In this document: piece after piece, positions 1-52,648 of the stretch
Position numbering within the stretch: the first letter of the stretch is position 1
Layout: each line of letters begins with the position of its first letter
Source of the DNA: an uncultured Fimbriimonadaceae bacterium
Lineage (GTDB): Bacteria > Armatimonadota > Fimbriimonadia > Fimbriimonadales > Fimbriimonadaceae
Assembly (NCBI GenBank): GCA_937961665.1
Contig: CALGMO010000061.1
Coordinates: 1 to 52,648 of the forward strand
Direction: 5' to 3'
DNA length: 52,648 nt
Notes under the pieces: generated by a model
What the model was told of the DNA's origin: nothing
The model's database searches: none
Seen by the model: only the letters and a program-made list of their open reading frames with translations
Made by a program: the position numbers and the translations under genes

Positions 1-132
1 GTCCCAGGCTTCCTCGCCCGCCTCGGCGGGCTGGAGCCCGGGACCCGCGGCCCCTGTGTCGTCTCACGAGGCAGGGCGCGACGCTCCCCCAACCGAGCGA
101 CCCTGAGCCATACTCGCTCGCGAGGTCGCCCT
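1..132. other. Window edge, no gene assigned
   Basis: No reading frame here can be assigned to a protein. The frame in register with the sulfatase is open to the edge but reads as low-complexity Arg/Gly-rich sequence. An inverted repeat GCCCGC/GCGGGC at about 16-31 could be the terminator stem of an upstream gene, but no T-run follows it. Confidence 0.4.
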
Positions 133-1536
133 ATGCCAGCCGAGTCCTCTCCCGAGCGCCCCAACATCCTGTTCGTCCTCTGCGACGACCTGGGGATCAA
201 CGATCTCCGCTGCTACGGCAGGCACGACCACCGGACGCCCCACCTCGACCGCTTGGCCGAGCAAGGCACCCGGTTCACCTGCGCCTACGCCTGCCAACCG
301 ATCTGCTCCGCCTCACGGGCGGGGCTGCTCACCGGTCTCCATCCCGCCCGCCTGCACCTCACCACGTTCCTCCCGGGGCGGCCGGACGGGCCGTCCCAGA
401 GGGTGCTGCACCCCGAGATCGCCCTCAACGTCCCTCTCTCCGTCAAGACCCTCCCCCGCTACTTCTCCGAGCTCGGCTACGCCACGGGGCTCATCGGCAA
501 GTGGCACATCGGAAGCGAGAACGGTCCGGCGCGCCACGGCTTCCAGCACGTTTTCCACCCCGGCGACGGCATGGAGACCGAGCCCTCGGACACCGAGGGT
601 GGCAAGGCCGAGTACCTGCTGACCCGCGAGACCCTGAGGTTCATCGAGGCCAACCGCGACCGGCCGTTCCTCGCCTACCTGGGGCACTACACGCCCCACA
701 TCCCCTACTGCGCCCGGCCGGATCTGGTCGCTAGGAACGCCGGAGCCTTCGAGCCGGTGTACGCCGCGCTGATCGAGACCCTGGACGACACCATCGGCCT
801 GCTCCTGCGGCGGCTGGACGAATGGGGCCTGGCCGAACGGACGATCGTCGTGTTCACGTCCGACAACGGCGGGCTGCACGTTCCCGAGGGGCACCACGCG
901 CGGGTCACCCACAACACCCCCTTCCGGGCTGGAAAGGGTTTCAACTACGAGGGAGGCATGCGGGTGCCGCTGATCGTCCGATGGCCCGGCAGGGTGCCAG
1001 CGGGGCGCGTGGTGGACGCGCCGGTCAGCAACACCGGCTGGATCCCGACCCTGCTGGAGATGGCGGGCGCCCCGGTTCCGGATGGCTTGGACGGCAGGAG
1101 CTTCGCGGCGGGCCTGCTGGGCGGAGAGTTCGCCGACGAGCCGGTCTTCTGGCACTTCCCGCACTACACCAACCAAGGGGGACGCCCCAGCGGCGCCGTG
1201 CGCGACGGCCGCTGGATGCTGGTGGAGCACTACGACGAGGACAAGGCCGAGCTGTACGACCTGGAGACCGACGTCGGCCAGCGGGAGGACCTCGCCGCCC
1301 TGCATCCGGAGCGCGTGGAGGTCCTGCGCGCGGCGCTGGCCCGCTGGCGCGAGGAGAACGGCGCGCAGTCGAACGTCCCCAACCCGGACTGCAACGAGGC
1401 CCTGTTCCGGAGGCTGTACGTGGAGGTCGACCCCAGCCGGTTCGATCCGCTGGCCGCCGACGACGACGAATGGCGGAGGATGGCGGCCTGGCGGCGGATC
1501 ATGGACCGCCCGTCCGAGTGGAACGGTGCCGACTGA
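133..1536 (+). CDS. Sulfatase (type I, formylglycine-dependent)
   Basis: Predicted arylsulfatase-family hydrolase of 467 residues that removes sulfate esters, probably from polysaccharides. The N-terminus carries the metal-binding pair D18-D19 in the NILFVLCDDLG strand. The catalytic motif C58-S-A-S-R62 fits the C-x-(P/A)-x-R consensus, in which Cys is converted to formylglycine by a separate maturase not seen here. G122-K-W-H is the second signature, and S243-D-N-G supplies the C-terminal metal ligands. No signal peptide is visible, so the protein looks cytoplasmic or the true start differs. It runs convergent to the beta-helix and glycoside hydrolase genes, which suggests a polysaccharide-use locus. 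The family is certain; the substrate is unknown. Confidence 0.9.
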   Translation: MPAESSPERPNILFVLCDDLGINDLRCYGRHDHRTPHLDRLAEQGTRFTCAYACQPICSASRAGLLTGLHPARLHLTTFLPGRPDGPSQRVLHPEIALNVPLSVKTLPRYFSELGYATGLIGKWHIGSENGPARHGFQHVFHPGDGMETEPSDTEGGKAEYLLTRETLRFIEANRDRPFLAYLGHYTPHIPYCARPDLVARNAGAFEPVYAALIETLDDTIGLLLRRLDEWGLAERTIVVFTSDNGGLHVPEGHHARVTHNTPFRAGKGFNYEGGMRVPLIVRWPGRVPAGRVVDAPVSNTGWIPTLLEMAGAPVPDGLDGRSFAAGLLGGEFADEPVFWHFPHYTNQGGRPSGAVRDGRWMLVEHYDEDKAELYDLETDVGQREDLAALHPERVEVLRAALARWREENGAQSNVPNPDCNEALFRRLYVEVDPSRFDPLAADDDEWRRMAAWRRIMDRPSEWNGAD

Positions 1537-1557
1537 CCGGCAGCCCGCCGCTCGGGC

Positions 1558-2928
1558 TCAGAACAGCGGATGGAGCTTCCTCGAGGGCCGGTACTCGGGA
1601 AAGCCCTCCAGCGCGGGCGACACCGGGGGCAGCGTTCGGCTTCGGCTCGGCACGGCGCCGAACTCCAGGCCGCGATCCTTGGGGATCCACAGACCCCGGG
1701 AAGGGTCCTCGAACTCCACCGCGCCGAACTGGGGCGACTGCCCGTACAGCACGTGTGCCGGCCCGTAGGGGTTCTCCTCCAAGGGGCACGCCATGCGGCG
1801 GTCCATGCGGTTGCCGCGCACCACAACCGACTTGGAGGCCAGCTCCGCGGGGTCCGCGCTGAACGCCGCGATCTGGAATCCCGAGCCGCCCACCAGCAGG
1901 TTCCTCTCCACCACCACGTCGCGCACGTTGGGCGACCGGAGGTCGATGTTGCCGGTGGCCCCCGCCCAGTGACCCCGCCTTCCGTTCCTCGCCAGCGTGT
2001 TCGCTTCGATGCGGATTCCGCTGCGCGGGCCGTCGGTCCCCCATCGCCCGAAGAAGATGCCCGAGGCGCGGTTGTCGTGGAAGACGTTGTGCCGAACGCG
2101 CACGTTCCGCAGCTCCGAGTCGCGGCCCTCGACCGAGATCACCAGACCCCACTCGCAGCGCCGGCCGACGTTGGACACGAACTCGACGTCCTCCAGCAGC
2201 CCGAACCACGCATCGGCGTAATAGGCCTGGCGGTGCAGGTCCTCCACCAGATTGTGGTGCACCACCCCGTGCGCGCTGACCTCCTTGACGTCGATCCCTT
2301 CCTTCACCGAGTCGTGCACGCGGTTCCAGGCGACCTCGAAGCCCTTGATCCCAGCGACGCTGATCGCTTCGTGCGGGCACTCGTGCTCCGGATTGCCCCA
2401 CAGCCTCATGCTCGGATCGTTGGCCCGGCTGACGTCGTTGCCGACGATGCGCACGCGGCTGCTGTTCCACGCGCCGATGCCGGGCATGAACGTCATCCGC
2501 ACCCGGCAGTCGACCACGTCGATCGCCTCGCAGCCGTCGCTGATCAGGAACCCGCACGCGTGGCTGTTTTCCACCTGCAGGCCGAGGAAGCGGACGTAGG
2601 CCGCGCCCTTGGCGTGGAATCCGCCCGTCCAAGGCTGGCGCGCGGGCCGCACGGCCGAGAAATCGAACACCGGCGCCTGGCCCTTCTCCGCCTTCAGCAC
2701 CAGCCAGTGGCCCGGCTCTCCGCGCTGGGTCACCACCACCCAGTCGTCCATCGCGTAGCGGCCGCCGAGGAACACCACCTCGTCTCCGGGCTTGGCCTCG
2801 GCCACTGCGCGGTGGACCGAGCGGAACGGCCTCTCGCGGCTCCCGTCGCCATCCGGGCCCGGAGGCGGGGCGACCCACAGGGTCCTGCCGGCGGCCATCG
2901 TCAACGCGCCCATCAGAAGGAGGCTCAC
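1558..2928 (-). CDS. Secreted right-handed beta-helix protein
   Basis: A 456-residue protein with a short hydrophobic N-terminus (VSLLLMGALTMAAG). It opens with WVAPPPGPDGDGSRERPF, the entry usual for pectate-lyase/NosD-like beta-helix proteins. The middle has repeated short strands containing N and V/I ladders (for example VRIVGNDVSRAND, VRVRHNVFHDNRASG, IRIEANTLARNG), consistent with parallel beta-helix coils. I chose the GTG at 2928 because its first bases overlap the TGA of the upstream hydrolase (GTGA) and GGAGGGG lies about 5 nt before it; the ATG at 2913 has no SD. It is likely an extracellular polysaccharide lyase or hydrolase translationally coupled to its neighbour. Substrate not determinable. 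Confidence 0.8.
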   Translation of the reverse strand: MSLLLMGALTMAAGRTLWVAPPPGPDGDGSRERPFRSVHRAVAEAKPGDEVVFLGGRYAMDDWVVVTQRGEPGHWLVLKAEKGQAPVFDFSAVRPARQPWTGGFHAKGAAYVRFLGLQVENSHACGFLISDGCEAIDVVDCRVRMTFMPGIGAWNSSRVRIVGNDVSRANDPSMRLWGNPEHECPHEAISVAGIKGFEVAWNRVHDSVKEGIDVKEVSAHGVVHHNLVEDLHRQAYYADAWFGLLEDVEFVSNVGRRCEWGLVISVEGRDSELRNVRVRHNVFHDNRASGIFFGRWGTDGPRSGIRIEANTLARNGRRGHWAGATGNIDLRSPNVRDVVVERNLLVGGSGFQIAAFSADPAELASKSVVVRGNRMDRRMACPLEENPYGPAHVLYGQSPQFGAVEFEDPSRGLWIPKDRGLEFGAVPSRSRTLPPVSPALEGFPEYRPSRKLHPLF

Positions 2929-3839
2929 TTCCCCTCCGCTTCCAGCACCAGGTACAGAGCGCCCTTGGGCAGCTCCACCCGGAGGCTCGTCCCTTGGCGC
3001 GACACCGGCACCGGACCCTTGCGCATCCCGTTCTCGTCCAGCAGCTCGGCCTTGGAGAGCGACGGGTTCCGGATCCAGAGCGCGCCCTGTGCGGTTTCGA
3101 CCTGCCACGGCGCCTTGCCGTAGCTCACCACCTCGTACCCTTCGAACCGCTTGCCGTCGGCCTCGAACGTCGCCGGACGCTCCTGCCAGTCGGTGGGTCG
3201 CGATCGCGTGCCGACCTGAACCAGCACCCGACGGGACTCGCTCAGCGGCCGATCGTCCAGCGGAACCACGAGGACCGAGGCGAACCGGTTCTGGCACGTC
3301 ACGTCGATCGTCGAGAGGCGGATCGGCTGCTGCGCGCCGGCGAACCAACCGACGACCCCCTGGGCCTTGGGCGCGTCCAGGGTGCAGAGGCCGCGCCCGT
3401 AGTCGAGCACGAGCTCTCCGGTGACGCTGCGGACCCGCCGGGAGGCCGCGTCGATCAGGGTCTTCAAGTTCGGGTGGACGTAGGTCTTCGAGGCCTCTCC
3501 GCCGTACTCCACCGTCACCGGCCCGGCGAAGAACGCCAACGGGTTCACGCCGCCTGGCACGTTGGTGCGCGGGGAGAAGGCGCCCTGCATCCGGTTCGGA
3601 TCGAACCCCTTCTCCTCGGCGATGACGGGCACCGTGCCGGCCCAGATGTCCTCCAGAGGCCTCTGCTCCCGGACGACGGGCTCGCCGCGCCGCACGTAGC
3701 CCATGCGGTACAGGAGCGCGGCCGCCGGGAACTGTCCCAGCATGTCCGGGTAGCCGAAGGTCCACTTCTTCTGGCTGGGGTTGTAGCCGTTGGCCGACTG
3801 GGGCGGGGTCCACTCGTCGTCGCCGGTGGCGAACCAGTA
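2925..3839 (-). pseudogene. C-terminal part of interrupted glycoside hydrolase
   Basis: These 304 codons continue in exactly the same frame as the upstream catalytic part (3840-5165) after a single TAA. The first residues after the stop read YWFATGDDEW, a natural continuation of a GH-A barrel, and the remainder resembles a beta-sandwich accessory region ending in KGALYLVLEAEGK. There is no start codon with an SD at the break; the first ATG is at 3743. Unless the stop is an error or is read through, this part is untranslated or lost. The reading frame itself is intact with no further stops, so decay is recent or the stop is an artefact. Confidence 0.7.
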
Positions 3840-5165
3840 TTAGCCGTCCACGCCGTTCAGCGAGGAGTAGGCGGCCACCAGGAAGGGCCCTTCGGCGGCG
3901 TTGCCGTTCGGCATCACCCAGGCGCTCTCCGTGACCAGCATCGGATGCCCGACCGCCTGCTTCAGGTTGATCGGAAGGATCAACGGATCCTTGAGGACGC
4001 TGTCGCTGGTGAACTTGTCGCCGTTCTGAATGGCCCAGCCTTGGTTGGGTCCGATGTGCACTCCGCCGAGGTAGCGGTTGACGGCCAGCACCTCGCCGGC
4101 GGCGTAGGACCATCGCTCGGCGTCCATCAGGCGCACGTTGTCGGCGGTGGTCCAGTTGCCGGGGTTCACCAGCGCCTTGCACCCGAGGTCCTCGCGGAGG
4201 AACCGGATCATCTCCTCGTTGAAGCGGCGCATCGTCTCGGTGGCGAACTGGAGCTGGTCGCTCAGTCGCTTGGTGGATTGCGGCTGGCGGGGTTGGGTGA
4301 GCTCCCACAGGTTGCGGAATCCCAGCACGCCGGCCTGCCAGTCGTCCCCATCGGCGGAGAAGCCGCCCCAGGCCTGCCGAGCCGCCGCCAGCGACCCGTA
4401 CTTCTTGGCCGCCCACTGGGCGAACTTGCGGCCGAGGTTGCGCCTCTGCTCCGGCTTCAGGTTGTTGGCTGTCCAGAACAGCAGGCTGTCCTCGTTCTGC
4501 AGCTGGAAGATGCCCAGCGCGGGATCCTTGGCGAGCGGGATCCCCGTGTACGGGTTGGGCGGAGCCAAGAGCTGGCGCAGCCAACCCTTGTAGTACTCCT
4601 GAAGCTTCTCGTCGAAGAACAGCAGTCCGAACGACTCCTGCTCCCCGCCGTCGATCCCCCAGTTCTTGCCGATCTTGCAGGTGACGGTCCAGTAGGGCGA
4701 GACGGTCGTGTAGATGCCCTGCTTCTTCATCGCCGCGACCAGGCGCCACACCCAGTCGCGCTCCTGCTGGTTGATGGCCTTGGGATCCTCGTCTGGTCCG
4801 GGGTTCATGTGGGTGTGGGCGCGGACCATGTTCACGCCGCGCTTGGCCAAAAACCGCGCGTGCCGGTCGAGGTCCGGCTCGTCCTGCCGGCCGAGCGGCC
4901 GCCGGACGAACGGCTTCTCGCGCCCGACGTCCGTGTTGACGCACCACAGTCGGACCGGCTTGCCGTTGCCGAGCAGAAAGTCGCCGTTGGCATCCACGCG
5001 CAGGTACCCGGACTCGCCGGCCACCTTCTCGTTGAGGGAGCGGAGGTCGAACACCGCCGCCGGGCTGAAGGGATCGCGCTTCGGTTCGAACGCCCACGTA
5101 GACGGCGCCTGCGCCGAGCAGGCCGCGGCGTGCCAAGGAACGAGAGCGAGGATCCACGCCTTCAT
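3840..5165 (-). CDS. Glycoside hydrolase (clan GH-A-like), catalytic part, truncated by in-frame TAA
   Basis: 441 residues before an in-frame TAA at 3840-3842. The full frame to 2925 would encode about 745 residues. The N-terminus MKAWILALVPWHAAACSAQA looks like an export signal, either AQA signal-peptidase I cleavage or a weak lipobox ending at C16. The acid/base is probably E225 in FQLQNED and the nucleophile E413 in LVTESAW, as in clan GH-A (TIM-barrel, cellulase/beta-mannanase-like) enzymes. The break falls at GVDG-stop-YWFATG, where an aromatic residue is expected; TAC or TAT would need only the third base changed. A -10-like TAACGT sits 6 nt before ATG 5165 and there is no SD. Substrate unknown. 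Confidence 0.75.
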   Translation of the reverse strand: MKAWILALVPWHAAACSAQAPSTWAFEPKRDPFSPAAVFDLRSLNEKVAGESGYLRVDANGDFLLGNGKPVRLWCVNTDVGREKPFVRRPLGRQDEPDLDRHARFLAKRGVNMVRAHTHMNPGPDEDPKAINQQERDWVWRLVAAMKKQGIYTTVSPYWTVTCKIGKNWGIDGGEQESFGLLFFDEKLQEYYKGWLRQLLAPPNPYTGIPLAKDPALGIFQLQNEDSLLFWTANNLKPEQRRNLGRKFAQWAAKKYGSLAAARQAWGGFSADGDDWQAGVLGFRNLWELTQPRQPQSTKRLSDQLQFATETMRRFNEEMIRFLREDLGCKALVNPGNWTTADNVRLMDAERWSYAAGEVLAVNRYLGGVHIGPNQGWAIQNGDKFTSDSVLKDPLILPINLKQAVGHPMLVTESAWVMPNGNAAEGPFLVAAYSSLNGVDG

Positions 5166-5171
5166 GGGCCG

Positions 5172-5177
5172 ACGTTA
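5172..5177 (-). promoter_or_regulatory. -10-like element of leaderless type (glycoside hydrolase)
   Basis: TAACGT, 6 nt, then ATG at 5165; no SD. Transcription from it would start at or next to the start codon. Confidence 0.5.
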
Positions 5178-5199
5178 CCCCAAGCCCCCTCTCCTCGTG

Positions 5200-5207
5200 A
5201 ACGCGTT
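5200..5207. promoter_or_regulatory. Possible operator core AACGCGTT
   Basis: An 8-bp perfect palindrome in the 83-bp gap between the divergent hydrolase and dehydrogenase genes, flanked by GTG and GCAC. It resembles the CG-centred core of LacI-family operators. A single short palindrome can be chance. Confidence 0.25.
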
Positions 5208-5248
5208 TCGCACAGGAATCCCGGCTGCACGCGGCGAATCGTCCTACC

Positions 5249-6274
5249 ATGAAGCAACTCGCCTGCCTGGAGCGCAACGTCGTGGGTTGGCGCGAGGTGA
5301 ACCTGCCGCCGCCCGGCCCGAGCCAAGTTCGCGTCCGCTGCCTGCACGGCGTGGAGAAGCACGGGACGATGATGGCGTTCGTCCGCGGCTACGCCAACGA
5401 CCGGGGGCGCTGGGATCCCGAGCGACTGCTGCACGTCCCCGAGGGCATGCTCTGGTCCTACCCGGTGCCGCTGGGCAACATGCAGTACGGCGAGGTGACC
5501 GAGGTCGGCCCGGGGTGCCGACTGCTCCGGCCCGGCGACCTCGTGTGTGTGAGCGCGCCGTTCCAACCCGAACTGGTCGCGAACGAGGCGGACTGCTGGA
5601 GAGTGCCGGACGGGGTGGACTGGAAGGACGCGCTTCTGCTCGACCCCTGCGAGTTCGCTCTCGGCGCCCTGCGCGATGGTGGAGGCCGAATCGGCGACCG
5701 GATCGCGGTGTTCGGCATGGGCGCGATCGGCCTGTGCTGCGTGCAGCTGGCCAAGGCTGCGGGCGCGACCCTGGTCGTCGCCCTGGACCCGATCGAAAGG
5801 CGGCGCGAGGCCGCGGAGGAGTGCGGGGCCGACCGGACGCTCGACCCGACCGAGGGCGACATCGGCCTCGCCCTTCGGGATGCGACCGCCGGCAGGGGAC
5901 CGGACGTGATCGTGGATTTCAGCGGGTCCGCGAGGGCCCTGCAGCAGGCCATCCGGGGAATCGCCTATGGCGGCACGATCGTGCTGGGTGCGTTCCCGCC
6001 GCCCCACCGCGAGGGCCTCGACTTCGGGGGCGAGTTCCACATGAACCGACCGCGCCTCGTCTCCAGCCGGGCCTGCAGCGATCCCAATCCGGACCACCCC
6101 CGATGGAGCCACCGCAGGATCCAAGAGGAGTGCTTCGAGCTGATCTGCCGCGGGGCGGTTCGCGGGGCGCCCGTGCTCGGGCCGACCGTTCGGTTCGAAG
6201 ACCTGCCCGAGGCCTATCTCCGCGTCGCCGGAGACCCGGCCGCTGGCGTCAAGCTCACCGTCGACTACGCCTAG
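5249..6274 (+). CDS. Zinc-type medium-chain alcohol dehydrogenase family protein
   Basis: A 341-residue MDR-superfamily oxidoreductase, probably NAD(P)-dependent oxidation of a sugar, polyol or alcohol. The N-terminal GroES-like half is followed by a Rossmann half with G156-M-G-A-I-G161 and a downstream D for the nucleotide ribose. The usual catalytic Cys/His/Glu zinc pattern is not clear (KHGTMM replaces GICGSDLH), so it may be a divergent or zinc-independent member. It ends 11 nt before the sugar isomerase-like gene, with which it very likely forms an operon, pointing to sugar catabolism. The gene is divergent from the glycoside hydrolase. Confidence 0.8.
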   Translation: MKQLACLERNVVGWREVNLPPPGPSQVRVRCLHGVEKHGTMMAFVRGYANDRGRWDPERLLHVPEGMLWSYPVPLGNMQYGEVTEVGPGCRLLRPGDLVCVSAPFQPELVANEADCWRVPDGVDWKDALLLDPCEFALGALRDGGGRIGDRIAVFGMGAIGLCCVQLAKAAGATLVVALDPIERRREAAEECGADRTLDPTEGDIGLALRDATAGRGPDVIVDFSGSARALQQAIRGIAYGGTIVLGAFPPPHREGLDFGGEFHMNRPRLVSSRACSDPNPDHPRWSHRRIQEECFELICRGAVRGAPVLGPTVRFEDLPEAYLRVAGDPAAGVKLTVDYA

Positions 6275-6285
6275 GAGGAACCAAG

Positions 6286-7068
6286 ATGCCACTCAAGCAG
6301 AGCTTCTGTCTGGATTGCTTCCGCACGGAAGGCCAGCCGCTGGCCGACCTCTTCCGCGAGGCGAAGGCCATCGGATTCGCCGCCGTGGAGATCTGGTTCT
6401 GGGACGACGGTGTGGACGCCATCGCGGAGGAGGCCCGCCGCGCCGGGCTCGTTCTGTGCAGCATGGTGGGTCACGCGTCGCACACCCAGGGCCTGAACGA
6501 CCCCGAGCAGCACGACCGCATCGTCGGCGAACTCGAGCGGTCGATCCGCAAGGCGAACGAGCTGGGGGTTCCCGGTCTCATCACCCTGAGCGGCAATCGG
6601 AGCGCGGGGCGGAGCGACGAGGTCGGCGCCATCGAGGCCGCGAGGTGCCTGCGCCGCGTTCTGCCGCTGGCCGAGGAGCTGGGCGTCAACCTGAACCTGG
6701 AGCTGCTCAACTCCAAGGTGGACCACCCGTTCTACATGGCCGATCGCACCGACTGGGCCGTGCTCGTGTGCGAGCTCTGCGCCAGCCCCCGCGCGAAGAT
6801 CCTGTACGACGTGTACCACATGCAGATCATGGAGGGTGACGTCATCCGAACCCTCCGGAGGATCGCGCCCCTGCTGGGACACATCCACACCGCCGGAGTT
6901 CCCGGCCGGAAGGACATCGACCACACGCAGGAGCTGAACTACTCGGCCATCGGTCGGGCGCTGGAAGAGGCTGGCTACGAGGGCTACGTGGGGCACGAGT
7001 TCTGGACGCGCCACACGGACCGCCTGGTCGCTCTGAGGGAGGCGTTCCGCGCCCTGGCCGGCGCTTAG
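6286..7068 (+). CDS. Sugar phosphate isomerase/epimerase family TIM barrel (hydroxypyruvate isomerase-like)
   Basis: A 260-residue xylose-isomerase-like TIM barrel. Likely metal ligands are E139 in NLELLN and E238 in GHEF, with the HIHTAGVPGRKDID segment resembling hydroxypyruvate isomerase (Hyi) proteins. It would interconvert keto and aldehyde sugars, or hydroxypyruvate and tartronate semialdehyde, in the cytoplasm. The ATG at 6286 is preceded by AGGAGG, which overlaps the stop of the dehydrogenase gene, so the two are co-transcribed. The neighbouring glycolate oxidase genes make a glyoxylate/hydroxypyruvate role attractive but unproven. Confidence 0.8.
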   Translation: MPLKQSFCLDCFRTEGQPLADLFREAKAIGFAAVEIWFWDDGVDAIAEEARRAGLVLCSMVGHASHTQGLNDPEQHDRIVGELERSIRKANELGVPGLITLSGNRSAGRSDEVGAIEAARCLRRVLPLAEELGVNLNLELLNSKVDHPFYMADRTDWAVLVCELCASPRAKILYDVYHMQIMEGDVIRTLRRIAPLLGHIHTAGVPGRKDIDHTQELNYSAIGRALEEAGYEGYVGHEFWTRHTDRLVALREAFRALAGA

Positions 7069-8279
7069 GCGGAACCGGGCAGACTCCCGACGAAAGAGGC
7101 CTCGAGCAGCTCGGCGATGTGGAGAACCCGCGCCCTTCCGGGCGCCTCGCGGGAGCCTTGCTCGATCCAAGCGTGGCACCCCGGATTGCCGAGCACGACG
7201 ACCTCGGCGCCGGTGGCCTCGATGTTCGCCCACTTGCGTTCCAGCAGGCGCCGTGCGAGCGAAGGTTGTGTCAGGTTGTAGGTGCCCGCGCTCCCGCAAC
7301 ACATGTCGCTCTCGTTCAGAGGCACCAGCCTCAAGCCCGGCACCGCCTCGAGCAGACGCCGGGGCTGCGAGCGGACGCCCTGCCCGTGCGCGAGATGGCA
7401 GGCGTCGTGGTACGTGGCCGTGATGCGCAGTCCCTTCGATGCCCGCAGCCGCTCCTCGAAGCCGTGCTCGACGAGGAACTCCGAAAGGTCCCGCGCCCGG
7501 GCCGCGAGCTCCCCCAGCGCGGGGTCCAGCGCCTGATACTCCTTGATCGTGCTTCCGCAGCCTGCGGAGTCCGTAACCACCGGAATCGACCCTTCCAGAG
7601 CCTGGGCGAGCCGCAGGGCCCTCTTGCGGGCGTCCGTCAGATAGCCGGAGTGCGCATGCAGGGCGCCGCAGCAGAGGCCTCCTGTGCCGCGCACCCGGAA
7701 GCCGCAGCGCTGCAGCAGCCTGGCCGAGGCCTCGTGGACGCGCGCGAACAGCGGTTCCATCACGCAGCCGTCGAGCAGGAACACCTCTCCACGGATGGGG
7801 GGAAGCTCGCTGGGGTCGATCGGCGGCCAAGCGCCGGATGGCTGGGGCTTCGGTCGGTCGGCCTCGGCGGGACGGCCGGCGAGGGCCCTGCTGAGGAAGC
7901 CGGGAACCCTCTGGCCGGGCAAAAGCCGGGAGCCCGCCAGCTGCAGGTGCAGCAGCGGGCGGTTCGTGAGGGCCCCCGTGAACGCCTTCAACACCGGCCT
8001 CGGCCGCCGGGACTCCATGCGCTCGCGAACCAGCTCCAGGATCGAGCCATAGTGGACGCCGCTGGGACAGGCCGTCTCGCAGGCTCGGCATCCGAGGCAC
8101 GTGTCGATCGAGTCCGCCATCTGCTCGTCGAACTCGAACCGGCCCTCCAGCACCGCGCGAGCCAAGTGGATACGACCGCGGGGGGACTTCGTCTCGTCGT
8201 AAGTCAGAACGTACGTCGGACACGCCTCGAGGCACAGTCCGCAGTGGATGCAGCGGGCCGTGAGTTCGCTCAGATCCAC
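7065..8279 (-). CDS. glcF: Glycolate oxidase iron-sulfur subunit GlcF
   Basis: 404 residues. Two 4Fe-4S motifs lie at the N-terminus: C10-x2-C13-x2-C16-x3-C20-P and C61-x2-C64-x2-C67-x3-C71-P. Two cysteine-rich CCG modules follow (GGLCCGALHAHSG and SDMCCGSAGTYN), the standard GlcF layout. It passes electrons from the flavin subunits to the quinone pool or another acceptor. The GTG at 8279 starts upstream of the glcE stop (8270), giving a 10-nt overlap. The gene order glcD-glcE-glcF is complete. The 3' end overlaps the 3' end of the convergent isomerase gene by 4 nt. Confidence 0.9.
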   Translation of the reverse strand: MDLSELTARCIHCGLCLEACPTYVLTYDETKSPRGRIHLARAVLEGRFEFDEQMADSIDTCLGCRACETACPSGVHYGSILELVRERMESRRPRPVLKAFTGALTNRPLLHLQLAGSRLLPGQRVPGFLSRALAGRPAEADRPKPQPSGAWPPIDPSELPPIRGEVFLLDGCVMEPLFARVHEASARLLQRCGFRVRGTGGLCCGALHAHSGYLTDARKRALRLAQALEGSIPVVTDSAGCGSTIKEYQALDPALGELAARARDLSEFLVEHGFEERLRASKGLRITATYHDACHLAHGQGVRSQPRRLLEAVPGLRLVPLNESDMCCGSAGTYNLTQPSLARRLLERKWANIEATGAEVVVLGNPGCHAWIEQGSREAPGRARVLHIAELLEASFVGSLPGSA

Positions 8280-9100
8280 CCGAACACCCCCGGATTCAGC
8301 CTCCCGGTCGGGTCGGCCGCCCGCTTCAGACGTCGCACCGCGTTTGCGACCGGATCCTCGGGCGGCTCTTGGTGCCGAGGGCTGAGCACCCAGTCGCCGG
8401 GGAATCGGGGAAGGCTCTCCCCGAACTCGAGACACGCCCAAAGCGTTGACGAGGCCCGATCCGTGGCGACCAGGCGACCCGCTGCGGCCTCGCAGGCTCG
8501 GTCGAAGTCCGTGCGGAGCGTCCGTTGAACCCAGTTGGCGGGTCGGTCCGAGACCACCGAGGCGTCGGGTTCCGGCATCGCCCGCGTGGGCCACAGCCGA
8601 AACCCCACCTTCAGCAAGACCCCCAACGCACCCCGGGAGCCGACCATGAGCTTCGGCACGTCGTAGCCGGCGACGTTCTTCACCGCCTTGCAGCCGGCCC
8701 TCACCAGACGGCCTTCGGCGGTCAGGATCTCCACCCGGAGGATCCAGTCCCGAGGACCGCCGCACTGCTCGGCCAGCGCGTGCGGCAAGTTCATGGCGAC
8801 CAGCCCGCCGACCGTTCCAGGGTATCCGGACAGAGCCTCGCCCCACCGGCCACGATCGGGCAGCGGCAGCGCCAACCCCTTGGCGGCGCACTCCGCCTGA
8901 AGCTCGCTCAGCGGGGTGCCGGCCCAAGCCTCCACGTACTGATCGTCTGGCTCGAACTCCACGATGCCGCTGAGCCCGACTCGGACCTCCCGACCCGCGA
9001 CCGCTCCGCACCACGCGACCTTGGTTCCTGAGCCGACGATCCGAACCGGGTCGTCGCCCGCCAGCCCGGCCGCGAGCGCCTCCCAAGCCGCCCCGCTCAA
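8270..9100 (-). CDS. glcE: Glycolate oxidase FAD-binding subunit GlcE
   Basis: 276 residues, with an FAD_binding_4-type fold: RIVGSGTK near the start, then GYPGTVGGLVAMNLPHAL and KNVAGYDVPKLMVGSRGALG, typical of GlcE. The family length is about 350, so it is on the short side, with a reduced C-terminal cap domain. I chose a TTG start at 9100: it overlaps the glcD stop (TTGA) and has GGAGG 7 nt upstream, whereas the upstream ATG in frame (9274) lies deep inside glcD. It works with GlcD and GlcF in oxidation of glycolate to glyoxylate. Confidence 0.85.
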   Translation of the reverse strand: MSGAAWEALAAGLAGDDPVRIVGSGTKVAWCGAVAGREVRVGLSGIVEFEPDDQYVEAWAGTPLSELQAECAAKGLALPLPDRGRWGEALSGYPGTVGGLVAMNLPHALAEQCGGPRDWILRVEILTAEGRLVRAGCKAVKNVAGYDVPKLMVGSRGALGVLLKVGFRLWPTRAMPEPDASVVSDRPANWVQRTLRTDFDRACEAAAGRLVATDRASSTLWACLEFGESLPRFPGDWVLSPRHQEPPEDPVANAVRRLKRAADPTGRLNPGVFGWI

Positions 9101-10473
9101 GCCCCAACCTCCGGCACAAGCTTGCCCGGGTTGCAGAGCGGATCCGCTCCCAGGGCAGCCGCCAACCTCCGCTGAAACTCCAGATCCTCCTTCGAGAACA
9201 TCAGGCGCATGAACGGCAGCTTCTCCAGGCCCACCCCGTGCTCTCCAGTGATGCTGCCGCCGAACTCGACGCACAGGCGCATGATCTCGTCGGCGGCGCG
9301 ATGCATCCTGGCCGTCTGGTCCGGATCCCGGTCGTCGAAAGGCACACAGGGATGCAGGTTCCCGTCGCCGGCGTGCGCCAGGTTCGCGACCACGACGCCA
9401 TGGCGCTCGGCGATCTCGGCGATCCGCTCCAGCATCTCCGGGAGCTTCGACCGCGGGATCGAGCCGTCGTGGGTCACCTTACTCGGTGCGATCCGCCCGA
9501 GGCCGCCCACGGCGTTCTTGCGGGCGTACCACAAGCGGGCCCGCTCGGCGTCGTCCTTGGCCACCTGAAGCTCGAGGGCACCGCATCGCCGGCACACGGC
9601 GGTCGCGGCTTCCAGCTCGGCTCGGGTGGAAACTTCCGTCCCGTCGAACTCCATGAGCAGGAAGGCGCCGGCCTGCGGAGGGAACGCCAAGCCGAACGAT
9701 TCGGACACCACCCTCATAAACGTGGAGTCCATGAACTCCAGAGCCAACGGAACGACACCCTCCGCGATCATCTGCGCCACGGCCCGCACGGCCTCGCGCG
9801 GCGTTCGGAAGAAGGCGAGGGCCGTCCGCACCCACTCCGCCTTCGGCGTGAGGCGCAGCACGGCCTCGGTCAGCACTCCCAGCGTGCCCTCGGAGCCGAC
9901 GATCAGCGCGGACGGGTCGATGCCGGGCGTCCCCAGAACCCGGGAGCCAAAGCGAGCGATCTCCCCGTTCGGAAGGACGACCTCGACTTCCAGGACGTGG
10001 TTGGCGGTGACGCCGTACTTGAGCGTGTGCGGCCCGCCGGCGTTCTCGGCGATGTTCCCGCCGATCGTGCTCACGTGCTGGCTGGAGGGGTCGGGCGCAA
10101 AGAACAGCCCGTGCGGCTCCGCCGCGCGACTCACCTGCAGGTTGGTCACTCCGGGCTGCACCCTGGCGAGCCGGTTCGCCGCGTCGACCTCGAGGATGCG
10201 GTTCATCCGCCGGGTCGAGACCACGACGCCCGCAACGGTCGCTCCGCCGCTCAGGCCGGTCCCCGCGCCGCGGGCGGCGAACGGCACCCCGTGCTCGCGG
10301 CAGACCAGCACGGCGGCCTGAACCTCTTCGGTGGTCGACGGCAGGGCCACGCAGATCGGTGGGCGCTTCTCCACCGTGTAGGCGTCGCACTCGTAGACGC
10401 GCTGCACGGCGGGGCCAGCCAGCACGGCCTCCCCGCCAAGGCGCCGTCTCAGCGCTTCGACCACCCCGCTCAC
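9097..10473 (-). CDS. glcD: Glycolate oxidase FAD-linked subunit GlcD
   Basis: 458 residues, the normal length for GlcD / D-lactate dehydrogenase-like FAD-linked oxidases. PFAARGAGTGLSGGA and STIGGNIAENAGGP bind FAD. The C-terminal oxidase domain has ANLAHAGDGNLHP and GGSITGEHGVGLEK, the conserved active-site histidine segments. It catalyses the flavin half-reaction of glycolate oxidation. It is first gene of the glcDEF operon. The start is GTG at 10473 with no SD but with TAGAAT 6 nt upstream, suggesting a leaderless mRNA. Confidence 0.93.
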   Translation of the reverse strand: MSGVVEALRRRLGGEAVLAGPAVQRVYECDAYTVEKRPPICVALPSTTEEVQAAVLVCREHGVPFAARGAGTGLSGGATVAGVVVSTRRMNRILEVDAANRLARVQPGVTNLQVSRAAEPHGLFFAPDPSSQHVSTIGGNIAENAGGPHTLKYGVTANHVLEVEVVLPNGEIARFGSRVLGTPGIDPSALIVGSEGTLGVLTEAVLRLTPKAEWVRTALAFFRTPREAVRAVAQMIAEGVVPLALEFMDSTFMRVVSESFGLAFPPQAGAFLLMEFDGTEVSTRAELEAATAVCRRCGALELQVAKDDAERARLWYARKNAVGGLGRIAPSKVTHDGSIPRSKLPEMLERIAEIAERHGVVVANLAHAGDGNLHPCVPFDDRDPDQTARMHRAADEIMRLCVEFGGSITGEHGVGLEKLPFMRLMFSKEDLEFQRRLAAALGADPLCNPGKLVPEVGA

Positions 10474-10479
10474 AAGGGC

Positions 10480-10485
10480 ATTCTA
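10480..10485 (-). promoter_or_regulatory. -10-like element of leaderless type (glcDEF)
   Basis: TAGAAT, 6 nt, then GTG at 10473; no SD in between. Confidence 0.55.
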
Positions 10486-10551
10486 CTTCCGAAGGCCGAT
10501 CGCGGTTCGGCCCGACTCTCGCCATGGAGGCCCCGCCCCGAGGGTCACGGG

Positions 10552-10557
10552 TACAGT
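10552..10557 (+). promoter_or_regulatory. -10-like element of leaderless type (TauE/SafE gene)
   Basis: TACAGT, 7 nt, then GTG at 10565; no SD. It faces the glcDEF promoter across about 65 bp. Confidence 0.5.
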
Positions 10558-10564
10558 TTCAGCC

Positions 10565-11341
10565 GTGCTGCCGCCCCTCTCGCCGCTCCAGTGGATCTGC
10601 GTGCTTGTGGCTGCGGCGTTCGTGGGGCTTTCCAAGACCGGCGTTCCGGGGGCGGGCGTGGTCATCGTGCCGCTGATGGCGGTGGCGTTCAGCGGGCGCT
10701 CCTCGCCCGGAGCCTTGTTACCGATGCTGCTGGTTGGGGACCTCTTCGCCGTCGCGTGGTACCGACGCCACGCCCGATGGCCCATCCTGCTGGGTCTGGC
10801 TCCTTGGGTGGCGGCGGGCGTGGCGGCGGGCGCCGGAACGCTCTGGTGGATGGGCACGTCGCCGGCCCTCGCCCGCGTCGTCGAGCGGCTGATCGCCGCG
10901 CTGGTGCTGGCCATGGTGGCGATCCACCTGCTGCGCGGGCGGCTGGGCGACCGCCTGCAACCCCACAGCCTCGGCGGACGGATCCTCGCGGGAGTCGCCG
11001 CGGGGTACGCCACGACCGTGAGCAACGCGGCCGGTCCGGTCACCAACCTCTACCTCGCCTCCGCGCGGATCCCCAAGGAGGAGTTCATGGGAACGGCGGC
11101 GTGGTTCTACCTGATCTTCAACCTGCTCAAGCTGCCCATCTTCGCCATGCTCACCGCGCTCCAGCCGCAGGCGCCGATGGTCACCGCATCCTCCCTCGCC
11201 ATGAACGCCCTCGCGGTCCCCGCCATCCTGGTCGGTTGCTACGCGGGCCGAGCCGTCTTCCGACGCCTCTCCCAGGCGTGGTTCGAAGATTTGGTGATCG
11301 GCCTTGCGACCGTCACGTGCCTGTATCTGCTGCTTCGCTGA
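10565..11341 (+). CDS. TauE/SafE family membrane permease
   Basis: 258 residues with about eight hydrophobic segments. AAAFVGLSKTGVPGAGVVIVPLMA at the start and AAGYATTVSNAAGPVTNLYLASA in the middle are the paired internal-repeat signatures of the TauE/SafE (DUF81) family of sulfite, sulfoacetate or carboxylate exporters in the inner membrane. It is divergent from glcDEF with only 91 bp between start codons, so it could be co-regulated with glycolate oxidation, possibly moving a C2 acid. That link is inference. GTG start. Confidence 0.85.
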   Translation: MLPPLSPLQWICVLVAAAFVGLSKTGVPGAGVVIVPLMAVAFSGRSSPGALLPMLLVGDLFAVAWYRRHARWPILLGLAPWVAAGVAAGAGTLWWMGTSPALARVVERLIAALVLAMVAIHLLRGRLGDRLQPHSLGGRILAGVAAGYATTVSNAAGPVTNLYLASARIPKEEFMGTAAWFYLIFNLLKLPIFAMLTALQPQAPMVTASSLAMNALAVPAILVGCYAGRAVFRRLSQAWFEDLVIGLATVTCLYLLLR

Positions 11342-11344
11342 GGC

Positions 11345-13432
11345 CTAGGCGGCGGCGACCTGACCCACGAACTCCACCTCGGCCTGGGCGGAGACCTCGT
11401 TGTACGCGAGAACGGGCAGCGACGGCAGGTACTTCTCCAGCAGCCGCCTCAGAGGCAGGCGAAGCTGGTTGCCGCACAGCAGGACCGGCTGGCCGCCGCT
11501 GGCCATGGCCCGGTCCATCTCGCCCTGCAGCTTCTCGATGAGCTGCCTCTGCTCCTGAGGGTCCAGGATCAGCACGCTGCCGAAGCTGGTCACGTTGACG
11601 CACTCGACCAGCCTCTGCTCCAGCCTCGGATCGAGCGTGATGCAGTACAGCCGGTTGTCCTGGTCGACGAACTGCCGCGTGATGGTTCGGGCGATCGCGG
11701 CCCTCACCAGCTCGCCCAGCTGGTCGGGATCCTTGACGCGGCTCCCGAAGTCGGCCATCGTCTCCAAGATGGTCACCATGTCTCGGATGGGCACGCGTTC
11801 GCGGAGCAGGTGCTGCAGCACCTTCTGAATGTCCCCGATCTGCAGCACGTTGGGGACCAGCTCGTTCACCACGGCCTCGTTCACCTGCTTGGCGTTGTCC
11901 AGCAGGGTGAGGACGTCCTGGCGGCTGAGCAGCTCGGCCGCGTGCGTCTTGACCACCTCGGCCAGGTGCGTCGAGATGACCGCCGAGGGCTCGATGACGG
12001 TGTAGCCGGCCCGTTGCGCTGCCTCCTTGAGGTTCTCGTCCACCCAAAGGGCGTCGAGTCCGAAAACGGGGTCCTTCGTGGGGGTTCCGGGGACGGTCTG
12101 CAGGATCCCACCGCCGTTCACCGCGAGGCAGTGGCCAAGGAGGACCTCGCCGCGCGCGACCTCCTCGCCCCGGATCTTGATGCAGTACTCGTTCGGCTCC
12201 AGATGGATGCTGTCCCGGATGCGGACCGTAGGCATCACGAAGCCGAGCTCCAAGGCGATCTGCCGGCGGGTCGCCGCCACCCGCTCGCTCAGGTCGCCTC
12301 CCACGCGTGGATCCGCCAGCCTGGTGATGCCGTAGCCCACCTCGATCTCGATCGGGTCCACGTTCAGCAGCGGCAGGACGGCCTCGGGGCCGGTCGGCAG
12401 CGGCTTCGCCTTTTCCGCACCCTCCGCTTTGGCGGCCTTCTTGCCCGGAGCGTCCGGCCCAGAAGAAGGGCTCTTGCCCAGCGACCGGGAGAGGGCGATG
12501 CAGAGGCCGCCGATCGCGAAGAAGATCGTCGCGGGAAAGCCCGGGACCAAGCCGAGCAGGGCCAGGGCCACGCCCGCTCCCCCGATCGCGCGGGGTTGGC
12601 TGAGCAGCTGGCCGGCCATCTCGCCACCCATGCTGCGCTCCTGCCCGGCCCGGGTGACCATCAGGCCGCTCGCGGTGGAGATCAGCAGCGCCGGAAGCTG
12701 GGAGACGAGACCCTCGCCTACGGACAGCAGCGCGTAGGTGCGGAGGATCGCCATCGCGTCGCCCTCGCCGCGCAGGAAGCCTACGGCGAAGCCACCCACG
12801 ATGTTCACCAGGATGATCAGGATCGCCGCGATGGCGTCGCCCTTCACGAACTTCGACGCGCCGTCCATCGCGCCGTAGAAGTCCGCCTCCAGCTTGATCT
12901 GCCGTCGCCTCTCCCGAGCCTGCTCGTCGTCGATCGCCCCCGCGGCGAGGTCGGCGTCGATCGCCATCTGCTTGCCGGGCAGGGCGTCCAGCGTGAACCG
13001 GGCCACCACCTCGGCCACGCGCCCCGCGCCGTTGGTGATCACGATGAACTGGACGATCACCAGGATCAGGAACGCCACGAACCCGACGACGAAGTCGCCG
13101 CCCATCACCACCGAGCCGAACGTCTCGATCACGTGCCCGCCCTGGCCGCTCCCCAGAATCAGCTTGGTCGCCGCCACGCTCAGGGCCAGTCGGAACAGCG
13201 TGGAGATCAGCAGCAGCGAGGGAAACACGCTGAACTGGAGCGGGTCGGTGACGTTCACCGCGGAGAGAAGGATCACCACCGAGGACGCGATCGCGACCAC
13301 GAGCCCAAGGTCCAAGGCCCACGTCGGCATCGGCAGGATCAGCATCCCGACGATGAGCAGCATGCCCGCTCCGAGCAACAGATCCGGGTGCTTCAGGAGC
13401 TTGTTCAGCGCGTTCATGGCGATGGGGCGCAA
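11345..13432 (-). CDS. flhA: Flagellar biosynthesis protein FlhA
   Basis: 695 residues from TTG 13432, or 690 from ATG 13417. GAGGG about 4-5 nt before the TTG favours the longer form. It is the export-gate component of the flagellar type III secretion system in the inner membrane. The N-terminal half has about eight transmembrane helices and the FHIPEP signature (VAEVVARFTLDALPGKQMA with ID and D acid residues). A Lys/Ala/Pro-rich linker near residues 325-355 leads to the cytoplasmic domain, which has GGILQTVPGTPTKDPVFGLDALWV, the FlhA rather than SctV form. No other flagellar gene is in the window, so this copy stands alone. It is convergent with the TauE gene, 3 nt between stops. Confidence 0.93.
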   Translation of the reverse strand: MRPIAMNALNKLLKHPDLLLGAGMLLIVGMLILPMPTWALDLGLVVAIASSVVILLSAVNVTDPLQFSVFPSLLLISTLFRLALSVAATKLILGSGQGGHVIETFGSVVMGGDFVVGFVAFLILVIVQFIVITNGAGRVAEVVARFTLDALPGKQMAIDADLAAGAIDDEQARERRRQIKLEADFYGAMDGASKFVKGDAIAAILIILVNIVGGFAVGFLRGEGDAMAILRTYALLSVGEGLVSQLPALLISTASGLMVTRAGQERSMGGEMAGQLLSQPRAIGGAGVALALLGLVPGFPATIFFAIGGLCIALSRSLGKSPSSGPDAPGKKAAKAEGAEKAKPLPTGPEAVLPLLNVDPIEIEVGYGITRLADPRVGGDLSERVAATRRQIALELGFVMPTVRIRDSIHLEPNEYCIKIRGEEVARGEVLLGHCLAVNGGGILQTVPGTPTKDPVFGLDALWVDENLKEAAQRAGYTVIEPSAVISTHLAEVVKTHAAELLSRQDVLTLLDNAKQVNEAVVNELVPNVLQIGDIQKVLQHLLRERVPIRDMVTILETMADFGSRVKDPDQLGELVRAAIARTITRQFVDQDNRLYCITLDPRLEQRLVECVNVTSFGSVLILDPQEQRQLIEKLQGEMDRAMASGGQPVLLCGNQLRLPLRRLLEKYLPSLPVLAYNEVSAQAEVEFVGQVAAA

Positions 13433-13460
13433 GGCGCCCTCATCGGGATGATCGGCAAAA

Positions 13461-13754
13461 CTACCGGGATTCCGCAGGTCCTTCCGGCGGCACCGTCAGC
13501 GGTCTCTCGCCGGCCTTGAGCAGCCCCTGCTCCCGCAGCATCGCCTCACGGAACAGCGGGTTCTCGAGCCGCGCCTTCTCCCGAACGAGCCGCTCGCGGT
13601 CGGCCTCGGCCCGCCTCACATCCTCCCGCAGGGCCGCGAGGCTCCGCTGCTGCTCCCACGCCCTTCGCCAAGGCAGCTGCCCGAGGAAGGCCCCCGCCGC
13701 CACGGCGGAACCCACCACCAAGACCTTCCACCAGGCGATCCCCTTCGCCATCAT
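13461..13754 (-). CDS. FtsB/DivIC-like septum formation initiator
   Basis: 97 residues: a short cytoplasmic N-terminus, one transmembrane helix (about 9-26) and a charged coiled coil (about 32-70, REDVRRAEADRERLVREKARLEN) followed by LFREAMLREQGLLKAGE. This is the plan of FtsB/DivIC proteins that bridge the divisome FtsQ and FtsL. The start ATGATG at 13754 overlaps the pyk stop TGA, so it is translationally coupled to pyruvate kinase. Other short membrane coiled-coil proteins have the same plan; the conserved tail supports the call moderately. Confidence 0.65.
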   Translation of the reverse strand: MMAKGIAWWKVLVVGSAVAAGAFLGQLPWRRAWEQQRSLAALREDVRRAEADRERLVREKARLENPLFREAMLREQGLLKAGERPLTVPPEGPAESR

Positions 13755-15151
13755 CGCACCGTTCGAGTCAGGATCAGGTTCGTGTGGCCGGGCTCGCCGG
13801 CTGGAACGCCCGCCGTGACCACCACCGTGTCTCCCTCCCGCAACATACCCCGATCGCGGAACGACGAGATCAGGCGGTCCACCAGGTGGTCGGTGTTGGT
13901 CTCCTTCGGCTGCACCAACGCCGTGACGCCCCACACCAGCGCCATCCGCCGGGCCACCCTCGGCACCCAGGCTCCGCACCACACCGGGGCCACGGGGCGG
14001 AAGGAGCTGACGAGACGCGCGGTCTGCCCGCTCGTGGTCGTCGAAAGGATCGCCTTCGGGCGCAGCATCGCGGCGAGCTGAGCCGCTCCGTAGGCCACGG
14101 CCATCGTGTGCTCCACGCGCTCGGAGCGGCTCGCCTCCCGCAGGCGTCCTTCGTAGTCGAAGTGCCGCTCCGCCTCTTCGGCGATCCTCGCCATCCATCG
14201 CACGGCCTCGACCGGATAGGCCCCTGCGGCGGTCTCCCCGCTCAGCATGAGCGCGTCCGTGCCGTCCAGCACGGCGTTGGCCACGTCGGTGGCCTCTGCC
14301 CTGGTTGGCCGTCCGGATTCCATCATGCTCTCCAGCATCTGGGTGGCCGTGATCACCGGCTTCCCCCGGCGGAGGGCGCAGCGGATGGCGGTCTTCTGCA
14401 CGTGCGGCACGCTCTCGAGCGGCACCTGAAGGCCCAGGTCGCCCCGTGCGACCATGATCGCGTCCGAGGCCTCGAGAATCTCCTCGAGGTTGCGCACGGC
14501 CTCCGGGGTCTCGATCTTCGCGACGATGCCGATGCCCGGCTTGCGACCGTCGACGATCCTCCTCAACAGCCGGACGTCGTCGGCCGACCGCACGTAGCTC
14601 AGCGCGATGTAGTCGACGTCGGCCTCGACGGCCTGCCGCACGTCGTCCAGGTCCTTGTCCGTCAGCGGGGCCGAGTCGAACGACCGCCCCACCACGGTCA
14701 CGCCCTGGCGGCCGCGCAGCGTTCCTCCGCAGACGACGCTGCCTCGGAACAACCCACCGTCCACTCCCTCGACCCGCACCTCGATCTGCCCGTCCCCGAG
14801 GAGCAGCGTCGAGCCCGGGCCGAGGGCCGCGAGCACCTCGGGCTGGTCGATCGGCACGTCCGCTGCCGGTGCGGGGCCTACCCGGACGGAATCTCCGGCT
14901 GCGAGTTCCCGAGGCGGTCCGGGAAGCTCGCCGATCCGGAACTTCGGCCCCTGCAAGTCCGCCAGCACGGCGACGGGGCCCAGCTCGGGGCTGTCCTCGC
15001 GGATCCAAGCGATCCACCGCCGCTTCGACTCCCAGTCTCCGTGGCTGCAGTTCACCCGCGCCACGTTCATCCCCGCCGCGATGAGCTCCCGAATCCTCTC
15101 CCGCGAGTCCACCGCAGGGCCGAGTGTGCAGACGATCTTCGTGCGCCGCAT
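13751..15151 (-). CDS. pyk: Pyruvate kinase
   Basis: 466 residues, converting PEP and ADP to pyruvate and ATP. TKIVCTLGPA opens the barrel, ARVNCSHGD holds the conserved Asn/Ser (the usual residue before SHG is F), and IVAKIETPEAVRN contains the catalytic Lys and metal-binding Glu. DVANAVLDGTDALMLSGETAAG is the C-terminal barrel signature. GRQGVTVVGRSF closes the B domain. A C-terminal allosteric domain with STTTSGQTARLVSSFRP is present. It begins 7 nt after the peptidase stop, with GGAGG close to the ATG, and overlaps the FtsB-like gene downstream. Together with nifJ and the phosphofructokinases in the same window it covers much of lower glycolysis. Confidence 0.95.
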   Translation of the reverse strand: MRRTKIVCTLGPAVDSRERIRELIAAGMNVARVNCSHGDWESKRRWIAWIREDSPELGPVAVLADLQGPKFRIGELPGPPRELAAGDSVRVGPAPAADVPIDQPEVLAALGPGSTLLLGDGQIEVRVEGVDGGLFRGSVVCGGTLRGRQGVTVVGRSFDSAPLTDKDLDDVRQAVEADVDYIALSYVRSADDVRLLRRIVDGRKPGIGIVAKIETPEAVRNLEEILEASDAIMVARGDLGLQVPLESVPHVQKTAIRCALRRGKPVITATQMLESMMESGRPTRAEATDVANAVLDGTDALMLSGETAAGAYPVEAVRWMARIAEEAERHFDYEGRLREASRSERVEHTMAVAYGAAQLAAMLRPKAILSTTTSGQTARLVSSFRPVAPVWCGAWVPRVARRMALVWGVTALVQPKETNTDHLVDRLISSFRDRGMLREGDTVVVTAGVPAGEPGHTNLILTRTVR

Positions 15152-15158
15152 CGCCTCC

Positions 15159-16979
15159 CTACCCTTGGCCGCGAAGCCCCGCCCAGATCTCCTCGAACTC
15201 CCCCACCGTCCGCTCCAGCACGGAGAGTCCGCCCTCCCAGAACTTCCGGTCCTGCAGGTCCACGCCGAGCGGGCGCAGCAGGTCTGCCGGGCTCTCCGAT
15301 CCCCCCTTCTCCAAGAGCGCCAGGTACCGTTCGGCGAACGAAGGACCCTCGCGCCGCGACATCTCGAACAGCGACATCACCAAGAGTTCGCCGAACGCAT
15401 AGGCGTAGACGTAGAACGGCGAGGCCACGAAGTGCGACACGTAGCTCCACCAGCAGCCGTGCTGCTCGCCCAAGATCAGAGAGTCCCCGAACATCGACTG
15501 CAGCTCGTCCTGCCAGATCGCCGCGAAGTCCTCGGCGGTCAGCTCCCCGCTCTCACGGCGCCGCCGATGGCACCCCTGCTCGAACCGGAACATCGCGGCC
15601 TGGCGGAAGATCGTCGCGAACGAGCCCTCGATCTTGGAGGCGTACAGGGCCAGCCGGTCCCTTGCGGTCGCCCTCGAGGCCAGCTTCTCGAAGACCAGCA
15701 TCTCACCGAACGTCGACGCCAGCTCGGCCAGCGGGAGCGTGCCGTGGAAGTTGAACAGCGTCTGCTTGCGGCTGAGCGAAGCGTGCACGCCGTGCCCCAG
15801 TTCGTGCGCCAGCGTGCTCACGTCCTCCAGCTTGCCCAGATAGGAGAGGAAGACCAGCGGGTGCGTGTCGGGCGTCACGTAGCTGCAGAAGGCGCCGCCC
15901 TGCTTGCCCGGGCGCACCTCTGCGTCGATCCATCTTTTGTCGAAGAACTCCTGGGCGACCTCGGCCATGCGCGGAGAGAACGAGCGGAAGGCCTCCAGAA
16001 CGAGGTTCCGGGCCTCGTCGAACGGAATCCTCTCCTTGGACTCTCCCAAGGGGGCGTAGCGGTCCACGTGCGTCAGCTCGGGAAGGCCCAGAATCTCGCG
16101 CTTGGTGCGATAGTATCGGGCGACCATGTCCGATCGCTCCCGGCACAGGCCCATCACCAGATCGACCGTCTCCTTGTCCAGCTCGTTGGTAAGGTGCCGG
16201 GCGTGCTCCGGATAGGGGTGCTTTCGGAGCCGGTCCTCCACGGCGTGCGCCTGGATCAGGTTGTTGTAGTTGAACACCAGAACCCTCTCCTTTTCCTTGA
16301 GGCCCGCCGTGAGGGCGTCGGCGGCGGCCATCCGCACCGAGCGGTCGGCCTCGCGAAGCAGGTCGATGACCTGCTCCATGGTGAGCTCCCGAACCTGGCC
16401 ACTGTGGGGATCGCGAAGACGGTAGACGTGGTTGCTGGTCAGCTCCTCGAACAGCCGTACCCACGCCCGGACCCCCGTGTTGGCCAGCTCCTCCAGGATC
16501 ACCTCCTCCGGCTCGGAGAGACGGTGCGGACTGAGTCGCCGGACCGACTGCAGGTAGTGGCGGTAAGAGGCCAACTCCGCTGAGCCCGCGATCCTGGCAG
16601 CGGTCTCTTCGCTCCAGCCCTGGATCTCCAGCTCGAAGAACATCAGGCGGACGTTCACCGGGGTCATGCGCTCCATCTGCTTCTGCAGGAAAGCGCCGAG
16701 CTTGGGGTCCGAGGTGTCGGCGGAGAAAAGCAGATGGGCGTAGGTGAGGGGCTTGTACAGATCCTGGTAGATGGACTCGATCTCACGGATGGCCGACAGC
16801 ACGCGCCCGGGGTCGACCTCGTCCACGCCCAACGTCCCCCGGTAGGCGCTCTCGAACCGCTCGGCCCGAGCCTCGATCGAGCGCCAGAGCTCCTCCAGTT
16901 TCGGGTCCGACGGGTCGGAGAACAGGTCGGAAAGGTCCCAGCGGACCGGTGCGGAGGCGGCGTCGGCAGATCGCGGCAT
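15159..16979 (-). CDS. pepF: Oligoendopeptidase F-type M3 metallopeptidase
   Basis: 606 residues, the expected size for PepF. The zinc site H392-E-L-G-H396 lies in STLAHELGHGVHASLS, with the third ligand expected in the downstream ASTFGEMLVFEKL helix. GGAFCSY and SYVSHFVASPFYVYAYAFGELL are typical of the family. It is a cytoplasmic enzyme cleaving short peptides. It is first gene of a minus-strand unit running into pyk and the FtsB-like gene. CATAAT ends 5 nt before the ATG, with no SD. The divergent beta-lactamase-like gene starts within 40 bp. Confidence 0.93.
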   Translation of the reverse strand: MPRSADAASAPVRWDLSDLFSDPSDPKLEELWRSIEARAERFESAYRGTLGVDEVDPGRVLSAIREIESIYQDLYKPLTYAHLLFSADTSDPKLGAFLQKQMERMTPVNVRLMFFELEIQGWSEETAARIAGSAELASYRHYLQSVRRLSPHRLSEPEEVILEELANTGVRAWVRLFEELTSNHVYRLRDPHSGQVRELTMEQVIDLLREADRSVRMAAADALTAGLKEKERVLVFNYNNLIQAHAVEDRLRKHPYPEHARHLTNELDKETVDLVMGLCRERSDMVARYYRTKREILGLPELTHVDRYAPLGESKERIPFDEARNLVLEAFRSFSPRMAEVAQEFFDKRWIDAEVRPGKQGGAFCSYVTPDTHPLVFLSYLGKLEDVSTLAHELGHGVHASLSRKQTLFNFHGTLPLAELASTFGEMLVFEKLASRATARDRLALYASKIEGSFATIFRQAAMFRFEQGCHRRRRESGELTAEDFAAIWQDELQSMFGDSLILGEQHGCWWSYVSHFVASPFYVYAYAFGELLVMSLFEMSRREGPSFAERYLALLEKGGSESPADLLRPLGVDLQDRKFWEGGLSVLERTVGEFEEIWAGLRGQG

Positions 16980-16984
16980 GGCCC

Positions 16985-16990
16985 ATTATG
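16985..16990 (-). promoter_or_regulatory. -10-like element of leaderless type (pepF)
   Basis: CATAAT, five of six matches to TATAAT, 5 nt before ATG 16979; no SD. Confidence 0.5.
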
Positions 16991-17016
16991 CACAGCGACC
17001 TGCCATCATCCGATCC

Positions 17017-17919
17017 ATGGCGCACCGGGAGGAGGCCGATTGGCAGGCGCTGTCAGACGAGCTGAGCCGGCACGCGGAGAGGCTGGCGGGCACCGCAGGA
17101 TTCTGGATCGAGGAGCTTCACGGCTCACGGGGCGTCGGGCGACTGGAGGACAGACTGTTTCCTACGGCCTCGACCATCAAGACGGCCGTGATGGTTGCGG
17201 CCGTGCGGCAGGTGGAGGGCGGACGCCTGGCGTGGACCGAACCGATCCCTGCTCCACCCCAAGAACGGCGCGAGCTCAGTCCTTGGTCCTGGTTCTTCCC
17301 CGAAGGCCAGCCGATCGACGTGGATGGGTGGGTCAACCTGATGATCGGATACAGCGACAACACCGCCACGATCGTCCTGCGCGACCGCATCGGAACGGAC
17401 ACGGTCAACCGCACGCTCCAGGAGCTGGGCTTCCGGAGCACCAAGCTGCTCTCCGGCGCGCCCGCGGAGGCGGTGGAGCTAGCTCAGCTGAGAGCCGAGT
17501 ACGGCTTGGGAGTGACCACGCCTCGGGAGATGGCGCGCCTTCTCAAGGGGATCGCCCTGGGCCGATTCGCCGGACCGGCCGCGTCGGAACGGATGCTCCG
17601 CATTCTGTCCCACCAGTATTGGGACAATCTCATCGCCGTGGCTGTGCCTCCGGGGGTGGTCTGCGCGAGCAAGTCCGGCTTCGTATCCTCGTCCCGATCC
17701 GACACCGCGATCGTGTTCGGTCCAACTCCTTACGTCGCCGCGTTCTACACATCCGATCTCTCGGACCGGAGCTGGGGCCCGAACAACGAGGCGGCGCGCT
17801 GGATTCGCGAGGCGTCGGGCATCGTCTGGAGACGGCTCGCACCCGGGATGCCCTACGAGCCTCCCCCCGGCTGGGAGCGGTATCTGCCGAGGGGCGGAGG
17901 CTTCGACGAAGAGGTCTAG
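17017..17919 (+). CDS. Class A beta-lactamase-like serine hydrolase
   Basis: 300 residues. The three penicillin-recognising motifs are present: S52-T-I-K55, S113-D-N115 and K219-S-G221, in the right order and spacing for a class A beta-lactamase fold. No signal peptide is visible, so it appears cytoplasmic, which argues against a simple resistance role. Related proteins often act on peptidoglycan fragments or other amides or esters. I place the start at ATG 17017; an in-frame ATG at 16978 overlaps the divergent pepF start codon. The region after the SDN motif lacks an obvious E-x-E-L-N omega-loop motif. Function beyond the fold is unknown. Confidence 0.75.
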   Translation: MAHREEADWQALSDELSRHAERLAGTAGFWIEELHGSRGVGRLEDRLFPTASTIKTAVMVAAVRQVEGGRLAWTEPIPAPPQERRELSPWSWFFPEGQPIDVDGWVNLMIGYSDNTATIVLRDRIGTDTVNRTLQELGFRSTKLLSGAPAEAVELAQLRAEYGLGVTTPREMARLLKGIALGRFAGPAASERMLRILSHQYWDNLIAVAVPPGVVCASKSGFVSSSRSDTAIVFGPTPYVAAFYTSDLSDRSWGPNNEAARWIREASGIVWRRLAPGMPYEPPPGWERYLPRGGGFDEEV

Positions 17920-18614
17920 GGCCCGTCGACCATGGCCTCCAGCGTTTCCAGGTCGCGGATCGTCAGGGTCCGGCGGACCGTCTGCAGCCAGCCGTTGCGC
18001 TGCCAGCTGGAGAGCACGCGGATCGCCGTCTCCACCGTGGTGCCTGCGAGGTAGGCCAGCTCCTGCCGCGTCAGGGGGATCGTGAGCGTCCAACCGTCGC
18101 CGTCGCGAACGCCGTAGGATTCGACGAGCCACAGCAGCACGGCGGCGATCCGGCCGTCGACGCGTCCCGCCACGGACTTGGCCAGAAAGCCATAGGCCGC
18201 CTTCAGGCGCTCCGTCGTGCGCCGCACCAGTCTGTCCTTCAGCTCGTCCGAGCGCTCGTAGGCCTCCACCGCCCGTTCCGGATCGAGCCGCACCAGCCGC
18301 ACCGAGGTGATGGCGACGGCATCCAGCGGAAACGGCCGATCTTCGATCGCCGACAGCAGGCCCAAGGTGTGCCCCGGGCCCATCAGCTCCACGGCAACCT
18401 CCCTGCCCGACGCCGTGGTCTGGCTCATGCGCACGAAGCCGGCGCCGACCACGCCGACGAACCTCGGTCTGTCCCCGCGAAGCCACAGAATCTCGCCCGG
18501 CTGGAACTCGCCGACGCTCGCGCCTTGGGCGAGCGTGGCCAGCTCCTCGTCGGGAAGCACCCCGAACACGGTGCTCGCCCGCAGAACCTCGATCGCCGAC
18601 GGAGACGCCCTCAT
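17916..18614 (-). CDS. Crp/FNR family transcriptional regulator
   Basis: 232 residues. The N-terminal cyclic-nucleotide-binding fold has VLPDEELATLAQ, GEFQPGEILWLRGD and a GREVAVELMGPGHTLGLLSAIEDRPFP segment. The C-terminal winged helix reads LTRQELAYLAGTTVETAIRVLSSW, the normal Crp recognition helix. There is no FNR-type N-terminal cysteine cluster, so it is probably not an Fe-S oxygen sensor. The ATG at 18614 overlaps the UroD-like stop (ATGA), so it is the last gene of a six-gene overlapped operon. Its targets are not evident here. Confidence 0.85.
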   Translation of the reverse strand: MRASPSAIEVLRASTVFGVLPDEELATLAQGASVGEFQPGEILWLRGDRPRFVGVVGAGFVRMSQTTASGREVAVELMGPGHTLGLLSAIEDRPFPLDAVAITSVRLVRLDPERAVEAYERSDELKDRLVRRTTERLKAAYGFLAKSVAGRVDGRIAAVLLWLVESYGVRDGDGWTLTIPLTRQELAYLAGTTVETAIRVLSSWQRNGWLQTVRRTLTIRDLETLEAMVDGP

Positions 18615-19699
18615 GCCGATCCGTACAACCTTCCTTCGTCCAACATGGCCAGATAATTGTCCAAGGGAAGGTAGTTCGCCACGCTGTTGCCCGTGCCCAG
18701 ACAGTATCCGCCGCCGGGCTGGCACACATCCAGCGTCTCCCGCACCCTCTGCCGAACCTGGGCCTCCGTGGCTCGGCAGAGGAAGTCCATGTCGATGCCG
18801 CCCAACAGCGCCACACGGTCCCCGTGCAGCCTCTTCGCCTCGGTGACCGGCTGGATGACGTCCTCGAAGGAGTGCCGAGCGTCGATCCTCACGTCGTCCA
18901 GCAGGTCGGGCAGAATGTCGTCCAACTTCCCGCAGGAATGGAGCCAGTACTGCCTGCCGGCGTCGTGGGCCATTCTGGAGAGGAGGCGATGGCCCGGCAG
19001 CACGTAGCGCCGCAAGTCGTCCGGGCCGATCAGCGTTCCCGTCCGGAATCCCATGTCGTCCGAAGCGAACACCGCTTGAACCCTGTCGAACGAGAGGATT
19101 CGCTCCACATAGCGCCGCTCGAACTCAATCAGCCGGTCGGAGATCGCTTGGACGAGATCCGGCGCGTCGAACAGCGCGTAGCAGAGCGTCTCGTAGCCCA
19201 TCAGCCAAGTGAGGTTCTCGGCGATGTGCCCGCAGAGCCCGCCGACCAGAACCATGTCGTCCGGAAGCTCTCGGCTGAGGTACGCCAAGCCGGAATCGTC
19301 CGCGTCGTCCGGGTTGGGCCACGGGTAGCGCTCGAACGACTCCCAGTCGGTGATCGGACCGACGTGCTCGTTCACGAACGACCGGCCGCCCTCCCTCCTG
19401 AGGTCAGCCGTGTCCTCGGCGGTCTCTCGGTTCAGCGGCCAATCGATGCCTGTGAGGCCCCACGTCGCGTGGTCGTACCCGAGGAACCGCTGCATCGCCA
19501 CGTGCCGCTTGGGCCCCGCGAGCGGGTCGTTGGGGTCGATGTCCTCCCACACGCCGTAGCGCTCGTCCAGGGCGGCCTGAACCTCCCAGTCCAGGTAGAG
19601 ATCCAGAAAGTGAACCCGCTCCGGAGTGCCCTCCCTCCGCAGGTTGCGGAGCAAAGCCTCGCCGTCGATGCGGATCGCCTTTTGGAAGGGACAGTTCAT
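18611..19699 (-). CDS. Uroporphyrinogen decarboxylase (URO-D) family methyltransferase-like protein
   Basis: 362 residues, URO-D fold. The zinc-type motif H-S-C-G (WLHSCGKLDDILPDL) and a later C (GGGYCLGTGNS) match MtaA/CmuA-like corrinoid or thiol methyltransferases rather than HemE. The RYGVWEDIDPNDP and SDDMGFRTGTLIGP segments match the widespread uncharacterised URO-D proteins of carbohydrate-using bacteria. The ATG at 19699 has GAGGAGG upstream. It sits between folP and a Crp regulator, overlapping the latter. Methyl transfer linked to folate is possible, but the substrate is unknown. Confidence 0.8.
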   Translation of the reverse strand: MNCPFQKAIRIDGEALLRNLRREGTPERVHFLDLYLDWEVQAALDERYGVWEDIDPNDPLAGPKRHVAMQRFLGYDHATWGLTGIDWPLNRETAEDTADLRREGGRSFVNEHVGPITDWESFERYPWPNPDDADDSGLAYLSRELPDDMVLVGGLCGHIAENLTWLMGYETLCYALFDAPDLVQAISDRLIEFERRYVERILSFDRVQAVFASDDMGFRTGTLIGPDDLRRYVLPGHRLLSRMAHDAGRQYWLHSCGKLDDILPDLLDDVRIDARHSFEDVIQPVTEAKRLHGDRVALLGGIDMDFLCRATEAQVRQRVRETLDVCQPGGGYCLGTGNSVANYLPLDNYLAMLDEGRLYGSA

Positions 19700-19710
19700 C
19701 GTGCGCCTCC

Positions 19711-20550
19711 TCAGTCGCGGGCAGGATACCCATCGGCGCGGAGCCAGCGAACCATCTCGACGCAACGCCTCGTGGCGAGGACGTCGTGGACGCGCAACAC
19801 TCGGACTCCCTGCAGCTGCGCCCACACCTGGACGGCCAGCGTCCCCTCCAACCGATCCTCCACGGGCAGGGGGGTCGCTTCGCCGCCGAGAACGCGACCG
19901 ATGAACGACTTCCGGCTCACTCCGAGCAGAACGGGATATCCCGTGCGAACCAGCCTGTCGAGAGACCGGAGGAGCGCCCGGTTGTGCTCCGTCGTCTTGC
20001 CGAAGCCGATTCCGGGGTCGATCCACACCTCCGGCGACGGCTTGCCCCGCCGCACCGCCTCCGACGCTTGGCGGAGCAGGAACTCCAGCACCTCCTCCAC
20101 CACGTCGCGGTAGTGGGGCTGGATCTGCATCGTGGCCGGCTCGCCTTGCATGTGCATGATGCACACCGCGCAGGGCCGCGAACAGACGAGATCCATCATC
20201 GCCGGGTCACGCAGACCGGATACGTCGTTCACCACGCAGGCGCCGCAGTCCAGCGCGCGGCGCGCGACCTCCGCCTTGCGCGTGTCGACGCTCACTAGCA
20301 CCCCGCGCCGGACCAGGCTCTCCAGGACCTTTCCGACCCGCGACCACTCCTCGTCGGCCGGGACCTCCGCCGCGCCGGGGCGGGTGGACTCCCCACCCAC
20401 ATCCACCAGATCCGCACCCTCGTCGACCATGCGGAGCGCATGGTCCAGCGCCGCGGAAGAGTCCAAGAACGCGCCGCCATCGCTGAACGAATCGGGCGTC
20501 ACGTTCAGGACACCCATCACGGCCGGACGGTCGGCGGGAAGGCGGAACAT
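19711..20550 (-). CDS. folP: Dihydropteroate synthase
   Basis: 279 residues, which condenses p-aminobenzoate with hydroxymethyl-dihydropterin diphosphate in folate synthesis. GVLNVTPDSFSDGG and DLVDVGGESTRPGA are the two PROSITE-type signatures. DPGIGFGKTTEHN and the C-terminal LRVHDV close the pterin pocket. It starts 4 nt after the lysC stop and ends 11 nt before the URO-D-like gene, inside the same operon. No other folate gene is adjacent. Confidence 0.95.
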   Translation of the reverse strand: MFRLPADRPAVMGVLNVTPDSFSDGGAFLDSSAALDHALRMVDEGADLVDVGGESTRPGAAEVPADEEWSRVGKVLESLVRRGVLVSVDTRKAEVARRALDCGACVVNDVSGLRDPAMMDLVCSRPCAVCIMHMQGEPATMQIQPHYRDVVEEVLEFLLRQASEAVRRGKPSPEVWIDPGIGFGKTTEHNRALLRSLDRLVRTGYPVLLGVSRKSFIGRVLGGEATPLPVEDRLEGTLAVQVWAQLQGVRVLRVHDVLATRRCVEMVRWLRADGYPARD

Positions 20551-20554
20551 GGGG

Positions 20555-21904
20555 TCAGGTGGCTTCCTGCAGGCCGAACGCGTCGTGGAGCAGGCTGACC
20601 GCCCGACGGGTCTCCGACTCCAAGATGAGCAGGCTCATCGACAGCTCGCTGTCGCTCGTCTGGAGCACGGCGATCTGGTTCTCGGCCAGCACCCGGATCG
20701 CCCGATGGAAGACCCCGGGCTGCTGCAGGTACTCGTGGCCGATCACTGAGACCATCGTGCAGCTCTCCGTGACGTCCGCCCGGATCCGGACGACCGGACC
20801 GAAGCGCTGCAGAAGCGCCGCCTGAGTCTGAACCGCCTTGGTCTCGACCTGCCCGATCTGCATCAGGTAGATCGATCGCTCCTCGCCCACCGGCACGACC
20901 AAGCCGTTCAGCAGGCTCTCGACCATCGGATACTGCGTCCGAGGAACCGCGAAGCCCGTTCCGTCCGGACTCAAGTTCAGCATGTGCAGGTTCACGCCGT
21001 TGACGGCCATGGCGTGGTAGATCCGGCTGGCCAGCTCGCGACGGTGCGCGGTCGGAGCCGGCGAGAAGTCGAAGCTGAGAAAGACCAGCTTGCCGCTGTG
21101 GGTCACGCCGGTGATCCGTCGTCCCGGCAGCTTGTCGAGCGGCACAATCTCGGTCCCGGGGGCGTCGCTGAAGGTGCTCTTGACGAACAGCGGAATGCTG
21201 TACCGCATGGCGATCTCGGCGGCCCGGGGATGGAGAACCTTGGCCCCGAGGTGCGCGATCTCCGCCACTTCCTCGTAGGTCACCTTGCGCAGCGTCGGGG
21301 CGTCCGGCACATAGTCCGGGTCTGCGGTCTTCACCCCGTCGACGTCGGTGTAGATCTCCACCGCCGCCGCCCGCAGGGCCGCGCCCAAGGCGGCTGCCGT
21401 CGTGTCCGATCCGCCCCTCCCTAGCGTCGTCACCTCGCCGGGGCCGACGCCGGCGCCCTCCTCGATGGTCCCTTGGAACCCGCAAACCACCGGCACCAGC
21501 CCCTGGCCCAACCAGCGAAGGAGGTTGCTCGGCTCGATCCGACGGATGCGGGCATTGCCGTACTCAGGGTCCGTGAAGATCCCCGCCTGTTGGCCCGTGA
21601 CCGCCACCGCCGGATAGCCCATGGACCGGAGCACCTGCGTGAAGATCACGGAGGAGAGGATCTCGCCGCAGGCCATCAGAAGGTCGGTCTCCCTGGGGCT
21701 CGGCGACGTGTGTGGGTCGACCTCGTGCAACACCGAGAGGAGGGTGTCCGTCGCGTAGGGGGCACCCTTCCGGCCGATGGCGCTGACCACGACCACGGGC
21801 GAGTAGCCCGCCTCCCGCGCGCTGATCACCCTGCTGGCGCTGAGCGCACGGGCCTCCGGCGTGGCGACGCTCGTGCCGCCGAACTTCATCACCAGGATCT
21901 TCAT
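20555..21904 (-). CDS. lysC: Aspartate kinase
   Basis: 449 residues, phosphorylating aspartate at the entry to lysine, threonine and methionine synthesis. KFGGTSVATPE is the N-terminal kinase signature, and TLGRGGSDTTAAALGAAL and EIYTDVDGVKTADP complete the amino-acid-kinase fold. Two C-terminal ACT units follow (about 305-449), the second with TMVSVIGHEYLQQPGV. The ATG at 21904 overlaps the TGA of the upstream ACT protein gene and has GGAGG 7 nt before it. Having a complete aspartokinase plus a separate ACT protein in the same operon is unusual. Confidence 0.93.
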   Translation of the reverse strand: MKILVMKFGGTSVATPEARALSASRVISAREAGYSPVVVVSAIGRKGAPYATDTLLSVLHEVDPHTSPSPRETDLLMACGEILSSVIFTQVLRSMGYPAVAVTGQQAGIFTDPEYGNARIRRIEPSNLLRWLGQGLVPVVCGFQGTIEEGAGVGPGEVTTLGRGGSDTTAAALGAALRAAAVEIYTDVDGVKTADPDYVPDAPTLRKVTYEEVAEIAHLGAKVLHPRAAEIAMRYSIPLFVKSTFSDAPGTEIVPLDKLPGRRITGVTHSGKLVFLSFDFSPAPTAHRRELASRIYHAMAVNGVNLHMLNLSPDGTGFAVPRTQYPMVESLLNGLVVPVGEERSIYLMQIGQVETKAVQTQAALLQRFGPVVRIRADVTESCTMVSVIGHEYLQQPGVFHRAIRVLAENQIAVLQTSDSELSMSLLILESETRRAVSLLHDAFGLQEAT

Positions 21905-22377
21905 CGGCCGGCCTCCAGCAAGGTCGCCCGGAACTCCTCGGCCACCCTCTCGCTGCCTTCCGTCTCGATGACGAGCATCAGGCTGTCGTGCATGTCCCCC
22001 ACGTGGCTCACCGCGCAGCCGCTCTCCAGGGCTCGGTGAACGATGCTCGCCATCAGACCCTCCTCGTCGCGCATGTTCGCCGCATGCACCATCAGCACGC
22101 TGCGCCCGGACTCGACCGTCGTCCTGCCCGGCAGCCGATCCGCAACGCGCCTCACCGCATCCTGCTGGGAATCGGGAACGAGGAACGACAGGCCGCTCTG
22201 GGTCAGCTTGAGAAAGTCGAGGCTGATCCCGGCCTCCGCGACGATCTGTAGCACTTCCAACCGGAGATCCGCCAAAGATTCGTTCAGACCAGTAACGTGC
22301 ACCTGCGTGAACCCGTGCCGCAGCTCGACCTTGCGGACCCCGGGTCTGATCTCGAAGTCGTGTCGGTCCACCCTCAC
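21901..22377 (-). CDS. Stand-alone ACT-domain protein (aspartokinase regulatory-like)
   Basis: 158 residues from GTG 22377, whose first bases overlap the aldo/keto reductase TGA (GTGA). Two ACT-like units are visible: VHVTGLNESLADLRLEVLQIVAEAGISLDFLKL (about 30-62) and a second around VLMVHAANMRDEEGLMASIVHRALE. SGLSFLVPDSQQDAV resembles the allosteric half of aspartokinases. It contains no kinase domain. It overlaps lysC and so is probably made in step with it. A role as a regulatory partner of LysC, like the beta subunit of heteromeric aspartokinases, is inference. Confidence 0.7.
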   Translation of the reverse strand: MRVDRHDFEIRPGVRKVELRHGFTQVHVTGLNESLADLRLEVLQIVAEAGISLDFLKLTQSGLSFLVPDSQQDAVRRVADRLPGRTTVESGRSVLMVHAANMRDEEGLMASIVHRALESGCAVSHVGDMHDSLMLVIETEGSERVAEEFRATLLEAGR

Positions 22378-23330
22378 TCGCCCCCGGACAGGATCCTCTC
22401 CGCCTGCTCGAAGACCTCCGGCGCGAACCGCAGGCCGCTGGCCTTCGCGTTCTCCTCGATCTGCTCCGGCTTGGTGGCCCCCACGATGACCGAGCTCACC
22501 TCGGGCCGGCGCAGAATCCAAGCGAGGGCGAACTGCGCGAGCGAACACCCGTGGTCCTGCGCAAAGGCCTTCAGTTCCTGAACCCGCTGCAACAGGGCCT
22601 GATCCTGCAACATGCCCATCCACATGTTCGACTCGGGATCGGAGCCGCGGCTGCCCGGAGGCGGCTCGCTGCCAGGCAGGTATTTGCCCGTGAGAATGCC
22701 TTGGGCCAAGGGGGAGAACACCACCAGGCCGAGGCCGAAGTGCGCGCACGTCGGCATCACAGCGCCCTCGATGGACCGGTTCAGCATGCTGTAGCTCGGC
22801 TGGTTGCTCGCCGGAGGGTTGGCGTTGAGCTCTCGGCACACGCCGACCACCTCGGCGATCTGCTGGCTCTGCCACTCGCTGACGCCCCAGTACAGCACCT
22901 TGCCCTGTCGGACGAGATCGTCGATGGCCCGCACGGTCTCGTCCAGCGGGGTTTCGGAGTCGAACCGGTGGAACTGGAACAGATCAATGTAGTCGGTCTC
23001 GAGCCGCTTGAGCGAGTTGTGCACGGACTCGAAGATGTGCTTCCGGCTGAGGCCCCGATCGTTCGGGTTGTCGCTCATGGGGAAGAAGCACTTGGTGGCG
23101 ATCACCAGGTCCTCGCGCCTCAGCCCCCGGATCGCGCGCGCGAGAGCCTTCTCCGCCTCGCCTCGGTTGTAGGCATCCGCCGTGTCGAACGTCGTGACAC
23201 CGAGCTCGAAGGCGCGACGCACGACGCGCGTCGTAGCGTCCTGATCCAGCGTGCGACCGTGCGTGAGCCAGCCCCCCAAAGAGACCTCGCTCACGCGAAC
23301 CCCATAGCGACCCAACCGTCGGTATTGCAT
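22374..23330 (-). CDS. Aldo/keto reductase (Kv-beta-like)
   Basis: 318 residues, NADPH-dependent aldehyde or ketone reductase, TIM-barrel. The tetrad is seen as D49, Y54, K80 and H121 (DTADAYNRGEAE, VIATKCF, FQFHRFD). The insert FFPMSDNPNDRGLSRKH and the QPSYSMLNR segment place it with the Kv-channel-beta/YghZ-like group. It is first gene of the six-gene operon running to the Crp regulator. TAACCT lies 6 nt before the ATG, and no SD is present. Physiological substrate unknown. Confidence 0.92.
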   Translation of the reverse strand: MQYRRLGRYGVRVSEVSLGGWLTHGRTLDQDATTRVVRRAFELGVTTFDTADAYNRGEAEKALARAIRGLRREDLVIATKCFFPMSDNPNDRGLSRKHIFESVHNSLKRLETDYIDLFQFHRFDSETPLDETVRAIDDLVRQGKVLYWGVSEWQSQQIAEVVGVCRELNANPPASNQPSYSMLNRSIEGAVMPTCAHFGLGLVVFSPLAQGILTGKYLPGSEPPPGSRGSDPESNMWMGMLQDQALLQRVQELKAFAQDHGCSLAQFALAWILRRPEVSSVIVGATKPEQIEENAKASGLRFAPEVFEQAERILSGGE

Positions 23331-23336
23331 GAGGCT

Positions 23337-23342
23337 AGGTTA
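23337..23342 (-). promoter_or_regulatory. -10-like element of leaderless type (aldo/keto reductase operon)
   Basis: TAACCT, 6 nt, then ATG at 23330; no SD. Confidence 0.5.
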
Positions 23343-23377
23343 CCCCTGCTCCGGGCGGCCCGTCCCGAGCAGGGGCA

Positions 23378-25297
23378 TCAGCGGAACGCTAGGAGCACCG
23401 CCATCGGCTTCTCCGGATCGCCGTACGCGCGGATCGGCGCCAGCTCACCGAGCTGTAGCGCCTCCAAGCACAATTCCGACCACTTCAGCTCCCAATTCCT
23501 GAACTGATCCTCGTCCCTCGGAACACGAGCGCCGTTGAAGACCGCTGCGTACCGGGCCCGCCTGGAGCCGTCGTAGGCAAGGTTCACGTACACATGGCTG
23601 AACCCGAGCGCCCTCATCGCCTCGGCGAACTGGGAGCCGTCCTGCAGATCGTCGTACGGAATCAGCGTCGAGTGCCCCGGGTTGGCCCACACGTACGGAA
23701 CGTCCAACAAAAAGCCGAAAACCTCATCATAAAGGGCCACCTTGCCTTTCTGGACGAGATGGTTGATGTCGGTTGCCGGCCGGGCGAACGGCACCCTTGC
23801 GGAGACGTATTCGGCACGGCTCACCGCACCCAGGACCACGGGAATCTGGCTCGAGGCAACGAAGAGGTAGACCAGCGCCACGCTGTACGCCGCCTGGCCT
23901 GCTGCGGCCGTTCGCATCGTCGCCTGCAGCAGCCTCGAGCGGCCATCCGCCAGCAACTCCCCGGCGGCGAGCGCGAGCACCGGCGCCAAGCCCAGGATGT
24001 ACCGGCTCTGCTGGCTCAAGAGGAACCAAGCGCCGAGGGAGAGCCAGAGGTAGACCAAGACGGCGGGCCACGGAGCGGCCCCGCGCGCAAGCAGGAGGGT
24101 GGCCAGGGCGAGGCAAGCCACGGCCGCTACGCCGACCGCACCGATCGGAAAGCCGCGCCCCTCAGCCTGTCCGGGATTGACGTACCGACCCGGCTGATAA
24201 GCCAAGCCCAGCACCGCGTGTCCGAACGCGGTTTTGTCCAAGCCCTCTCCAATCCAGCCTACACCGAACGTCTGCTGCTCACGGCGGTAGATTTCCGCCC
24301 GCCGCTCGTCCCACCCGGATCCGCCCAATCGCTCGTAGAAGAAGGGGAACACCGGGTTGCCACTCCAAGCGACGTTCCGCACGTACCACGGGGCGGCGAC
24401 TGCGATGCAGACAGCGAGCGCCGCAACCCAGGCTCGGCCCCCTGCTCTAGCCCGCCAAGCGAGCGCAAGCGCCACGAGAAAGGCGATGCCGACCGCCTGG
24501 AGGCCCGTGTACTTGCTCCCCGCCGCGAGGCCCAGCAGCAGGCCCCCGATCCATGCCCAGCCCCGGCGCGACTCGGAAGCCATCGCGGAAAGGAGGAGGA
24601 ACGCCCCGAGGCCCGCGAACAGCCCGTGGGCGACGTCGATGTAGCCGGTCCCGCTCTCCCAAAGCACCAGCGGCATCCCGGCGAAAAGAGCCACGCTCCA
24701 CCAAGCGGCCCGCGAACCCGCGAGCCCGCGCGACAGACCGAAGATGGCCAGCATCCCGTACAGCAGGAAGCCCACGTTGAAGAGCTTCGCGCCGGACTCG
24801 CCCACCCAGGCCAGACCCCAGATGTAGAGGTTGTCCACCGCGAAGGGGAAGTTGCTGTGGTGGATGAACGGGATGCGCTCGATCCGTCCCGACTCCAGCC
24901 ACAGCTTCGGAACCGCGAGGTGGTAGCTCAGCGAATCCCAATCGAGCGAGTCGCAGGGCGCGAGAGCCCCGACCAGCGCGATCAGCAGGGCGACCGAAGC
25001 CAGGAGCAACCCCGCGGCGTCTGCTCCCCGAGGCAGGGAAAAGCGCGGAGGATCCGAGCGGATCCACAGCAGAATCCCGGCGACCGCCCAGACGACCGGC
25101 ACGAAGGACCACGACCGCAAGGGAATCGGCCCGAGCCCTAGGAACAGGGTGAGCGTGCCCAGCAGCCCCAGCGAGGCCAGACCGGCCAGCCCAACCCCGG
25201 CCGCGGGGTCCAGGCTACCGGCGTGCCGCCTCAGGATCGGCAGCAGCACGCCCGGCGCGCCGGCGATCGTCCCCGCCACGACCAGCCATCCCAGCAT
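23378..25297 (-). CDS. GT-C fold integral membrane glycosyltransferase (GT39/ArnT-like)
   Basis: 639 residues with roughly a dozen hydrophobic segments. After the first helices a loop reads CDSLDWDSLSYHLAVPKLW, where the acidic residues match the catalytic loop of GT-C enzymes using polyprenyl-phosphate sugars. The soluble C-terminus (about 560-639) is short and has DLQDGSQFAEAMRALGFSHVYVN. It likely transfers a sugar to a protein or lipid on the outer face of the inner membrane. A perfect TATAAT lies 6 nt before ATG 25297. It is monocistronic and divergent from the ABC permease. Confidence 0.75.
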   Translation of the reverse strand: MLGWLVVAGTIAGAPGVLLPILRRHAGSLDPAAGVGLAGLASLGLLGTLTLFLGLGPIPLRSWSFVPVVWAVAGILLWIRSDPPRFSLPRGADAAGLLLASVALLIALVGALAPCDSLDWDSLSYHLAVPKLWLESGRIERIPFIHHSNFPFAVDNLYIWGLAWVGESGAKLFNVGFLLYGMLAIFGLSRGLAGSRAAWWSVALFAGMPLVLWESGTGYIDVAHGLFAGLGAFLLLSAMASESRRGWAWIGGLLLGLAAGSKYTGLQAVGIAFLVALALAWRARAGGRAWVAALAVCIAVAAPWYVRNVAWSGNPVFPFFYERLGGSGWDERRAEIYRREQQTFGVGWIGEGLDKTAFGHAVLGLAYQPGRYVNPGQAEGRGFPIGAVGVAAVACLALATLLLARGAAPWPAVLVYLWLSLGAWFLLSQQSRYILGLAPVLALAAGELLADGRSRLLQATMRTAAAGQAAYSVALVYLFVASSQIPVVLGAVSRAEYVSARVPFARPATDINHLVQKGKVALYDEVFGFLLDVPYVWANPGHSTLIPYDDLQDGSQFAEAMRALGFSHVYVNLAYDGSRRARYAAVFNGARVPRDEDQFRNWELKWSELCLEALQLGELAPIRAYGDPEKPMAVLLAFR

Positions 25298-25303
25298 GGG
25301 GCC

Positions 25304-25309
25304 ATTATA
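25304..25309 (-). promoter_or_regulatory. -10 element of leaderless type (GT-C gene)
   Basis: TATAAT, a perfect consensus, 6 nt before ATG 25297; no SD. Confidence 0.65.
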
Positions 25310-25318
25310 CGGCTCGGG

Positions 25319-25324
25319 TACAGT
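25319..25324 (+). promoter_or_regulatory. -10-like element of leaderless type (ABC-2 permease)
   Basis: TACAGT, 6 nt, then GTG at 25331; no SD. It is only 9 bp from the opposing TATAAT. Confidence 0.55.
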
Positions 25325-25330
25325 CGGCCC

Positions 25331-26116
25331 GTGCGACGCTATTGGCGGGTGTACCGCACGTTCTTCCTCAGCTCCCTCGTGCGCGAGATGGAGTTCCGGG
25401 CGAACTTCCTGGCCAAGGTGCTGCAGAACCTCGTTTGGATGGCCTTCACGGTCGTCGTGGTGCTGGTCGTCTACGGCCACACCGACTCCGTCGCCGGCTG
25501 GGGCAAGGGCGAGGCGTTCATCCTCGCGGCCACGTGCTTCCTGATGAACTCGGTGTTCTTCGCCCTTTTCCTGTCCGTGTCGGAGATCCCCAGCATGGTG
25601 AGGCTCGGCACGCTGGACTTCGTCGTGACCAAACCGATCGACTCCCAGTTCTGGATCAGCGTGCGACGCTTCAACTTCGACCAGGTTGGCCTGCTGGTGG
25701 CGGGGCTCGTGATGGTGGTGCTGGGCGTGTCGATGTCCGGGCTCGCCCCGTCCCCCACGCAGTGGCTGGCTTACTGCGTGACGTGCCTCGCCTCGCTCGC
25801 CATCTTCTACGGGTTCAACCTCATGCTCATGACCACCGGCGTCTGGCTCGTGCGAGTCGACAACCTGTGGGTGCTGGGCGACTCCGTGATGCAGGTGGCG
25901 CGGTTTCCGCTCGACATCTACCAGCCGTCGCTGCAGCGCTTCTTTCTGTACGCCGTGCCGCTCGGCTTTCTGGCGACGGTGCCTGCCCGGCAGCTCGCCC
26001 GGGGCGCCGATCCGACCCACTCGCTCCTCGCGGTCGCATGGGCGATCGCGTTCCTCGTCGCCAGCCGAGCGTTCTGGCGGTTCGCGATGACCCGCTACAC
26101 CAGCGCGAGCAGCTGA
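25331..26116 (+). CDS. ABC-2 family transporter permease
   Basis: 261 residues, about six transmembrane segments, with the N-terminal plan VRRYWRVYRTFFLSSLVREMEFRANFLAKVLQN seen in DUF990/ABC-2 permeases. PLDIYQPSLQRFFLYAVPLGFLATVPARQL near the C-terminus is also typical. It would form the membrane part of an exporter; the ATPase and usual second permease are not in the window on this strand, and dxr follows directly. The start is GTG 25331, supported by the adjacent TACAGT and by the lack of any SD for alternatives. Confidence 0.85.
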   Translation: MRRYWRVYRTFFLSSLVREMEFRANFLAKVLQNLVWMAFTVVVVLVVYGHTDSVAGWGKGEAFILAATCFLMNSVFFALFLSVSEIPSMVRLGTLDFVVTKPIDSQFWISVRRFNFDQVGLLVAGLVMVVLGVSMSGLAPSPTQWLAYCVTCLASLAIFYGFNLMLMTTGVWLVRVDNLWVLGDSVMQVARFPLDIYQPSLQRFFLYAVPLGFLATVPARQLARGADPTHSLLAVAWAIAFLVASRAFWRFAMTRYTSASS

Positions 26117-26136
26117 CGCTCGCCCAAAATGCCTCT

Positions 26137-27267
26137 GTGAAGAGGATCGTCATTCTCGGATCCACCGGCAGCATCGGCCGCCAGACGCTCGACGTCGTCC
26201 GGCAGCATCCCGACCGTCTGGAGGTGGTGGGCCTGGCCGCGGGCTCGAACGCAGAGCTCCTCCAGCGGCAAGGTTCCGAGTTTCCCAAAGCGAAGCTGGC
26301 TCTCCACCAGCCGCATCCGGAGATCGCTTCGGGGATGGAAGCCCTCCTGAACCTCGCGACCTTGCCGGAGGCCGACCTCGTGGTCGTCAGCGTCGCCGGC
26401 GTGATCGGGCTGCAGCCCACCCTCGCGGCCATCGAGGCGGGCAAGGAGATCGCGCTCGCCAGCAAGGAGGTGCTGGTCGCGGCGGGCGAAATCGTGATGC
26501 CGCTCGCGAGGGCCAAAGGCGTTCGCCTGTTGCCGATCGACAGCGAGCACAGCGCGATCCACCAGTGCCTGCGAGGCTACCGGCCCGAGGACGTGGGGGA
26601 GATCATCCTCACCGCTTCGGGAGGGCCGTTCCGGGGCCGCAGGCGCAACGAGCTCGGCGGCGTCACCCCCACCGAGGCGCTGCGACACCCGACGTGGTCC
26701 ATGGGAGGCAAGATCACGCTGGACAGCGCCACCCTGATGAACAAGGGTCTGGAGATGATCGAGGCCCGGTGGCTGTTCTCGGTTCCCATCTCGTCCGTTC
26801 GCGCGGTGATCCACCCGCAGAGCATCGTTCACTCCATGGTCAGGCTGAAGGACGGCAGCGTGCTCGCGCAGATGGGCTGGCCGGACATGCGCCTGCCGAT
26901 CCAAGTGGCCCTGCTCGACCCCGAGCGCAAGCCGAACGCCCTGCCCGTCTGGAGCCCGTTGGACACGCCCGAGCTGACCTTCGAGCCGATCGACGAGGAG
27001 ACGTTCCCCTGCCCCGCCCTCGCCAGGCGCAGCGCCGAGATCGGAGGCACCATGCCCTGCGCGATGAACGCGGCCAACGAGGAGGCGGCGAACCTGTTCC
27101 TCCGGGGCGAGGGAACGTTCCTGGGCATCGCGGACGTTGTTCGGGAAGTGATGGAGCGCCACGAGCCTGCCGAGACGACGCTCGATTCGCTCCTCGAAAC
27201 GGACCGCTGGGCCCGTGAAACCGCCCGCCGGATCATCCGTAACAAACCCCAGACGCCCCATGGATAG
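26137..27267 (+). CDS. dxr: 1-deoxy-D-xylulose 5-phosphate reductoisomerase
   Basis: 376 residues, second step of the MEP isoprenoid pathway, NADPH-dependent. VILGSTGSIGRQTLDVV binds NADPH, LASKEVLVAAGE and PIDSEHSAIHQCL supply metal and substrate contacts, and TASGGPF plus TWSMGGKITLDSATLMNKGLE complete the active site. The start GTG at 26137 gives VKRIVILGSTGSIG, the usual N-terminus. CAAAAT 6 nt before it is a weak -10 match 20 nt after the permease stop. The last 8 nt overlap rseP, the common dxr-rseP pairing. Confidence 0.95.
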   Translation: MKRIVILGSTGSIGRQTLDVVRQHPDRLEVVGLAAGSNAELLQRQGSEFPKAKLALHQPHPEIASGMEALLNLATLPEADLVVVSVAGVIGLQPTLAAIEAGKEIALASKEVLVAAGEIVMPLARAKGVRLLPIDSEHSAIHQCLRGYRPEDVGEIILTASGGPFRGRRRNELGGVTPTEALRHPTWSMGGKITLDSATLMNKGLEMIEARWLFSVPISSVRAVIHPQSIVHSMVRLKDGSVLAQMGWPDMRLPIQVALLDPERKPNALPVWSPLDTPELTFEPIDEETFPCPALARRSAEIGGTMPCAMNAANEEAANLFLRGEGTFLGIADVVREVMERHEPAETTLDSLLETDRWARETARRIIRNKPQTPHG

Positions 27268-28888
27268 CCTGCAATCGGTCGCCCTCGTCCTCCTCTCGGC
27301 CGTCGTTTTCTTGGTCGTCATCACAGTGCTGGTCGCCGTTCACGAGCTGGGGCACTACTGGGTGGCGAGGCTGTGCGGGATGAAGGTCGACGCCTTCGCG
27401 GTCATGATGGGCGGCAAGCGGGAGACCGACCTCTCGGGCACGCTGCAGAGGCCGCTCGCGCCCGGGTCGCTCGTGTGGCTCGCAGGTCTGGCCTCGCTCG
27501 CTCTGGTGCTGGTCGGCAACGCGGTCCGCGCCGTACCGGCGTACCTGGCCGGCTTGGCCCTGCTCGGGATCGTCCTGCCGGTGTGGATCGGCTCGAGGCT
27601 CGGGGCGCTCTACCACCTTCGGCCCGGCCAGTGGGCCAAGACGCTCTCGATCTCGTGGCTCGCCGCGCTCGGCCTGCTCTTCCTCGCGACGCGCTTTCAG
27701 CACCTGCAACCGTCGCAGCTGCTCGCGATCCTCGGCATGGCTTCGGCGGTGGGTCTCCTCGTCATCTACTACTCGCCCGTCCTCGGCAAGCCCGAAGACG
27801 CGCCGATGGGCGAGGGCTCGGTCTCGGTGGCGGGCCAGCAGGTTCCGGTGCGATTCCGCCCTCTGTGGAGCCGCCGCAACGCCGAGGGCACGGAGTTCTC
27901 GCTGCTGCTTCTGCCGCTGGGCGGCTTCGCGGCGATCCGAGGAATGCATCCGAAACCCGACGGCAGCGAGACCCGCATACCGGGCGGGTTCTACAGCAAG
28001 CCGCCGCTCCTGCGCCTGCTGACTCTGCTGGCCGGTCCCGCCTTCTCGATCCTCTTCGGCGTCGCCCTGTTCGCGGGGCTGTACAGCTTCGTCGGAGTGT
28101 ACAAGCCGTCCAACGAGCCGGTGGTCACGGCCCTGCTTCCGGACAAGCCGGCGGCGAGGGCGGGGTTGCAGCCGGGAGACCGGTTCGTGAGCGTGAACGG
28201 GCAACCGGTGGGCACCTTCTACGACGTGCTGCGGGTGGTCCGCGACAGCCCCGGCCGCCCGGTCAAGGTCACCGTCCAGCGGGCCGGCCGCCTGCTGAAC
28301 CTGGAGATCGTGCCGGAGCCCAGCCCCGGGCCCGTGCCGGTGCTCGGCCCCGACCTGATGCCGACCTCCGAAACCCGCGTTCAGGCGCAGATGGGCGTAC
28401 CCATCCCGCGCGTCCTGTCGCGCCTCGGTCCCGGGCAGGCGCTTCGCGAGGCCGCGCTGGCTCCGGTCGCCATGGTTTCCGGCCTGCTGGGCATCGTCCG
28501 TCAGCCCTCCCGGGCGTCGGAGGAGGTGGGCGGCCCCGGCACCATCGCCATGTTCGCCTTCGAGGCGACCAAAGAGGGCATCGTCGGCATTCTGGCGCTG
28601 GCGGCGGGTCTGAGCATCTCGCTGGGAATCATGAACCTGCTTCCCATCCCGCCCTTGGACGGCGGCCAGATGCTCGTCGCGTTCGTCGAGTTGCTCCGGA
28701 GGGGCCAGAGGCTGAGCATCCAAGTGCAGAACCTCGTCGCGAACGTCGGATTCGTGCTGGTGCTGCTGCTGGTGTTCAGCGTGCTGGCCGTGGACGTCGG
28801 GAGGATCGTCGGCAAGAAGCAACAGCCGGCCGAGGCGGCCGAGCGCGCGACCCAAAGCAAGGTCGAGCGCCCGGCGCCGGCCCGCTAA
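27260..28888 (+). CDS. rseP: RseP-like site-2 protease (M50) with enlarged membrane region
   Basis: 542 residues; many RseP proteins are 350-450. The first helix carries the zinc motif H28-E-L-G-H32, followed by the MGGKRET stretch that replaces the usual GFGPKL. An extra region at about 60-165 holds several hydrophobic segments before LLPLGGFAAIRGM (about 215). A PDZ domain lies near 290-370 and the second zinc motif is in NLLPIPPLDGGQM (about 455-467). It cleaves membrane proteins such as anti-sigma factors; an ECF sigma/anti-sigma pair lies 10 kb downstream. It overlaps dxr by 8 nt. Confidence 0.88.
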   Translation: MDSLQSVALVLLSAVVFLVVITVLVAVHELGHYWVARLCGMKVDAFAVMMGGKRETDLSGTLQRPLAPGSLVWLAGLASLALVLVGNAVRAVPAYLAGLALLGIVLPVWIGSRLGALYHLRPGQWAKTLSISWLAALGLLFLATRFQHLQPSQLLAILGMASAVGLLVIYYSPVLGKPEDAPMGEGSVSVAGQQVPVRFRPLWSRRNAEGTEFSLLLLPLGGFAAIRGMHPKPDGSETRIPGGFYSKPPLLRLLTLLAGPAFSILFGVALFAGLYSFVGVYKPSNEPVVTALLPDKPAARAGLQPGDRFVSVNGQPVGTFYDVLRVVRDSPGRPVKVTVQRAGRLLNLEIVPEPSPGPVPVLGPDLMPTSETRVQAQMGVPIPRVLSRLGPGQALREAALAPVAMVSGLLGIVRQPSRASEEVGGPGTIAMFAFEATKEGIVGILALAAGLSISLGIMNLLPIPPLDGGQMLVAFVELLRRGQRLSIQVQNLVANVGFVLVLLLVFSVLAVDVGRIVGKKQQPAEAAERATQSKVERPAPAR

Positions 28889-28891
28889 CCC

Positions 28892-30343
28892 TCAGGCGTT
28901 GCTCAGGAACGAGGCCACGTCGTCCCGGAGCCTGCCCAACGACGGCCCGTGGATGTACATCATGTGCCCGGCCTCGTACTCGGCCGTCGTGATGTTCCCG
29001 CGCAGCGTCGGGTCCAGACCCATGTGGGCGAGGGTGTACTCCGTCGCGAAGTAGGGCGTAGCCAGATCGAAGTACCCCGAGGCCACGAACACCTTCATGT
29101 ACGGGTTCTTGCTCAGGGCCCTCCTCAGCGCCTCGCTGGTGTCCGGATGGCCCTCCCCGGCCGATCCCCAGTCCCACGGCTTCTTGATGCCGCCGAAGAT
29201 CTCGTAAACCAGGTCGGTCTTGTAGCCGAGCGCCGTCCGCGCATAGTGGTTCATCATCGAGGTGAACGGCGGCATGATCGCGGACATCGAGGGGTCGTGC
29301 TCGGGGTCGCTGTCCGACGGATCGGCGTCGATCCCTTTGAAGCGGCTGTCGAGCCGGCCGACCGTCCGCCTCTCGTCCCTCAGCAGCTCCTTGCAGAACT
29401 TCCAGATGTGGATCCGGAGGTCGCGCAGGTCCACGTACTCCGGCCGCAGACCCGTCAGCCTCGCGAGCTTAGCCAGCACCTGGCTGCGCCTGTCTTCCGG
29501 CAGACGGTCGCCGAGCGCCAAGGCGGATGCGTACTCTCCGATCGCGAACTCCTCGGCCTCGCGGAGCGCATCCTTCAGCGACGACTGCAGATCCTCCGGC
29601 AGGCGCTTGTGATACCAGGCGGTCGCGGTGTAGGTCGGCAGGAACAGGATGTACGGCAGGTCGTTGCCCTTGTGGAACCGTGCCGTCTGGAAGTTCAGGA
29701 TCGAACTGACCAGCACGATGCCGTTGAACGCGATGCCGCGGTCGATCAGATAGCCGGAGAGCCCGGCGGCGCGCGTGGTTCCGTAGCTCTCGCCGACGAG
29801 GTAGAGCGGCGAGTCCCACCGCTCGTACCGGGTCAAAAACAGCCGGATGAACTCTCCGACCGACTCGATGTCGCCCTTGACGCCCCAGAACTTCGCTCCC
29901 GTCTCGTCGTCGATGGCCCGGCTGTAGCCCGTGCCCACCGGGTCGATGAACACCAAGTCGGTGAACTCCAGCCACGTGGCGTCGTTGTCCACTAGCTCGA
30001 ACGGCGGCTTGGGCAGGTCGCCCGACTCCTGAAGCCGCACGCGCTTGGGACCGAGAGCGCCGAGGTGCAGCCACAGCGCCGGAGAGCCGGGCCCTCCGTT
30101 GAACGAGAACATCAGCGGCCGGCGCGCGCCATCGGGAACGTCCGTTCTCCGGTAGGCGACATAGAACATCTGCGCCTCGATCTCGTCCTTGTCGTTGCGC
30201 AGGGGCATGCGGCCGGCGTGGGCCGTGTACTCGATGCGGCGCCCTCCGACCTCGAGCACGTGTCGGGTCTCGACGGGCATCTCCTCGACGAACTCGCGCT
30301 TCTTCTCCTGTTGCGGTTCCTTGGTCTGCTCTTTCTCGGGCAT
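28892..30343 (-). CDS. Serine carboxypeptidase-like S10 family peptidase
   Basis: 483 residues. The nucleophile is in LVGESYGTTRAAGL (GESYG), the catalytic Asp in FVASGYFDLATPY and His in YEAGHMMYIHGPS. FSFNGGPGSPALWLHLGALGP is the oxyanion and substrate-carboxylate region shared with yeast carboxypeptidase Y. The N-terminus is hydrophilic (MPEKEQTKEPQQEKKREF), so there is no signal peptide, although most S10 enzymes are exported. It starts 9 nt after the transglutaminase-like stop and TAAGGT ends 6 nt before the ATG. Confidence 0.9.
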   Translation of the reverse strand: MPEKEQTKEPQQEKKREFVEEMPVETRHVLEVGGRRIEYTAHAGRMPLRNDKDEIEAQMFYVAYRRTDVPDGARRPLMFSFNGGPGSPALWLHLGALGPKRVRLQESGDLPKPPFELVDNDATWLEFTDLVFIDPVGTGYSRAIDDETGAKFWGVKGDIESVGEFIRLFLTRYERWDSPLYLVGESYGTTRAAGLSGYLIDRGIAFNGIVLVSSILNFQTARFHKGNDLPYILFLPTYTATAWYHKRLPEDLQSSLKDALREAEEFAIGEYASALALGDRLPEDRRSQVLAKLARLTGLRPEYVDLRDLRIHIWKFCKELLRDERRTVGRLDSRFKGIDADPSDSDPEHDPSMSAIMPPFTSMMNHYARTALGYKTDLVYEIFGGIKKPWDWGSAGEGHPDTSEALRRALSKNPYMKVFVASGYFDLATPYFATEYTLAHMGLDPTLRGNITTAEYEAGHMMYIHGPSLGRLRDDVASFLSNA

Positions 30344-30349
30344 GAGGCC

Positions 30350-30355
30350 ACCTTA
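30350..30355 (-). promoter_or_regulatory. -10-like element of leaderless type (S10 peptidase), may be chance
   Basis: TAAGGT, 6 nt, then ATG at 30343. The TAA is also the stop codon of the upstream gene, which lowers confidence. Confidence 0.35.
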
Positions 30356-31564
30356 CCTCCCGCGGCGAGCGACGCAGCACGGCAGGCGGACGATCGCCTT
30401 GCCCGACTCCGGGCGCGAGCGGAGAGCCCGGATCCACGCCAGAGCCGTTTCGGCCCCGCGCGGACCGGCGAACGAAACCTCCACGCCCTCCACCGAAACT
30501 CGCAGCGCGCATTCGCCTTCCCCGGCGGGGTCGTGGCGCACGCGAACGGGGCCGCTCTCCGCCACCTTCGCGCCGAGCTCCCGGGCGATCTCGCCGGCCA
30601 GGCGCGCCGCCTCCTCGCCGCCCTCCGCGACCACGCCGGTGCCCTCCTCCGCCACGAAGGTTCCCTCCAACAGCCGGAACTCCTCGGGTTCGGGATCGAG
30701 GCCCAGGTTCCTGGCCTGCACCCTCTGGTACCGCTCCGTGACGTTCTCCGCCGGGATGTCCTCCGGGTCGCGCCTCCACGAGACCGGGAACGTCTCCCGC
30801 CCGCGCTCGAAGCGGACCGCCCACACGGCGAACTCGCGCTGAGAAGGATCGGCCTTGGCCGCCTTCTCGCTGAACCAAGTGCTGTCCGGCGGTCCCGGCT
30901 CGGCCGCGCCCAGGTACCGCCATCCTGAGCCGTCCCAAACCTCGACCCAAGTGTGGTTGCCGCTGCGGTCTTGCCACAGGTACACGCCCGCCAACCGGGC
31001 GGGGACTCCCACGCTGCGCAGGGCGTCGACCAGCAAGATGGAGAGGCCGGTGCAGGACGCGAACTTCAGCCGGATCGTTTCCGTCGGGCTCTGGTCGGGC
31101 GCTCGCCGCTTGGTCGGGTGGTACTTCACGCCGAAGTCCGCGAAGAGGTTCTCGTTCATCCAGAGCGCCACCTTCAACGGATCTCCCAGCTCCCGCGCCT
31201 TCGCCTGGTACCGGTCGCGGAGCATCCTCCGCCAGTCGTCCCTCTCCTCGGTGACGTTCGCGTAGGGCAGCACGGCGTTGCGATAGACGTCCGCAGGCAC
31301 CCGATCGCGCCAGGGAGCGCCTTCGAAAGCCTCGCGGGCTAGGTTCACGTTCTCCAGGAGGCGCTCTCCCGAGTAGGTCCGCAGGTCGCGGTCCGGCATG
31401 TTCACGATCAGAAAGCGCAGGTCTTCCCTCTGCTCGGCCTTGCACCGGGAGAGCGCTCGGCGCAGCGAGGCCGCGTTCGGTCCGGCCTTCGCCAGGGCCG
31501 CCTCCAGCTCGCGGTCGGGACCGGACAGCGTCAGGACACAGGCCAAGAGGAGCGGCGCCAGCAT
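30353..31564 (-). CDS. Transglutaminase-like domain protein, exported
   Basis: 403 residues. A short hydrophobic N-terminus (MLAPLLLACVLTLSG) suggests export. The transglutaminase core is seen as Cys in FASCTGLSILLVDALRSVGVPARL and His in NHTWVEVWDGSGWRYLG, with an acidic residue downstream (AAEPGPPD). These proteases or cross-linkers share a papain-like triad. The C-terminal third (about 290-403) has no recognised domain. TAGAAT lies 5 nt before the ATG with no SD. It is probably co-transcribed with the S10 peptidase. Confidence 0.8.
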   Translation of the reverse strand: MLAPLLLACVLTLSGPDRELEAALAKAGPNAASLRRALSRCKAEQREDLRFLIVNMPDRDLRTYSGERLLENVNLAREAFEGAPWRDRVPADVYRNAVLPYANVTEERDDWRRMLRDRYQAKARELGDPLKVALWMNENLFADFGVKYHPTKRRAPDQSPTETIRLKFASCTGLSILLVDALRSVGVPARLAGVYLWQDRSGNHTWVEVWDGSGWRYLGAAEPGPPDSTWFSEKAAKADPSQREFAVWAVRFERGRETFPVSWRRDPEDIPAENVTERYQRVQARNLGLDPEPEEFRLLEGTFVAEEGTGVVAEGGEEAARLAGEIARELGAKVAESGPVRVRHDPAGEGECALRVSVEGVEVSFAGPRGAETALAWIRALRSRPESGKAIVRLPCCVARRGR

Positions 31565-31569
31565 GGCCC

Positions 31570-31575
31570 ATTCTA
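31570..31575 (-). promoter_or_regulatory. -10-like element of leaderless type (transglutaminase-like gene)
   Basis: TAGAAT, 5 nt, then ATG at 31564; no SD. Confidence 0.5.
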
Positions 31576-31628
31576 GCCCCGGGACCGCCGCGACCCTCCT
31601 CCGGTCGAATCGGACATCATGGCTTTTG

Positions 31629-32789
31629 GTGAGCGGAACCCGCAGGGCCTACCTCGACCACGCCGCGACGTCCCCTATGCTGCCCGAGGCTAAGCAGGCC
31701 GCGCGGGAGGCGATGGAGCTGTCCGGCAACCCGAGCAGCATCCATGCGCACGGGCGCCGGGTCCGAGACCTCCTGGACGTCGCCCGCGAGGCCCTTGCGG
31801 ATCGGCTCCGGTGCGCCTTCGCCGAGGTGGTGTTCACGTCCGGCGCGACGGAGAGCGCCAACCACGCGCTGCTCGGCCTCGCCCTGGCCCACCAGCATGG
31901 AAAGCGCAGGCGGATTCTCGCGTCCGCGATCGAGCACCCTTGCGTGCTGCAGCTCGCTCCGGTTCTCCAGCAACTCGGCTTTCGGCTGGAGACCGTGCCC
32001 GTCTCCCGCGACGGGGTCTGCGATCCTGAGGCTTGGGCGGAGCGTCTGTCCGACGATGTGCTGGCCGCAGCCATCCAGCACGCCAACAACGAGGTCGGAA
32101 CGATCCAGCCGGTGAGGGAAGTGGCCGAGCTGGCCCGCGGGGTCGGCGCCGCGGTGTTCGTGGATGCCGTCCAGACGATGTTCGAGGCCTGGACTGTCGA
32201 CGACCTGGGTGCGGACCTCGTCGCCCTCTCCGGCCACAAGATCGGCGGACCGGCGGGGGTCGGAGCGCTCTACGTGCGTGCGGGCACGCGGCTGAACGCG
32301 TTGATCCGCGGAGGAAGCCAAGAGAGGGAGCGCCGCGGCGGAACGGAGAACGTGCCCGGGATCGCCGGCTTCGGCGCGGCCGTCCGGGTGCTCCTCCGCA
32401 ACGCCGGCGGCCTCCGCGAGGCGAGAGCCGCGGCCCGTGATGCGTTCCTGCGCCGCCTTGCAACGGTCCTTCCCGGCCCTTGGACCCCGACGGTGCCTCT
32501 CGACGGCGTGCTGTCGGGGCACGCGCATCTGCTGTTCCCCGGCGTCGACGCGGAGCGCCTGCTGATCGCGATGGACCTTCTGGGGGTCTCGGCCAGCGCA
32601 GGATCGGCCTGCAGCGCCGGAAGCATCGACCCCAGCCCGGTGCTGCTGGCGATGGGTCTGGACCCTGAGACGGCGCGATCGGGAGTCCGGTTCACGTTCG
32701 GGTGGTCCTCGACCCCGGAGGAAGCCGAGTGGGCCGCCGACCGTGTGGCCGAGGCGCACCGGCGCGTGGCCGGGTCCCGCAGGGGCTAA
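31629..32789 (+). CDS. Cysteine desulfurase (NifS/IscS-like)
   Basis: 386 residues, PLP-dependent enzyme releasing sulfur from cysteine for Fe-S clusters or thiolation. RAYLDHAATSPM starts the fold, ATESANHALLG binds PLP phosphate, HANNEVGTIQPV and VDAVQT contact the cofactor, and LSGHKIGGPAGVGALYVR carries the Schiff-base Lys. The active Cys is in ASAGSACSAGSIDPS. The start is uncertain: GTG 31629 gives VSGTRRAYLDH and a TTG lies one codon upstream. No iscU or tRNA-thiolase gene is adjacent; hslU follows after 15 nt. Confidence 0.9.
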   Translation: MSGTRRAYLDHAATSPMLPEAKQAAREAMELSGNPSSIHAHGRRVRDLLDVAREALADRLRCAFAEVVFTSGATESANHALLGLALAHQHGKRRRILASAIEHPCVLQLAPVLQQLGFRLETVPVSRDGVCDPEAWAERLSDDVLAAAIQHANNEVGTIQPVREVAELARGVGAAVFVDAVQTMFEAWTVDDLGADLVALSGHKIGGPAGVGALYVRAGTRLNALIRGGSQERERRGGTENVPGIAGFGAAVRVLLRNAGGLREARAAARDAFLRRLATVLPGPWTPTVPLDGVLSGHAHLLFPGVDAERLLIAMDLLGVSASAGSACSAGSIDPSPVLLAMGLDPETARSGVRFTFGWSSTPEEAEWAADRVAEAHRRVAGSRRG

Positions 32790-32804
32790 CATGAAACCGT
32801 ACGA

Positions 32805-34259
32805 ATGCGAGCCATGGAACCCCTGACCCCACGTCAGATCGTCGCCGAACTGGACCGCTACATTGTGGGCCAGCACGCCGCCAAGCGGGCCGTAGCGGTC
32901 GCGCTGCGGAACCGCTACCGACGCCAACAGCTGCCGGCCGAGGTCCGCAACGAGATCCTCCCCAAGAACATTCTCATGATCGGGCCGACCGGCGTCGGCA
33001 AGACGGAGATCGCCCGCAGGCTGGCGCAGCTCGCCGGCGCACCGTTCCTGAAGGTCGAGGCCACCAAGTTCACCGAGGTCGGTTACGTCGGGCGAGACGT
33101 CGAATCGATGGTGCGGGACCTGGTGGGCGTCGCCGTGCGCATGGTGGAGACCGAGAAGATGGAGGAGGCCCGGCCCAAGGTCGCGGGCACCGTCGAGCGC
33201 AGGCTCGCGGACCTCATCCTAGAGGCGGAGGAACCTCAGTCCAAAGCTAGGCCCGAGAGCCGAGCGAGCCTCCGGCCGGACAGGGAGATCATCCGCCGAG
33301 CCATGGAGCTCTTCGGACAGAAGCTGGACGACGGCTACCCCGACGAGCCCGCCGAGGAGGACGACGAGGAGCAGCAGATGGCCGCCGAGACGCGCCGGGA
33401 GGAGATCCTCAGGAGGCTGCGCGCCGGCGAGCTGGAGCAGACGGAAATCGAGGTCGAGGTCGAGGACAACCCCGGCTCGTTCCTACAGATCTTCTCGCCC
33501 CAAGGCCTCGAGGAGATGGGCCTGGAACTGCCGTCCGACCCGTTCCACCGCTCCAAGACGAAGCGCCGGAAGGCCACCGTGGCCGAGGCGCGCGAGATCC
33601 TCACGCGGCAGGAGGCCGCGAAGCTCCTCGACCGCTCCTCCCTCTACGCCGAGGCCGTGGAGCGCACCGAGCAGACCGGGATCATCTTTCTGGACGAGAT
33701 CGACAAGGTGGCCTCGCGGAAGGAGGCCCACGGCCCGGACGTGTCGCGGGAGGGCGTCCAGCGCGACCTGCTCCCGATCATCGAAGGCTCCGTGGTCCGC
33801 ACCAAGTACGGCCCGGTCCGCACCGACCACATCCTGTTCATCGCCGCCGGCGCCTTCCACATCAGCAAGCCCAGCGACCTGATCCCTGAGCTCCAGGGTC
33901 GGCTTCCGATCCGCGTGGAGCTGGAGCCGCTTGGGGAGGCCGACTTCCGCAGGATTCTGCGGGAACCCCAGAACGCCCTCTCCAAGCAGTACCAGACGCT
34001 GCTGGCGACCGAGGGCGTGGAGCTCGAGTTCACCGAGGAGGCCCTCGACGCCATCGCCGCCGTGGCGGCCGAGGTGAACGCCAAGACCGAGAACATCGGC
34101 GCCCGCAGGCTGCACACGGTGATGGAGCGCCTCCTCGAAGACGTCCTGTTCGAGGCGCCGGATCTGCCGGACAAGCGCGTGCGCATCGACGCAGACCGGG
34201 TCCGCGAGCGGCTCCAGGGCCTGGTGGAAGACGTCGACCTGAGCCGCTACATCCTCTAG
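32805..34259 (+). CDS. hslU: HslU (ClpY) protease ATPase subunit
   Basis: 484 residues, AAA+ unfoldase that feeds HslV. Walker A G60-P-T-G-V-G-K-T67, Walker [12 protein letters not shown], and the intermediate I domain (about 110-250, strongly acidic) are present. The C-terminus DLSRYIL matches the tail that inserts into and activates HslV. The usual upstream hslV is absent here, replaced by a cysteine desulfurase. ATG 32805 is used; ATG 32814 ([10 protein letters not shown]) is an equally plausible start. Confidence 0.93.
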
Positions 34260-34269
34260 GTCTGCAGCC

Positions 34270-35340
34270 GTGCCGAACAACAAGCCGCTCTACCAACAGG
34301 TCCTGGAGGCCCTCGAGCGCGCCATCGAGGTGGGCGAGTGGAAGGTCGGAGAACGACTGCCCGGAGAGCTGCAGCTCGCCGAGCGGTTCGGTGTCTCGTA
34401 CATGACCGTGCGGCACGCGATCCAGCACCTGGACAGCAGCGGGCTGGTGCGCCGCATCCGCGGCAAGGGGGTGTTCGTCGCAGACCCTCCCGAGGATCGG
34501 AGAACCGAGCCGCTGGCCCTTCTGCTTCCGCAGGAGTGGTACAGCATGGACCCCTTCTACTTCCCGTTGATCGTCAAGGGGTTCCAAGCCGAGGCCACGC
34601 TGTTGGGCCGCAGGACCGTGCTCGCAGACCAGTCGGACCGGCCGAACCGCTACGCGGGCTTGATCTCCCAGAAGGTCGCGGCGGTCGCGTGCGTGCTCCT
34701 CGGCCAACCGGATGTCCAAGGCATGCACCAGCTCTTGGATCAGGGGGTGCCGGTGGTCGCCATCAACAAGCATCCCGGCGCCAGGCGGATTCCCACCGTC
34801 GCTCCCGACAACTTCGGAGGCAGCTACAGGGCGACGCGCTACCTCATCGAACTCGGCCATCGGGACCTGCTCTTCCTCGCAGGGCCGAGGGACAGCATCG
34901 ACGCGCAGGAGAGGCGCAAGGGCTTCCAGGAGGCTGTCCGCAGGCACGGCGCCGCCGGAGTCCGCCACCGGATTCTGGAGGGAGGATTTCTCGAGGAGAG
35001 CGGGCTGGAGCGAGGCCGGCTCCTCGCCAGAAGGGCGCAGGCCCCGACCGCGGTCGTCTCCGCCAGTGACGTCTCTGCGATCGGCTTCATCCGGGCCTTG
35101 GCAGAGGCCGGGCTTCGCGTGCCGTCCGACGTGAGCGTCTTCGGCTTCGGGGACTTCCGCATCTCCCCGTACCTGGTCCCCTCCCTTTCGACCGTGCGAA
35201 TCGACCTCGAGCAACTCGGGCGCCGCGCGGTCCAGCTCATGCGAGCCCTGCTCGAGCGAACCCAGCCGGAGTCGGTGACCATCGACTGTCCTCTGATCCT
35301 CCGGGAATCCATCGGCCCGCCCAGGCGCCAAGGGGCCTAG
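34270..35340 (+). CDS. GntR-LacI hybrid transcriptional regulator
   Basis: 356 residues. The N-terminal GntR winged helix (about 5-72) reads [19 protein letters not shown] and ELAQ-type helices ending in [16 protein letters not shown] LacI/periplasmic-binding-protein type effector domain follows (about 78-350) with [21 protein letters not shown]-like and [24 protein letters not shown] segments. Such AraR-type fusions are usually sugar-responsive repressors. GTG start 10 nt after hslU. A perfect 11-bp inverted repeat begins 48 nt after its stop, upstream of the next gene, and is the best candidate operator. The effector is unknown. Confidence 0.9.
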
Positions 35341-35375
35341 CGCCGCGCGATTTGCGCGGCAAAGCTGGAAACCTG

Positions 35376-35384
35376 TGATACACT
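35376..35384 (+). promoter_or_regulatory. Extended -10 promoter of the lipoprotein-pseudopilin unit
   Basis: TGA followed by TACACT forms an extended -10 (TGn-TACACT). The -35 at 17 bp (GCGGCA) is poor. The predicted start of transcription falls inside the operator just downstream. Confidence 0.5.
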
Positions 35385-35388
35385 GGAT

Positions 35389-35414
35389 GCGGAACCTCTC
35401 TATAGAGGTTCCGC
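35389..35414. promoter_or_regulatory. Operator: perfect 11-bp inverted repeat
   Basis: GCGGAACCTCT, 4-nt spacer CTAT, then AGAGGTTCCGC, with no mismatch in the arms. It sits directly after the -10 and before the start codon of the small lipoprotein, so a bound repressor would block initiation. The adjacent GntR-LacI gene is the likely binder. As RNA it could also form a hairpin. Confidence 0.7.
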
Positions 35415-35429
35415 AGAGTGGAGGTGTAC

Positions 35430-35663
35430 GTGGCGAAGCGTGTTGGTCTAGCCTTGGCGTTGCTGTTGGCCGCATTCGGGTGCGAGCGCGACACGAACGT
35501 GATCACTCCCGAGGCTGTCGAGCAGGCGAACAAGCATCGCATCGAGGTCATCGACAAGGATCCGAACATGACCCCCGAGCAGAAGCAGAAGATGAAGCAG
35601 ATGCTCGGGCTCGTCCCCGGCGGCCGGAGGCCCAGCCGAGGTCCGGACAGCGGCACCCGGTAG
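35430..35663 (+). CDS. Small lipoprotein of unknown function
   Basis: 77 residues from GTG 35430, chosen because GGAGG lies 6 nt before it; GTGs at 35418 and 35424 are closer to or upstream of that SD. The signal is [17 protein letters not shown] with the lipobox Cys at 18, so the mature protein would be about 60 residues. It contains [26 protein letters not shown], a charged helix followed by a Gly/Arg/Pro-rich tail. I do not recognise a family. It lies between a perfect operator and a pseudopilin gene 38 nt downstream, and is probably co-transcribed with the latter. Confidence 0.65.
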
Positions 35664-35701
35664 GCCTCCCTCCGTGCACCCAACCATCGAGGAGCATCCC
35701 A

Positions 35702-36640
35702 ATGAAGCATGAACCCATCGCGTCCCGAAGCCGAGGCGCATTCACCCTGATCGAGCTGCTGGTGGTGATCGCCATCATCGCCATCCTGGCCGGCATCCTC
35801 TTCCCCGTCTTCGCTCAGGCGAAGGAGGCGGCCAAGAAGACCCAGTCGCTGAGCAACGTCAAGCAGCTGGGCCTGGGCATCATCCAGTACATGGGGGACT
35901 ACGACGACACCTTCCCCATGTCCGAGTACAACCGAGGGAACCACTACGTCTCCTACGCCACCGAGATCTTTCCGTACGTGAAGAACGGCGACCAGTGGAC
36001 CTCGCCCGCCGGTGTGAAGATGGCGCTCGCGTCCGACGGCATCTTCCGCAGTCCGGGGAACCCGATTCCGCGCCGCGCCGGCCCCAACTCGGGGCAGTTC
36101 TCCTACGGCGTGCACATGTCGCTGTTCGTGAGCAACTACTATGAGGACTGGGCCGGGTTCCCCGGCATCGATACCCCGGCCAACCCCGGCGTTCCGGCAT
36201 CCGCGGTGGACGCGCCCGGAGACAAGGTCATGATGATGGAGAAGGGCCTGAACGACCCCGGCGCGGGTTGGAACTACCCGTTCTTCCATGACTGGCAGGC
36301 CATGTGGGTCGGGCGCATCTGCACCGTGCCCGGAGACCCCTCCACCGTGTTCAGGGACGGGGTCGACGCCTACACGCCGGGCAGCGAGGTGTACACGCCC
36401 TACTTCGACAACGACTGCCCGGCGGACTGGTCCGGCGGTTGGGAGTGCGCCGCGCACGCCCGGTACAGGTTCGCCAAGACCAGCCCCATGGTCTTCGTCG
36501 ACGGGCACGCGACGCCGATGAAGAAGGGCGCCATCAAGTGGTTCCAGAACATCTGGGTCGACCGGCGCAACATCAACCACTACAGTTGGTACTACGACTA
36601 CCTCAACGGTAGCGGCTGGGGATTCCCCGGAATCCACTGA
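35702..36640 (+). CDS. Pseudopilin-like protein (prepilin N-terminus, H-X9-DG type)
   Basis: 312 residues. The prepilin peptidase site reads RGA then [16 protein letters not shown], with Ala rather than Gly at -1 and Glu at +5. The hydrophobic helix is followed by [23 protein letters not shown], then a large extracellular domain with Asn/Asp-rich loops and Cys pairs. The C-terminus has [14 protein letters not shown], the usual motif of this family in Planctomycetes and Armatimonadetes. It could be displayed on a type II secretion/type IV pilus-like system. GAGGAG precedes ATG 35702. A strong hairpin follows the stop. Confidence 0.88.
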
Positions 36641-36668
36641 CGCCTCCGCAACCCTTCGAGCAGGGCAA

Positions 36669-36692
36669 GGGGCCGGCCTGTCGGCCGGCCCC
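36669..36692. terminator. Shared terminator hairpin between convergent pseudopilin genes
   Basis: GGGGCCGGCC, loop TGTC, GGCCGGCCCC, a perfect 10-bp GC stem between two convergent genes. No T-run follows on either strand, so it may be weak or work with Rho. Confidence 0.6.
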
Positions 36693-36711
36693 TCCGCCCG
36701 TCCGGCCTCCG

Positions 36712-37482
36712 TCAGTCGCAGACCCAGTACCAGGTGTCCTCCCAGGGCTCCGGGTTGCCCGTCGGCTCACCCGACTTCCTGCCCTCGGGATTCACCCGCG
36801 TCTCGTCGAACTGGCCGGCGCTCGTCAGGAACTTGGCGTGCCCGTCGGAGAAGATCACGGTGCCTCCCGTCGAGCTCCACTGCCGGAAGTAGTTGTACGG
36901 CGGGTCGCAGTCATAGCCGTACCGCAGGCAGGTGGTGTCGAACTTCCGCGAGAAGAACGGGAACATCTCCAGCCGGATCTGTCTCGACTCCGCGGGATAC
37001 TCCACCATCCCGTCGGTGACCGTCCAGCCGTAGCTGTACAGCTCGTTGTTCTGGGACGACTCCCCAGGGACGACGCTGAACAGGCACTTGGTGAAGCGGT
37101 ACGAGCTTCCGTAGGCCTTCCAGTAGGTGTCCGCACCGGGAACGTCCTGCGACGTGTACGGGCCCCCCGCATCCAGCGGACTGCGGAAGATGTCCTTCGC
37201 TCCGCTGTAGGCCAGGAGCAGCACCTCGACGCCCTTGTGCCCCGGCTGTCCGGCGGGCGGCTGGCTGTTGTACGCGTAGAAGATCGGCATCGTGTCGTCG
37301 TTGTCGGCGACGTACATCCTCAGCGCCATCCCGATCTGCCGGCCGTTGCTCAGGCAGGCCGTGTTCTTGGCGGCCTCCTTCGCGCGGGCGAAGACGGGGA
37401 ACAGGATGGCGGCGAGGATCGCCACGATGGCGATCACGACGAGCAGCTCGATCAGCGTGAAGCCGAATCGGTGTCCTCTCAT
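36712..37482 (-). CDS. Pseudopilin-like protein under a TPP riboswitch
   Basis: 256 residues. The processing site is RFG then [16 protein letters not shown] (Gly at -1, Glu at +5), followed by [39 protein letters not shown], the standard beginning of this family. The C-terminus has [23 protein letters not shown] precedes ATG 37482. It is related in plan to the pseudopilin at 35702 but not closely alike. It is the only gene between a TPP riboswitch and a terminator, so it appears to be a monocistronic TPP-controlled gene. No thiamine-binding domain can be recognised by eye. Confidence 0.88.
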
Positions 37483-37501
37483 GTCGGTGCCTCCTCGGTC
37501 G

Positions 37502-37535
37502 AAAGGCCGTCACCGATTGCGCGGGGACGGCCCTT
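37502..37535 (-). terminator. Predicted attenuator hairpin of the TPP riboswitch
   Basis: Reading on the minus strand, AAGGGCCGTC (37535-37526) pairs with GACGGCCTTT (37511-37502), 10 bp with one G-U. The loop contains GCGCAATC (37522-37515), which is the exact complement of GATTGCGC at the 3' end of the riboswitch (37562-37555). The two pairings look mutually exclusive, giving a plausible switch. The T-run is only TTT. Confidence 0.5.
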
Positions 37536-37555
37536 CTTCCAAAGCGGCCCGACTG

Positions 37556-37639
37556 CGCAATCCCTACGCCGGCATTACCCGGATCAGGTTCAGGGGTCTT
37601 CCCTCTCGGGAACTCTCAGCCTTTCGGCTCCCCCTTGCG
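37556..37639 (-). ncRNA. TPP riboswitch (THI element) aptamer
   Basis: On the minus strand: P1 CGCAA (37639-37635) with TTGCG (37560-37556); P2 GGGG (37634-37631) with CCCC (37596-37593); P3 AGCC-GAAA-GGCT; the conserved CTGAGAG at 37619-37613; an extra TTCCC-GAGA-GGGAA stem (37612-37599); then the invariant CTGATCCGGGTAATGCCGG and CGTAGGGA (37587-37561). These are the most conserved blocks of the class, in the right order. It binds thiamine pyrophosphate. It lies between rsmG and a pseudopilin gene, both on the same strand. Confidence 0.93.
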
Positions 37640-37659
37640 TGCGGCCTTTCGCCACCCTT

Positions 37660-37665
37660 ATTATA
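37660..37665 (-). promoter_or_regulatory. -10 element for the TPP riboswitch transcript
   Basis: Perfect TATAAT about 20 nt before the aptamer and 9 nt after the rsmG stop, with no recognisable -35. Transcription would start near 37653, just before the P1 stem. Confidence 0.6.
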
Positions 37666-37673
37666 CGCCCGTG

Positions 37674-38354
37674 TCAGGACCCGATCGGCCGACGACGGAT
37701 CTCGGCCCAGGACCGGGGATACCGACGAGGCGTCGCCGCAACCTTGCGGTACACCGGAAAGACCCTCGCCGCGCCCGACGGCGCGAGCTCCGTCTCCCAG
37801 ACCTCCGCGAGCTCCAGGCCGAGCTCGCCGCAGGGGCAGTCGCGGATCGCCCCGAGGTCGCTCGCCGTGCGCATCGGCACCACGATCCCGCCCACGGCGC
37901 AGGCCGGCGCGCTGAGCTCCAGCTGCACCGCCAGGGGAGCCACCGCCCGGCCGGTCACCAGCCCAAAGCGCTCCCGGACGCCCCAAGTTTCTGCCCGGTC
38001 GCAGACCGGCTTGACGTTCGCCGGCCGGTGCCTCGCCAGAAAGCCGATCATCTTGCCGGAGGAGTCCAGTCCGACCCAAGAGGAGTCCGGCCGCGCGATC
38101 GCCAGAGGCACGCACGGGAAGCCGGGCCCGCAGCCGATGTCCAGAGCCTCGGCGCCCTCCGGCACTCGGGAGTGGATCAGCATGGAGTCCAGAAAGTGCC
38201 GGACCCAGCACTCCTCGCGCGGAACGCGGGTCAGGTTGCGGACCGCGCCCTCGCGGTACAGAGCCTCCTCGAAGCGCTCAAGGGCGTCCAACTGGCCGTC
38301 GTCGAGCGACAGACCGATCCGCCGGCACTCCTCCGCAAGCCGCTCCCGATCCAC
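37674..38354 (-). CDS. rsmG: 16S rRNA (guanine527-N7)-methyltransferase
   Basis: 226 residues from GTG 38354 (VDRERLAEECRRIGL). SAM-dependent methylation of 16S rRNA. EALDIGCGPGFPCVPLAIARPDSSWVGLDSSGKMIGFL is motif I and following, and GRAVAPLAVQLELSAPAC corresponds to the substrate loop. The frame is open farther upstream to an ATG at 38414, but that would run through the divergent sigma-factor promoter region. TAGAGT lies 8 nt before the GTG and there is no SD. Confidence 0.88.
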   Translation of the reverse strand: MDRERLAEECRRIGLSLDDGQLDALERFEEALYREGAVRNLTRVPREECWVRHFLDSMLIHSRVPEGAEALDIGCGPGFPCVPLAIARPDSSWVGLDSSGKMIGFLARHRPANVKPVCDRAETWGVRERFGLVTGRAVAPLAVQLELSAPACAVGGIVVPMRTASDLGAIRDCPCGELGLELAEVWETELAPSGAARVFPVYRKVAATPRRYPRSWAEIRRRPIGS

Positions 38355-38362
38355 GAACCCGC

Positions 38363-38368
38363 ACTCTA
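38363..38368 (-). promoter_or_regulatory. -10-like element of leaderless type (rsmG)
   Basis: TAGAGT, 8 nt, then GTG at 38354; no SD. Confidence 0.4.
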
Positions 38369-38379
38369 CTCCATTCTTG

Positions 38380-38414
38380 TACAGTGAGTGAACGATCGTG
38401 CCCGTCGAGGGCAC
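38380..38414 (+). promoter_or_regulatory. Promoter and leader repeat of the ECF sigma operon
   Basis: TACAGT (38380-38385) is a -10-like element about 48 nt before ATG 38433. GTGCCC-GTCGA-GGGCAC (38398-38414) is a perfect 6-bp inverted repeat in the leader. The gene itself has GAGAGG as SD. Confidence 0.4.
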
Positions 38415-38432
38415 TCACAGGTTGAGAGGACA

Positions 38433-38942
38433 ATGGACCCCCTCGTGGAGCGAGCGAAGAGAGGCGACCGGGAAGCAACGGCCGAGCTGGTGCGGCGGAG
38501 TTACGACGCCGTGTACCGGTTCTGCGCGCGGCGAGTGGGAACGGAGTCGGCAAAGGACGTGGCGCAAGAGACGTTCCTGACGGCGTGCCGCTCGCTGCGG
38601 CGGTACGAAGGCCGCTCTTCCTTCGAGGTCTGGCTGTTCGGGATTGCACACAACCTCTGCCGCAAGGCCAAGCGTTCCCCGACGCCCGTGAGCCCCACCG
38701 ACGCCTGGCGATGCGAGCCTACGACGGAAGAGTCCTGGCTCGACCGGCGGGCGCTGGTGGAGGCTCTCGGCAGCCTCAGCGGCGAGCACCTCGAGGTGGT
38801 CCTGCTCCACGAGGTGGAGGGACTCACCTACGAGGAGGCGGCGCAGGTTCTCGGCGTCCCGGCCGGAACCGTGAAGAGCCGCCTCCACCACGCCTTCGCC
38901 AAGCTGAGAGCCTCCCTCCAAGCGCAGGGGGTGACCCGATGA
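38433..38942 (+). CDS. ECF-type RNA polymerase sigma factor
   Basis: 169 residues with only regions 2 and 4, hence ECF. Region 2 spans about 5-70 (AVYRFCARRVG, DVAQETFLTACRSLRRYEGRSSFEVWLFGIAHNLCR) and region 4 about 107-160 (ALGSLSGEHLEVVLLHEVEGLTYEEAAQVLGVPAGTVKSRLHHA). Its stop overlaps the start of the anti-sigma-like gene (ATGA), the usual arrangement of an ECF factor and its inhibitor. It is divergent from rsmG. Release by a site-2 protease such as the RseP at 27260 is possible but unproven. Confidence 0.92.
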   Translation: MDPLVERAKRGDREATAELVRRSYDAVYRFCARRVGTESAKDVAQETFLTACRSLRRYEGRSSFEVWLFGIAHNLCRKAKRSPTPVSPTDAWRCEPTTEESWLDRRALVEALGSLSGEHLEVVLLHEVEGLTYEEAAQVLGVPAGTVKSRLHHAFAKLRASLQAQGVTR

Positions 38943-40042
38943 ACGTGCGAGAGAACCTCAAGGCGTTCCTGGACGGCGAGCTGCCCGAGGACCAGGCGGC
39001 CGAGGTGCGGCGGGCGCTGGAACAGGACGCGACGCTTCGACAGGAGCTGGAAGACATGAGAATGCTGGGACTCGAAATCCGCAAGGCGGCGGCCCATCCC
39101 GATCCCGTCGGCGTGGAGGAGGCGATCGGCCGCATCGCCACCCCCGTCCGGCCGTGGGTCCGCAGACCGATGCTCGCGCTCTCGGGCATCGCCGCGCTGG
39201 CGCTTCTCATCGCGATGGTCGGCCTCCTCAACCGAGCCCGAGGAGACACCCCAGCGGCCGAAAGCGCCGCCGGCGCCGACCTCGCGGTGAAGTCCTTTGC
39301 GCCGATGGCCGAGTCGTCGGTCGGAGCGCCGGGACGCGCGGGAGAGGAGATCGCGGCCTACGGCGCGGCCGGGGTGTTCCCCGAGCGCATGGTGGTCCGA
39401 ACGGCGGACATCCGCCTGAAGGCCGACGACGCGGCCGCTGCCATGCAGAAGGCGATCGATCTTGCCAAGAGCCTCGGCGGCTATGCGGCCGCCAGCGGCA
39501 TCAGCCGCGAGAACGAGCGATCGGCCCCCGTGGGCACCGCCACGCTCCGAGTCCCCGAGAGAAGCTTCGACCGCGCCCTCGACCAGCTGCGGGCGCTCGG
39601 AGAGGTTCTCTCGGAGAACTCGAACAGCGACGACGTCACCCTGCAGCACGCCGACGTGTCCGCCCGCTTGAAGGTGCTGCGCGCCGAGGAGCAGCAGTAC
39701 GTCACTCTCCTGGGCGCCGCCAAGACGATCGGGCAGGTGCTGCAGGTTCGAGAGAGACTGAACCAGGTCCGCCAGGAGATCGAGAGCCTGGACGCCCAGC
39801 GCAGGACGCTCGAGCGGCAGGCGGCGCTGTCCACGATCACCGCCACCTTCATCCAGCGGGCGGCGGTCGGCCAGCCGGAGCCGAGCCAGGGCTGGGCCGC
39901 AGAGGCGTGGGCAAGCGCCGTCAACGGCTTGGCCGCAGCCTTCCGTTGGCTCGGCTCGGCCGCCATCTTCCTGTTCGTGTATTCCCCGCTGTGGCTGCCC
40001 GTTCTTCTTCTGGCGGCCTACCTCGCTCGCCGGCTGAAGTAA
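38939..40042 (+). CDS. Anti-sigma factor-like / DUF4349 fusion protein
   Basis: 367 residues. The first 60 (NLKAFLDGELPEDQAAEVRRALEQD) resemble the anti-sigma domain that holds ECF factors, without the zinc-binding HxxxCxxC. A transmembrane helix at about 80-97 follows, then a DUF4349 domain (about 145-330) with a coiled coil at LKVLRAEEQQYVTLLGAAKTIGQVLQVRERLNQVRQEIESLDAQ, and a C-terminal hydrophobic segment. Translation is coupled to the sigma gene. Topology would place DUF4349 outside as a possible sensor. Its DUF4349 half is clearly paralogous to the next gene. Confidence 0.78.
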   Translation: MNVRENLKAFLDGELPEDQAAEVRRALEQDATLRQELEDMRMLGLEIRKAAAHPDPVGVEEAIGRIATPVRPWVRRPMLALSGIAALALLIAMVGLLNRARGDTPAAESAAGADLAVKSFAPMAESSVGAPGRAGEEIAAYGAAGVFPERMVVRTADIRLKADDAAAAMQKAIDLAKSLGGYAAASGISRENERSAPVGTATLRVPERSFDRALDQLRALGEVLSENSNSDDVTLQHADVSARLKVLRAEEQQYVTLLGAAKTIGQVLQVRERLNQVRQEIESLDAQRRTLERQAALSTITATFIQRAAVGQPEPSQGWAAEAWASAVNGLAAAFRWLGSAAIFLFVYSPLWLPVLLLAAYLARRLK

Positions 40043-40122
40043 GCTGGGGGCAACAGGCGGGTGCTGGGTTGGCCTCCGGCCTCACGGGGGCCTTCCCCAG
40101 CCATCCTCCCCAGGGGGCGATC

Positions 40123-40965
40123 GTGGCGCGATTCGTGTTGTTCGCTGTCTTGGCGGCCCTGCTCCTCGGGTGCGGGGGCGGAGGCCAGAGCGGCGCGGGC
40201 CCGGCGGTCCCGCCCCCAGCCGATCGGCCGGCGACGGATTCCGGCGAGATCCAGCGGGTGGTGGTCCGCCGGGCGAACCTCCGCGTGCGCGTCGAGAGCG
40301 CCGAAAGGGCCCTTCTGGCCGCGCGCAGCCTGGCGACGGAGATGGGCGGGTACGTCGAGTCGGGCGGGGTGTTCAACCAAGAGACCGATACGCCTTCCGC
40401 CCAGGCGGTTCTGCGAATTCCCGAGGCCCGCTTCGACGAGGCCATCGACCGGCTGAAGGCGCTCGGAACGCGAGAGTTCGAGAGGATCGAGAGCGAGGAC
40501 GTCACGCTCAAGGCCACCGACCTCGACGCCCGCCTGACGGTGCTCCGGGCCGAAGAGCGGCAGTACCTCGAGCTGCTCTCCAAGGCTCGGACGGTGGACG
40601 AGGTGCTCAGCGTCCGCCAGCGCCTCGGCGAGGTTCGGCAGCAGGTCGAAAGCCTGGACGCCCAACGGAAGGTCCTGCGCAACCAAGCCTCCTTCTCCAC
40701 GATCGACGTCGAGTTCGTGCAGCGGATCGGCTTCGGGATGGGCGGGCGCAGCGGCTGGATCGCCGAGGCGTGGTTCGGAGCTTGGAACGCGCTGTTCGCG
40801 GTTCTCCGGTGGCTCGTGCAGCTGGCCGTCGTGGTGGTGGTCTTCTCGGTGATCTGGGTGCCGATCGTGCTGCTGGTTCGCTGGTCGAGAAGCAGGCCCG
40901 GCCGGCGTCCCCCGCCTCCGCCGCCGGACTCTGCTCCCGATCCAGGTGACTCCGCCGAGCAGTAA
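40123..40965 (+). CDS. DUF4349 lipoprotein
   Basis: 280 residues from GTG 40123, preceded by AGGGGG at 5 nt. The signal is ARFVLFAVLAALLLGC, lipobox Cys at 17. The DUF4349 region is parallel to that of the anti-sigma fusion: RIPEARFDEAIDRLKALG against RVPERSFDRALDQLRALG, and VRQRLGEVRQQVESLDAQRK against VRERLNQVRQEIESLDAQRR. A transmembrane segment near 230-255 and a Pro/Arg-rich tail follow. So it is a tandem duplicate whose anti-sigma part has been replaced by a lipid anchor. Function unknown. Confidence 0.82.
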   Translation: MARFVLFAVLAALLLGCGGGGQSGAGPAVPPPADRPATDSGEIQRVVVRRANLRVRVESAERALLAARSLATEMGGYVESGGVFNQETDTPSAQAVLRIPEARFDEAIDRLKALGTREFERIESEDVTLKATDLDARLTVLRAEERQYLELLSKARTVDEVLSVRQRLGEVRQQVESLDAQRKVLRNQASFSTIDVEFVQRIGFGMGGRSGWIAEAWFGAWNALFAVLRWLVQLAVVVVVFSVIWVPIVLLVRWSRSRPGRRPPPPPPDSAPDPGDSAEQ

Positions 40966-40968
40966 ACT
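40963..40968 (+). promoter_or_regulatory. -10-like element of leaderless type (PAP2 gene), may be chance
   Basis: TAAACT, 8 nt, then TTG at 40977. Its TAA is the stop codon of the preceding gene. Confidence 0.3.
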
Positions 40969-40976
40969 GGCTGCCG

Positions 40977-41516
40977 TTGCTCGAGGCCGTCCGCGACGCC
41001 GACTTCGCTCTGCTCCGCGCCATCCATCTGGGGTGGCGCTCGTCCCTGCTCGACCCGCTCTTCTGGGTTCTGAGCTACACGGGCCTGGGTCAGATCCAGT
41101 TGGCCGCGCTCGCCCTGGCGGCGTGGAGGAGGCCCGCGGTCAGGCCCAGACTGCCGTACCTGCTGGGAGCCTTCGCAGCCTCGGGGATCCTCAACTCGGT
41201 CCTCAAGGATCTGTTCGATCGCGAACGCCCCAGCCTCGTGGCATGGACCCTCCCGCAGGAGCCGTTCCGGTTCGGCAGCTTCCCGAGCGGGCACACGGTG
41301 ACCAGCTTCGCCCTCGCCGTCTGCGCCGCGCTGATGCTCCGCGACCGACGGGGCTGGCCGCTGATCCTGTGGGCGGTCGGCGTGGCTCTCAGCAGGGTCT
41401 ATCGGGGGGTGCACTGGCCGAGCGACGTTCTGGCCGCTGCGGCGCTCGGATCCGTCGTGGGCGCGGCGTGCGCTTGGCTCGCCGAGGTGCGGCTCGCCCG
41501 CAGGGCCGCTACCTGA
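40977..41516 (+). CDS. PAP2 superfamily phosphatase
   Basis: 179 residues, integral membrane, five to six helices. All three PAP2 motifs are seen: KDLFDRERPS (K-x6-RP), GSFPSGHT (PSGH) and SRVYRGVHWPSD (SR-x5-H-x3-D). Typical substrates are undecaprenyl diphosphate or phosphatidic acid. TTG start, no SD, 11 nt after the DUF4349 lipoprotein. Membership in the sigma operon suggests an envelope-stress link, which is inference. It is convergent with ilvA. Confidence 0.85.
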   Translation: MLEAVRDADFALLRAIHLGWRSSLLDPLFWVLSYTGLGQIQLAALALAAWRRPAVRPRLPYLLGAFAASGILNSVLKDLFDRERPSLVAWTLPQEPFRFGSFPSGHTVTSFALAVCAALMLRDRRGWPLILWAVGVALSRVYRGVHWPSDVLAAAALGSVVGAACAWLAEVRLARRAAT

Positions 41517-41537
41517 CGACCGTCCCTCGGCCCGGCC

Positions 41538-43043
41538 TCACAGGAACAGCCGGCAAGCCGGGTTGGAGGTCACCTCGGTCCACTCCAGCCCAGAGTCCCG
41601 GAGGAAGGCCTTGAGCCTCGCCCGATCGGCCGGCGGCACCTGGATCCCCGCGAGCACCCGCCCGTAGTCCGAGCCGTGGTTCCGGTAGTGGAAGAGGCTG
41701 ATGTTCCACGGCTGCTCGAGGCGCCGCAGGAATCCCAGCAGCGCGCCCGGCCTTTCGGGGAACACGAACGTGAAGAGCCGCTCGTGCCGGGCCTTGGTCC
41801 GCCCGCCGACCATGTGGCGGACGTGCAGCTTGGCGACCTCGTCGTCGGTGAGGTCGACCACCGCATACCCGCGGTCCCTTAGGCGCGCGAACAGGCCCGC
41901 AACCTCGGTCGGGTTGGCGGTCCGCAGGCCGACGAACACATGCGCGTCCGGGCCTGGGCTGTACCGATAGTTGAACTCGGTGATCTCGTGCGGGCCGATC
42001 GTCTCGCAGAACTCCAAGAAGCTGCCCGGCCGCTCCGGGATGGTCGCCGCGAACACTGTCTCGCGCCGCTCGCCGATCTCCGCCCGCTCGGAGACATGCC
42101 GAAGCGTGTCGAAGTTCAGGTTCGCCCCGCTGGCGATGGCCGCGAAGCGGCCGCCGCGCCTGCCGCTGCGCTGCACATAGCGCTTGAGGCCCGCGAAGGC
42201 CAACGCGCCCGCGGGCTCCAGCACGCACCTGCGGTCCTCGAACAGGTCCTTGATGGCGGCGCAGATCTCGTCGTTCGTGACCACCACCACCTCGTCCACG
42301 ACCTTCCGCGCGACTCGGAACGTCTCCTCGCCCACCTGCCGCACGGCGACGCCGTCCGCGAACCGGCCGACCCTGTCCAGCCGCACCCTCCGGCCCGCGC
42401 GGAGGCTCCGCGCCATCGCGTCGGCGTCCTCCGGCTCCACGCCGACCACCTTCGTCTCCGGGTGGAGCGCCTTGTAGCACACGCCCACTCCGGCGATCAG
42501 CCCGCCGCCGCCGACGGGAACGAACACGGCGTCCACGGGCTGCGGGATCTGCCGGACCATCTCCAGGCCGATCGTGCCCTGGCCGGCGATCACGTCGGGG
42601 TCGTCGTAAGGGTGCACGAACGTCATCGCGGCCGAGGACGCGAGCTCGAGGGCCTTCTCGTAGGCCGCATCGTAGTTGTCTCCGAACAGCACCACCTCGG
42701 CCCCGTGCCGCCTCACGGCGTCCACCTTGATCCGCGGGGTCGTGGCGGGCATCACGATGGTGGCCGACACGCCGAGCCGCCGGGCGGCCAGCGCCACCCC
42801 CTGCGCGTGGTTCCCCGCCGAGGCGGCCACCACGCCCCGCGCCAGCTCTTCCTTCGAGAGGCCGGCCATGTTGTTGTAGGCGCCTCGGAGCTTGAACGAG
42901 AACACGCACTGCTGGTCCTCTCTCTTGAGCCAGACCTCGCAGCCCAGACGTCGGCTCAAAACAGGCGCCAGCTCGCAGGGGGTCTCCGCGGCGACGTCGT
43001 ACACGCGCGCGAGCAGGATCCGCCGGAGATAGCTCTGCAGCAT
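41538..43043 (-). CDS. ilvA: Threonine ammonia-lyase, biosynthetic
   Basis: 501 residues, PLP-dependent deamination of threonine to 2-oxobutyrate for isoleucine synthesis. K51 in SFKLRGAYNN is the Schiff-base Lys, AASAGNHAQGVALAA binds substrate, and PVGGGGLIAGVG holds PLP phosphate. Two C-terminal ACT-like regulatory units (about 330-500) with RPGSFLEFCETIG and RPGALLGFLRRLEQPWN show it is the allosteric long form. TAGGGT lies 7 nt before the ATG; GGAGGG abuts the ATG too closely for a normal SD. Confidence 0.94.
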   Translation of the reverse strand: MLQSYLRRILLARVYDVAAETPCELAPVLSRRLGCEVWLKREDQQCVFSFKLRGAYNNMAGLSKEELARGVVAASAGNHAQGVALAARRLGVSATIVMPATTPRIKVDAVRRHGAEVVLFGDNYDAAYEKALELASSAAMTFVHPYDDPDVIAGQGTIGLEMVRQIPQPVDAVFVPVGGGGLIAGVGVCYKALHPETKVVGVEPEDADAMARSLRAGRRVRLDRVGRFADGVAVRQVGEETFRVARKVVDEVVVVTNDEICAAIKDLFEDRRCVLEPAGALAFAGLKRYVQRSGRRGGRFAAIASGANLNFDTLRHVSERAEIGERRETVFAATIPERPGSFLEFCETIGPHEITEFNYRYSPGPDAHVFVGLRTANPTEVAGLFARLRDRGYAVVDLTDDEVAKLHVRHMVGGRTKARHERLFTFVFPERPGALLGFLRRLEQPWNISLFHYRNHGSDYGRVLAGIQVPPADRARLKAFLRDSGLEWTEVTSNPACRLFL

Positions 43044-43050
43044 CCCTCCG

Positions 43051-43056
43051 ACCCTA
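43051..43056 (-). promoter_or_regulatory. -10-like element of leaderless type (ilvA)
   Basis: TAGGGT preceded by TGG (extended -10), 7 nt before ATG 43043. Confidence 0.45.
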
Positions 43057-43118
43057 CCAGAATTGCCCCCTTTCGTTCAAAAACGGACAAGGAGGGTATT
43101 TGGACCTATTTCCTTGTG

Positions 43119-43324
43119 TAAACTGGATGGCGCACGATGATCGTCCCTCGCTCCGAAGACGATCCATGGCCCGCTTCCGACCTCCGTGTCGGCGGGCAAG
43201 GCCGAGCGGCCTCTCCGAGAGACCGAACCCGACGGCTCAGCCGACGGTCGCAGCCCCACCCCGGGCGCCGGCCCGGAGGGGCATCCGTCGAGCCGGCCGC
43301 GGACTCTGATCGAATGGAACTGCC
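43119..43324 (+). promoter_or_regulatory. Promoter and long structured leader of nifJ
   Basis: TAAACT at 43119-43124 lies in the least GC-rich stretch of this part and is a plausible -10. The following 200 nt up to the nifJ ATG hold several inverted repeats: GATCGTC/GACGATC (43139-43164), CCGAC-CTCCGT-GTCGG, and GC-rich stems after 43245. I do not recognise a known riboswitch class. No convincing small gene is seen. Confidence 0.4.
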
Positions 43325-46300
43325 ATGACCATGAAGAACCCCATCACGATCGACGGCAACGAGGCCGCCGCAACAGTCGCCTACAAGACGAACGAAGTCA
43401 TCGCGATCTACCCGATCACGCCCTCGTCGACCATGGCCGAGCTCGCCGACGCTTGGTCGGTCGCCGGCAAGAAGAACCTGTGGGGCGCGGTGCCGCTGGT
43501 GCAGGAGATGCAGTCCGAAGGCGGCGCGGCGGGCGCCGTGCACGGGTCGCTGCAGGCCGGATCGCTCACCACGACGTTCACCGCGAGCCAAGGCCTGTTG
43601 CTGATGATCCCCAACATGTTCAAGATCGCGGGCGAGCTGACCAGCACCGTGTTCCACGTGTCGGCGCGCGCGATCGCGGCCCAGGGCCTGTCGATCTTCG
43701 GAGACCACTCCGACATCATGGCCACCCGGTCGACCGGCTTCGGCATCCTCCTCAGCAACTCGGTCCAGGAGGCGCACAACTTCGCGCTGATCGCGCAGGC
43801 CGCCACCCTCAAGGCGCGCGTGCCGTTCATCCACGCCTTCGACGGTTTCCGCACCTCCCACGAGGTCCAGAAGATCGAGCAGCTCACCGACGAGCAGATC
43901 CGGGCGATGATCCCGGACGAGCTCGTCCGCGCGCACCGCGACCGGGCCCTGAACCCGGAGCGCCCCGTGATGCGAGGCACCGCGCAGAACCCGGACGTGT
44001 ACTTCCAGGGCCGTGAGACGGTGAACCCCTACTATGCCGCCACACCGGGAATCGTCCAGGAGGCCATGGATCGGTTCGCCGAGCTCACCGGCCGCCGCTA
44101 CAGCCTGTTCCAATACGTAGGCGACCCCCAGGCCGAGCGCGTGATCGTGATGATGGGCTCGGGCGCCGAGACGGCCGAGGAGGCCATCGAGGCGCTGAAC
44201 GCGGCGGGCGAGAAGGTCGGCCTGCTCAAGGTCCGCCTGTACCGCCCGTTCGACGGCCGGGCGATGGTCGCGGCGCTGCCCTCCACCGTGCGCCGCGTCG
44301 CCGTCCTCGACCGCACGAAGGAGCCCGGAGCGAACGGCGAGCCGCTGTACCAGGACGTCGCCGCCGCGCTGCTCGAGGCGTTCCTGGAGGGCTCCTCGAA
44401 GCTCCAGAGCCTGCCCAAGATCGTTGGGGGCCGCTACGGTCTCGGCTCCAAGGAGTTCACGCCGGCGATGGTCAAGGGCGTGTTCGACGAGCTCGCCAAG
44501 GAGCAGCCCAAGAACCACTTCACGGTCGGGATCATCGACGACGTAGCGAACACCAGCATCGACTTCGACCCGTCTTGGGTGACGGAGCCGGACGACGTGG
44601 TCAAGGCCGTGTTCTGGGGACTGGGCTCCGACGGAACGGTCGGCGCGAATAAGAACTCGATCAAGATCATCGGCGAGGAGACGGACAACTACGCCCAGGG
44701 CTACTTCGTCTACGACTCCAAGAAGTCCGGCTCGGTGACGGTGTCGCACCTCCGCTTCGGACCCCGCCCGATCAAGAGCACGTACCTTCTGCAGAAGGCG
44801 GACTTCGTCGCGGTGCACCAGTTCGGCCTCGTGCAGAGGTACCCGGTGCTCGACATCGCGCGGGAGGGCGGCGTGTTCCTGCTCAACAGCCCGATCCCGG
44901 CATCCGAGGTGTGGGACGAGCTGCCCGCCGACATCCAGGAGCAGATCCTGCGCAAGAAGCTACGCTTCTACACCGTCGACGCCTACGAGGTCGCGCGCAA
45001 GACCGGCATGGGCTCGCGCATCAACACGATCATGCAGGTCGCGTTCTTCGCGCTGAGCGGCGTGCTTCCGCGAGAGGAGGCGATCGAGAAGATCCGCGAC
45101 GCCATCCGCAAGACCTACGGCAAGCGGGGAGAGGCCGTCGTGCAGCAGAACTTCGCGGCGGTGGACATGGCTTTGGACCATATCCACGAGGTGCCGGTGC
45201 CCGATCGGATCACTGGCAAGCCGAGAAGGAAGGAAGTCGTGCCGGCCGACGCCCCCGAGTTCGTGAAGACCGTGACGGCGGAGATGATCGCCGGCCGCGG
45301 CGACCTCCTGCCCGTCAGCAAGATGCCTGCGGACGGCACCTTCCCGACCGGCACCACCAAGTGGGAGAAGCGCAACATCGCGCTGGAGGCGCCGGTCTGG
45401 GACGAGAACCTCTGCATCCAGTGCGGCAAGTGCTCGCTCGTCTGTCCGCACGGCGTGATCCGAACGAAGATCTATCCGGAGTCGGAGCTCGCCGGCGCGC
45501 CGGAAGGGTTCCGGTCGGCCCCCGCGAAGTGGCGCGAATATTCCCACCGCCGCTTCACGCTGCAGCTCTCGGTCGAGGACTGCACCGGCTGCGGGCTCTG
45601 CGTCGAGGTCTGCCCGGCGAAGGACAAGTCCAACGTCAGCCGCAAGGCCCTGAACATGGAGCCGATCCGGGAGATCCACGACCGCGAGGTGGCGTTCTGG
45701 AACTTCTTCGAGAAGCTGACCGAGTACCCGTCGAACGGCAACGCGCCGAAGTTCAACACGATCAAGAACGTGCAGCTTCTCACGCCCCTGTTCGAGTTCT
45801 CCGGCGCCTGCGCCGGCTGCGGCGAGACTCCCTACGTGAAGCTGGTCAGCCAGCTGTTCGGCGACCGAGCCGTGATCGCGAACGCCACCGGGTGCTCGTC
45901 GATCTACGGCGGCAACCTGCCGACGACGCCGTGGACGAAGAACAAGGACGGCAGGGGTCCGGCTTGGAGCAACTCGCTCTTCGAGGACAACGCCGAATTC
46001 GGATACGGCATGCGCCTGGCCCTCGACCATCAGAACGCCTACGCCAAGACCCTGGTGGAGAAGCTCCGGGCGCGGATCGGCGACGACCTCGCCGACCGCC
46101 TGCTCGCCGAGAAGCCGACGGTCGAGGAGGCGCGGACGAACGTGGCCGAGCTCAAGGCTCTGCTCGCGGACCCGCGGTCGAACGAGGAGCGCGACCTGCT
46201 CCACGTGGCCGACGCGCTCATCCCCAGGAGCGTCTGGATCATCGGCGGCGACGGCTGGGCCTACGACATCGGCTACGGCGGGCTGGACCACGTGCTGGCC

Positions 46301-46882
46301 AGCGGCCGGAACGTGAACATCCTGGTCCTGGACACCGAGGTGTACTCCAACACGGGAGGGCAGGCGTCCAAGTCCACCAGCCGGGGCGCCGTGGCCAAGT
46401 TCGCCGCGGGAGGAAAGCCCGGCTCGAAGAAGGACCTGGGGCGCATGGTCATGCAGTACGGCAACGTGTACGTCGCCCAGGTGGCGATGGGGGCCAGCGA
46501 CGCCCAGACCCTGCGGGCGTTCCTGGAGGCGGAGGCCTACGATGGGCCGTCGCTCATCATCGCCTACTCGCACTGCATCGCGCACGGCATCGACATGCGC
46601 AAGGGCCTCAACCAGCAGAAGCTGGCCGTGGAGTGCGGGCACTGGCCGCTCTACCGCTACAACCCCGCGCTGGCGGCCGAGGGCAAGAACCCGCTCCAGC
46701 TCGACAGCAAGCCGCCATCGATCCCGTACAAGGACTACGCCTACAACGAGACGCGGTACCGGATGCTCGCCCAGAGCAACCCCGAGGTCGCCGCGGCGCT
46801 CCTCGCGCAAGCCGAGAGGGACGCCCGGGCCCGGTACGCCGCCCTGCAGCAGATGGCTGAGACGAAGGAGTCGTCGCAATGA
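43325..46882 (+). CDS. nifJ: Pyruvate:ferredoxin (flavodoxin) oxidoreductase
   Basis: 1185 residues, single-chain form. It oxidises pyruvate and CoA to acetyl-CoA and CO2, reducing ferredoxin or flavodoxin. Domains in order: N-terminal pyruvate-binding ([22 protein letters not shown]), transketolase-C-like, the EKR linker, a two-[4Fe-4S] ferredoxin domain ([14 protein letters not shown] and [16 protein letters not shown]), and the TPP domain with [24 protein letters not shown] and [14 protein letters not shown]-terminal Cys for the proximal cluster is expected in [14 protein letters not shown] is its cofactor. ATG 43325 has no good SD. It overlaps the next gene (ATGA). Confidence 0.96.
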
Positions 46883-47892
46883 ACCTGAAAACCCGCTACC
46901 TCGGACTCGAGCTGGACCACCCGGTGGTCCCCTCGGCCTCGCCCCTGTCCAGCGACCTCGACGGCATCCGTCGCCTCGAGGACGCCGGCGCGCCCGCGAT
47001 CGTGCTGTTCTCGCTCTTCGAGGAGCAGATCAACCTCGAAAGCCGGATTCTCGACCATTACCTGGCCTACGGCACGGAGAGCTACGCCGAAGCGCTCAGC
47101 TACTTTCCCCAGGCCGAGCAGTACCACGTCGGACCCGACGGCTACCTGAACCTGATCCGTCAGGCCAAGGAGTCCACCAAGCTGCCCGTGATCGCCAACC
47201 TTAACGGCGTCTCGAAGGGTGGCTGGACACAGTACGCCAAGCTGATGGAGGAGGCCGGGGCGGACGCGCTCGAGCTGAACATCTACTATCTGGCCACCAA
47301 CCCCGACGTGGAGGGTTCGGAGGTCGAGAGGATGTACACCGAGGTCGTTTCGGAGGTCGTCGCCTCGGTGCGAATCCCTGTCGCGGTGAAGGTCGGGCCC
47401 TACTTCAGCTCGATGAGCAACATGGCCAGGAAGTTCGCCCACGCCGGCGCCAAGGGTCTGGTGATGTTCAACCGCTTCTACCAGCCCGACTTCGACCTGG
47501 AGGAACTGGAGGTCAAGCCCAACCTCGTGCTCAGCTCGCCGCACGAGATCCGTCTCCCGCTCCACTGGACGGCCATCCTGTACGGCAGGGTGCCGCTCGA
47601 CTTCGCCATCACCAGCGGAGTCCACTCGCACTGGGAGGTTCTCAAGGCCCTGATGGCCGGAGCCAACGTCGCGATGACCGCCAGCGAGCTCCTCGCTCGC
47701 GGTCTGGGGCGGATCCGAGAGATCGTCGGCGACATGGCCACTTGGATGGCCGAGCACGAGTACGAGTCGGTCCAGCAAATGATCGGCAGCATGAGCCAGA
47801 TCAACGTCGCCGAGCCGGCCGCGTACGAGCGGGCCAACTACCAAAAGGTTCTGCAGTCCTTCCGACCGGACTCCACCGGTCTGCTCGTCTAG
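46879..47892 (+). CDS. Dihydroorotate dehydrogenase-like protein
   Basis: 337 residues, FMN TIM-barrel of the DHODH family. [20 protein letters not shown] starts the barrel; [38 protein letters not shown] and [14 protein letters not shown] line the flavin site. It lacks the obvious N-terminal arrangement of PyrD and belongs to the set usually found next to nifJ. Its ATG overlaps the nifJ stop and is preceded by AAGGAG. It may serve as an electron-transfer partner or act on another substrate; pyrimidine synthesis is not implied. Confidence 0.85.
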
Positions 47893-47902
47893 CCGGCCTG
47901 GA

Positions 47903-47927
47903 AGGGGCGGGGCCGCGCTCCGCCCCT
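47903..47927. terminator. Hairpin between convergent genes
   Basis: AGGGGCGG (47903-47910) pairs with CCGCCCCT (47920-47927), 9-nt loop. No T-run; it also overlaps the stop of the minus-strand gene. Confidence 0.45.
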
Positions 47928-49036
47928 CACAGTCCCAAAGGCCAACCGAGGATCCAGAGAGCGGCCGCCACGACCGCATAGGCGGCCAAGGAACCGGCCA
48001 TCACGTGGAACAGGCCGCTGTTCTTCAGGCGGAGCCAGAGGCTTGGCCGGCCGATCCTCGACCAACGATAGGCTTCCAGCAACTCGCGCCCGGCGCGAAT
48101 CGCGACCTCCAGCTGGCGCCGGTTCGGTTCGCGCGTCGTCACGAACCGCTGGAACACCTCGCCGATGCGACGCCAGAAGAGCAGCGTGACGACCGCGGCG
48201 ACGATCAGGCGCAGGCTCTCATCGGGGATCGCCCTGCTGGTGGCGATGCCGAGGAACAGCGTAGCCCCGACCGCTATGTTGGTGCCGCAGCGAGGATGCA
48301 CGCGAGGCATCCTGGCGACCACGGCGGGCACCAGAGGCTCGCCCCGCTCGATGGCGTGCACGACCTTGTGCTCCGCGCCGTGGATCCGCGAGAGCGGCAA
48401 GGCGCGCAGCCCGAGAAGGAACAGCGCGGTGGGTCCGACGGCGGCGATCGTCTGCCGAAGCCAAGGCGGACCTCCCGCGGCTCCGTGCAGCCACCAGGCG
48501 AGCAACGCCGCGGCCACATACAGCAGGAACAACAGGGCTCCGGTCGACGCGAGCGCCCACCCCGGAGCGCCCGCCCTGACCGAGCCGGCGGTCAGGTACA
48601 CGCCGAAGGGAGTGGCCATTCCGCCCACGATCGACGGGGAGGGCTCCAGCCGCGTGTCCGCGACGAGGTCGGACGGCGAGACCACACCCAGCAGGTTGCC
48701 GAGGTCGTCCACCACCAGGAGCCCAGGCTCGCCCGACTCCACGAGGAGGCGCAGCGCCTCCGCCCCCGAGGCGTAGGGCCTGACCTCCAGGTAGGGCTGC
48801 GTCGCCGATCGGACCGCGTCCAGCGGGTCGCGACCCAGCGCGATGGCCTCCGCCAAGGACCGATCGGTCACCACGCCGATCAGGGTCCGGCCGTCCACAA
48901 CCGGCAGCACCCCGGGGTGGCCATCCCTCAGGAGGCTCGCGGCGCGCACCAGCGAATCCTCGGGATGCACGTCGACCACGGCGCGCATCGCCTCGAAGAC
49001 GGGCCTCGACAGGGATCGGCTACCGAGCGTGTCCAT
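47927..49036 (-). CDS. CBS domain-DUF1385 fusion membrane protein
   Basis: 369 residues from ATG 49036. A CBS pair occupies about 12-130 (AMRAVVDVHPEDSLVRAASLLRDG, GVLPVVDGRTLIGVVTDRSLA, LLVVDDLGNLLGVVSPSDLV). The DUF1385 region follows: SIVGGMATPFGVYLTAGSV, membrane helices, HGAEHKVVHAIERGEP, RVHPRCGTNIAVG, and more helices at the C-terminus. The His/Glu/Cys residues suggest a metal site. CBS pairs usually bind adenine nucleotides. TACAAT lies 13 nt before the ATG, giving a leader of a few bases. Function of DUF1385 is unknown to me. Confidence 0.85.
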   Translation of the reverse strand: MDTLGSRSLSRPVFEAMRAVVDVHPEDSLVRAASLLRDGHPGVLPVVDGRTLIGVVTDRSLAEAIALGRDPLDAVRSATQPYLEVRPYASGAEALRLLVESGEPGLLVVDDLGNLLGVVSPSDLVADTRLEPSPSIVGGMATPFGVYLTAGSVRAGAPGWALASTGALLFLLYVAAALLAWWLHGAAGGPPWLRQTIAAVGPTALFLLGLRALPLSRIHGAEHKVVHAIERGEPLVPAVVARMPRVHPRCGTNIAVGATLFLGIATSRAIPDESLRLIVAAVVTLLFWRRIGEVFQRFVTTREPNRRQLEVAIRAGRELLEAYRWSRIGRPSLWLRLKNSGLFHVMAGSLAAYAVVAAALWILGWPLGL

Positions 49037-49079
49037 GCCTCTGTGGGGAATTGTAGCGGTTCCGCGGACGCTCAACGGG

Positions 49080-49102
49080 CATAATGGGTTCGCGGCAGGA
49101 GG
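49080..49102 (+). promoter_or_regulatory. pfkA promoter (-10) and ribosome binding site
   Basis: CATAAT at 49080-49085 gives a leader of about 20 nt; AGGAGG at 49097-49102 is the SD, 10 nt before ATG 49113. So this unit, unlike many others here, has a normal leader. Confidence 0.5.
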
Positions 49103-49112
49103 ATCGGCAGCG

Positions 49113-50075
49113 ATGAAGAGAATCGCACTCATCACCAGCGGCGGCGACGCACCGGGAATGAACGCGGCGATCCGCGGGGTCGTCCGCACGGCCATCGGAC
49201 GGGGGATGGAGGTTCTGGGCTACCAGCACGGGTACAGCGGCATCCTGCTCGACGAGTTCCAGCCGATGGACAGCAAGTCGGTGGGCGGCATCATCAACCG
49301 TGGCGGAACGATCCTTCAGACCGCGCGGTGCAAGGAGTTCCGCGAGAAGGAGGGCCGCGAGCGGGCCGTCGCCCAACTGCGGAAGAACGGCGTCGAGGGG
49401 CTGGTGGTCATCGGCGGCGACGGGTCGCTCACGGGCGCGCTGGTTCTCCACCAAGAGTTCGGCTTTCCGGTGTACGGAATCCCAGGCTCGATCGATAACG
49501 ACCTGAACGGAACGGACTACTCCATCGGCTTCGACACGGCCGTCGGGATCGCCGTGGACGCGATCGACCGGATCCGGGACACGGCCTATTCCCACGAGCG
49601 GGTGTTCGTCGTCGAGGTGATGGGGCGCCGGAACGGCTTCATCGCCGTCGAAGCGGGCCTGGCCGGCGGCGCGGAGGCCATCTTGATCCCGGAGGTTCCC
49701 TACTCGCTCCCCGGCATCTGCGACAAGCTCAGGGGCGCCGGCGCGAGGGGCAAGCGCAGCAGCATCATCGTTGTCGCCGAGGGGGCCGGCCACGCCGCGG
49801 AGATCAGTCCCAGGGTCGCCGAGATGACCGGCTTCGACACGCGCTACGTCGTGCTCGGCCACATCCAGCGAGGCGGCAGCCCCACGGCCTTCGACCGCGT
49901 GCTCGGTCTCCGGCTCGGCGCGTTTGCCGTGGAGAGGCTCACCGCCGGCCACACGGCCGAGATGGCCGGCCTCGTCGGGGGTCGGCTGGTCGGCACGCCG
50001 CTTTCGGAGATTCTGAACACCCCGAGGAGGGTGGATCCGGAGAAGCTGCTGCTCGCCGAGGTCATGGCCCAGTGA
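49113..50075 (+). CDS. pfkA: ATP-dependent 6-phosphofructokinase
   Basis: 320 residues, the classic bacterial PfkA length. [17 protein letters not shown] binds ATP, G101-G-D-G104 has the Gly typical of ATP-dependent enzymes, and [23 protein letters not shown] contains the catalytic Asp. [18 protein letters not shown] and [13 protein letters not shown] complete the fructose 6-phosphate site and effector region. The stop overlaps the PfkB-family gene (GTGA). It is first gene of a three-gene phosphofructokinase-type array. Confidence 0.95.
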
Positions 50076-50998
50076 TCGTTTCCGTGACGCTCAACCCGTG
50101 CGTGGACCGGGTGGTCTTCGTGCCCGGCCTCCGTGTGGGCGACACCAACCGCGTGGAGCGTGTGGAGACGGACGCCGGGGGCAAGGGGGTGAACCTCTCG
50201 CGCGTGGTCGCCGAGCTGGGCGGCAGGACGATCGCCACCGGGTTCCTCGGCGGAGGCACCGGGGCCCAGATCCGCCATGTTCTCCACTCGCAGGGCGTCC
50301 ACAACTCGTTCGTCGAGGCCGCGGGCGCGACCCGGGTCAACACCAGCATCGAGAGCGGCGACGGACCGCCGACGACGCTGAACGAGGCGGGGCCCACGAT
50401 CTCGGAAGAGGAGTGGCACCGGTTGCTGGCCCACTGCGAGAACCTCTTCCACCGTGCGGATTGGGTGGCGCTGGGAGGCTCCCTTCCGCCGGGGGTGCCT
50501 CCCGACGCCTTCCGCACGTTGGGCGAGCTCGCCCGCAGGGAGGGCTGCCGAGTGCTGCTGGACGCCGACGGCGAAGCCATGCGCCTCGGCGTGCAGATGC
50601 GGCCGGACCTGATCAAGCCGAACCTGCGCGAGGCGGAGCGGCTCCTGGGGACAGCTCTTCCCGACCGCTCGGCCGCCGTCTCCGCCGCACGCGACCTTCG
50701 GTCGATGGCCGAGAACGTGATCGTTTCCATGGGCAAGGACGGCGCGGCGCTGGCCACGGCCGACGGCGCTTGGCTGGGCCGCTCGCCCCAAGTCGAGTCT
50801 CGGAGCACCATCGGCTCCGGAGACTCCATGCTCGGGGCGCTGCTCTGGGCCCTTGGAGAGGGAAGCGACTGGCCGGAGGCGCTCCGCTGGGGGCTCGCCG
50901 CCGGCGCCGCCACCGCGACGACCGACGGAAGCGAGATCGCCCGAAAGCCGGTGGTGATGCTCCTCTACAACGAGGCGTCTGTGGAGCGCGTCTCCTGA
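50072..50998 (+). CDS. PfkB family sugar kinase (1-phosphofructokinase-like)
   Basis: 308 residues, ribokinase fold. [25 protein letters not shown] and [18 protein letters not shown] form the sugar site, [12 protein letters not shown] precedes the nucleotide site and [17 protein letters not shown] carries the catalytic Asp. The pattern fits 1-phosphofructokinase/tagatose-6-phosphate kinase (LacC/FruK group), phosphorylating fructose 1-phosphate or tagatose 6-phosphate. No PTS gene accompanies it. GTG start overlaps the pfkA stop. Confidence 0.88.
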
Positions 50999-51045
50999 CG
51001 GGCGAAAGTGCCGAAAGACCCATTTCCGGTATCCTTCCCACTGCC

Positions 51046-52224
51046 ATGAGCGGAAAGAAGACCAAGAAGATCGCCGTCCTGACGGGCGGCGGCGACGTGC
51101 CCGGCCTCAACCCCTGCATTCGGACTCTCGTGAACCTGGCTCTCGACCGTGGCTACGAAGTGATCGGCTTCCGCCGCGGCTGGCTCGGCCCCCTGATGGT
51201 CAACCCGGACGATCCGTCCAGCTTGGACCAGTACGTGATGAACCTCGACCGCATCGCGGTGAGGACCATCCACCGCATGGGCGGAACGTTCCTCCACAGC
51301 AGCCGAACCAACCCTCAGCGGGTGAAGGAGAAGGCGATCCCCGAGTTCCTCAAGCCCCAGGCCGAGAAGTACAAGAAGGAGGACGGCTTCTACGACTTCA
51401 CGCCGCACGTGCTGCGCGCGCTCGAGTACCTCGGAGTCGACGCGCTGGTGCCGATCGGCGGCGATGACACCCTCAGCTACGCGCACCGCCTGCACAAGGA
51501 GGGATTCCACGTCGTCGCGGTCCCGAAGACGATGGACAACGACGTGTACGGCACCGACTACTGCCTCGGGTTCAGCACGGCGATCACCCGAACGGTGGAG
51601 TTCATCCACCAGCTCCGAACGAGCACCGGCAGCCACGAGCGCATCGCCGTCATCGAGCTGTTCGGCCGGAACAGCGGTGAGACCTCGCTGATCAGCTCGT
51701 ACCTCAGCGGAGCGGACCGCTGCATCATCTGCGAGGTGCCCTTCAACGTCGAGAAGCTCGGCCAGCTGCTCGTGAAGGACAAGAAGGAGAACCCGAGCAA
51801 CTACTCGATGGTCGTGGTCTCCGAGGGCGCGGTCATGGAGGGCGGCGACGTGATCGAGACCGGCGAGGAGGATCCGTACGGCCACCGCAAGCTCGGCGGC
51901 GTGGGCCTGATCCTGGCCGACCGCCTGAAGAAGGTGACGGGCGAGGAGACCCTGTACCAGCAGATCGGCTACCTCATGCGCTCCGGCGCCCCGGACAGCC
52001 TCGACCTGATGGTGTCCACGAACTACGCCACGATGGCCATCAACCTGATCGACAGCGGCACCAGCAACCGGATGGTGAACCTGCGGAACGGAACCTACGG
52101 CAGCGTGCCGATCGACATGATCATGGACGGCCTGAAGCGCGTGGACGTCGACGAGCTGTACGACGTCGAGGAGTATCGGCCCTGCGTGCGCAACATCCAG
52201 GGCAAGCCGATGTTCCTGTACTGA
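51046..52224 (+). CDS. Pyrophosphate-type 6-phosphofructokinase
   Basis: 392 residues. [17 protein letters not shown] aligns with the PfkA P-loop-like region, but the motif is P136-I-G-G-D-D141, with Asp where ATP enzymes have Gly, and P160-K161-T-M-D-N-D has the Lys of PPi-using enzymes. This predicts reversible PPi-dependent phosphorylation of fructose 6-phosphate. [19 protein letters not shown] and [13 protein letters not shown] complete the site. TATCCT lies 10 nt before the ATG. It is separated by 47 nt from the PfkB gene and followed by a strong terminator. Confidence 0.92.
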
Positions 52225-52246
52225 GCGCCGCCGCTCCGCAGACGCA

Positions 52247-52278
52247 GGCCGGGCCGCCGCAGGGCGGCCCGGCCTTTT
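52247..52278 (+). terminator. Intrinsic terminator after the PPi-PFK gene
   Basis: GGCCGGGCCGCC, loop GCAG, GGCGGCCCGGCC, then TTTT. A perfect 12-bp stem with T-run, 22 nt after the stop. Confidence 0.9.
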
Positions 52279-52288
52279 CTCTTCCCCC

Positions 52289-52648
52289 TCAGTCGAACCG
52301 GTGGAACCCCGGTTCGACGCGCGATTCCCGGCCGTTCCAAACCACCGTGGCCGGCACGGGCGTGCGAACCTCCACGCGGCCGGCCTCGTACCGCACCTCC
52401 AGGTCCCCTTTCGGGTGCGCGATCCGTGCCTGGAAGCGCCCGAGTTTCCCCGGATGCGGCTCAACCCTCGCCCGCTCCCAGCCGACCGCCTCGCTGGTCA
52501 CGCCCGCAACCCACTGCAGAAACCCCAGAGCCGGGTGCGCAGACCAGGCGTGGCAGTCGCTCCGGGTGTGGCCCGGGTTCTCCGGGCACGTGGTCATGCC
52601 GTTGTCCACCATGCGCACCCAGTCCGCGATCGCGGCCATGTAGTCTTC
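52289..52648 (-). CDS. Alpha-L-rhamnosidase-like (GH78) protein, C-terminal fragment
   Basis: The last 119 residues of a gene whose 5' part lies beyond the window edge. The frame is open to the edge (EDYMAAIADWV...). CPENPGHTRSDCHAWSAHPALGFLQWVAGV is the conserved end of the (alpha/alpha)6 barrel in GH78 and related enzymes, followed by a C-terminal beta-sandwich domain (VEPHPGKLGRFQARIAHPKGDLEV). It would release rhamnose or related sugars from polysaccharide side chains. It is convergent with the PPi-PFK gene. Only the family of the tail can be judged. Confidence 0.75.
   Translation of the reverse strand, partial: EDYMAAIADWVRMVDNGMTTCPENPGHTRSDCHAWSAHPALGFLQWVAGVTSEAVGWERARVEPHPGKLGRFQARIAHPKGDLEVRYEAGRVEVRTPVPATVVWNGRESRVEPGFHRFD

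Follow-up and report, generated by a model that had tools for sequence, protein, structure and literature searches.

A TPP riboswitch upstream of a pilin-like gene in Armatimonadota and the predicted helix that buries its Shine–Dalgarno sequence

Few regulatory elements reveal gene function as reliably as TPP riboswitches, since almost all of their targets are genes for thiamine synthesis or uptake (PMC3766115). A locus of an uncultured Fimbriimonadaceae bacterium (contig CALGMO010000061.1) raises two questions: what a pilin-like protein is doing behind such a switch, and by which pairings the switch would control it. The whole stretch of DNA analysed, 52,648 nt long, is called the window below; coordinates are those of the window and features lie on its minus strand unless indicated otherwise. 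The reading preferred here, to which a probability of about two in three was assigned, is that the TPP riboswitch represses a single pilin-like gene in cells well supplied with vitamin B1, by means of a helix that buries the Shine–Dalgarno (SD) sequence, and that the encoded protein serves thiamine acquisition.

Aptamer and promoter

The aptamer was identified by cmscan as a match to RF00059 at 37644–37544 (model positions 1–105; E 3.4e-11), with a full-model score of 67.5 bits, above the gathering threshold of 54.3. The conserved TPP core was present (CUGAGA and ACCUGAU...GCGUAGGGA), and GGCTGAGAG, ACCTGATCC and GGCGTAGGGA were placed in the aptamer alignment. Stem P1 is formed by CGCAA (37639–37635) and TTGCG (37560–37556). 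An Rfam search of the 2.88-Mb genome gave the aptamer before the pilin-like gene as the sole TPP riboswitch.

A TATAAT hexamer at 37665–37660, read from the sequence as a probable −10 box, suggests a promoter belonging to the riboswitch itself. In the related leaders, −10-like hexamers were found upstream of 55 of 85, whereas 7.3 would be expected by shuffling. A probable rsmG (16S rRNA methyltransferase) gene at 37674–38414, on the same strand, ends 30 nt before the aptamer.

The regulated gene family and thiamine status

The gene behind the aptamer (37482–36712) encodes a prepilin-like protein of 256 aa. Its N-terminal prepilin cleavage/methylation motif scored above the cut-off of both PF07963 (33.8 bits; E 2.2e-8) and TIGR02532 (31.2 bits). 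The weak DUF1559 match that follows (PF07596; 17.7 bits) stayed below the gathering threshold of 23.3, and no family matched the C-terminal domain above its cut-off. Among solved structures, the match was limited to the N-terminal pilin helix, and AlphaFold run without an alignment gave the same helix only (mean pLDDT 37.8).

These genomes carry dozens of prepilin paralogues. Orthologues were separated from them with a profile built from 40 riboswitch-linked proteins, by which, within the order, the full-length orthologues all fell below an E value of 1e-94, and the E values of the remaining prepilins all exceeded 1e-41. One orthologue was found per genome, except for two in G038. Prepilins on the contigs of named relatives were also considered as orthologues and were rejected as general prepilins. 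The C-terminal domain is far more conserved in the family than in other paralogues and contains many invariant aromatic and acidic residues; positions conserved in at least 95 % of 100 proteins include Y71, H82, E86, D104, Y120, Y124, Y128, R167, R170, E172, Y188, Y190, W202 and D213 (window numbering). The genome of the window encodes a prepilin peptidase and has six secretin matches, so processing and export of the protein should be available. Genes downstream of the pilin-like gene were inspected as operon partners and set aside: they vary among genomes and none is a recognised thiamine gene. Because they differ in this way, the unit is probably monocistronic.

Two observations concern gene arrangement. 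A second prepilin-type gene (35375–36640, plus strand) is convergent to the riboswitch-controlled gene and has no TPP aptamer before it. Tandem copies of the pilin-like gene stand behind one TPP riboswitch in G038 (L054), G120 and G131.

TPP riboswitches were collected from 113 genomes of the order. Outside family f2, nearly all of them stand before one prepilin-like gene, whose start codon follows the end of the aptamer match at a median distance of 61 nt. In the phylum, the pilin orthologue was present in 136 of 291 Armatimonadota genomes, with a TPP riboswitch directly upstream in 135 of the 136. These comprise all 85 genomes of the order with the family. Of the 51 carriers elsewhere in the phylum, 50 have the riboswitch in this position, as established from coordinates in 34 and by scanning the loci with Rfam in 16; the remaining genome is G167.

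Some TPP aptamers of the collection stand before other genes, namely a 580-aa, probably exported protein (L048, G017), a 231-aa protein with a signal-like start (L051, G008) and a 227-aa membrane protein (L018, G039, a family f4 genome without the pilin). These are possible further B1 genes.

The distribution of the family was compared with that of thiamine synthesis. The thiC gene was found in 121 of the 291 genomes, and occurred together with the pilin in seven (G113, G133, G134, G144, G145, G157 and, as a 55-bit fragment, G069), against about 57 if the two were independent; relatedness inflates the significance of this difference, but the pattern holds in many separate families. Within the order, outside family f2, thiC and thiE were absent, apart from G014 and a few sub-threshold thiE matches, and thiamine pyrophosphokinase (TPK) was present in most of these genomes. 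Fimbriimonas ginsengisoli has likewise been reported to lack thiamine biosynthesis enzymes except TPK, and 79 PulG-type pseudopilins were counted in its genome (PMC4072686).

G014 holds the sole strong thiC match of family f1 (617.6 bits) in a genome with neither riboswitch nor pilin, which could be due to contamination or to retained synthesis. Close to the thiamine pyrophosphokinase gene in L224 and L225 (G019 and G033) lies a sodium:solute symporter-like gene, a candidate inner-membrane thiamine permease.

TPP regulons are made up of genes for the synthesis and for the uptake of thiamine, the latter predominating in auxotrophs (PMC3766115). The family is associated both with the TPP regulon and, through its small overlap with thiC, with auxotrophy, as is characteristic of thiamine acquisition genes. 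From the composition of TPP regulons we infer that the pilin-like protein serves as a thiamine acquisition factor; conservation of the riboswitch pairing in bacteria mostly unable to make B1 likewise suggests that pilin-like proteins may help to acquire the vitamin. A bolder version, given slightly less than an even chance, is that the protein would be the first known representative of vitamin acquisition systems based on pilins. Located at the surface or in the periplasm, it would capture thiamine for auxotrophic Armatimonadota, be derepressed at low TPP and hold the position in the regulon that elsewhere belongs to thiC or to ABC and ECF transporters. Among the papers searched, none was found that connects pilins of this phylum with TPP riboswitches or with the uptake of thiamine.

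Less probable, but not remote, is that the same switch controls a protein other than a thiamine receptor. It might be an adhesin by which cells stick to partners producing the vitamin, or a pseudopilin that adjusts secretion or the make-up of pili under B1 shortage. Such roles would suit the standard prepilin N-terminus and the peptidase and secretins of the genome, and a role in attachment has been suggested for the pili of F. ginsengisoli (PMC4072686). The invariant aromatic and acidic residues of the conserved C-terminal domain, however, would be more in keeping with a binding site than with a filament surface.

Competing pairings and probable control of translation

The earlier note had described an exact 8-nt complement between GATTGCGC at the 3′ edge of the aptamer (37562–37555) and GCGCAATC further downstream (37522–37515), and the sequence bears this out. 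Among 20,000 dinucleotide shuffles of the 75 nt downstream, 0.42 % contained a stretch of 8 nt or more complementary to the 12-nt P1 edge (P = 0.004). In the RF00059 alignment the TTGCG strand of P1 lies inside GATTGCGC, as had been noticed; P1 and the 8-nt pairing need the same strand and are therefore mutually exclusive. The partner had been placed in the loop of a 10-bp attenuator hairpin. This hairpin was recovered by folding (37536–37501), with a stem of 11 bp (37536–37526 with 37511–37501) and three inner base pairs above it that close a CGCAAU loop, so that only part of GCGCAATC, in the apical part of the hairpin, is true loop.

Conservation was followed in 84 leaders of the order, from which family f2 was excluded because its switch stands before thiC. 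The inner hairpin was more stable than its shuffles (z < −2) in 71 of the 84 relatives, and GCGCAATC is identical in both congeners (G001 and G002). Of 46 leaders with ATTG in the P1 strand, 32 had CAAT downstream, against three of the 38 leaders without ATTG (Fisher 7e-9, relatedness ignored). The anti-P1 pairing was stronger with a leader's own partner than with swapped ones (−11.1 vs −10.3 kcal mol−1; z about 2.4). Two genomes with a different P1 have alternative complements (AGCGGAA/TTCCGCT in G044 and, by sequence reading, GAAATGCG/CGCATTTC in G099). Covariation of the 8-nt pair, which the earlier note had named as decisive, gives a mixed picture: these comparisons were positive, whereas the count of same-branch co-changes of P1 ATTG with downstream CAATC (two observed, 2.5 expected) and the control for base composition described below were not significant. 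It is regarded as a plausible, clade-limited pairing with moderate support. Constrained folding also showed that the 5′ leader GAAAGGCCGCAC (37650–37639) can pair with the 3′ arm of the attenuator, GTGACGGCCTTTC (37513–37501), in the alternative state. This pairing is strong in the window's genus and some others; as a general feature it was rejected, the overall z being only about 2.1.

Folding with P1 forced gave a minimum free energy of −86.5 kcal mol−1 and revealed an outer helix that the earlier note had missed. Its 5′ strand (37555–37539) is directly continuous with P1 and acts as an anti-SD; it pairs with 37498–37480, so that the attenuator is enclosed and the SD sequence GAGGAGG (37496–37490) is buried together with part of the start codon (37482–37480). 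The pairing probability was close to 1 for six of the seven SD bases. When the 8-nt pairing was imposed instead (−85.1 kcal mol−1), the outer helix was open and GAAAGGCCGCAC took the 3′ arm of the attenuator. The two pairings that had been proposed do exclude each other, but in the P1-state fold it is the outer helix that blocks the SD. Since P1 and this helix are continuous, closure of P1 should favour burial of the SD.

The outer helix was also the element with the strongest covariation in the clade. Leaders paired better with their own SD region than with those of other genera (−16.5 vs −12.4 kcal mol−1; z about 7.8; one-per-genus draws, 84 leaders), their own pairing was better in 174 within-genus pairs and worse in 47, and shuffled controls agreed (mean z −1.5). 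This compensatory conservation firmly supports the outer helix as the predicted OFF element. The conserved, covarying architecture over the 84 leaders indicates that the platform is functional rather than a relic.

That TPP would lock P1, leave the attenuator free to form and turn the gene off had been the claim; the predicted OFF direction stands, whereas the attenuator does not hold as the OFF element. Downstream of the hairpin comes TTTCGACC instead of a U-run, so that no intrinsic terminator is seen there; the hairpin itself does not contain the ribosome site, and the outer helix covaries far more than the 8-nt pairing. Because the hairpin is without a U-run and a P1-linked helix buries the SD, the switch of the window is read as translational, and blocked translation is likelier than termination in this leader. 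Transcription attenuation, in which the attenuator would form as an intrinsic terminator before the gene once TPP locks P1, is accordingly judged improbable for the window, and the strength of the SD-burying helix across the clade also counts against it. In its favour, equivalent hairpins of genus g30 carry real T-runs (G102: GGAGTCAGGTTTTTTGTTTTT; G022, G040 and G052), and runs of T4 or longer follow the hairpin in 19 of the 84 leaders. The strong T-runs of genus g30 (L179, L184, L185 and L190) indicate that termination occurs in relatives, and the mode of the orthologous switch appears to vary by genus, between termination and SD burial.

The opposite direction of control, in which the attenuator would compete with SD sequestration and closure of P1 would free the SD, is very improbable. 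A weak local hairpin just upstream of and over the SD (GCCTTT/GGAGGC, by sequence reading) could bury it if the attenuator were broken, but when P1 was forced, the outer helix around the attenuator left the SD fully paired. Most known TPP switches on genes for thiamine uptake and synthesis are, moreover, OFF switches. The remaining alternative, a relic or neutral hitchhiker left by loss of thiC with an unrelated prepilin landed downstream, could draw on the family f2 relatives that carry the switch on thiC and on the abundance of prepilin paralogues, but it is disfavoured to the point of being negligible by a linkage kept in nearly all carriers over many families, by G157, in which the pilin has a switch of its own and another lies near the thiC gene, and by compensatory change that continues in the platform.

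How the OFF switch would respond to TPP would depend on the order in which its parts form. The full-length P1 state was favoured at equilibrium in all three congeners, by 1.4 kcal mol−1 in the window and by 6.2 and 10.9 kcal mol−1 in G001 and G002, and in folds of the downstream part release of P1 alone left the SD closed. Thermodynamic two-state switching was for these reasons rejected as a general mechanism, the energies being near-equal in the window only, and the switch would have to be kinetic. In prefix folds of the window leader without ligand, the probability of P1 fell from 0.8 to about 0 once CAATC was transcribed, and P1 returned only after the complete SD region. Across leaders, P1 was reduced more by a leader's own tail than by a swapped one (P = 2.6e-6), an effect that may reflect base composition, because the cotranscriptional control in which the inner part was shuffled was not significant (P = 0.14).

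The mechanism proposed is as follows. With TPP bound, P1 would close, and the strand after P1 would pair with the SD and start-codon region, enclose the attenuator and block translation. In its absence, the 3′ strand of P1 would be captured by the GCAATC element of the hairpin as the RNA emerges, in the window's genus with the aid of the 5′ leader paired to the 3′ arm; the blocking helix would then form late or never, and the gene would be translated. Its product would be a prepilin-like surface or periplasmic protein serving thiamine acquisition in thiamine auxotrophs.

Significance and comparison with known systems

The helix that buries the SD is the better candidate for the control point of the locus, and the target gene is the larger finding: a TPP riboswitch in 135 genomes points at a class of proteins not tied to vitamins in the literature searched. 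If the reading is true, it would assign a function to one among dozens of Armatimonadota prepilins that lack an explanation, show how B1 auxotrophs of the phylum may obtain the vitamin, and extend the roles of pilin-like proteins in bacteria to nutrient capture. The platform offers a clade with SD-sequestering and terminator versions of one switch in related genomes.

The TPP riboswitch of the E. coli thiM type controls translation by SD sequestration. The switch of the window shares with it the aptamer class, the competition between P1 and an alternative pairing, and an SD buried in the predicted OFF state; it differs in controlling a pilin-like gene instead of a thiamine enzyme, and in burying the SD within a helix that runs on from P1 and has a second hairpin inside it. 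Aptamer class and expected OFF logic are likewise common to the thiC TPP riboswitch of Neisseria meningitidis, in which, however, the target is thiC and control is transcriptional, whereas the hairpin of the window is without a U-run (PMC7237195).

A riboswitch on a type IV pilin gene is also found at pilA1 of Clostridioides difficile. That switch, of c-di-GMP class II, differs in ligand and aptamer, is turned ON by a signalling molecule and controls the major pilin of a pilus operon (PMC6366702). For the proposed function, the bindosome of Sulfolobus solfataricus provides an analogy, as prepilin-type N-termini occur there on surface proteins with a role in nutrient uptake; it is archaeal, is made up of large substrate-binding proteins and is likened to the present protein by analogy, not by sequence (PMC4371748). 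DUF1559 (SBP_bac_10, PF07596) has a similar layout, in that a prepilin N-terminus is followed by the start of DUF1559, weakly matched here; the protein of the window falls below the Pfam cut-off, and its C-terminal domain forms a separate, tightly conserved family.

Follow-up and report, generated by a model that had tools for sequence, protein, structure and literature searches.

The window analysed here is a stretch of 52,648 nucleotides from an uncultured bacterium of the family Fimbriimonadaceae. Positions 38387-41516 hold, on the forward strand, an ECF sigma gene, a membrane anti-sigma-DUF4349 fusion, a DUF4349 lipoprotein and a PAP2 phosphatase. The sigma factor (38433..38942, 169 aa) contains only the sigma2 region (Pfam Sigma70_r2, residues 19-82, 52.8 bits) and the sigma4 region (Sigma70_r4_2, residues 106-158, 55.4 bits), both above the Pfam cut-off, which fits an ECF sigma factor; the NCBIfam model TIGR02937 matches with 76.2 bits. 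Its stop overlaps the start of the fusion gene by four nucleotides, and the sigma gene thus adjoins the gene of its cognate anti-sigma factor.

According to hydropathy and an AlphaFold2 model, the fusion protein (38939..40042, + strand, 367 aa) is ordered as a cytoplasmic helical part, a first membrane helix, an outer DUF4349 domain and a C-terminal hydrophobic helix. The cytoplasmic part consists of helices 6-11, 17-29 and 31-52, followed by the hydrophobic helix TM1 at residues 78-100 (39170..39238), which the model also shows, with low confidence. DUF4349, a widespread domain of unknown function, lies at 39386..40021 and scores 170.7 bits against a Pfam PF14257 cut-off of 27.7 (E 1.6e-50 in its own genome). 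In the model, residues 152-232 follow a b-a-b-b-a-b order (pLDDT near 90) with a ferredoxin-like look, a common arrangement, and residues 234-296 (39638..39826) form a coiled-coil hairpin of two helices inside DUF4349 with pLDDT around 90. The chain is closed by a helix at residues 319-366 (39893..40036), seen both in the model and as a hydropathy peak of 2.13 over 19 residues.

The N-terminal part is weakly detected, as its match to zf-HC2 (20.6 bits) is below the cut-off of 22.2. Anti-sigma factors of the zf-HC2 type bind zinc through Cys and His ligands, and residues 1-50 of this protein (P0002) hold no zinc-binding Cys or His. The RsgI N-terminal domain is absent from its Pfam and NCBIfam matches. 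A fold search with the model against the PDB gave no match at E <= 0.001, a second search was filled by coiled-coil hairpins, and a sequence search of solved structures returned no matches. From sequence and model, the protein can be classed broadly as a membrane anti-sigma factor, with sigma binding predicted.

The lipoprotein gene (40123..40965, + strand; PF14257, 168.7 bits) likely starts with the GTG at 40123, and its DUF4349 domain spans 40255..40884 (E 8.3e-50). A lipobox is present in all three members of the genus, LLGC in the window, with the Cys codon at 40171-40173, and LIGC in the other two, and lipidation is predicted. The two DUF4349 domains share 46% identity over 213 aa (E 1e-54), and a PF14257 search of the genome finds only these two DUF4349 genes. 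The lipoprotein also ends in a hydrophobic helix (hydropathy peak 3.13 over 19 residues), and because both proteins end in this way, it mirrors the outer half of the anti-sigma factor. Either chain may be tail-anchored, if its last helix spans the membrane. The tandem pair is kept in 3/3 genomes of the genus, so it is more than a chance arrangement.

The preliminary description had placed these four genes here, had joined an anti-sigma-like domain through a membrane helix to DUF4349, and had recognised the same domain in a separate lipoprotein. All of this is borne out by the reading frames, the Pfam matches, TM1 and the lipobox; the second hydrophobic helix of both DUF4349 proteins had been overlooked. 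The coiled-coil sequence it described as shared is also present, as VRERLNQVRQEIESLDAQR and VRQRLGEVRQQVESLDAQR in the two proteins. The coiled coil is, however, an ordinary part of DUF4349, found also in Chloroflexi DUF4349 proteins beside which no sigma factor was found, and being general it provides, as a shared sequence alone, no argument for contact between the two proteins.

Just upstream of the sigma start lies an ECF-type promoter element that had also been overlooked, AGTGAACG-N15-GGCACTCA (38387..38417, + strand; -35 TGAAC, -10 CACTCA; matrix score 21.1 without a spacer term). In the genome of the window, the exact pattern TGAAC-N18-CACTCA occurs at this operon only. The family form of the element, TTTGAACG-N15-GACACTCA, precedes 44/44 sigma genes that adjoin DUF4349 anti-sigma genes, always with a spacer of 15 nt. 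The lowest-scoring of the 44 sites reaches 19.6, compared with 17.3 for the best of 440 dinucleotide shuffles, under a matrix trained on these same 44 sites. A scan of 83 family loci on both strands (1,713,736 positions) gives 61 sites scoring at least 13, which are the 44 sigma genes, 14 sites at other loci, each immediately in front of a stand-alone DUF4349 lipoprotein gene, and 3 elsewhere. Family-wide, the exact pattern occurs 94 times, spread over 52 of 85 genomes, and the reversed pattern 14 times.

The early hallmarks of ECF systems named in the available text of PMC8103513 are AAC in the -35 box, CGT in the -10 box and autoregulation; later versions narrow the defining features (same source, available text). 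The -35 half carries AAC, as TGAAC in the window and as CGAAC or TGAAC at 44/44 sites. The -10 half, CACTCA, lacks CGT, and this difference from the usual ECF box (PMC8103513, available text) would suit a reading in which the element is the binding site of another regulator or is conserved by chance. We find that reading very improbable given the AAC, the fixed spacer in 44/44 sites, the position of the element, and a related variant, GTGAACC(T/C)TTT...AACTAA, in other families of the phylum. This variant scores at least 27 at 9/30 non-family fusion loci, a partly circular count as ten sites picked by eye were used for the matrix; outside the family, 2/73 stand-alone DUF4349 genes have a matching element. 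Since the element sits upstream of the sigma gene, we infer that the sigma factor of the window reads it. Autoregulation of the operon, set beforehand as a test of the preliminary description, is made probable by the conserved position of the putative promoter before all 44 sigma genes.

The element is also found at unlinked genes. In relatives, the fusion and lipoprotein genes lie far apart, yet one promoter-like sequence is common to both: 14/43 stand-alone DUF4349 lipoprotein genes have the upstream element, and 0/43 have it on the reverse strand. The functional tie between the DUF4349 lipoproteins and the sigma/anti-sigma pair, as supposed earlier, is backed by this shared promoter. The element is further carried by 12/30 VIT-vWA, 10/15 ARPP-1 and 11/30 DUF4139 genes, the VIT and DUF4139 sets being the best 30 matches each, and the reverse control for the three sets is 0/75 at score 12 with a 15-nt spacer. 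The sets were picked because such genes had already been seen behind the element; without those genes the counts are 9/27, 8/13 and 10/29.

The association does not extend to every lipoprotein gene. Outside the genus of the window, 25/39 stand-alone DUF4349 genes score below 13 with the 15-nt spacer, and 22/39 remain below 11 even when spacers of 14-16 are allowed. With a spacer of 14 or 16, a VIT gene (24.8) and a DUF4349 gene (19.8) are gained, along with some weaker sites; the corresponding reverse control at a score of at least 13 gives 1/39 stand-alone genes and 1/30 DUF4139 genes. Within the genus, the operon site is the only element site common to its three genomes.

Because the element also stands upstream of unlinked stand-alone lipoprotein genes and of VIT-vWA, ARPP-1 and DUF4139 genes, the most fitting reading is that the lipoprotein is made as an output of the sigma factor, the brake of which bears this domain too. 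The preliminary description had proposed it as a dedicated sensor or ligand of the anti-sigma factor, and it looks rather like a target of the sigma factor, given the promoter shared with unlinked lipoprotein genes. Direct partnership, in which the lipoprotein binds the anti-sigma DUF4349 through the coiled coil and serves it as co-sensor or ligand, in the manner of RseB and RseA, would agree with the conserved tandem in the genus, the common outer layout of the two proteins and their co-regulation in relatives. However, DUF4349 proteins in general have the hairpin, and the fusion occurs without a stand-alone lipoprotein in 20/62 family genomes examined and the reverse in 17/62. The two genes are thus uncoupled in 37/62 genomes, which counts against tight coupling, and we regard direct binding as rather unlikely.

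At 44 family loci the outer part of the anti-sigma factor is a DUF4349 domain. Two sigma operons (G123 and G168) keep the promoter with an anti-sigma factor in which DUF4349 is not recognisable. One of them is that of Fimbriimonas ginsengisoli (G123), where the lipoprotein gene has the promoter, and feedback through DUF4349 can therefore not be universal. This family member is a named strain whose genome is complete.

These two operons, and the promoter common to targets without DUF4349 (VIT-vWA, ARPP-1 and DUF4139), would suit a simpler explanation: the sigma factor makes several envelope proteins, the lipoprotein among them, and lipoprotein and brake have DUF4349 in common solely by descent, with no feedback through it. 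Against it stand the 44 loci with DUF4349 in the brake, as well as the genus of the window, in which searches turned up neither VIT nor ARPP-1 and the DUF4349 lipoprotein lies inside the operon. We therefore give this explanation a minor share of the probability, much as for direct binding.

The last gene encodes a PAP2-type membrane lipid phosphatase (about 40977..41516, + strand, 179 aa, TTG start; PF01569, 95.3 bits). PAP2 phosphatases share a pattern of three catalytic motifs. Here the motifs KX6RP, PSGH and SRX5HX3D are intact (KDLFDRERP, PSGH and SRVYRGVHWPSD), and activity is predicted. A PAP2 gene adjoins the pair in 5/44 fusion loci (the window, G211, G170, G189 and G199) and also follows the DUF4349-less anti-sigma genes of G123 and G168. 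It could thus be argued that the signal is blocked undecaprenyl-phosphate recycling or phospholipid imbalance, with PAP2 as the main effector and DUF4349 as an accessory. At most family loci, however, no such PAP2 lies within the stretch examined, and the best NCBIfam model scores 49.7, far below its cut-off of 250, and does not assign a substrate; we judge lipid-carrier stress improbable. The PAP2 gene lies in the unit, as originally described; the envelope lipid stress proposed with it depends on this gene and its few neighbourhoods.

The origin of the lipoprotein was addressed with DUF4349 trees of 117 domains (those with fewer than 150 aligned residues left out) and 85 domains (those with fewer than 130, and row L057, left out). 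Both put the lipoprotein next to the anti-sigma domain from the same genus, with SH-aLRT support of 93 and 83. A tree constrained to group it with the stand-alone lipoproteins is not rejected by the AU test (p-AU 0.33 and 0.64), and in the latter test, made without rows L057, L210 and L048 (long branches, cut contig), the constrained tree is better by 8.3 log units. With this support set against an unrejected constraint, both a tandem duplication and the recruitment of an old lipoprotein could account for the gene.

We suggest that the operon is, on balance probably, an autoregulated envelope ECF sigma switch with homeostatic feedback through the outer DUF4349 of the brake. The sigma factor would transcribe its own operon from the 38387-38417 element, and the anti-sigma factor would hold it at the membrane through the small helical domain. 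The anti-sigma factor would cross the membrane and show DUF4349 outside, and its last helix appears to re-enter the membrane. Under stress, the brake would be cut or opened and the sigma factor freed; this topology and the proteolytic release are what we infer from the layout of the protein. The lipoprotein would likewise be made under this sigma factor and would share the outer layout, with a lipid anchor at one end and a hydrophobic helix at the other, and the PAP2 phosphatase would be made along with it as an envelope-lipid effector. The outer DUF4349 of the brake would sample the same envelope state or partner on which the lipoprotein acts, and once enough lipoprotein is made the brake would be satisfied and the sigma factor held again. 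It is a guess that both DUF4349 domains recognise one ligand, or recognise each other.

A bolder version can be speculated upon, although we hold it to be unlikely. The programme run by the family sigma factor at the envelope would comprise DUF4349 lipoproteins as well as VIT-vWA, ARPP-1 and DUF4139 proteins. The brake would measure the main product by homotypic exchange: its double-anchored DUF4349 would form the same kind of assemblies as the lipoprotein, whose membrane abundance would thereby be counted directly. In the genus of the window the circuit would have shrunk to one operon of sigma factor, brake, twin and lipid phosphatase.

In the open-access literature, no role for DUF4349 is given in the text available and nothing was found under PF14257; no studied sigma circuit was found for Armatimonadota, and no work was found that joins at least three of ARPP-1, VIT domain, von Willebrand, DUF4139, DUF4349 and anti-sigma factor. 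For Fimbriimonas, the accessible text gives counts of sigma genes only. Tying DUF4349 to a defined sigma factor, a promoter element and the co-targets VIT-vWA, ARPP-1 and DUF4139 offers a concrete route to its job. A Methylobacterium DUF4349 (PF14257) lipoprotein, candidate 9, resembles that of the window in having an N-terminal lipobox signal peptide and a hydrophobic C-tail around DUF4349; its export was tested but not its function, and in contrast to the window no link to a sigma factor appears in the available text (PMC10924467).

Among better-studied circuits, the layout can be compared with two. The RpoE-RseA-RseB system is autoregulated and consists of an ECF sigma factor, a membrane anti-sigma factor and an envelope partner. 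The unit described here has the same kinds of parts and would be autoregulated as well, but RseB is not known to contain DUF4349 or to be a homologue of the outer part of RseA, whereas the lipoprotein of the window is a homologue of the outer half of its anti-sigma factor. The E. coli system is also named in the available text of PMC8103513.

The closest precedent, by analogy, would be the RsgI anti-sigma factors. In Clostridium thermocellum, the outer domains of RsgI proteins (CBM, GH10, PA14) fit the enzymes that the sigma factor induces, and the SigI promoter is common to the sigma gene itself and unlinked targets (PMC4711584, available text). To the extent covered there, the two systems share a cytoplasmic sigma-binding part, which is predicted here, a membrane span, an outer domain and a promoter shared with unlinked targets. 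The anti-sigma factor of the window differs in that it is not RsgI by sequence, in that its outer domain is DUF4349 and not a sugar binder, and in that a second hydrophobic helix closes the chain, while the twin domain is a membrane lipoprotein, located in this genus within the operon. If the brake does read a homologue of its own target, the circuit would follow the RsgI logic in membrane form.

The sigma unit lies where the preliminary description had placed it, with all four genes on the + strand. The ECF sigma gene (38433-38942, sigma regions 2 and 4 above the Pfam cut-off) is followed by one for an anti-sigma-DUF4349 fusion protein (38939-40042; DUF4349 170.7 bits, cut-off 27.7), whose gene start overlaps the sigma gene stop by 4 nt. 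Behind them are a DUF4349 lipoprotein, most likely running from a GTG at 40123 to 40965 (168.7 bits, cut-off 27.7), and a PAP2-type phosphatase (40977-41516, PAP2 95.3 bits) with intact catalytic motifs. Only a sub-threshold match marks the anti-sigma domain itself (zf-HC2 20.6 bits, cut-off 22.2), which lacks zinc ligands. The two DUF4349 domains, the only ones found in this genome, share 46% identity over 213 residues. The operon is flanked by a divergent gene (37674-38414, - strand) and a convergent gene, which we take from their translations to be RsmG-like and threonine dehydratase-like, respectively. Judged by comparison with G211, another of the genomes examined, the RsmG-like gene probably starts near 38354, not 38414, which would give a 78-base intergenic region containing the sigma promoter. 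Each of two genes on opposite strands, 35375-36640 and 36712-37482, encodes a protein whose N-terminal stretch resembles that of type IV pilins.

An ECF-type promoter-like element, TTTGAACG-N15-GACACTCA, precedes 44/44 Fimbriimonadaceae sigma genes located before a DUF4349 anti-sigma factor. Spacers of 9 to 18 were allowed in the search, and 15 was selected in 44/44. The lowest of the 44 sites scores 19.6, while the top of 440 shuffled upstream regions reaches 17.3. In the window the element occupies 38387-38417, 15 bases upstream of the sigma start, and it contains the only exact copy of TGAAC-N18-CACTCA in its own genome. Its -35 half carries the AAC typical of ECF promoters, while its -10 half differs from the usual CGT, both being hallmarks quoted in PMC8103513. 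A variant of the element is seen at sigma-DUF4349 genes belonging to other families of the phylum (loci L119, L121, L122, L116, L118, L117, L092, L106 and L097): its halves are GTGAACC(T/C)TTT and AACTAA, and their spacing is unchanged.

The element is also found away from the sigma loci. When both strands of all 83 family loci were scanned (1,713,736 positions, threshold 13 or more), 61 sites emerged: 44 belong to the sigma genes, 14 immediately precede genes for stand-alone DUF4349 lipoproteins at other places in the genome, and 3 are unassigned. Counted per gene, 14/43 stand-alone genes have a site compared with 0/43 on the reverse strand; with spacers of 14-16 the figures are 15/39 and 1/39, the set of 39 leaving out one cut locus as well as the genus of the window. 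We consider it highly probable that the sigma factor controls the DUF4349 lipoprotein.

Family-wide, the exact pattern occurs at 94 places in 52/85 genomes and the reversed pattern at 14 places. Genes behind sampled sites encode VIT-vWA, ARPP-1, DUF4139/DUF4140, fasciclin, caspase-like and DUF2330 proteins, further ECF sigma factors and one family without a Pfam match. In sets drawn by Pfam domain, a site lies upstream of 12/30 VIT, 10/15 ARPP-1 and 11/30 DUF4139 genes (9/27, 8/13 and 10/29 without the few discovery genes they include), compared with 0/75 on the reverse strand at score 12. Single cases behind the element are a caspase-like peptidase (L264:1538-2482), a fasciclin protein (L245:1573-2184) and a DUF2330 protein (L278:2585-3553). 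In five genomes (L250, L256, L261, L279, L286) it precedes proteins of ~160-200 aa with an N-terminal KPC..W..M.G....FC..C...VHNL-like motif, and the three that were scanned have no Pfam match. The window's own genome has no match to VIT or ARPP-1 and a single, weak one to DUF4139, and the only sites common to the three genomes of its genus are those of the operon. In this genus, the operon seems to be all that is left of the circuit.

DUF4349 is present in 88/151 genomes of the phylum sample and in 79/85 of the family; the closest named record, Armatimonadetes bacterium UBA8783, is 83% identical. Among 62 family genomes, 24 contain both the sigma-linked fusion and a stand-alone gene, 20 only the fusion and 17 only the stand-alone gene, and one is cut by a contig end. 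Several results count against a tight coupling of the two DUF4349 classes. One class occurs without the other in 37/62 genomes, and 22/39 stand-alone genes lack a clear site. In Fimbriimonas ginsengisoli (G123), a member of the family, the lipoprotein gene keeps its promoter (score 19.2) although the anti-sigma factor has no recognisable DUF4349. Outside the family, the variant element is found at 9/30 fusion loci but only 2/73 stand-alone genes.

The fusion-lipoprotein tandem is confined to the window's genus (3/3 genomes) among the 62 examined. Trees place the lipoprotein of the genus beside its own anti-sigma DUF4349 domain with modest support; the alternative, an old stand-alone lipoprotein relocated into the operon, is not rejected by the AU test (p-AU 0.33, 0.64). 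One other genome, G171, has two stand-alone copies in tandem; such a pair, at L156:5777-7960, lies behind a sigma element scoring 16.4, with no sigma gene in the fetched stretch around it.

A coiled coil shared by the two proteins had been proposed to let them interact. In the AlphaFold2 model of the anti-sigma factor (mean pLDDT 72, DUF4349 core about 90) it is a helical hairpin, 234-296, within DUF4349. In Chloroflexi DUF4349 proteins, next to which no sigma factor was found, several of the hairpin residues are likewise invariant, so the coiled coil is a general property of DUF4349 and not a special link. Hydropathy reveals a second, C-terminal hydrophobic helix in both proteins, and the model of the anti-sigma factor closes with a single long helix (319-366). 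Both ends of the lipoprotein are thus likely to be anchored, so that it mirrors the outer half of the anti-sigma factor.

The phosphatase, described earlier as completing the unit, seems to be an old member of it, though one that is often missing. It adjoins the sigma and anti-sigma pair in 5/44 fusion loci from four genera (the window, G211, G170, G189 and G199, where a contig end cuts the gene), the UBA8783 contig stopping before it could appear. It also directly follows the anti-sigma gene in two more operons that carry this promoter, those of F. ginsengisoli and G168, whose anti-sigma factors have no recognisable DUF4349. Anti-sigma factors of this kind, with the promoter, sigma and PAP2 neighbours in place, lie at L285:945-2351 and L294:926-2149; the latter retains a helical hairpin-like end, as if DUF4349 had decayed or been exchanged.

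We suggest that the anti-sigma factor would keep the sigma factor at the membrane, and that a change at the outer face would free it, presumably through proteolysis by analogy with other membrane anti-sigma factors. The freed sigma factor would then transcribe its own operon, i.e., the brake, the twin lipoprotein and PAP2. The DUF4349 of the brake and the lipoprotein could both sense, or both occupy, one common envelope partner, and the product would thereby close the loop. This is the most economical idea because the two are homologous and similarly anchored, but feedback through the DUF4349 product is a tentative proposal, which we hold to be somewhat improbable. No report of a sigma/DUF4349 circuit was found in the open-access literature. 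In RsgI anti-sigma factors of cellulosome bacteria, the outer domains suit the enzymes induced by their sigma factors (PMC4711584). The window's anti-sigma factor would work similarly; however, it is not a member of the RsgI family.
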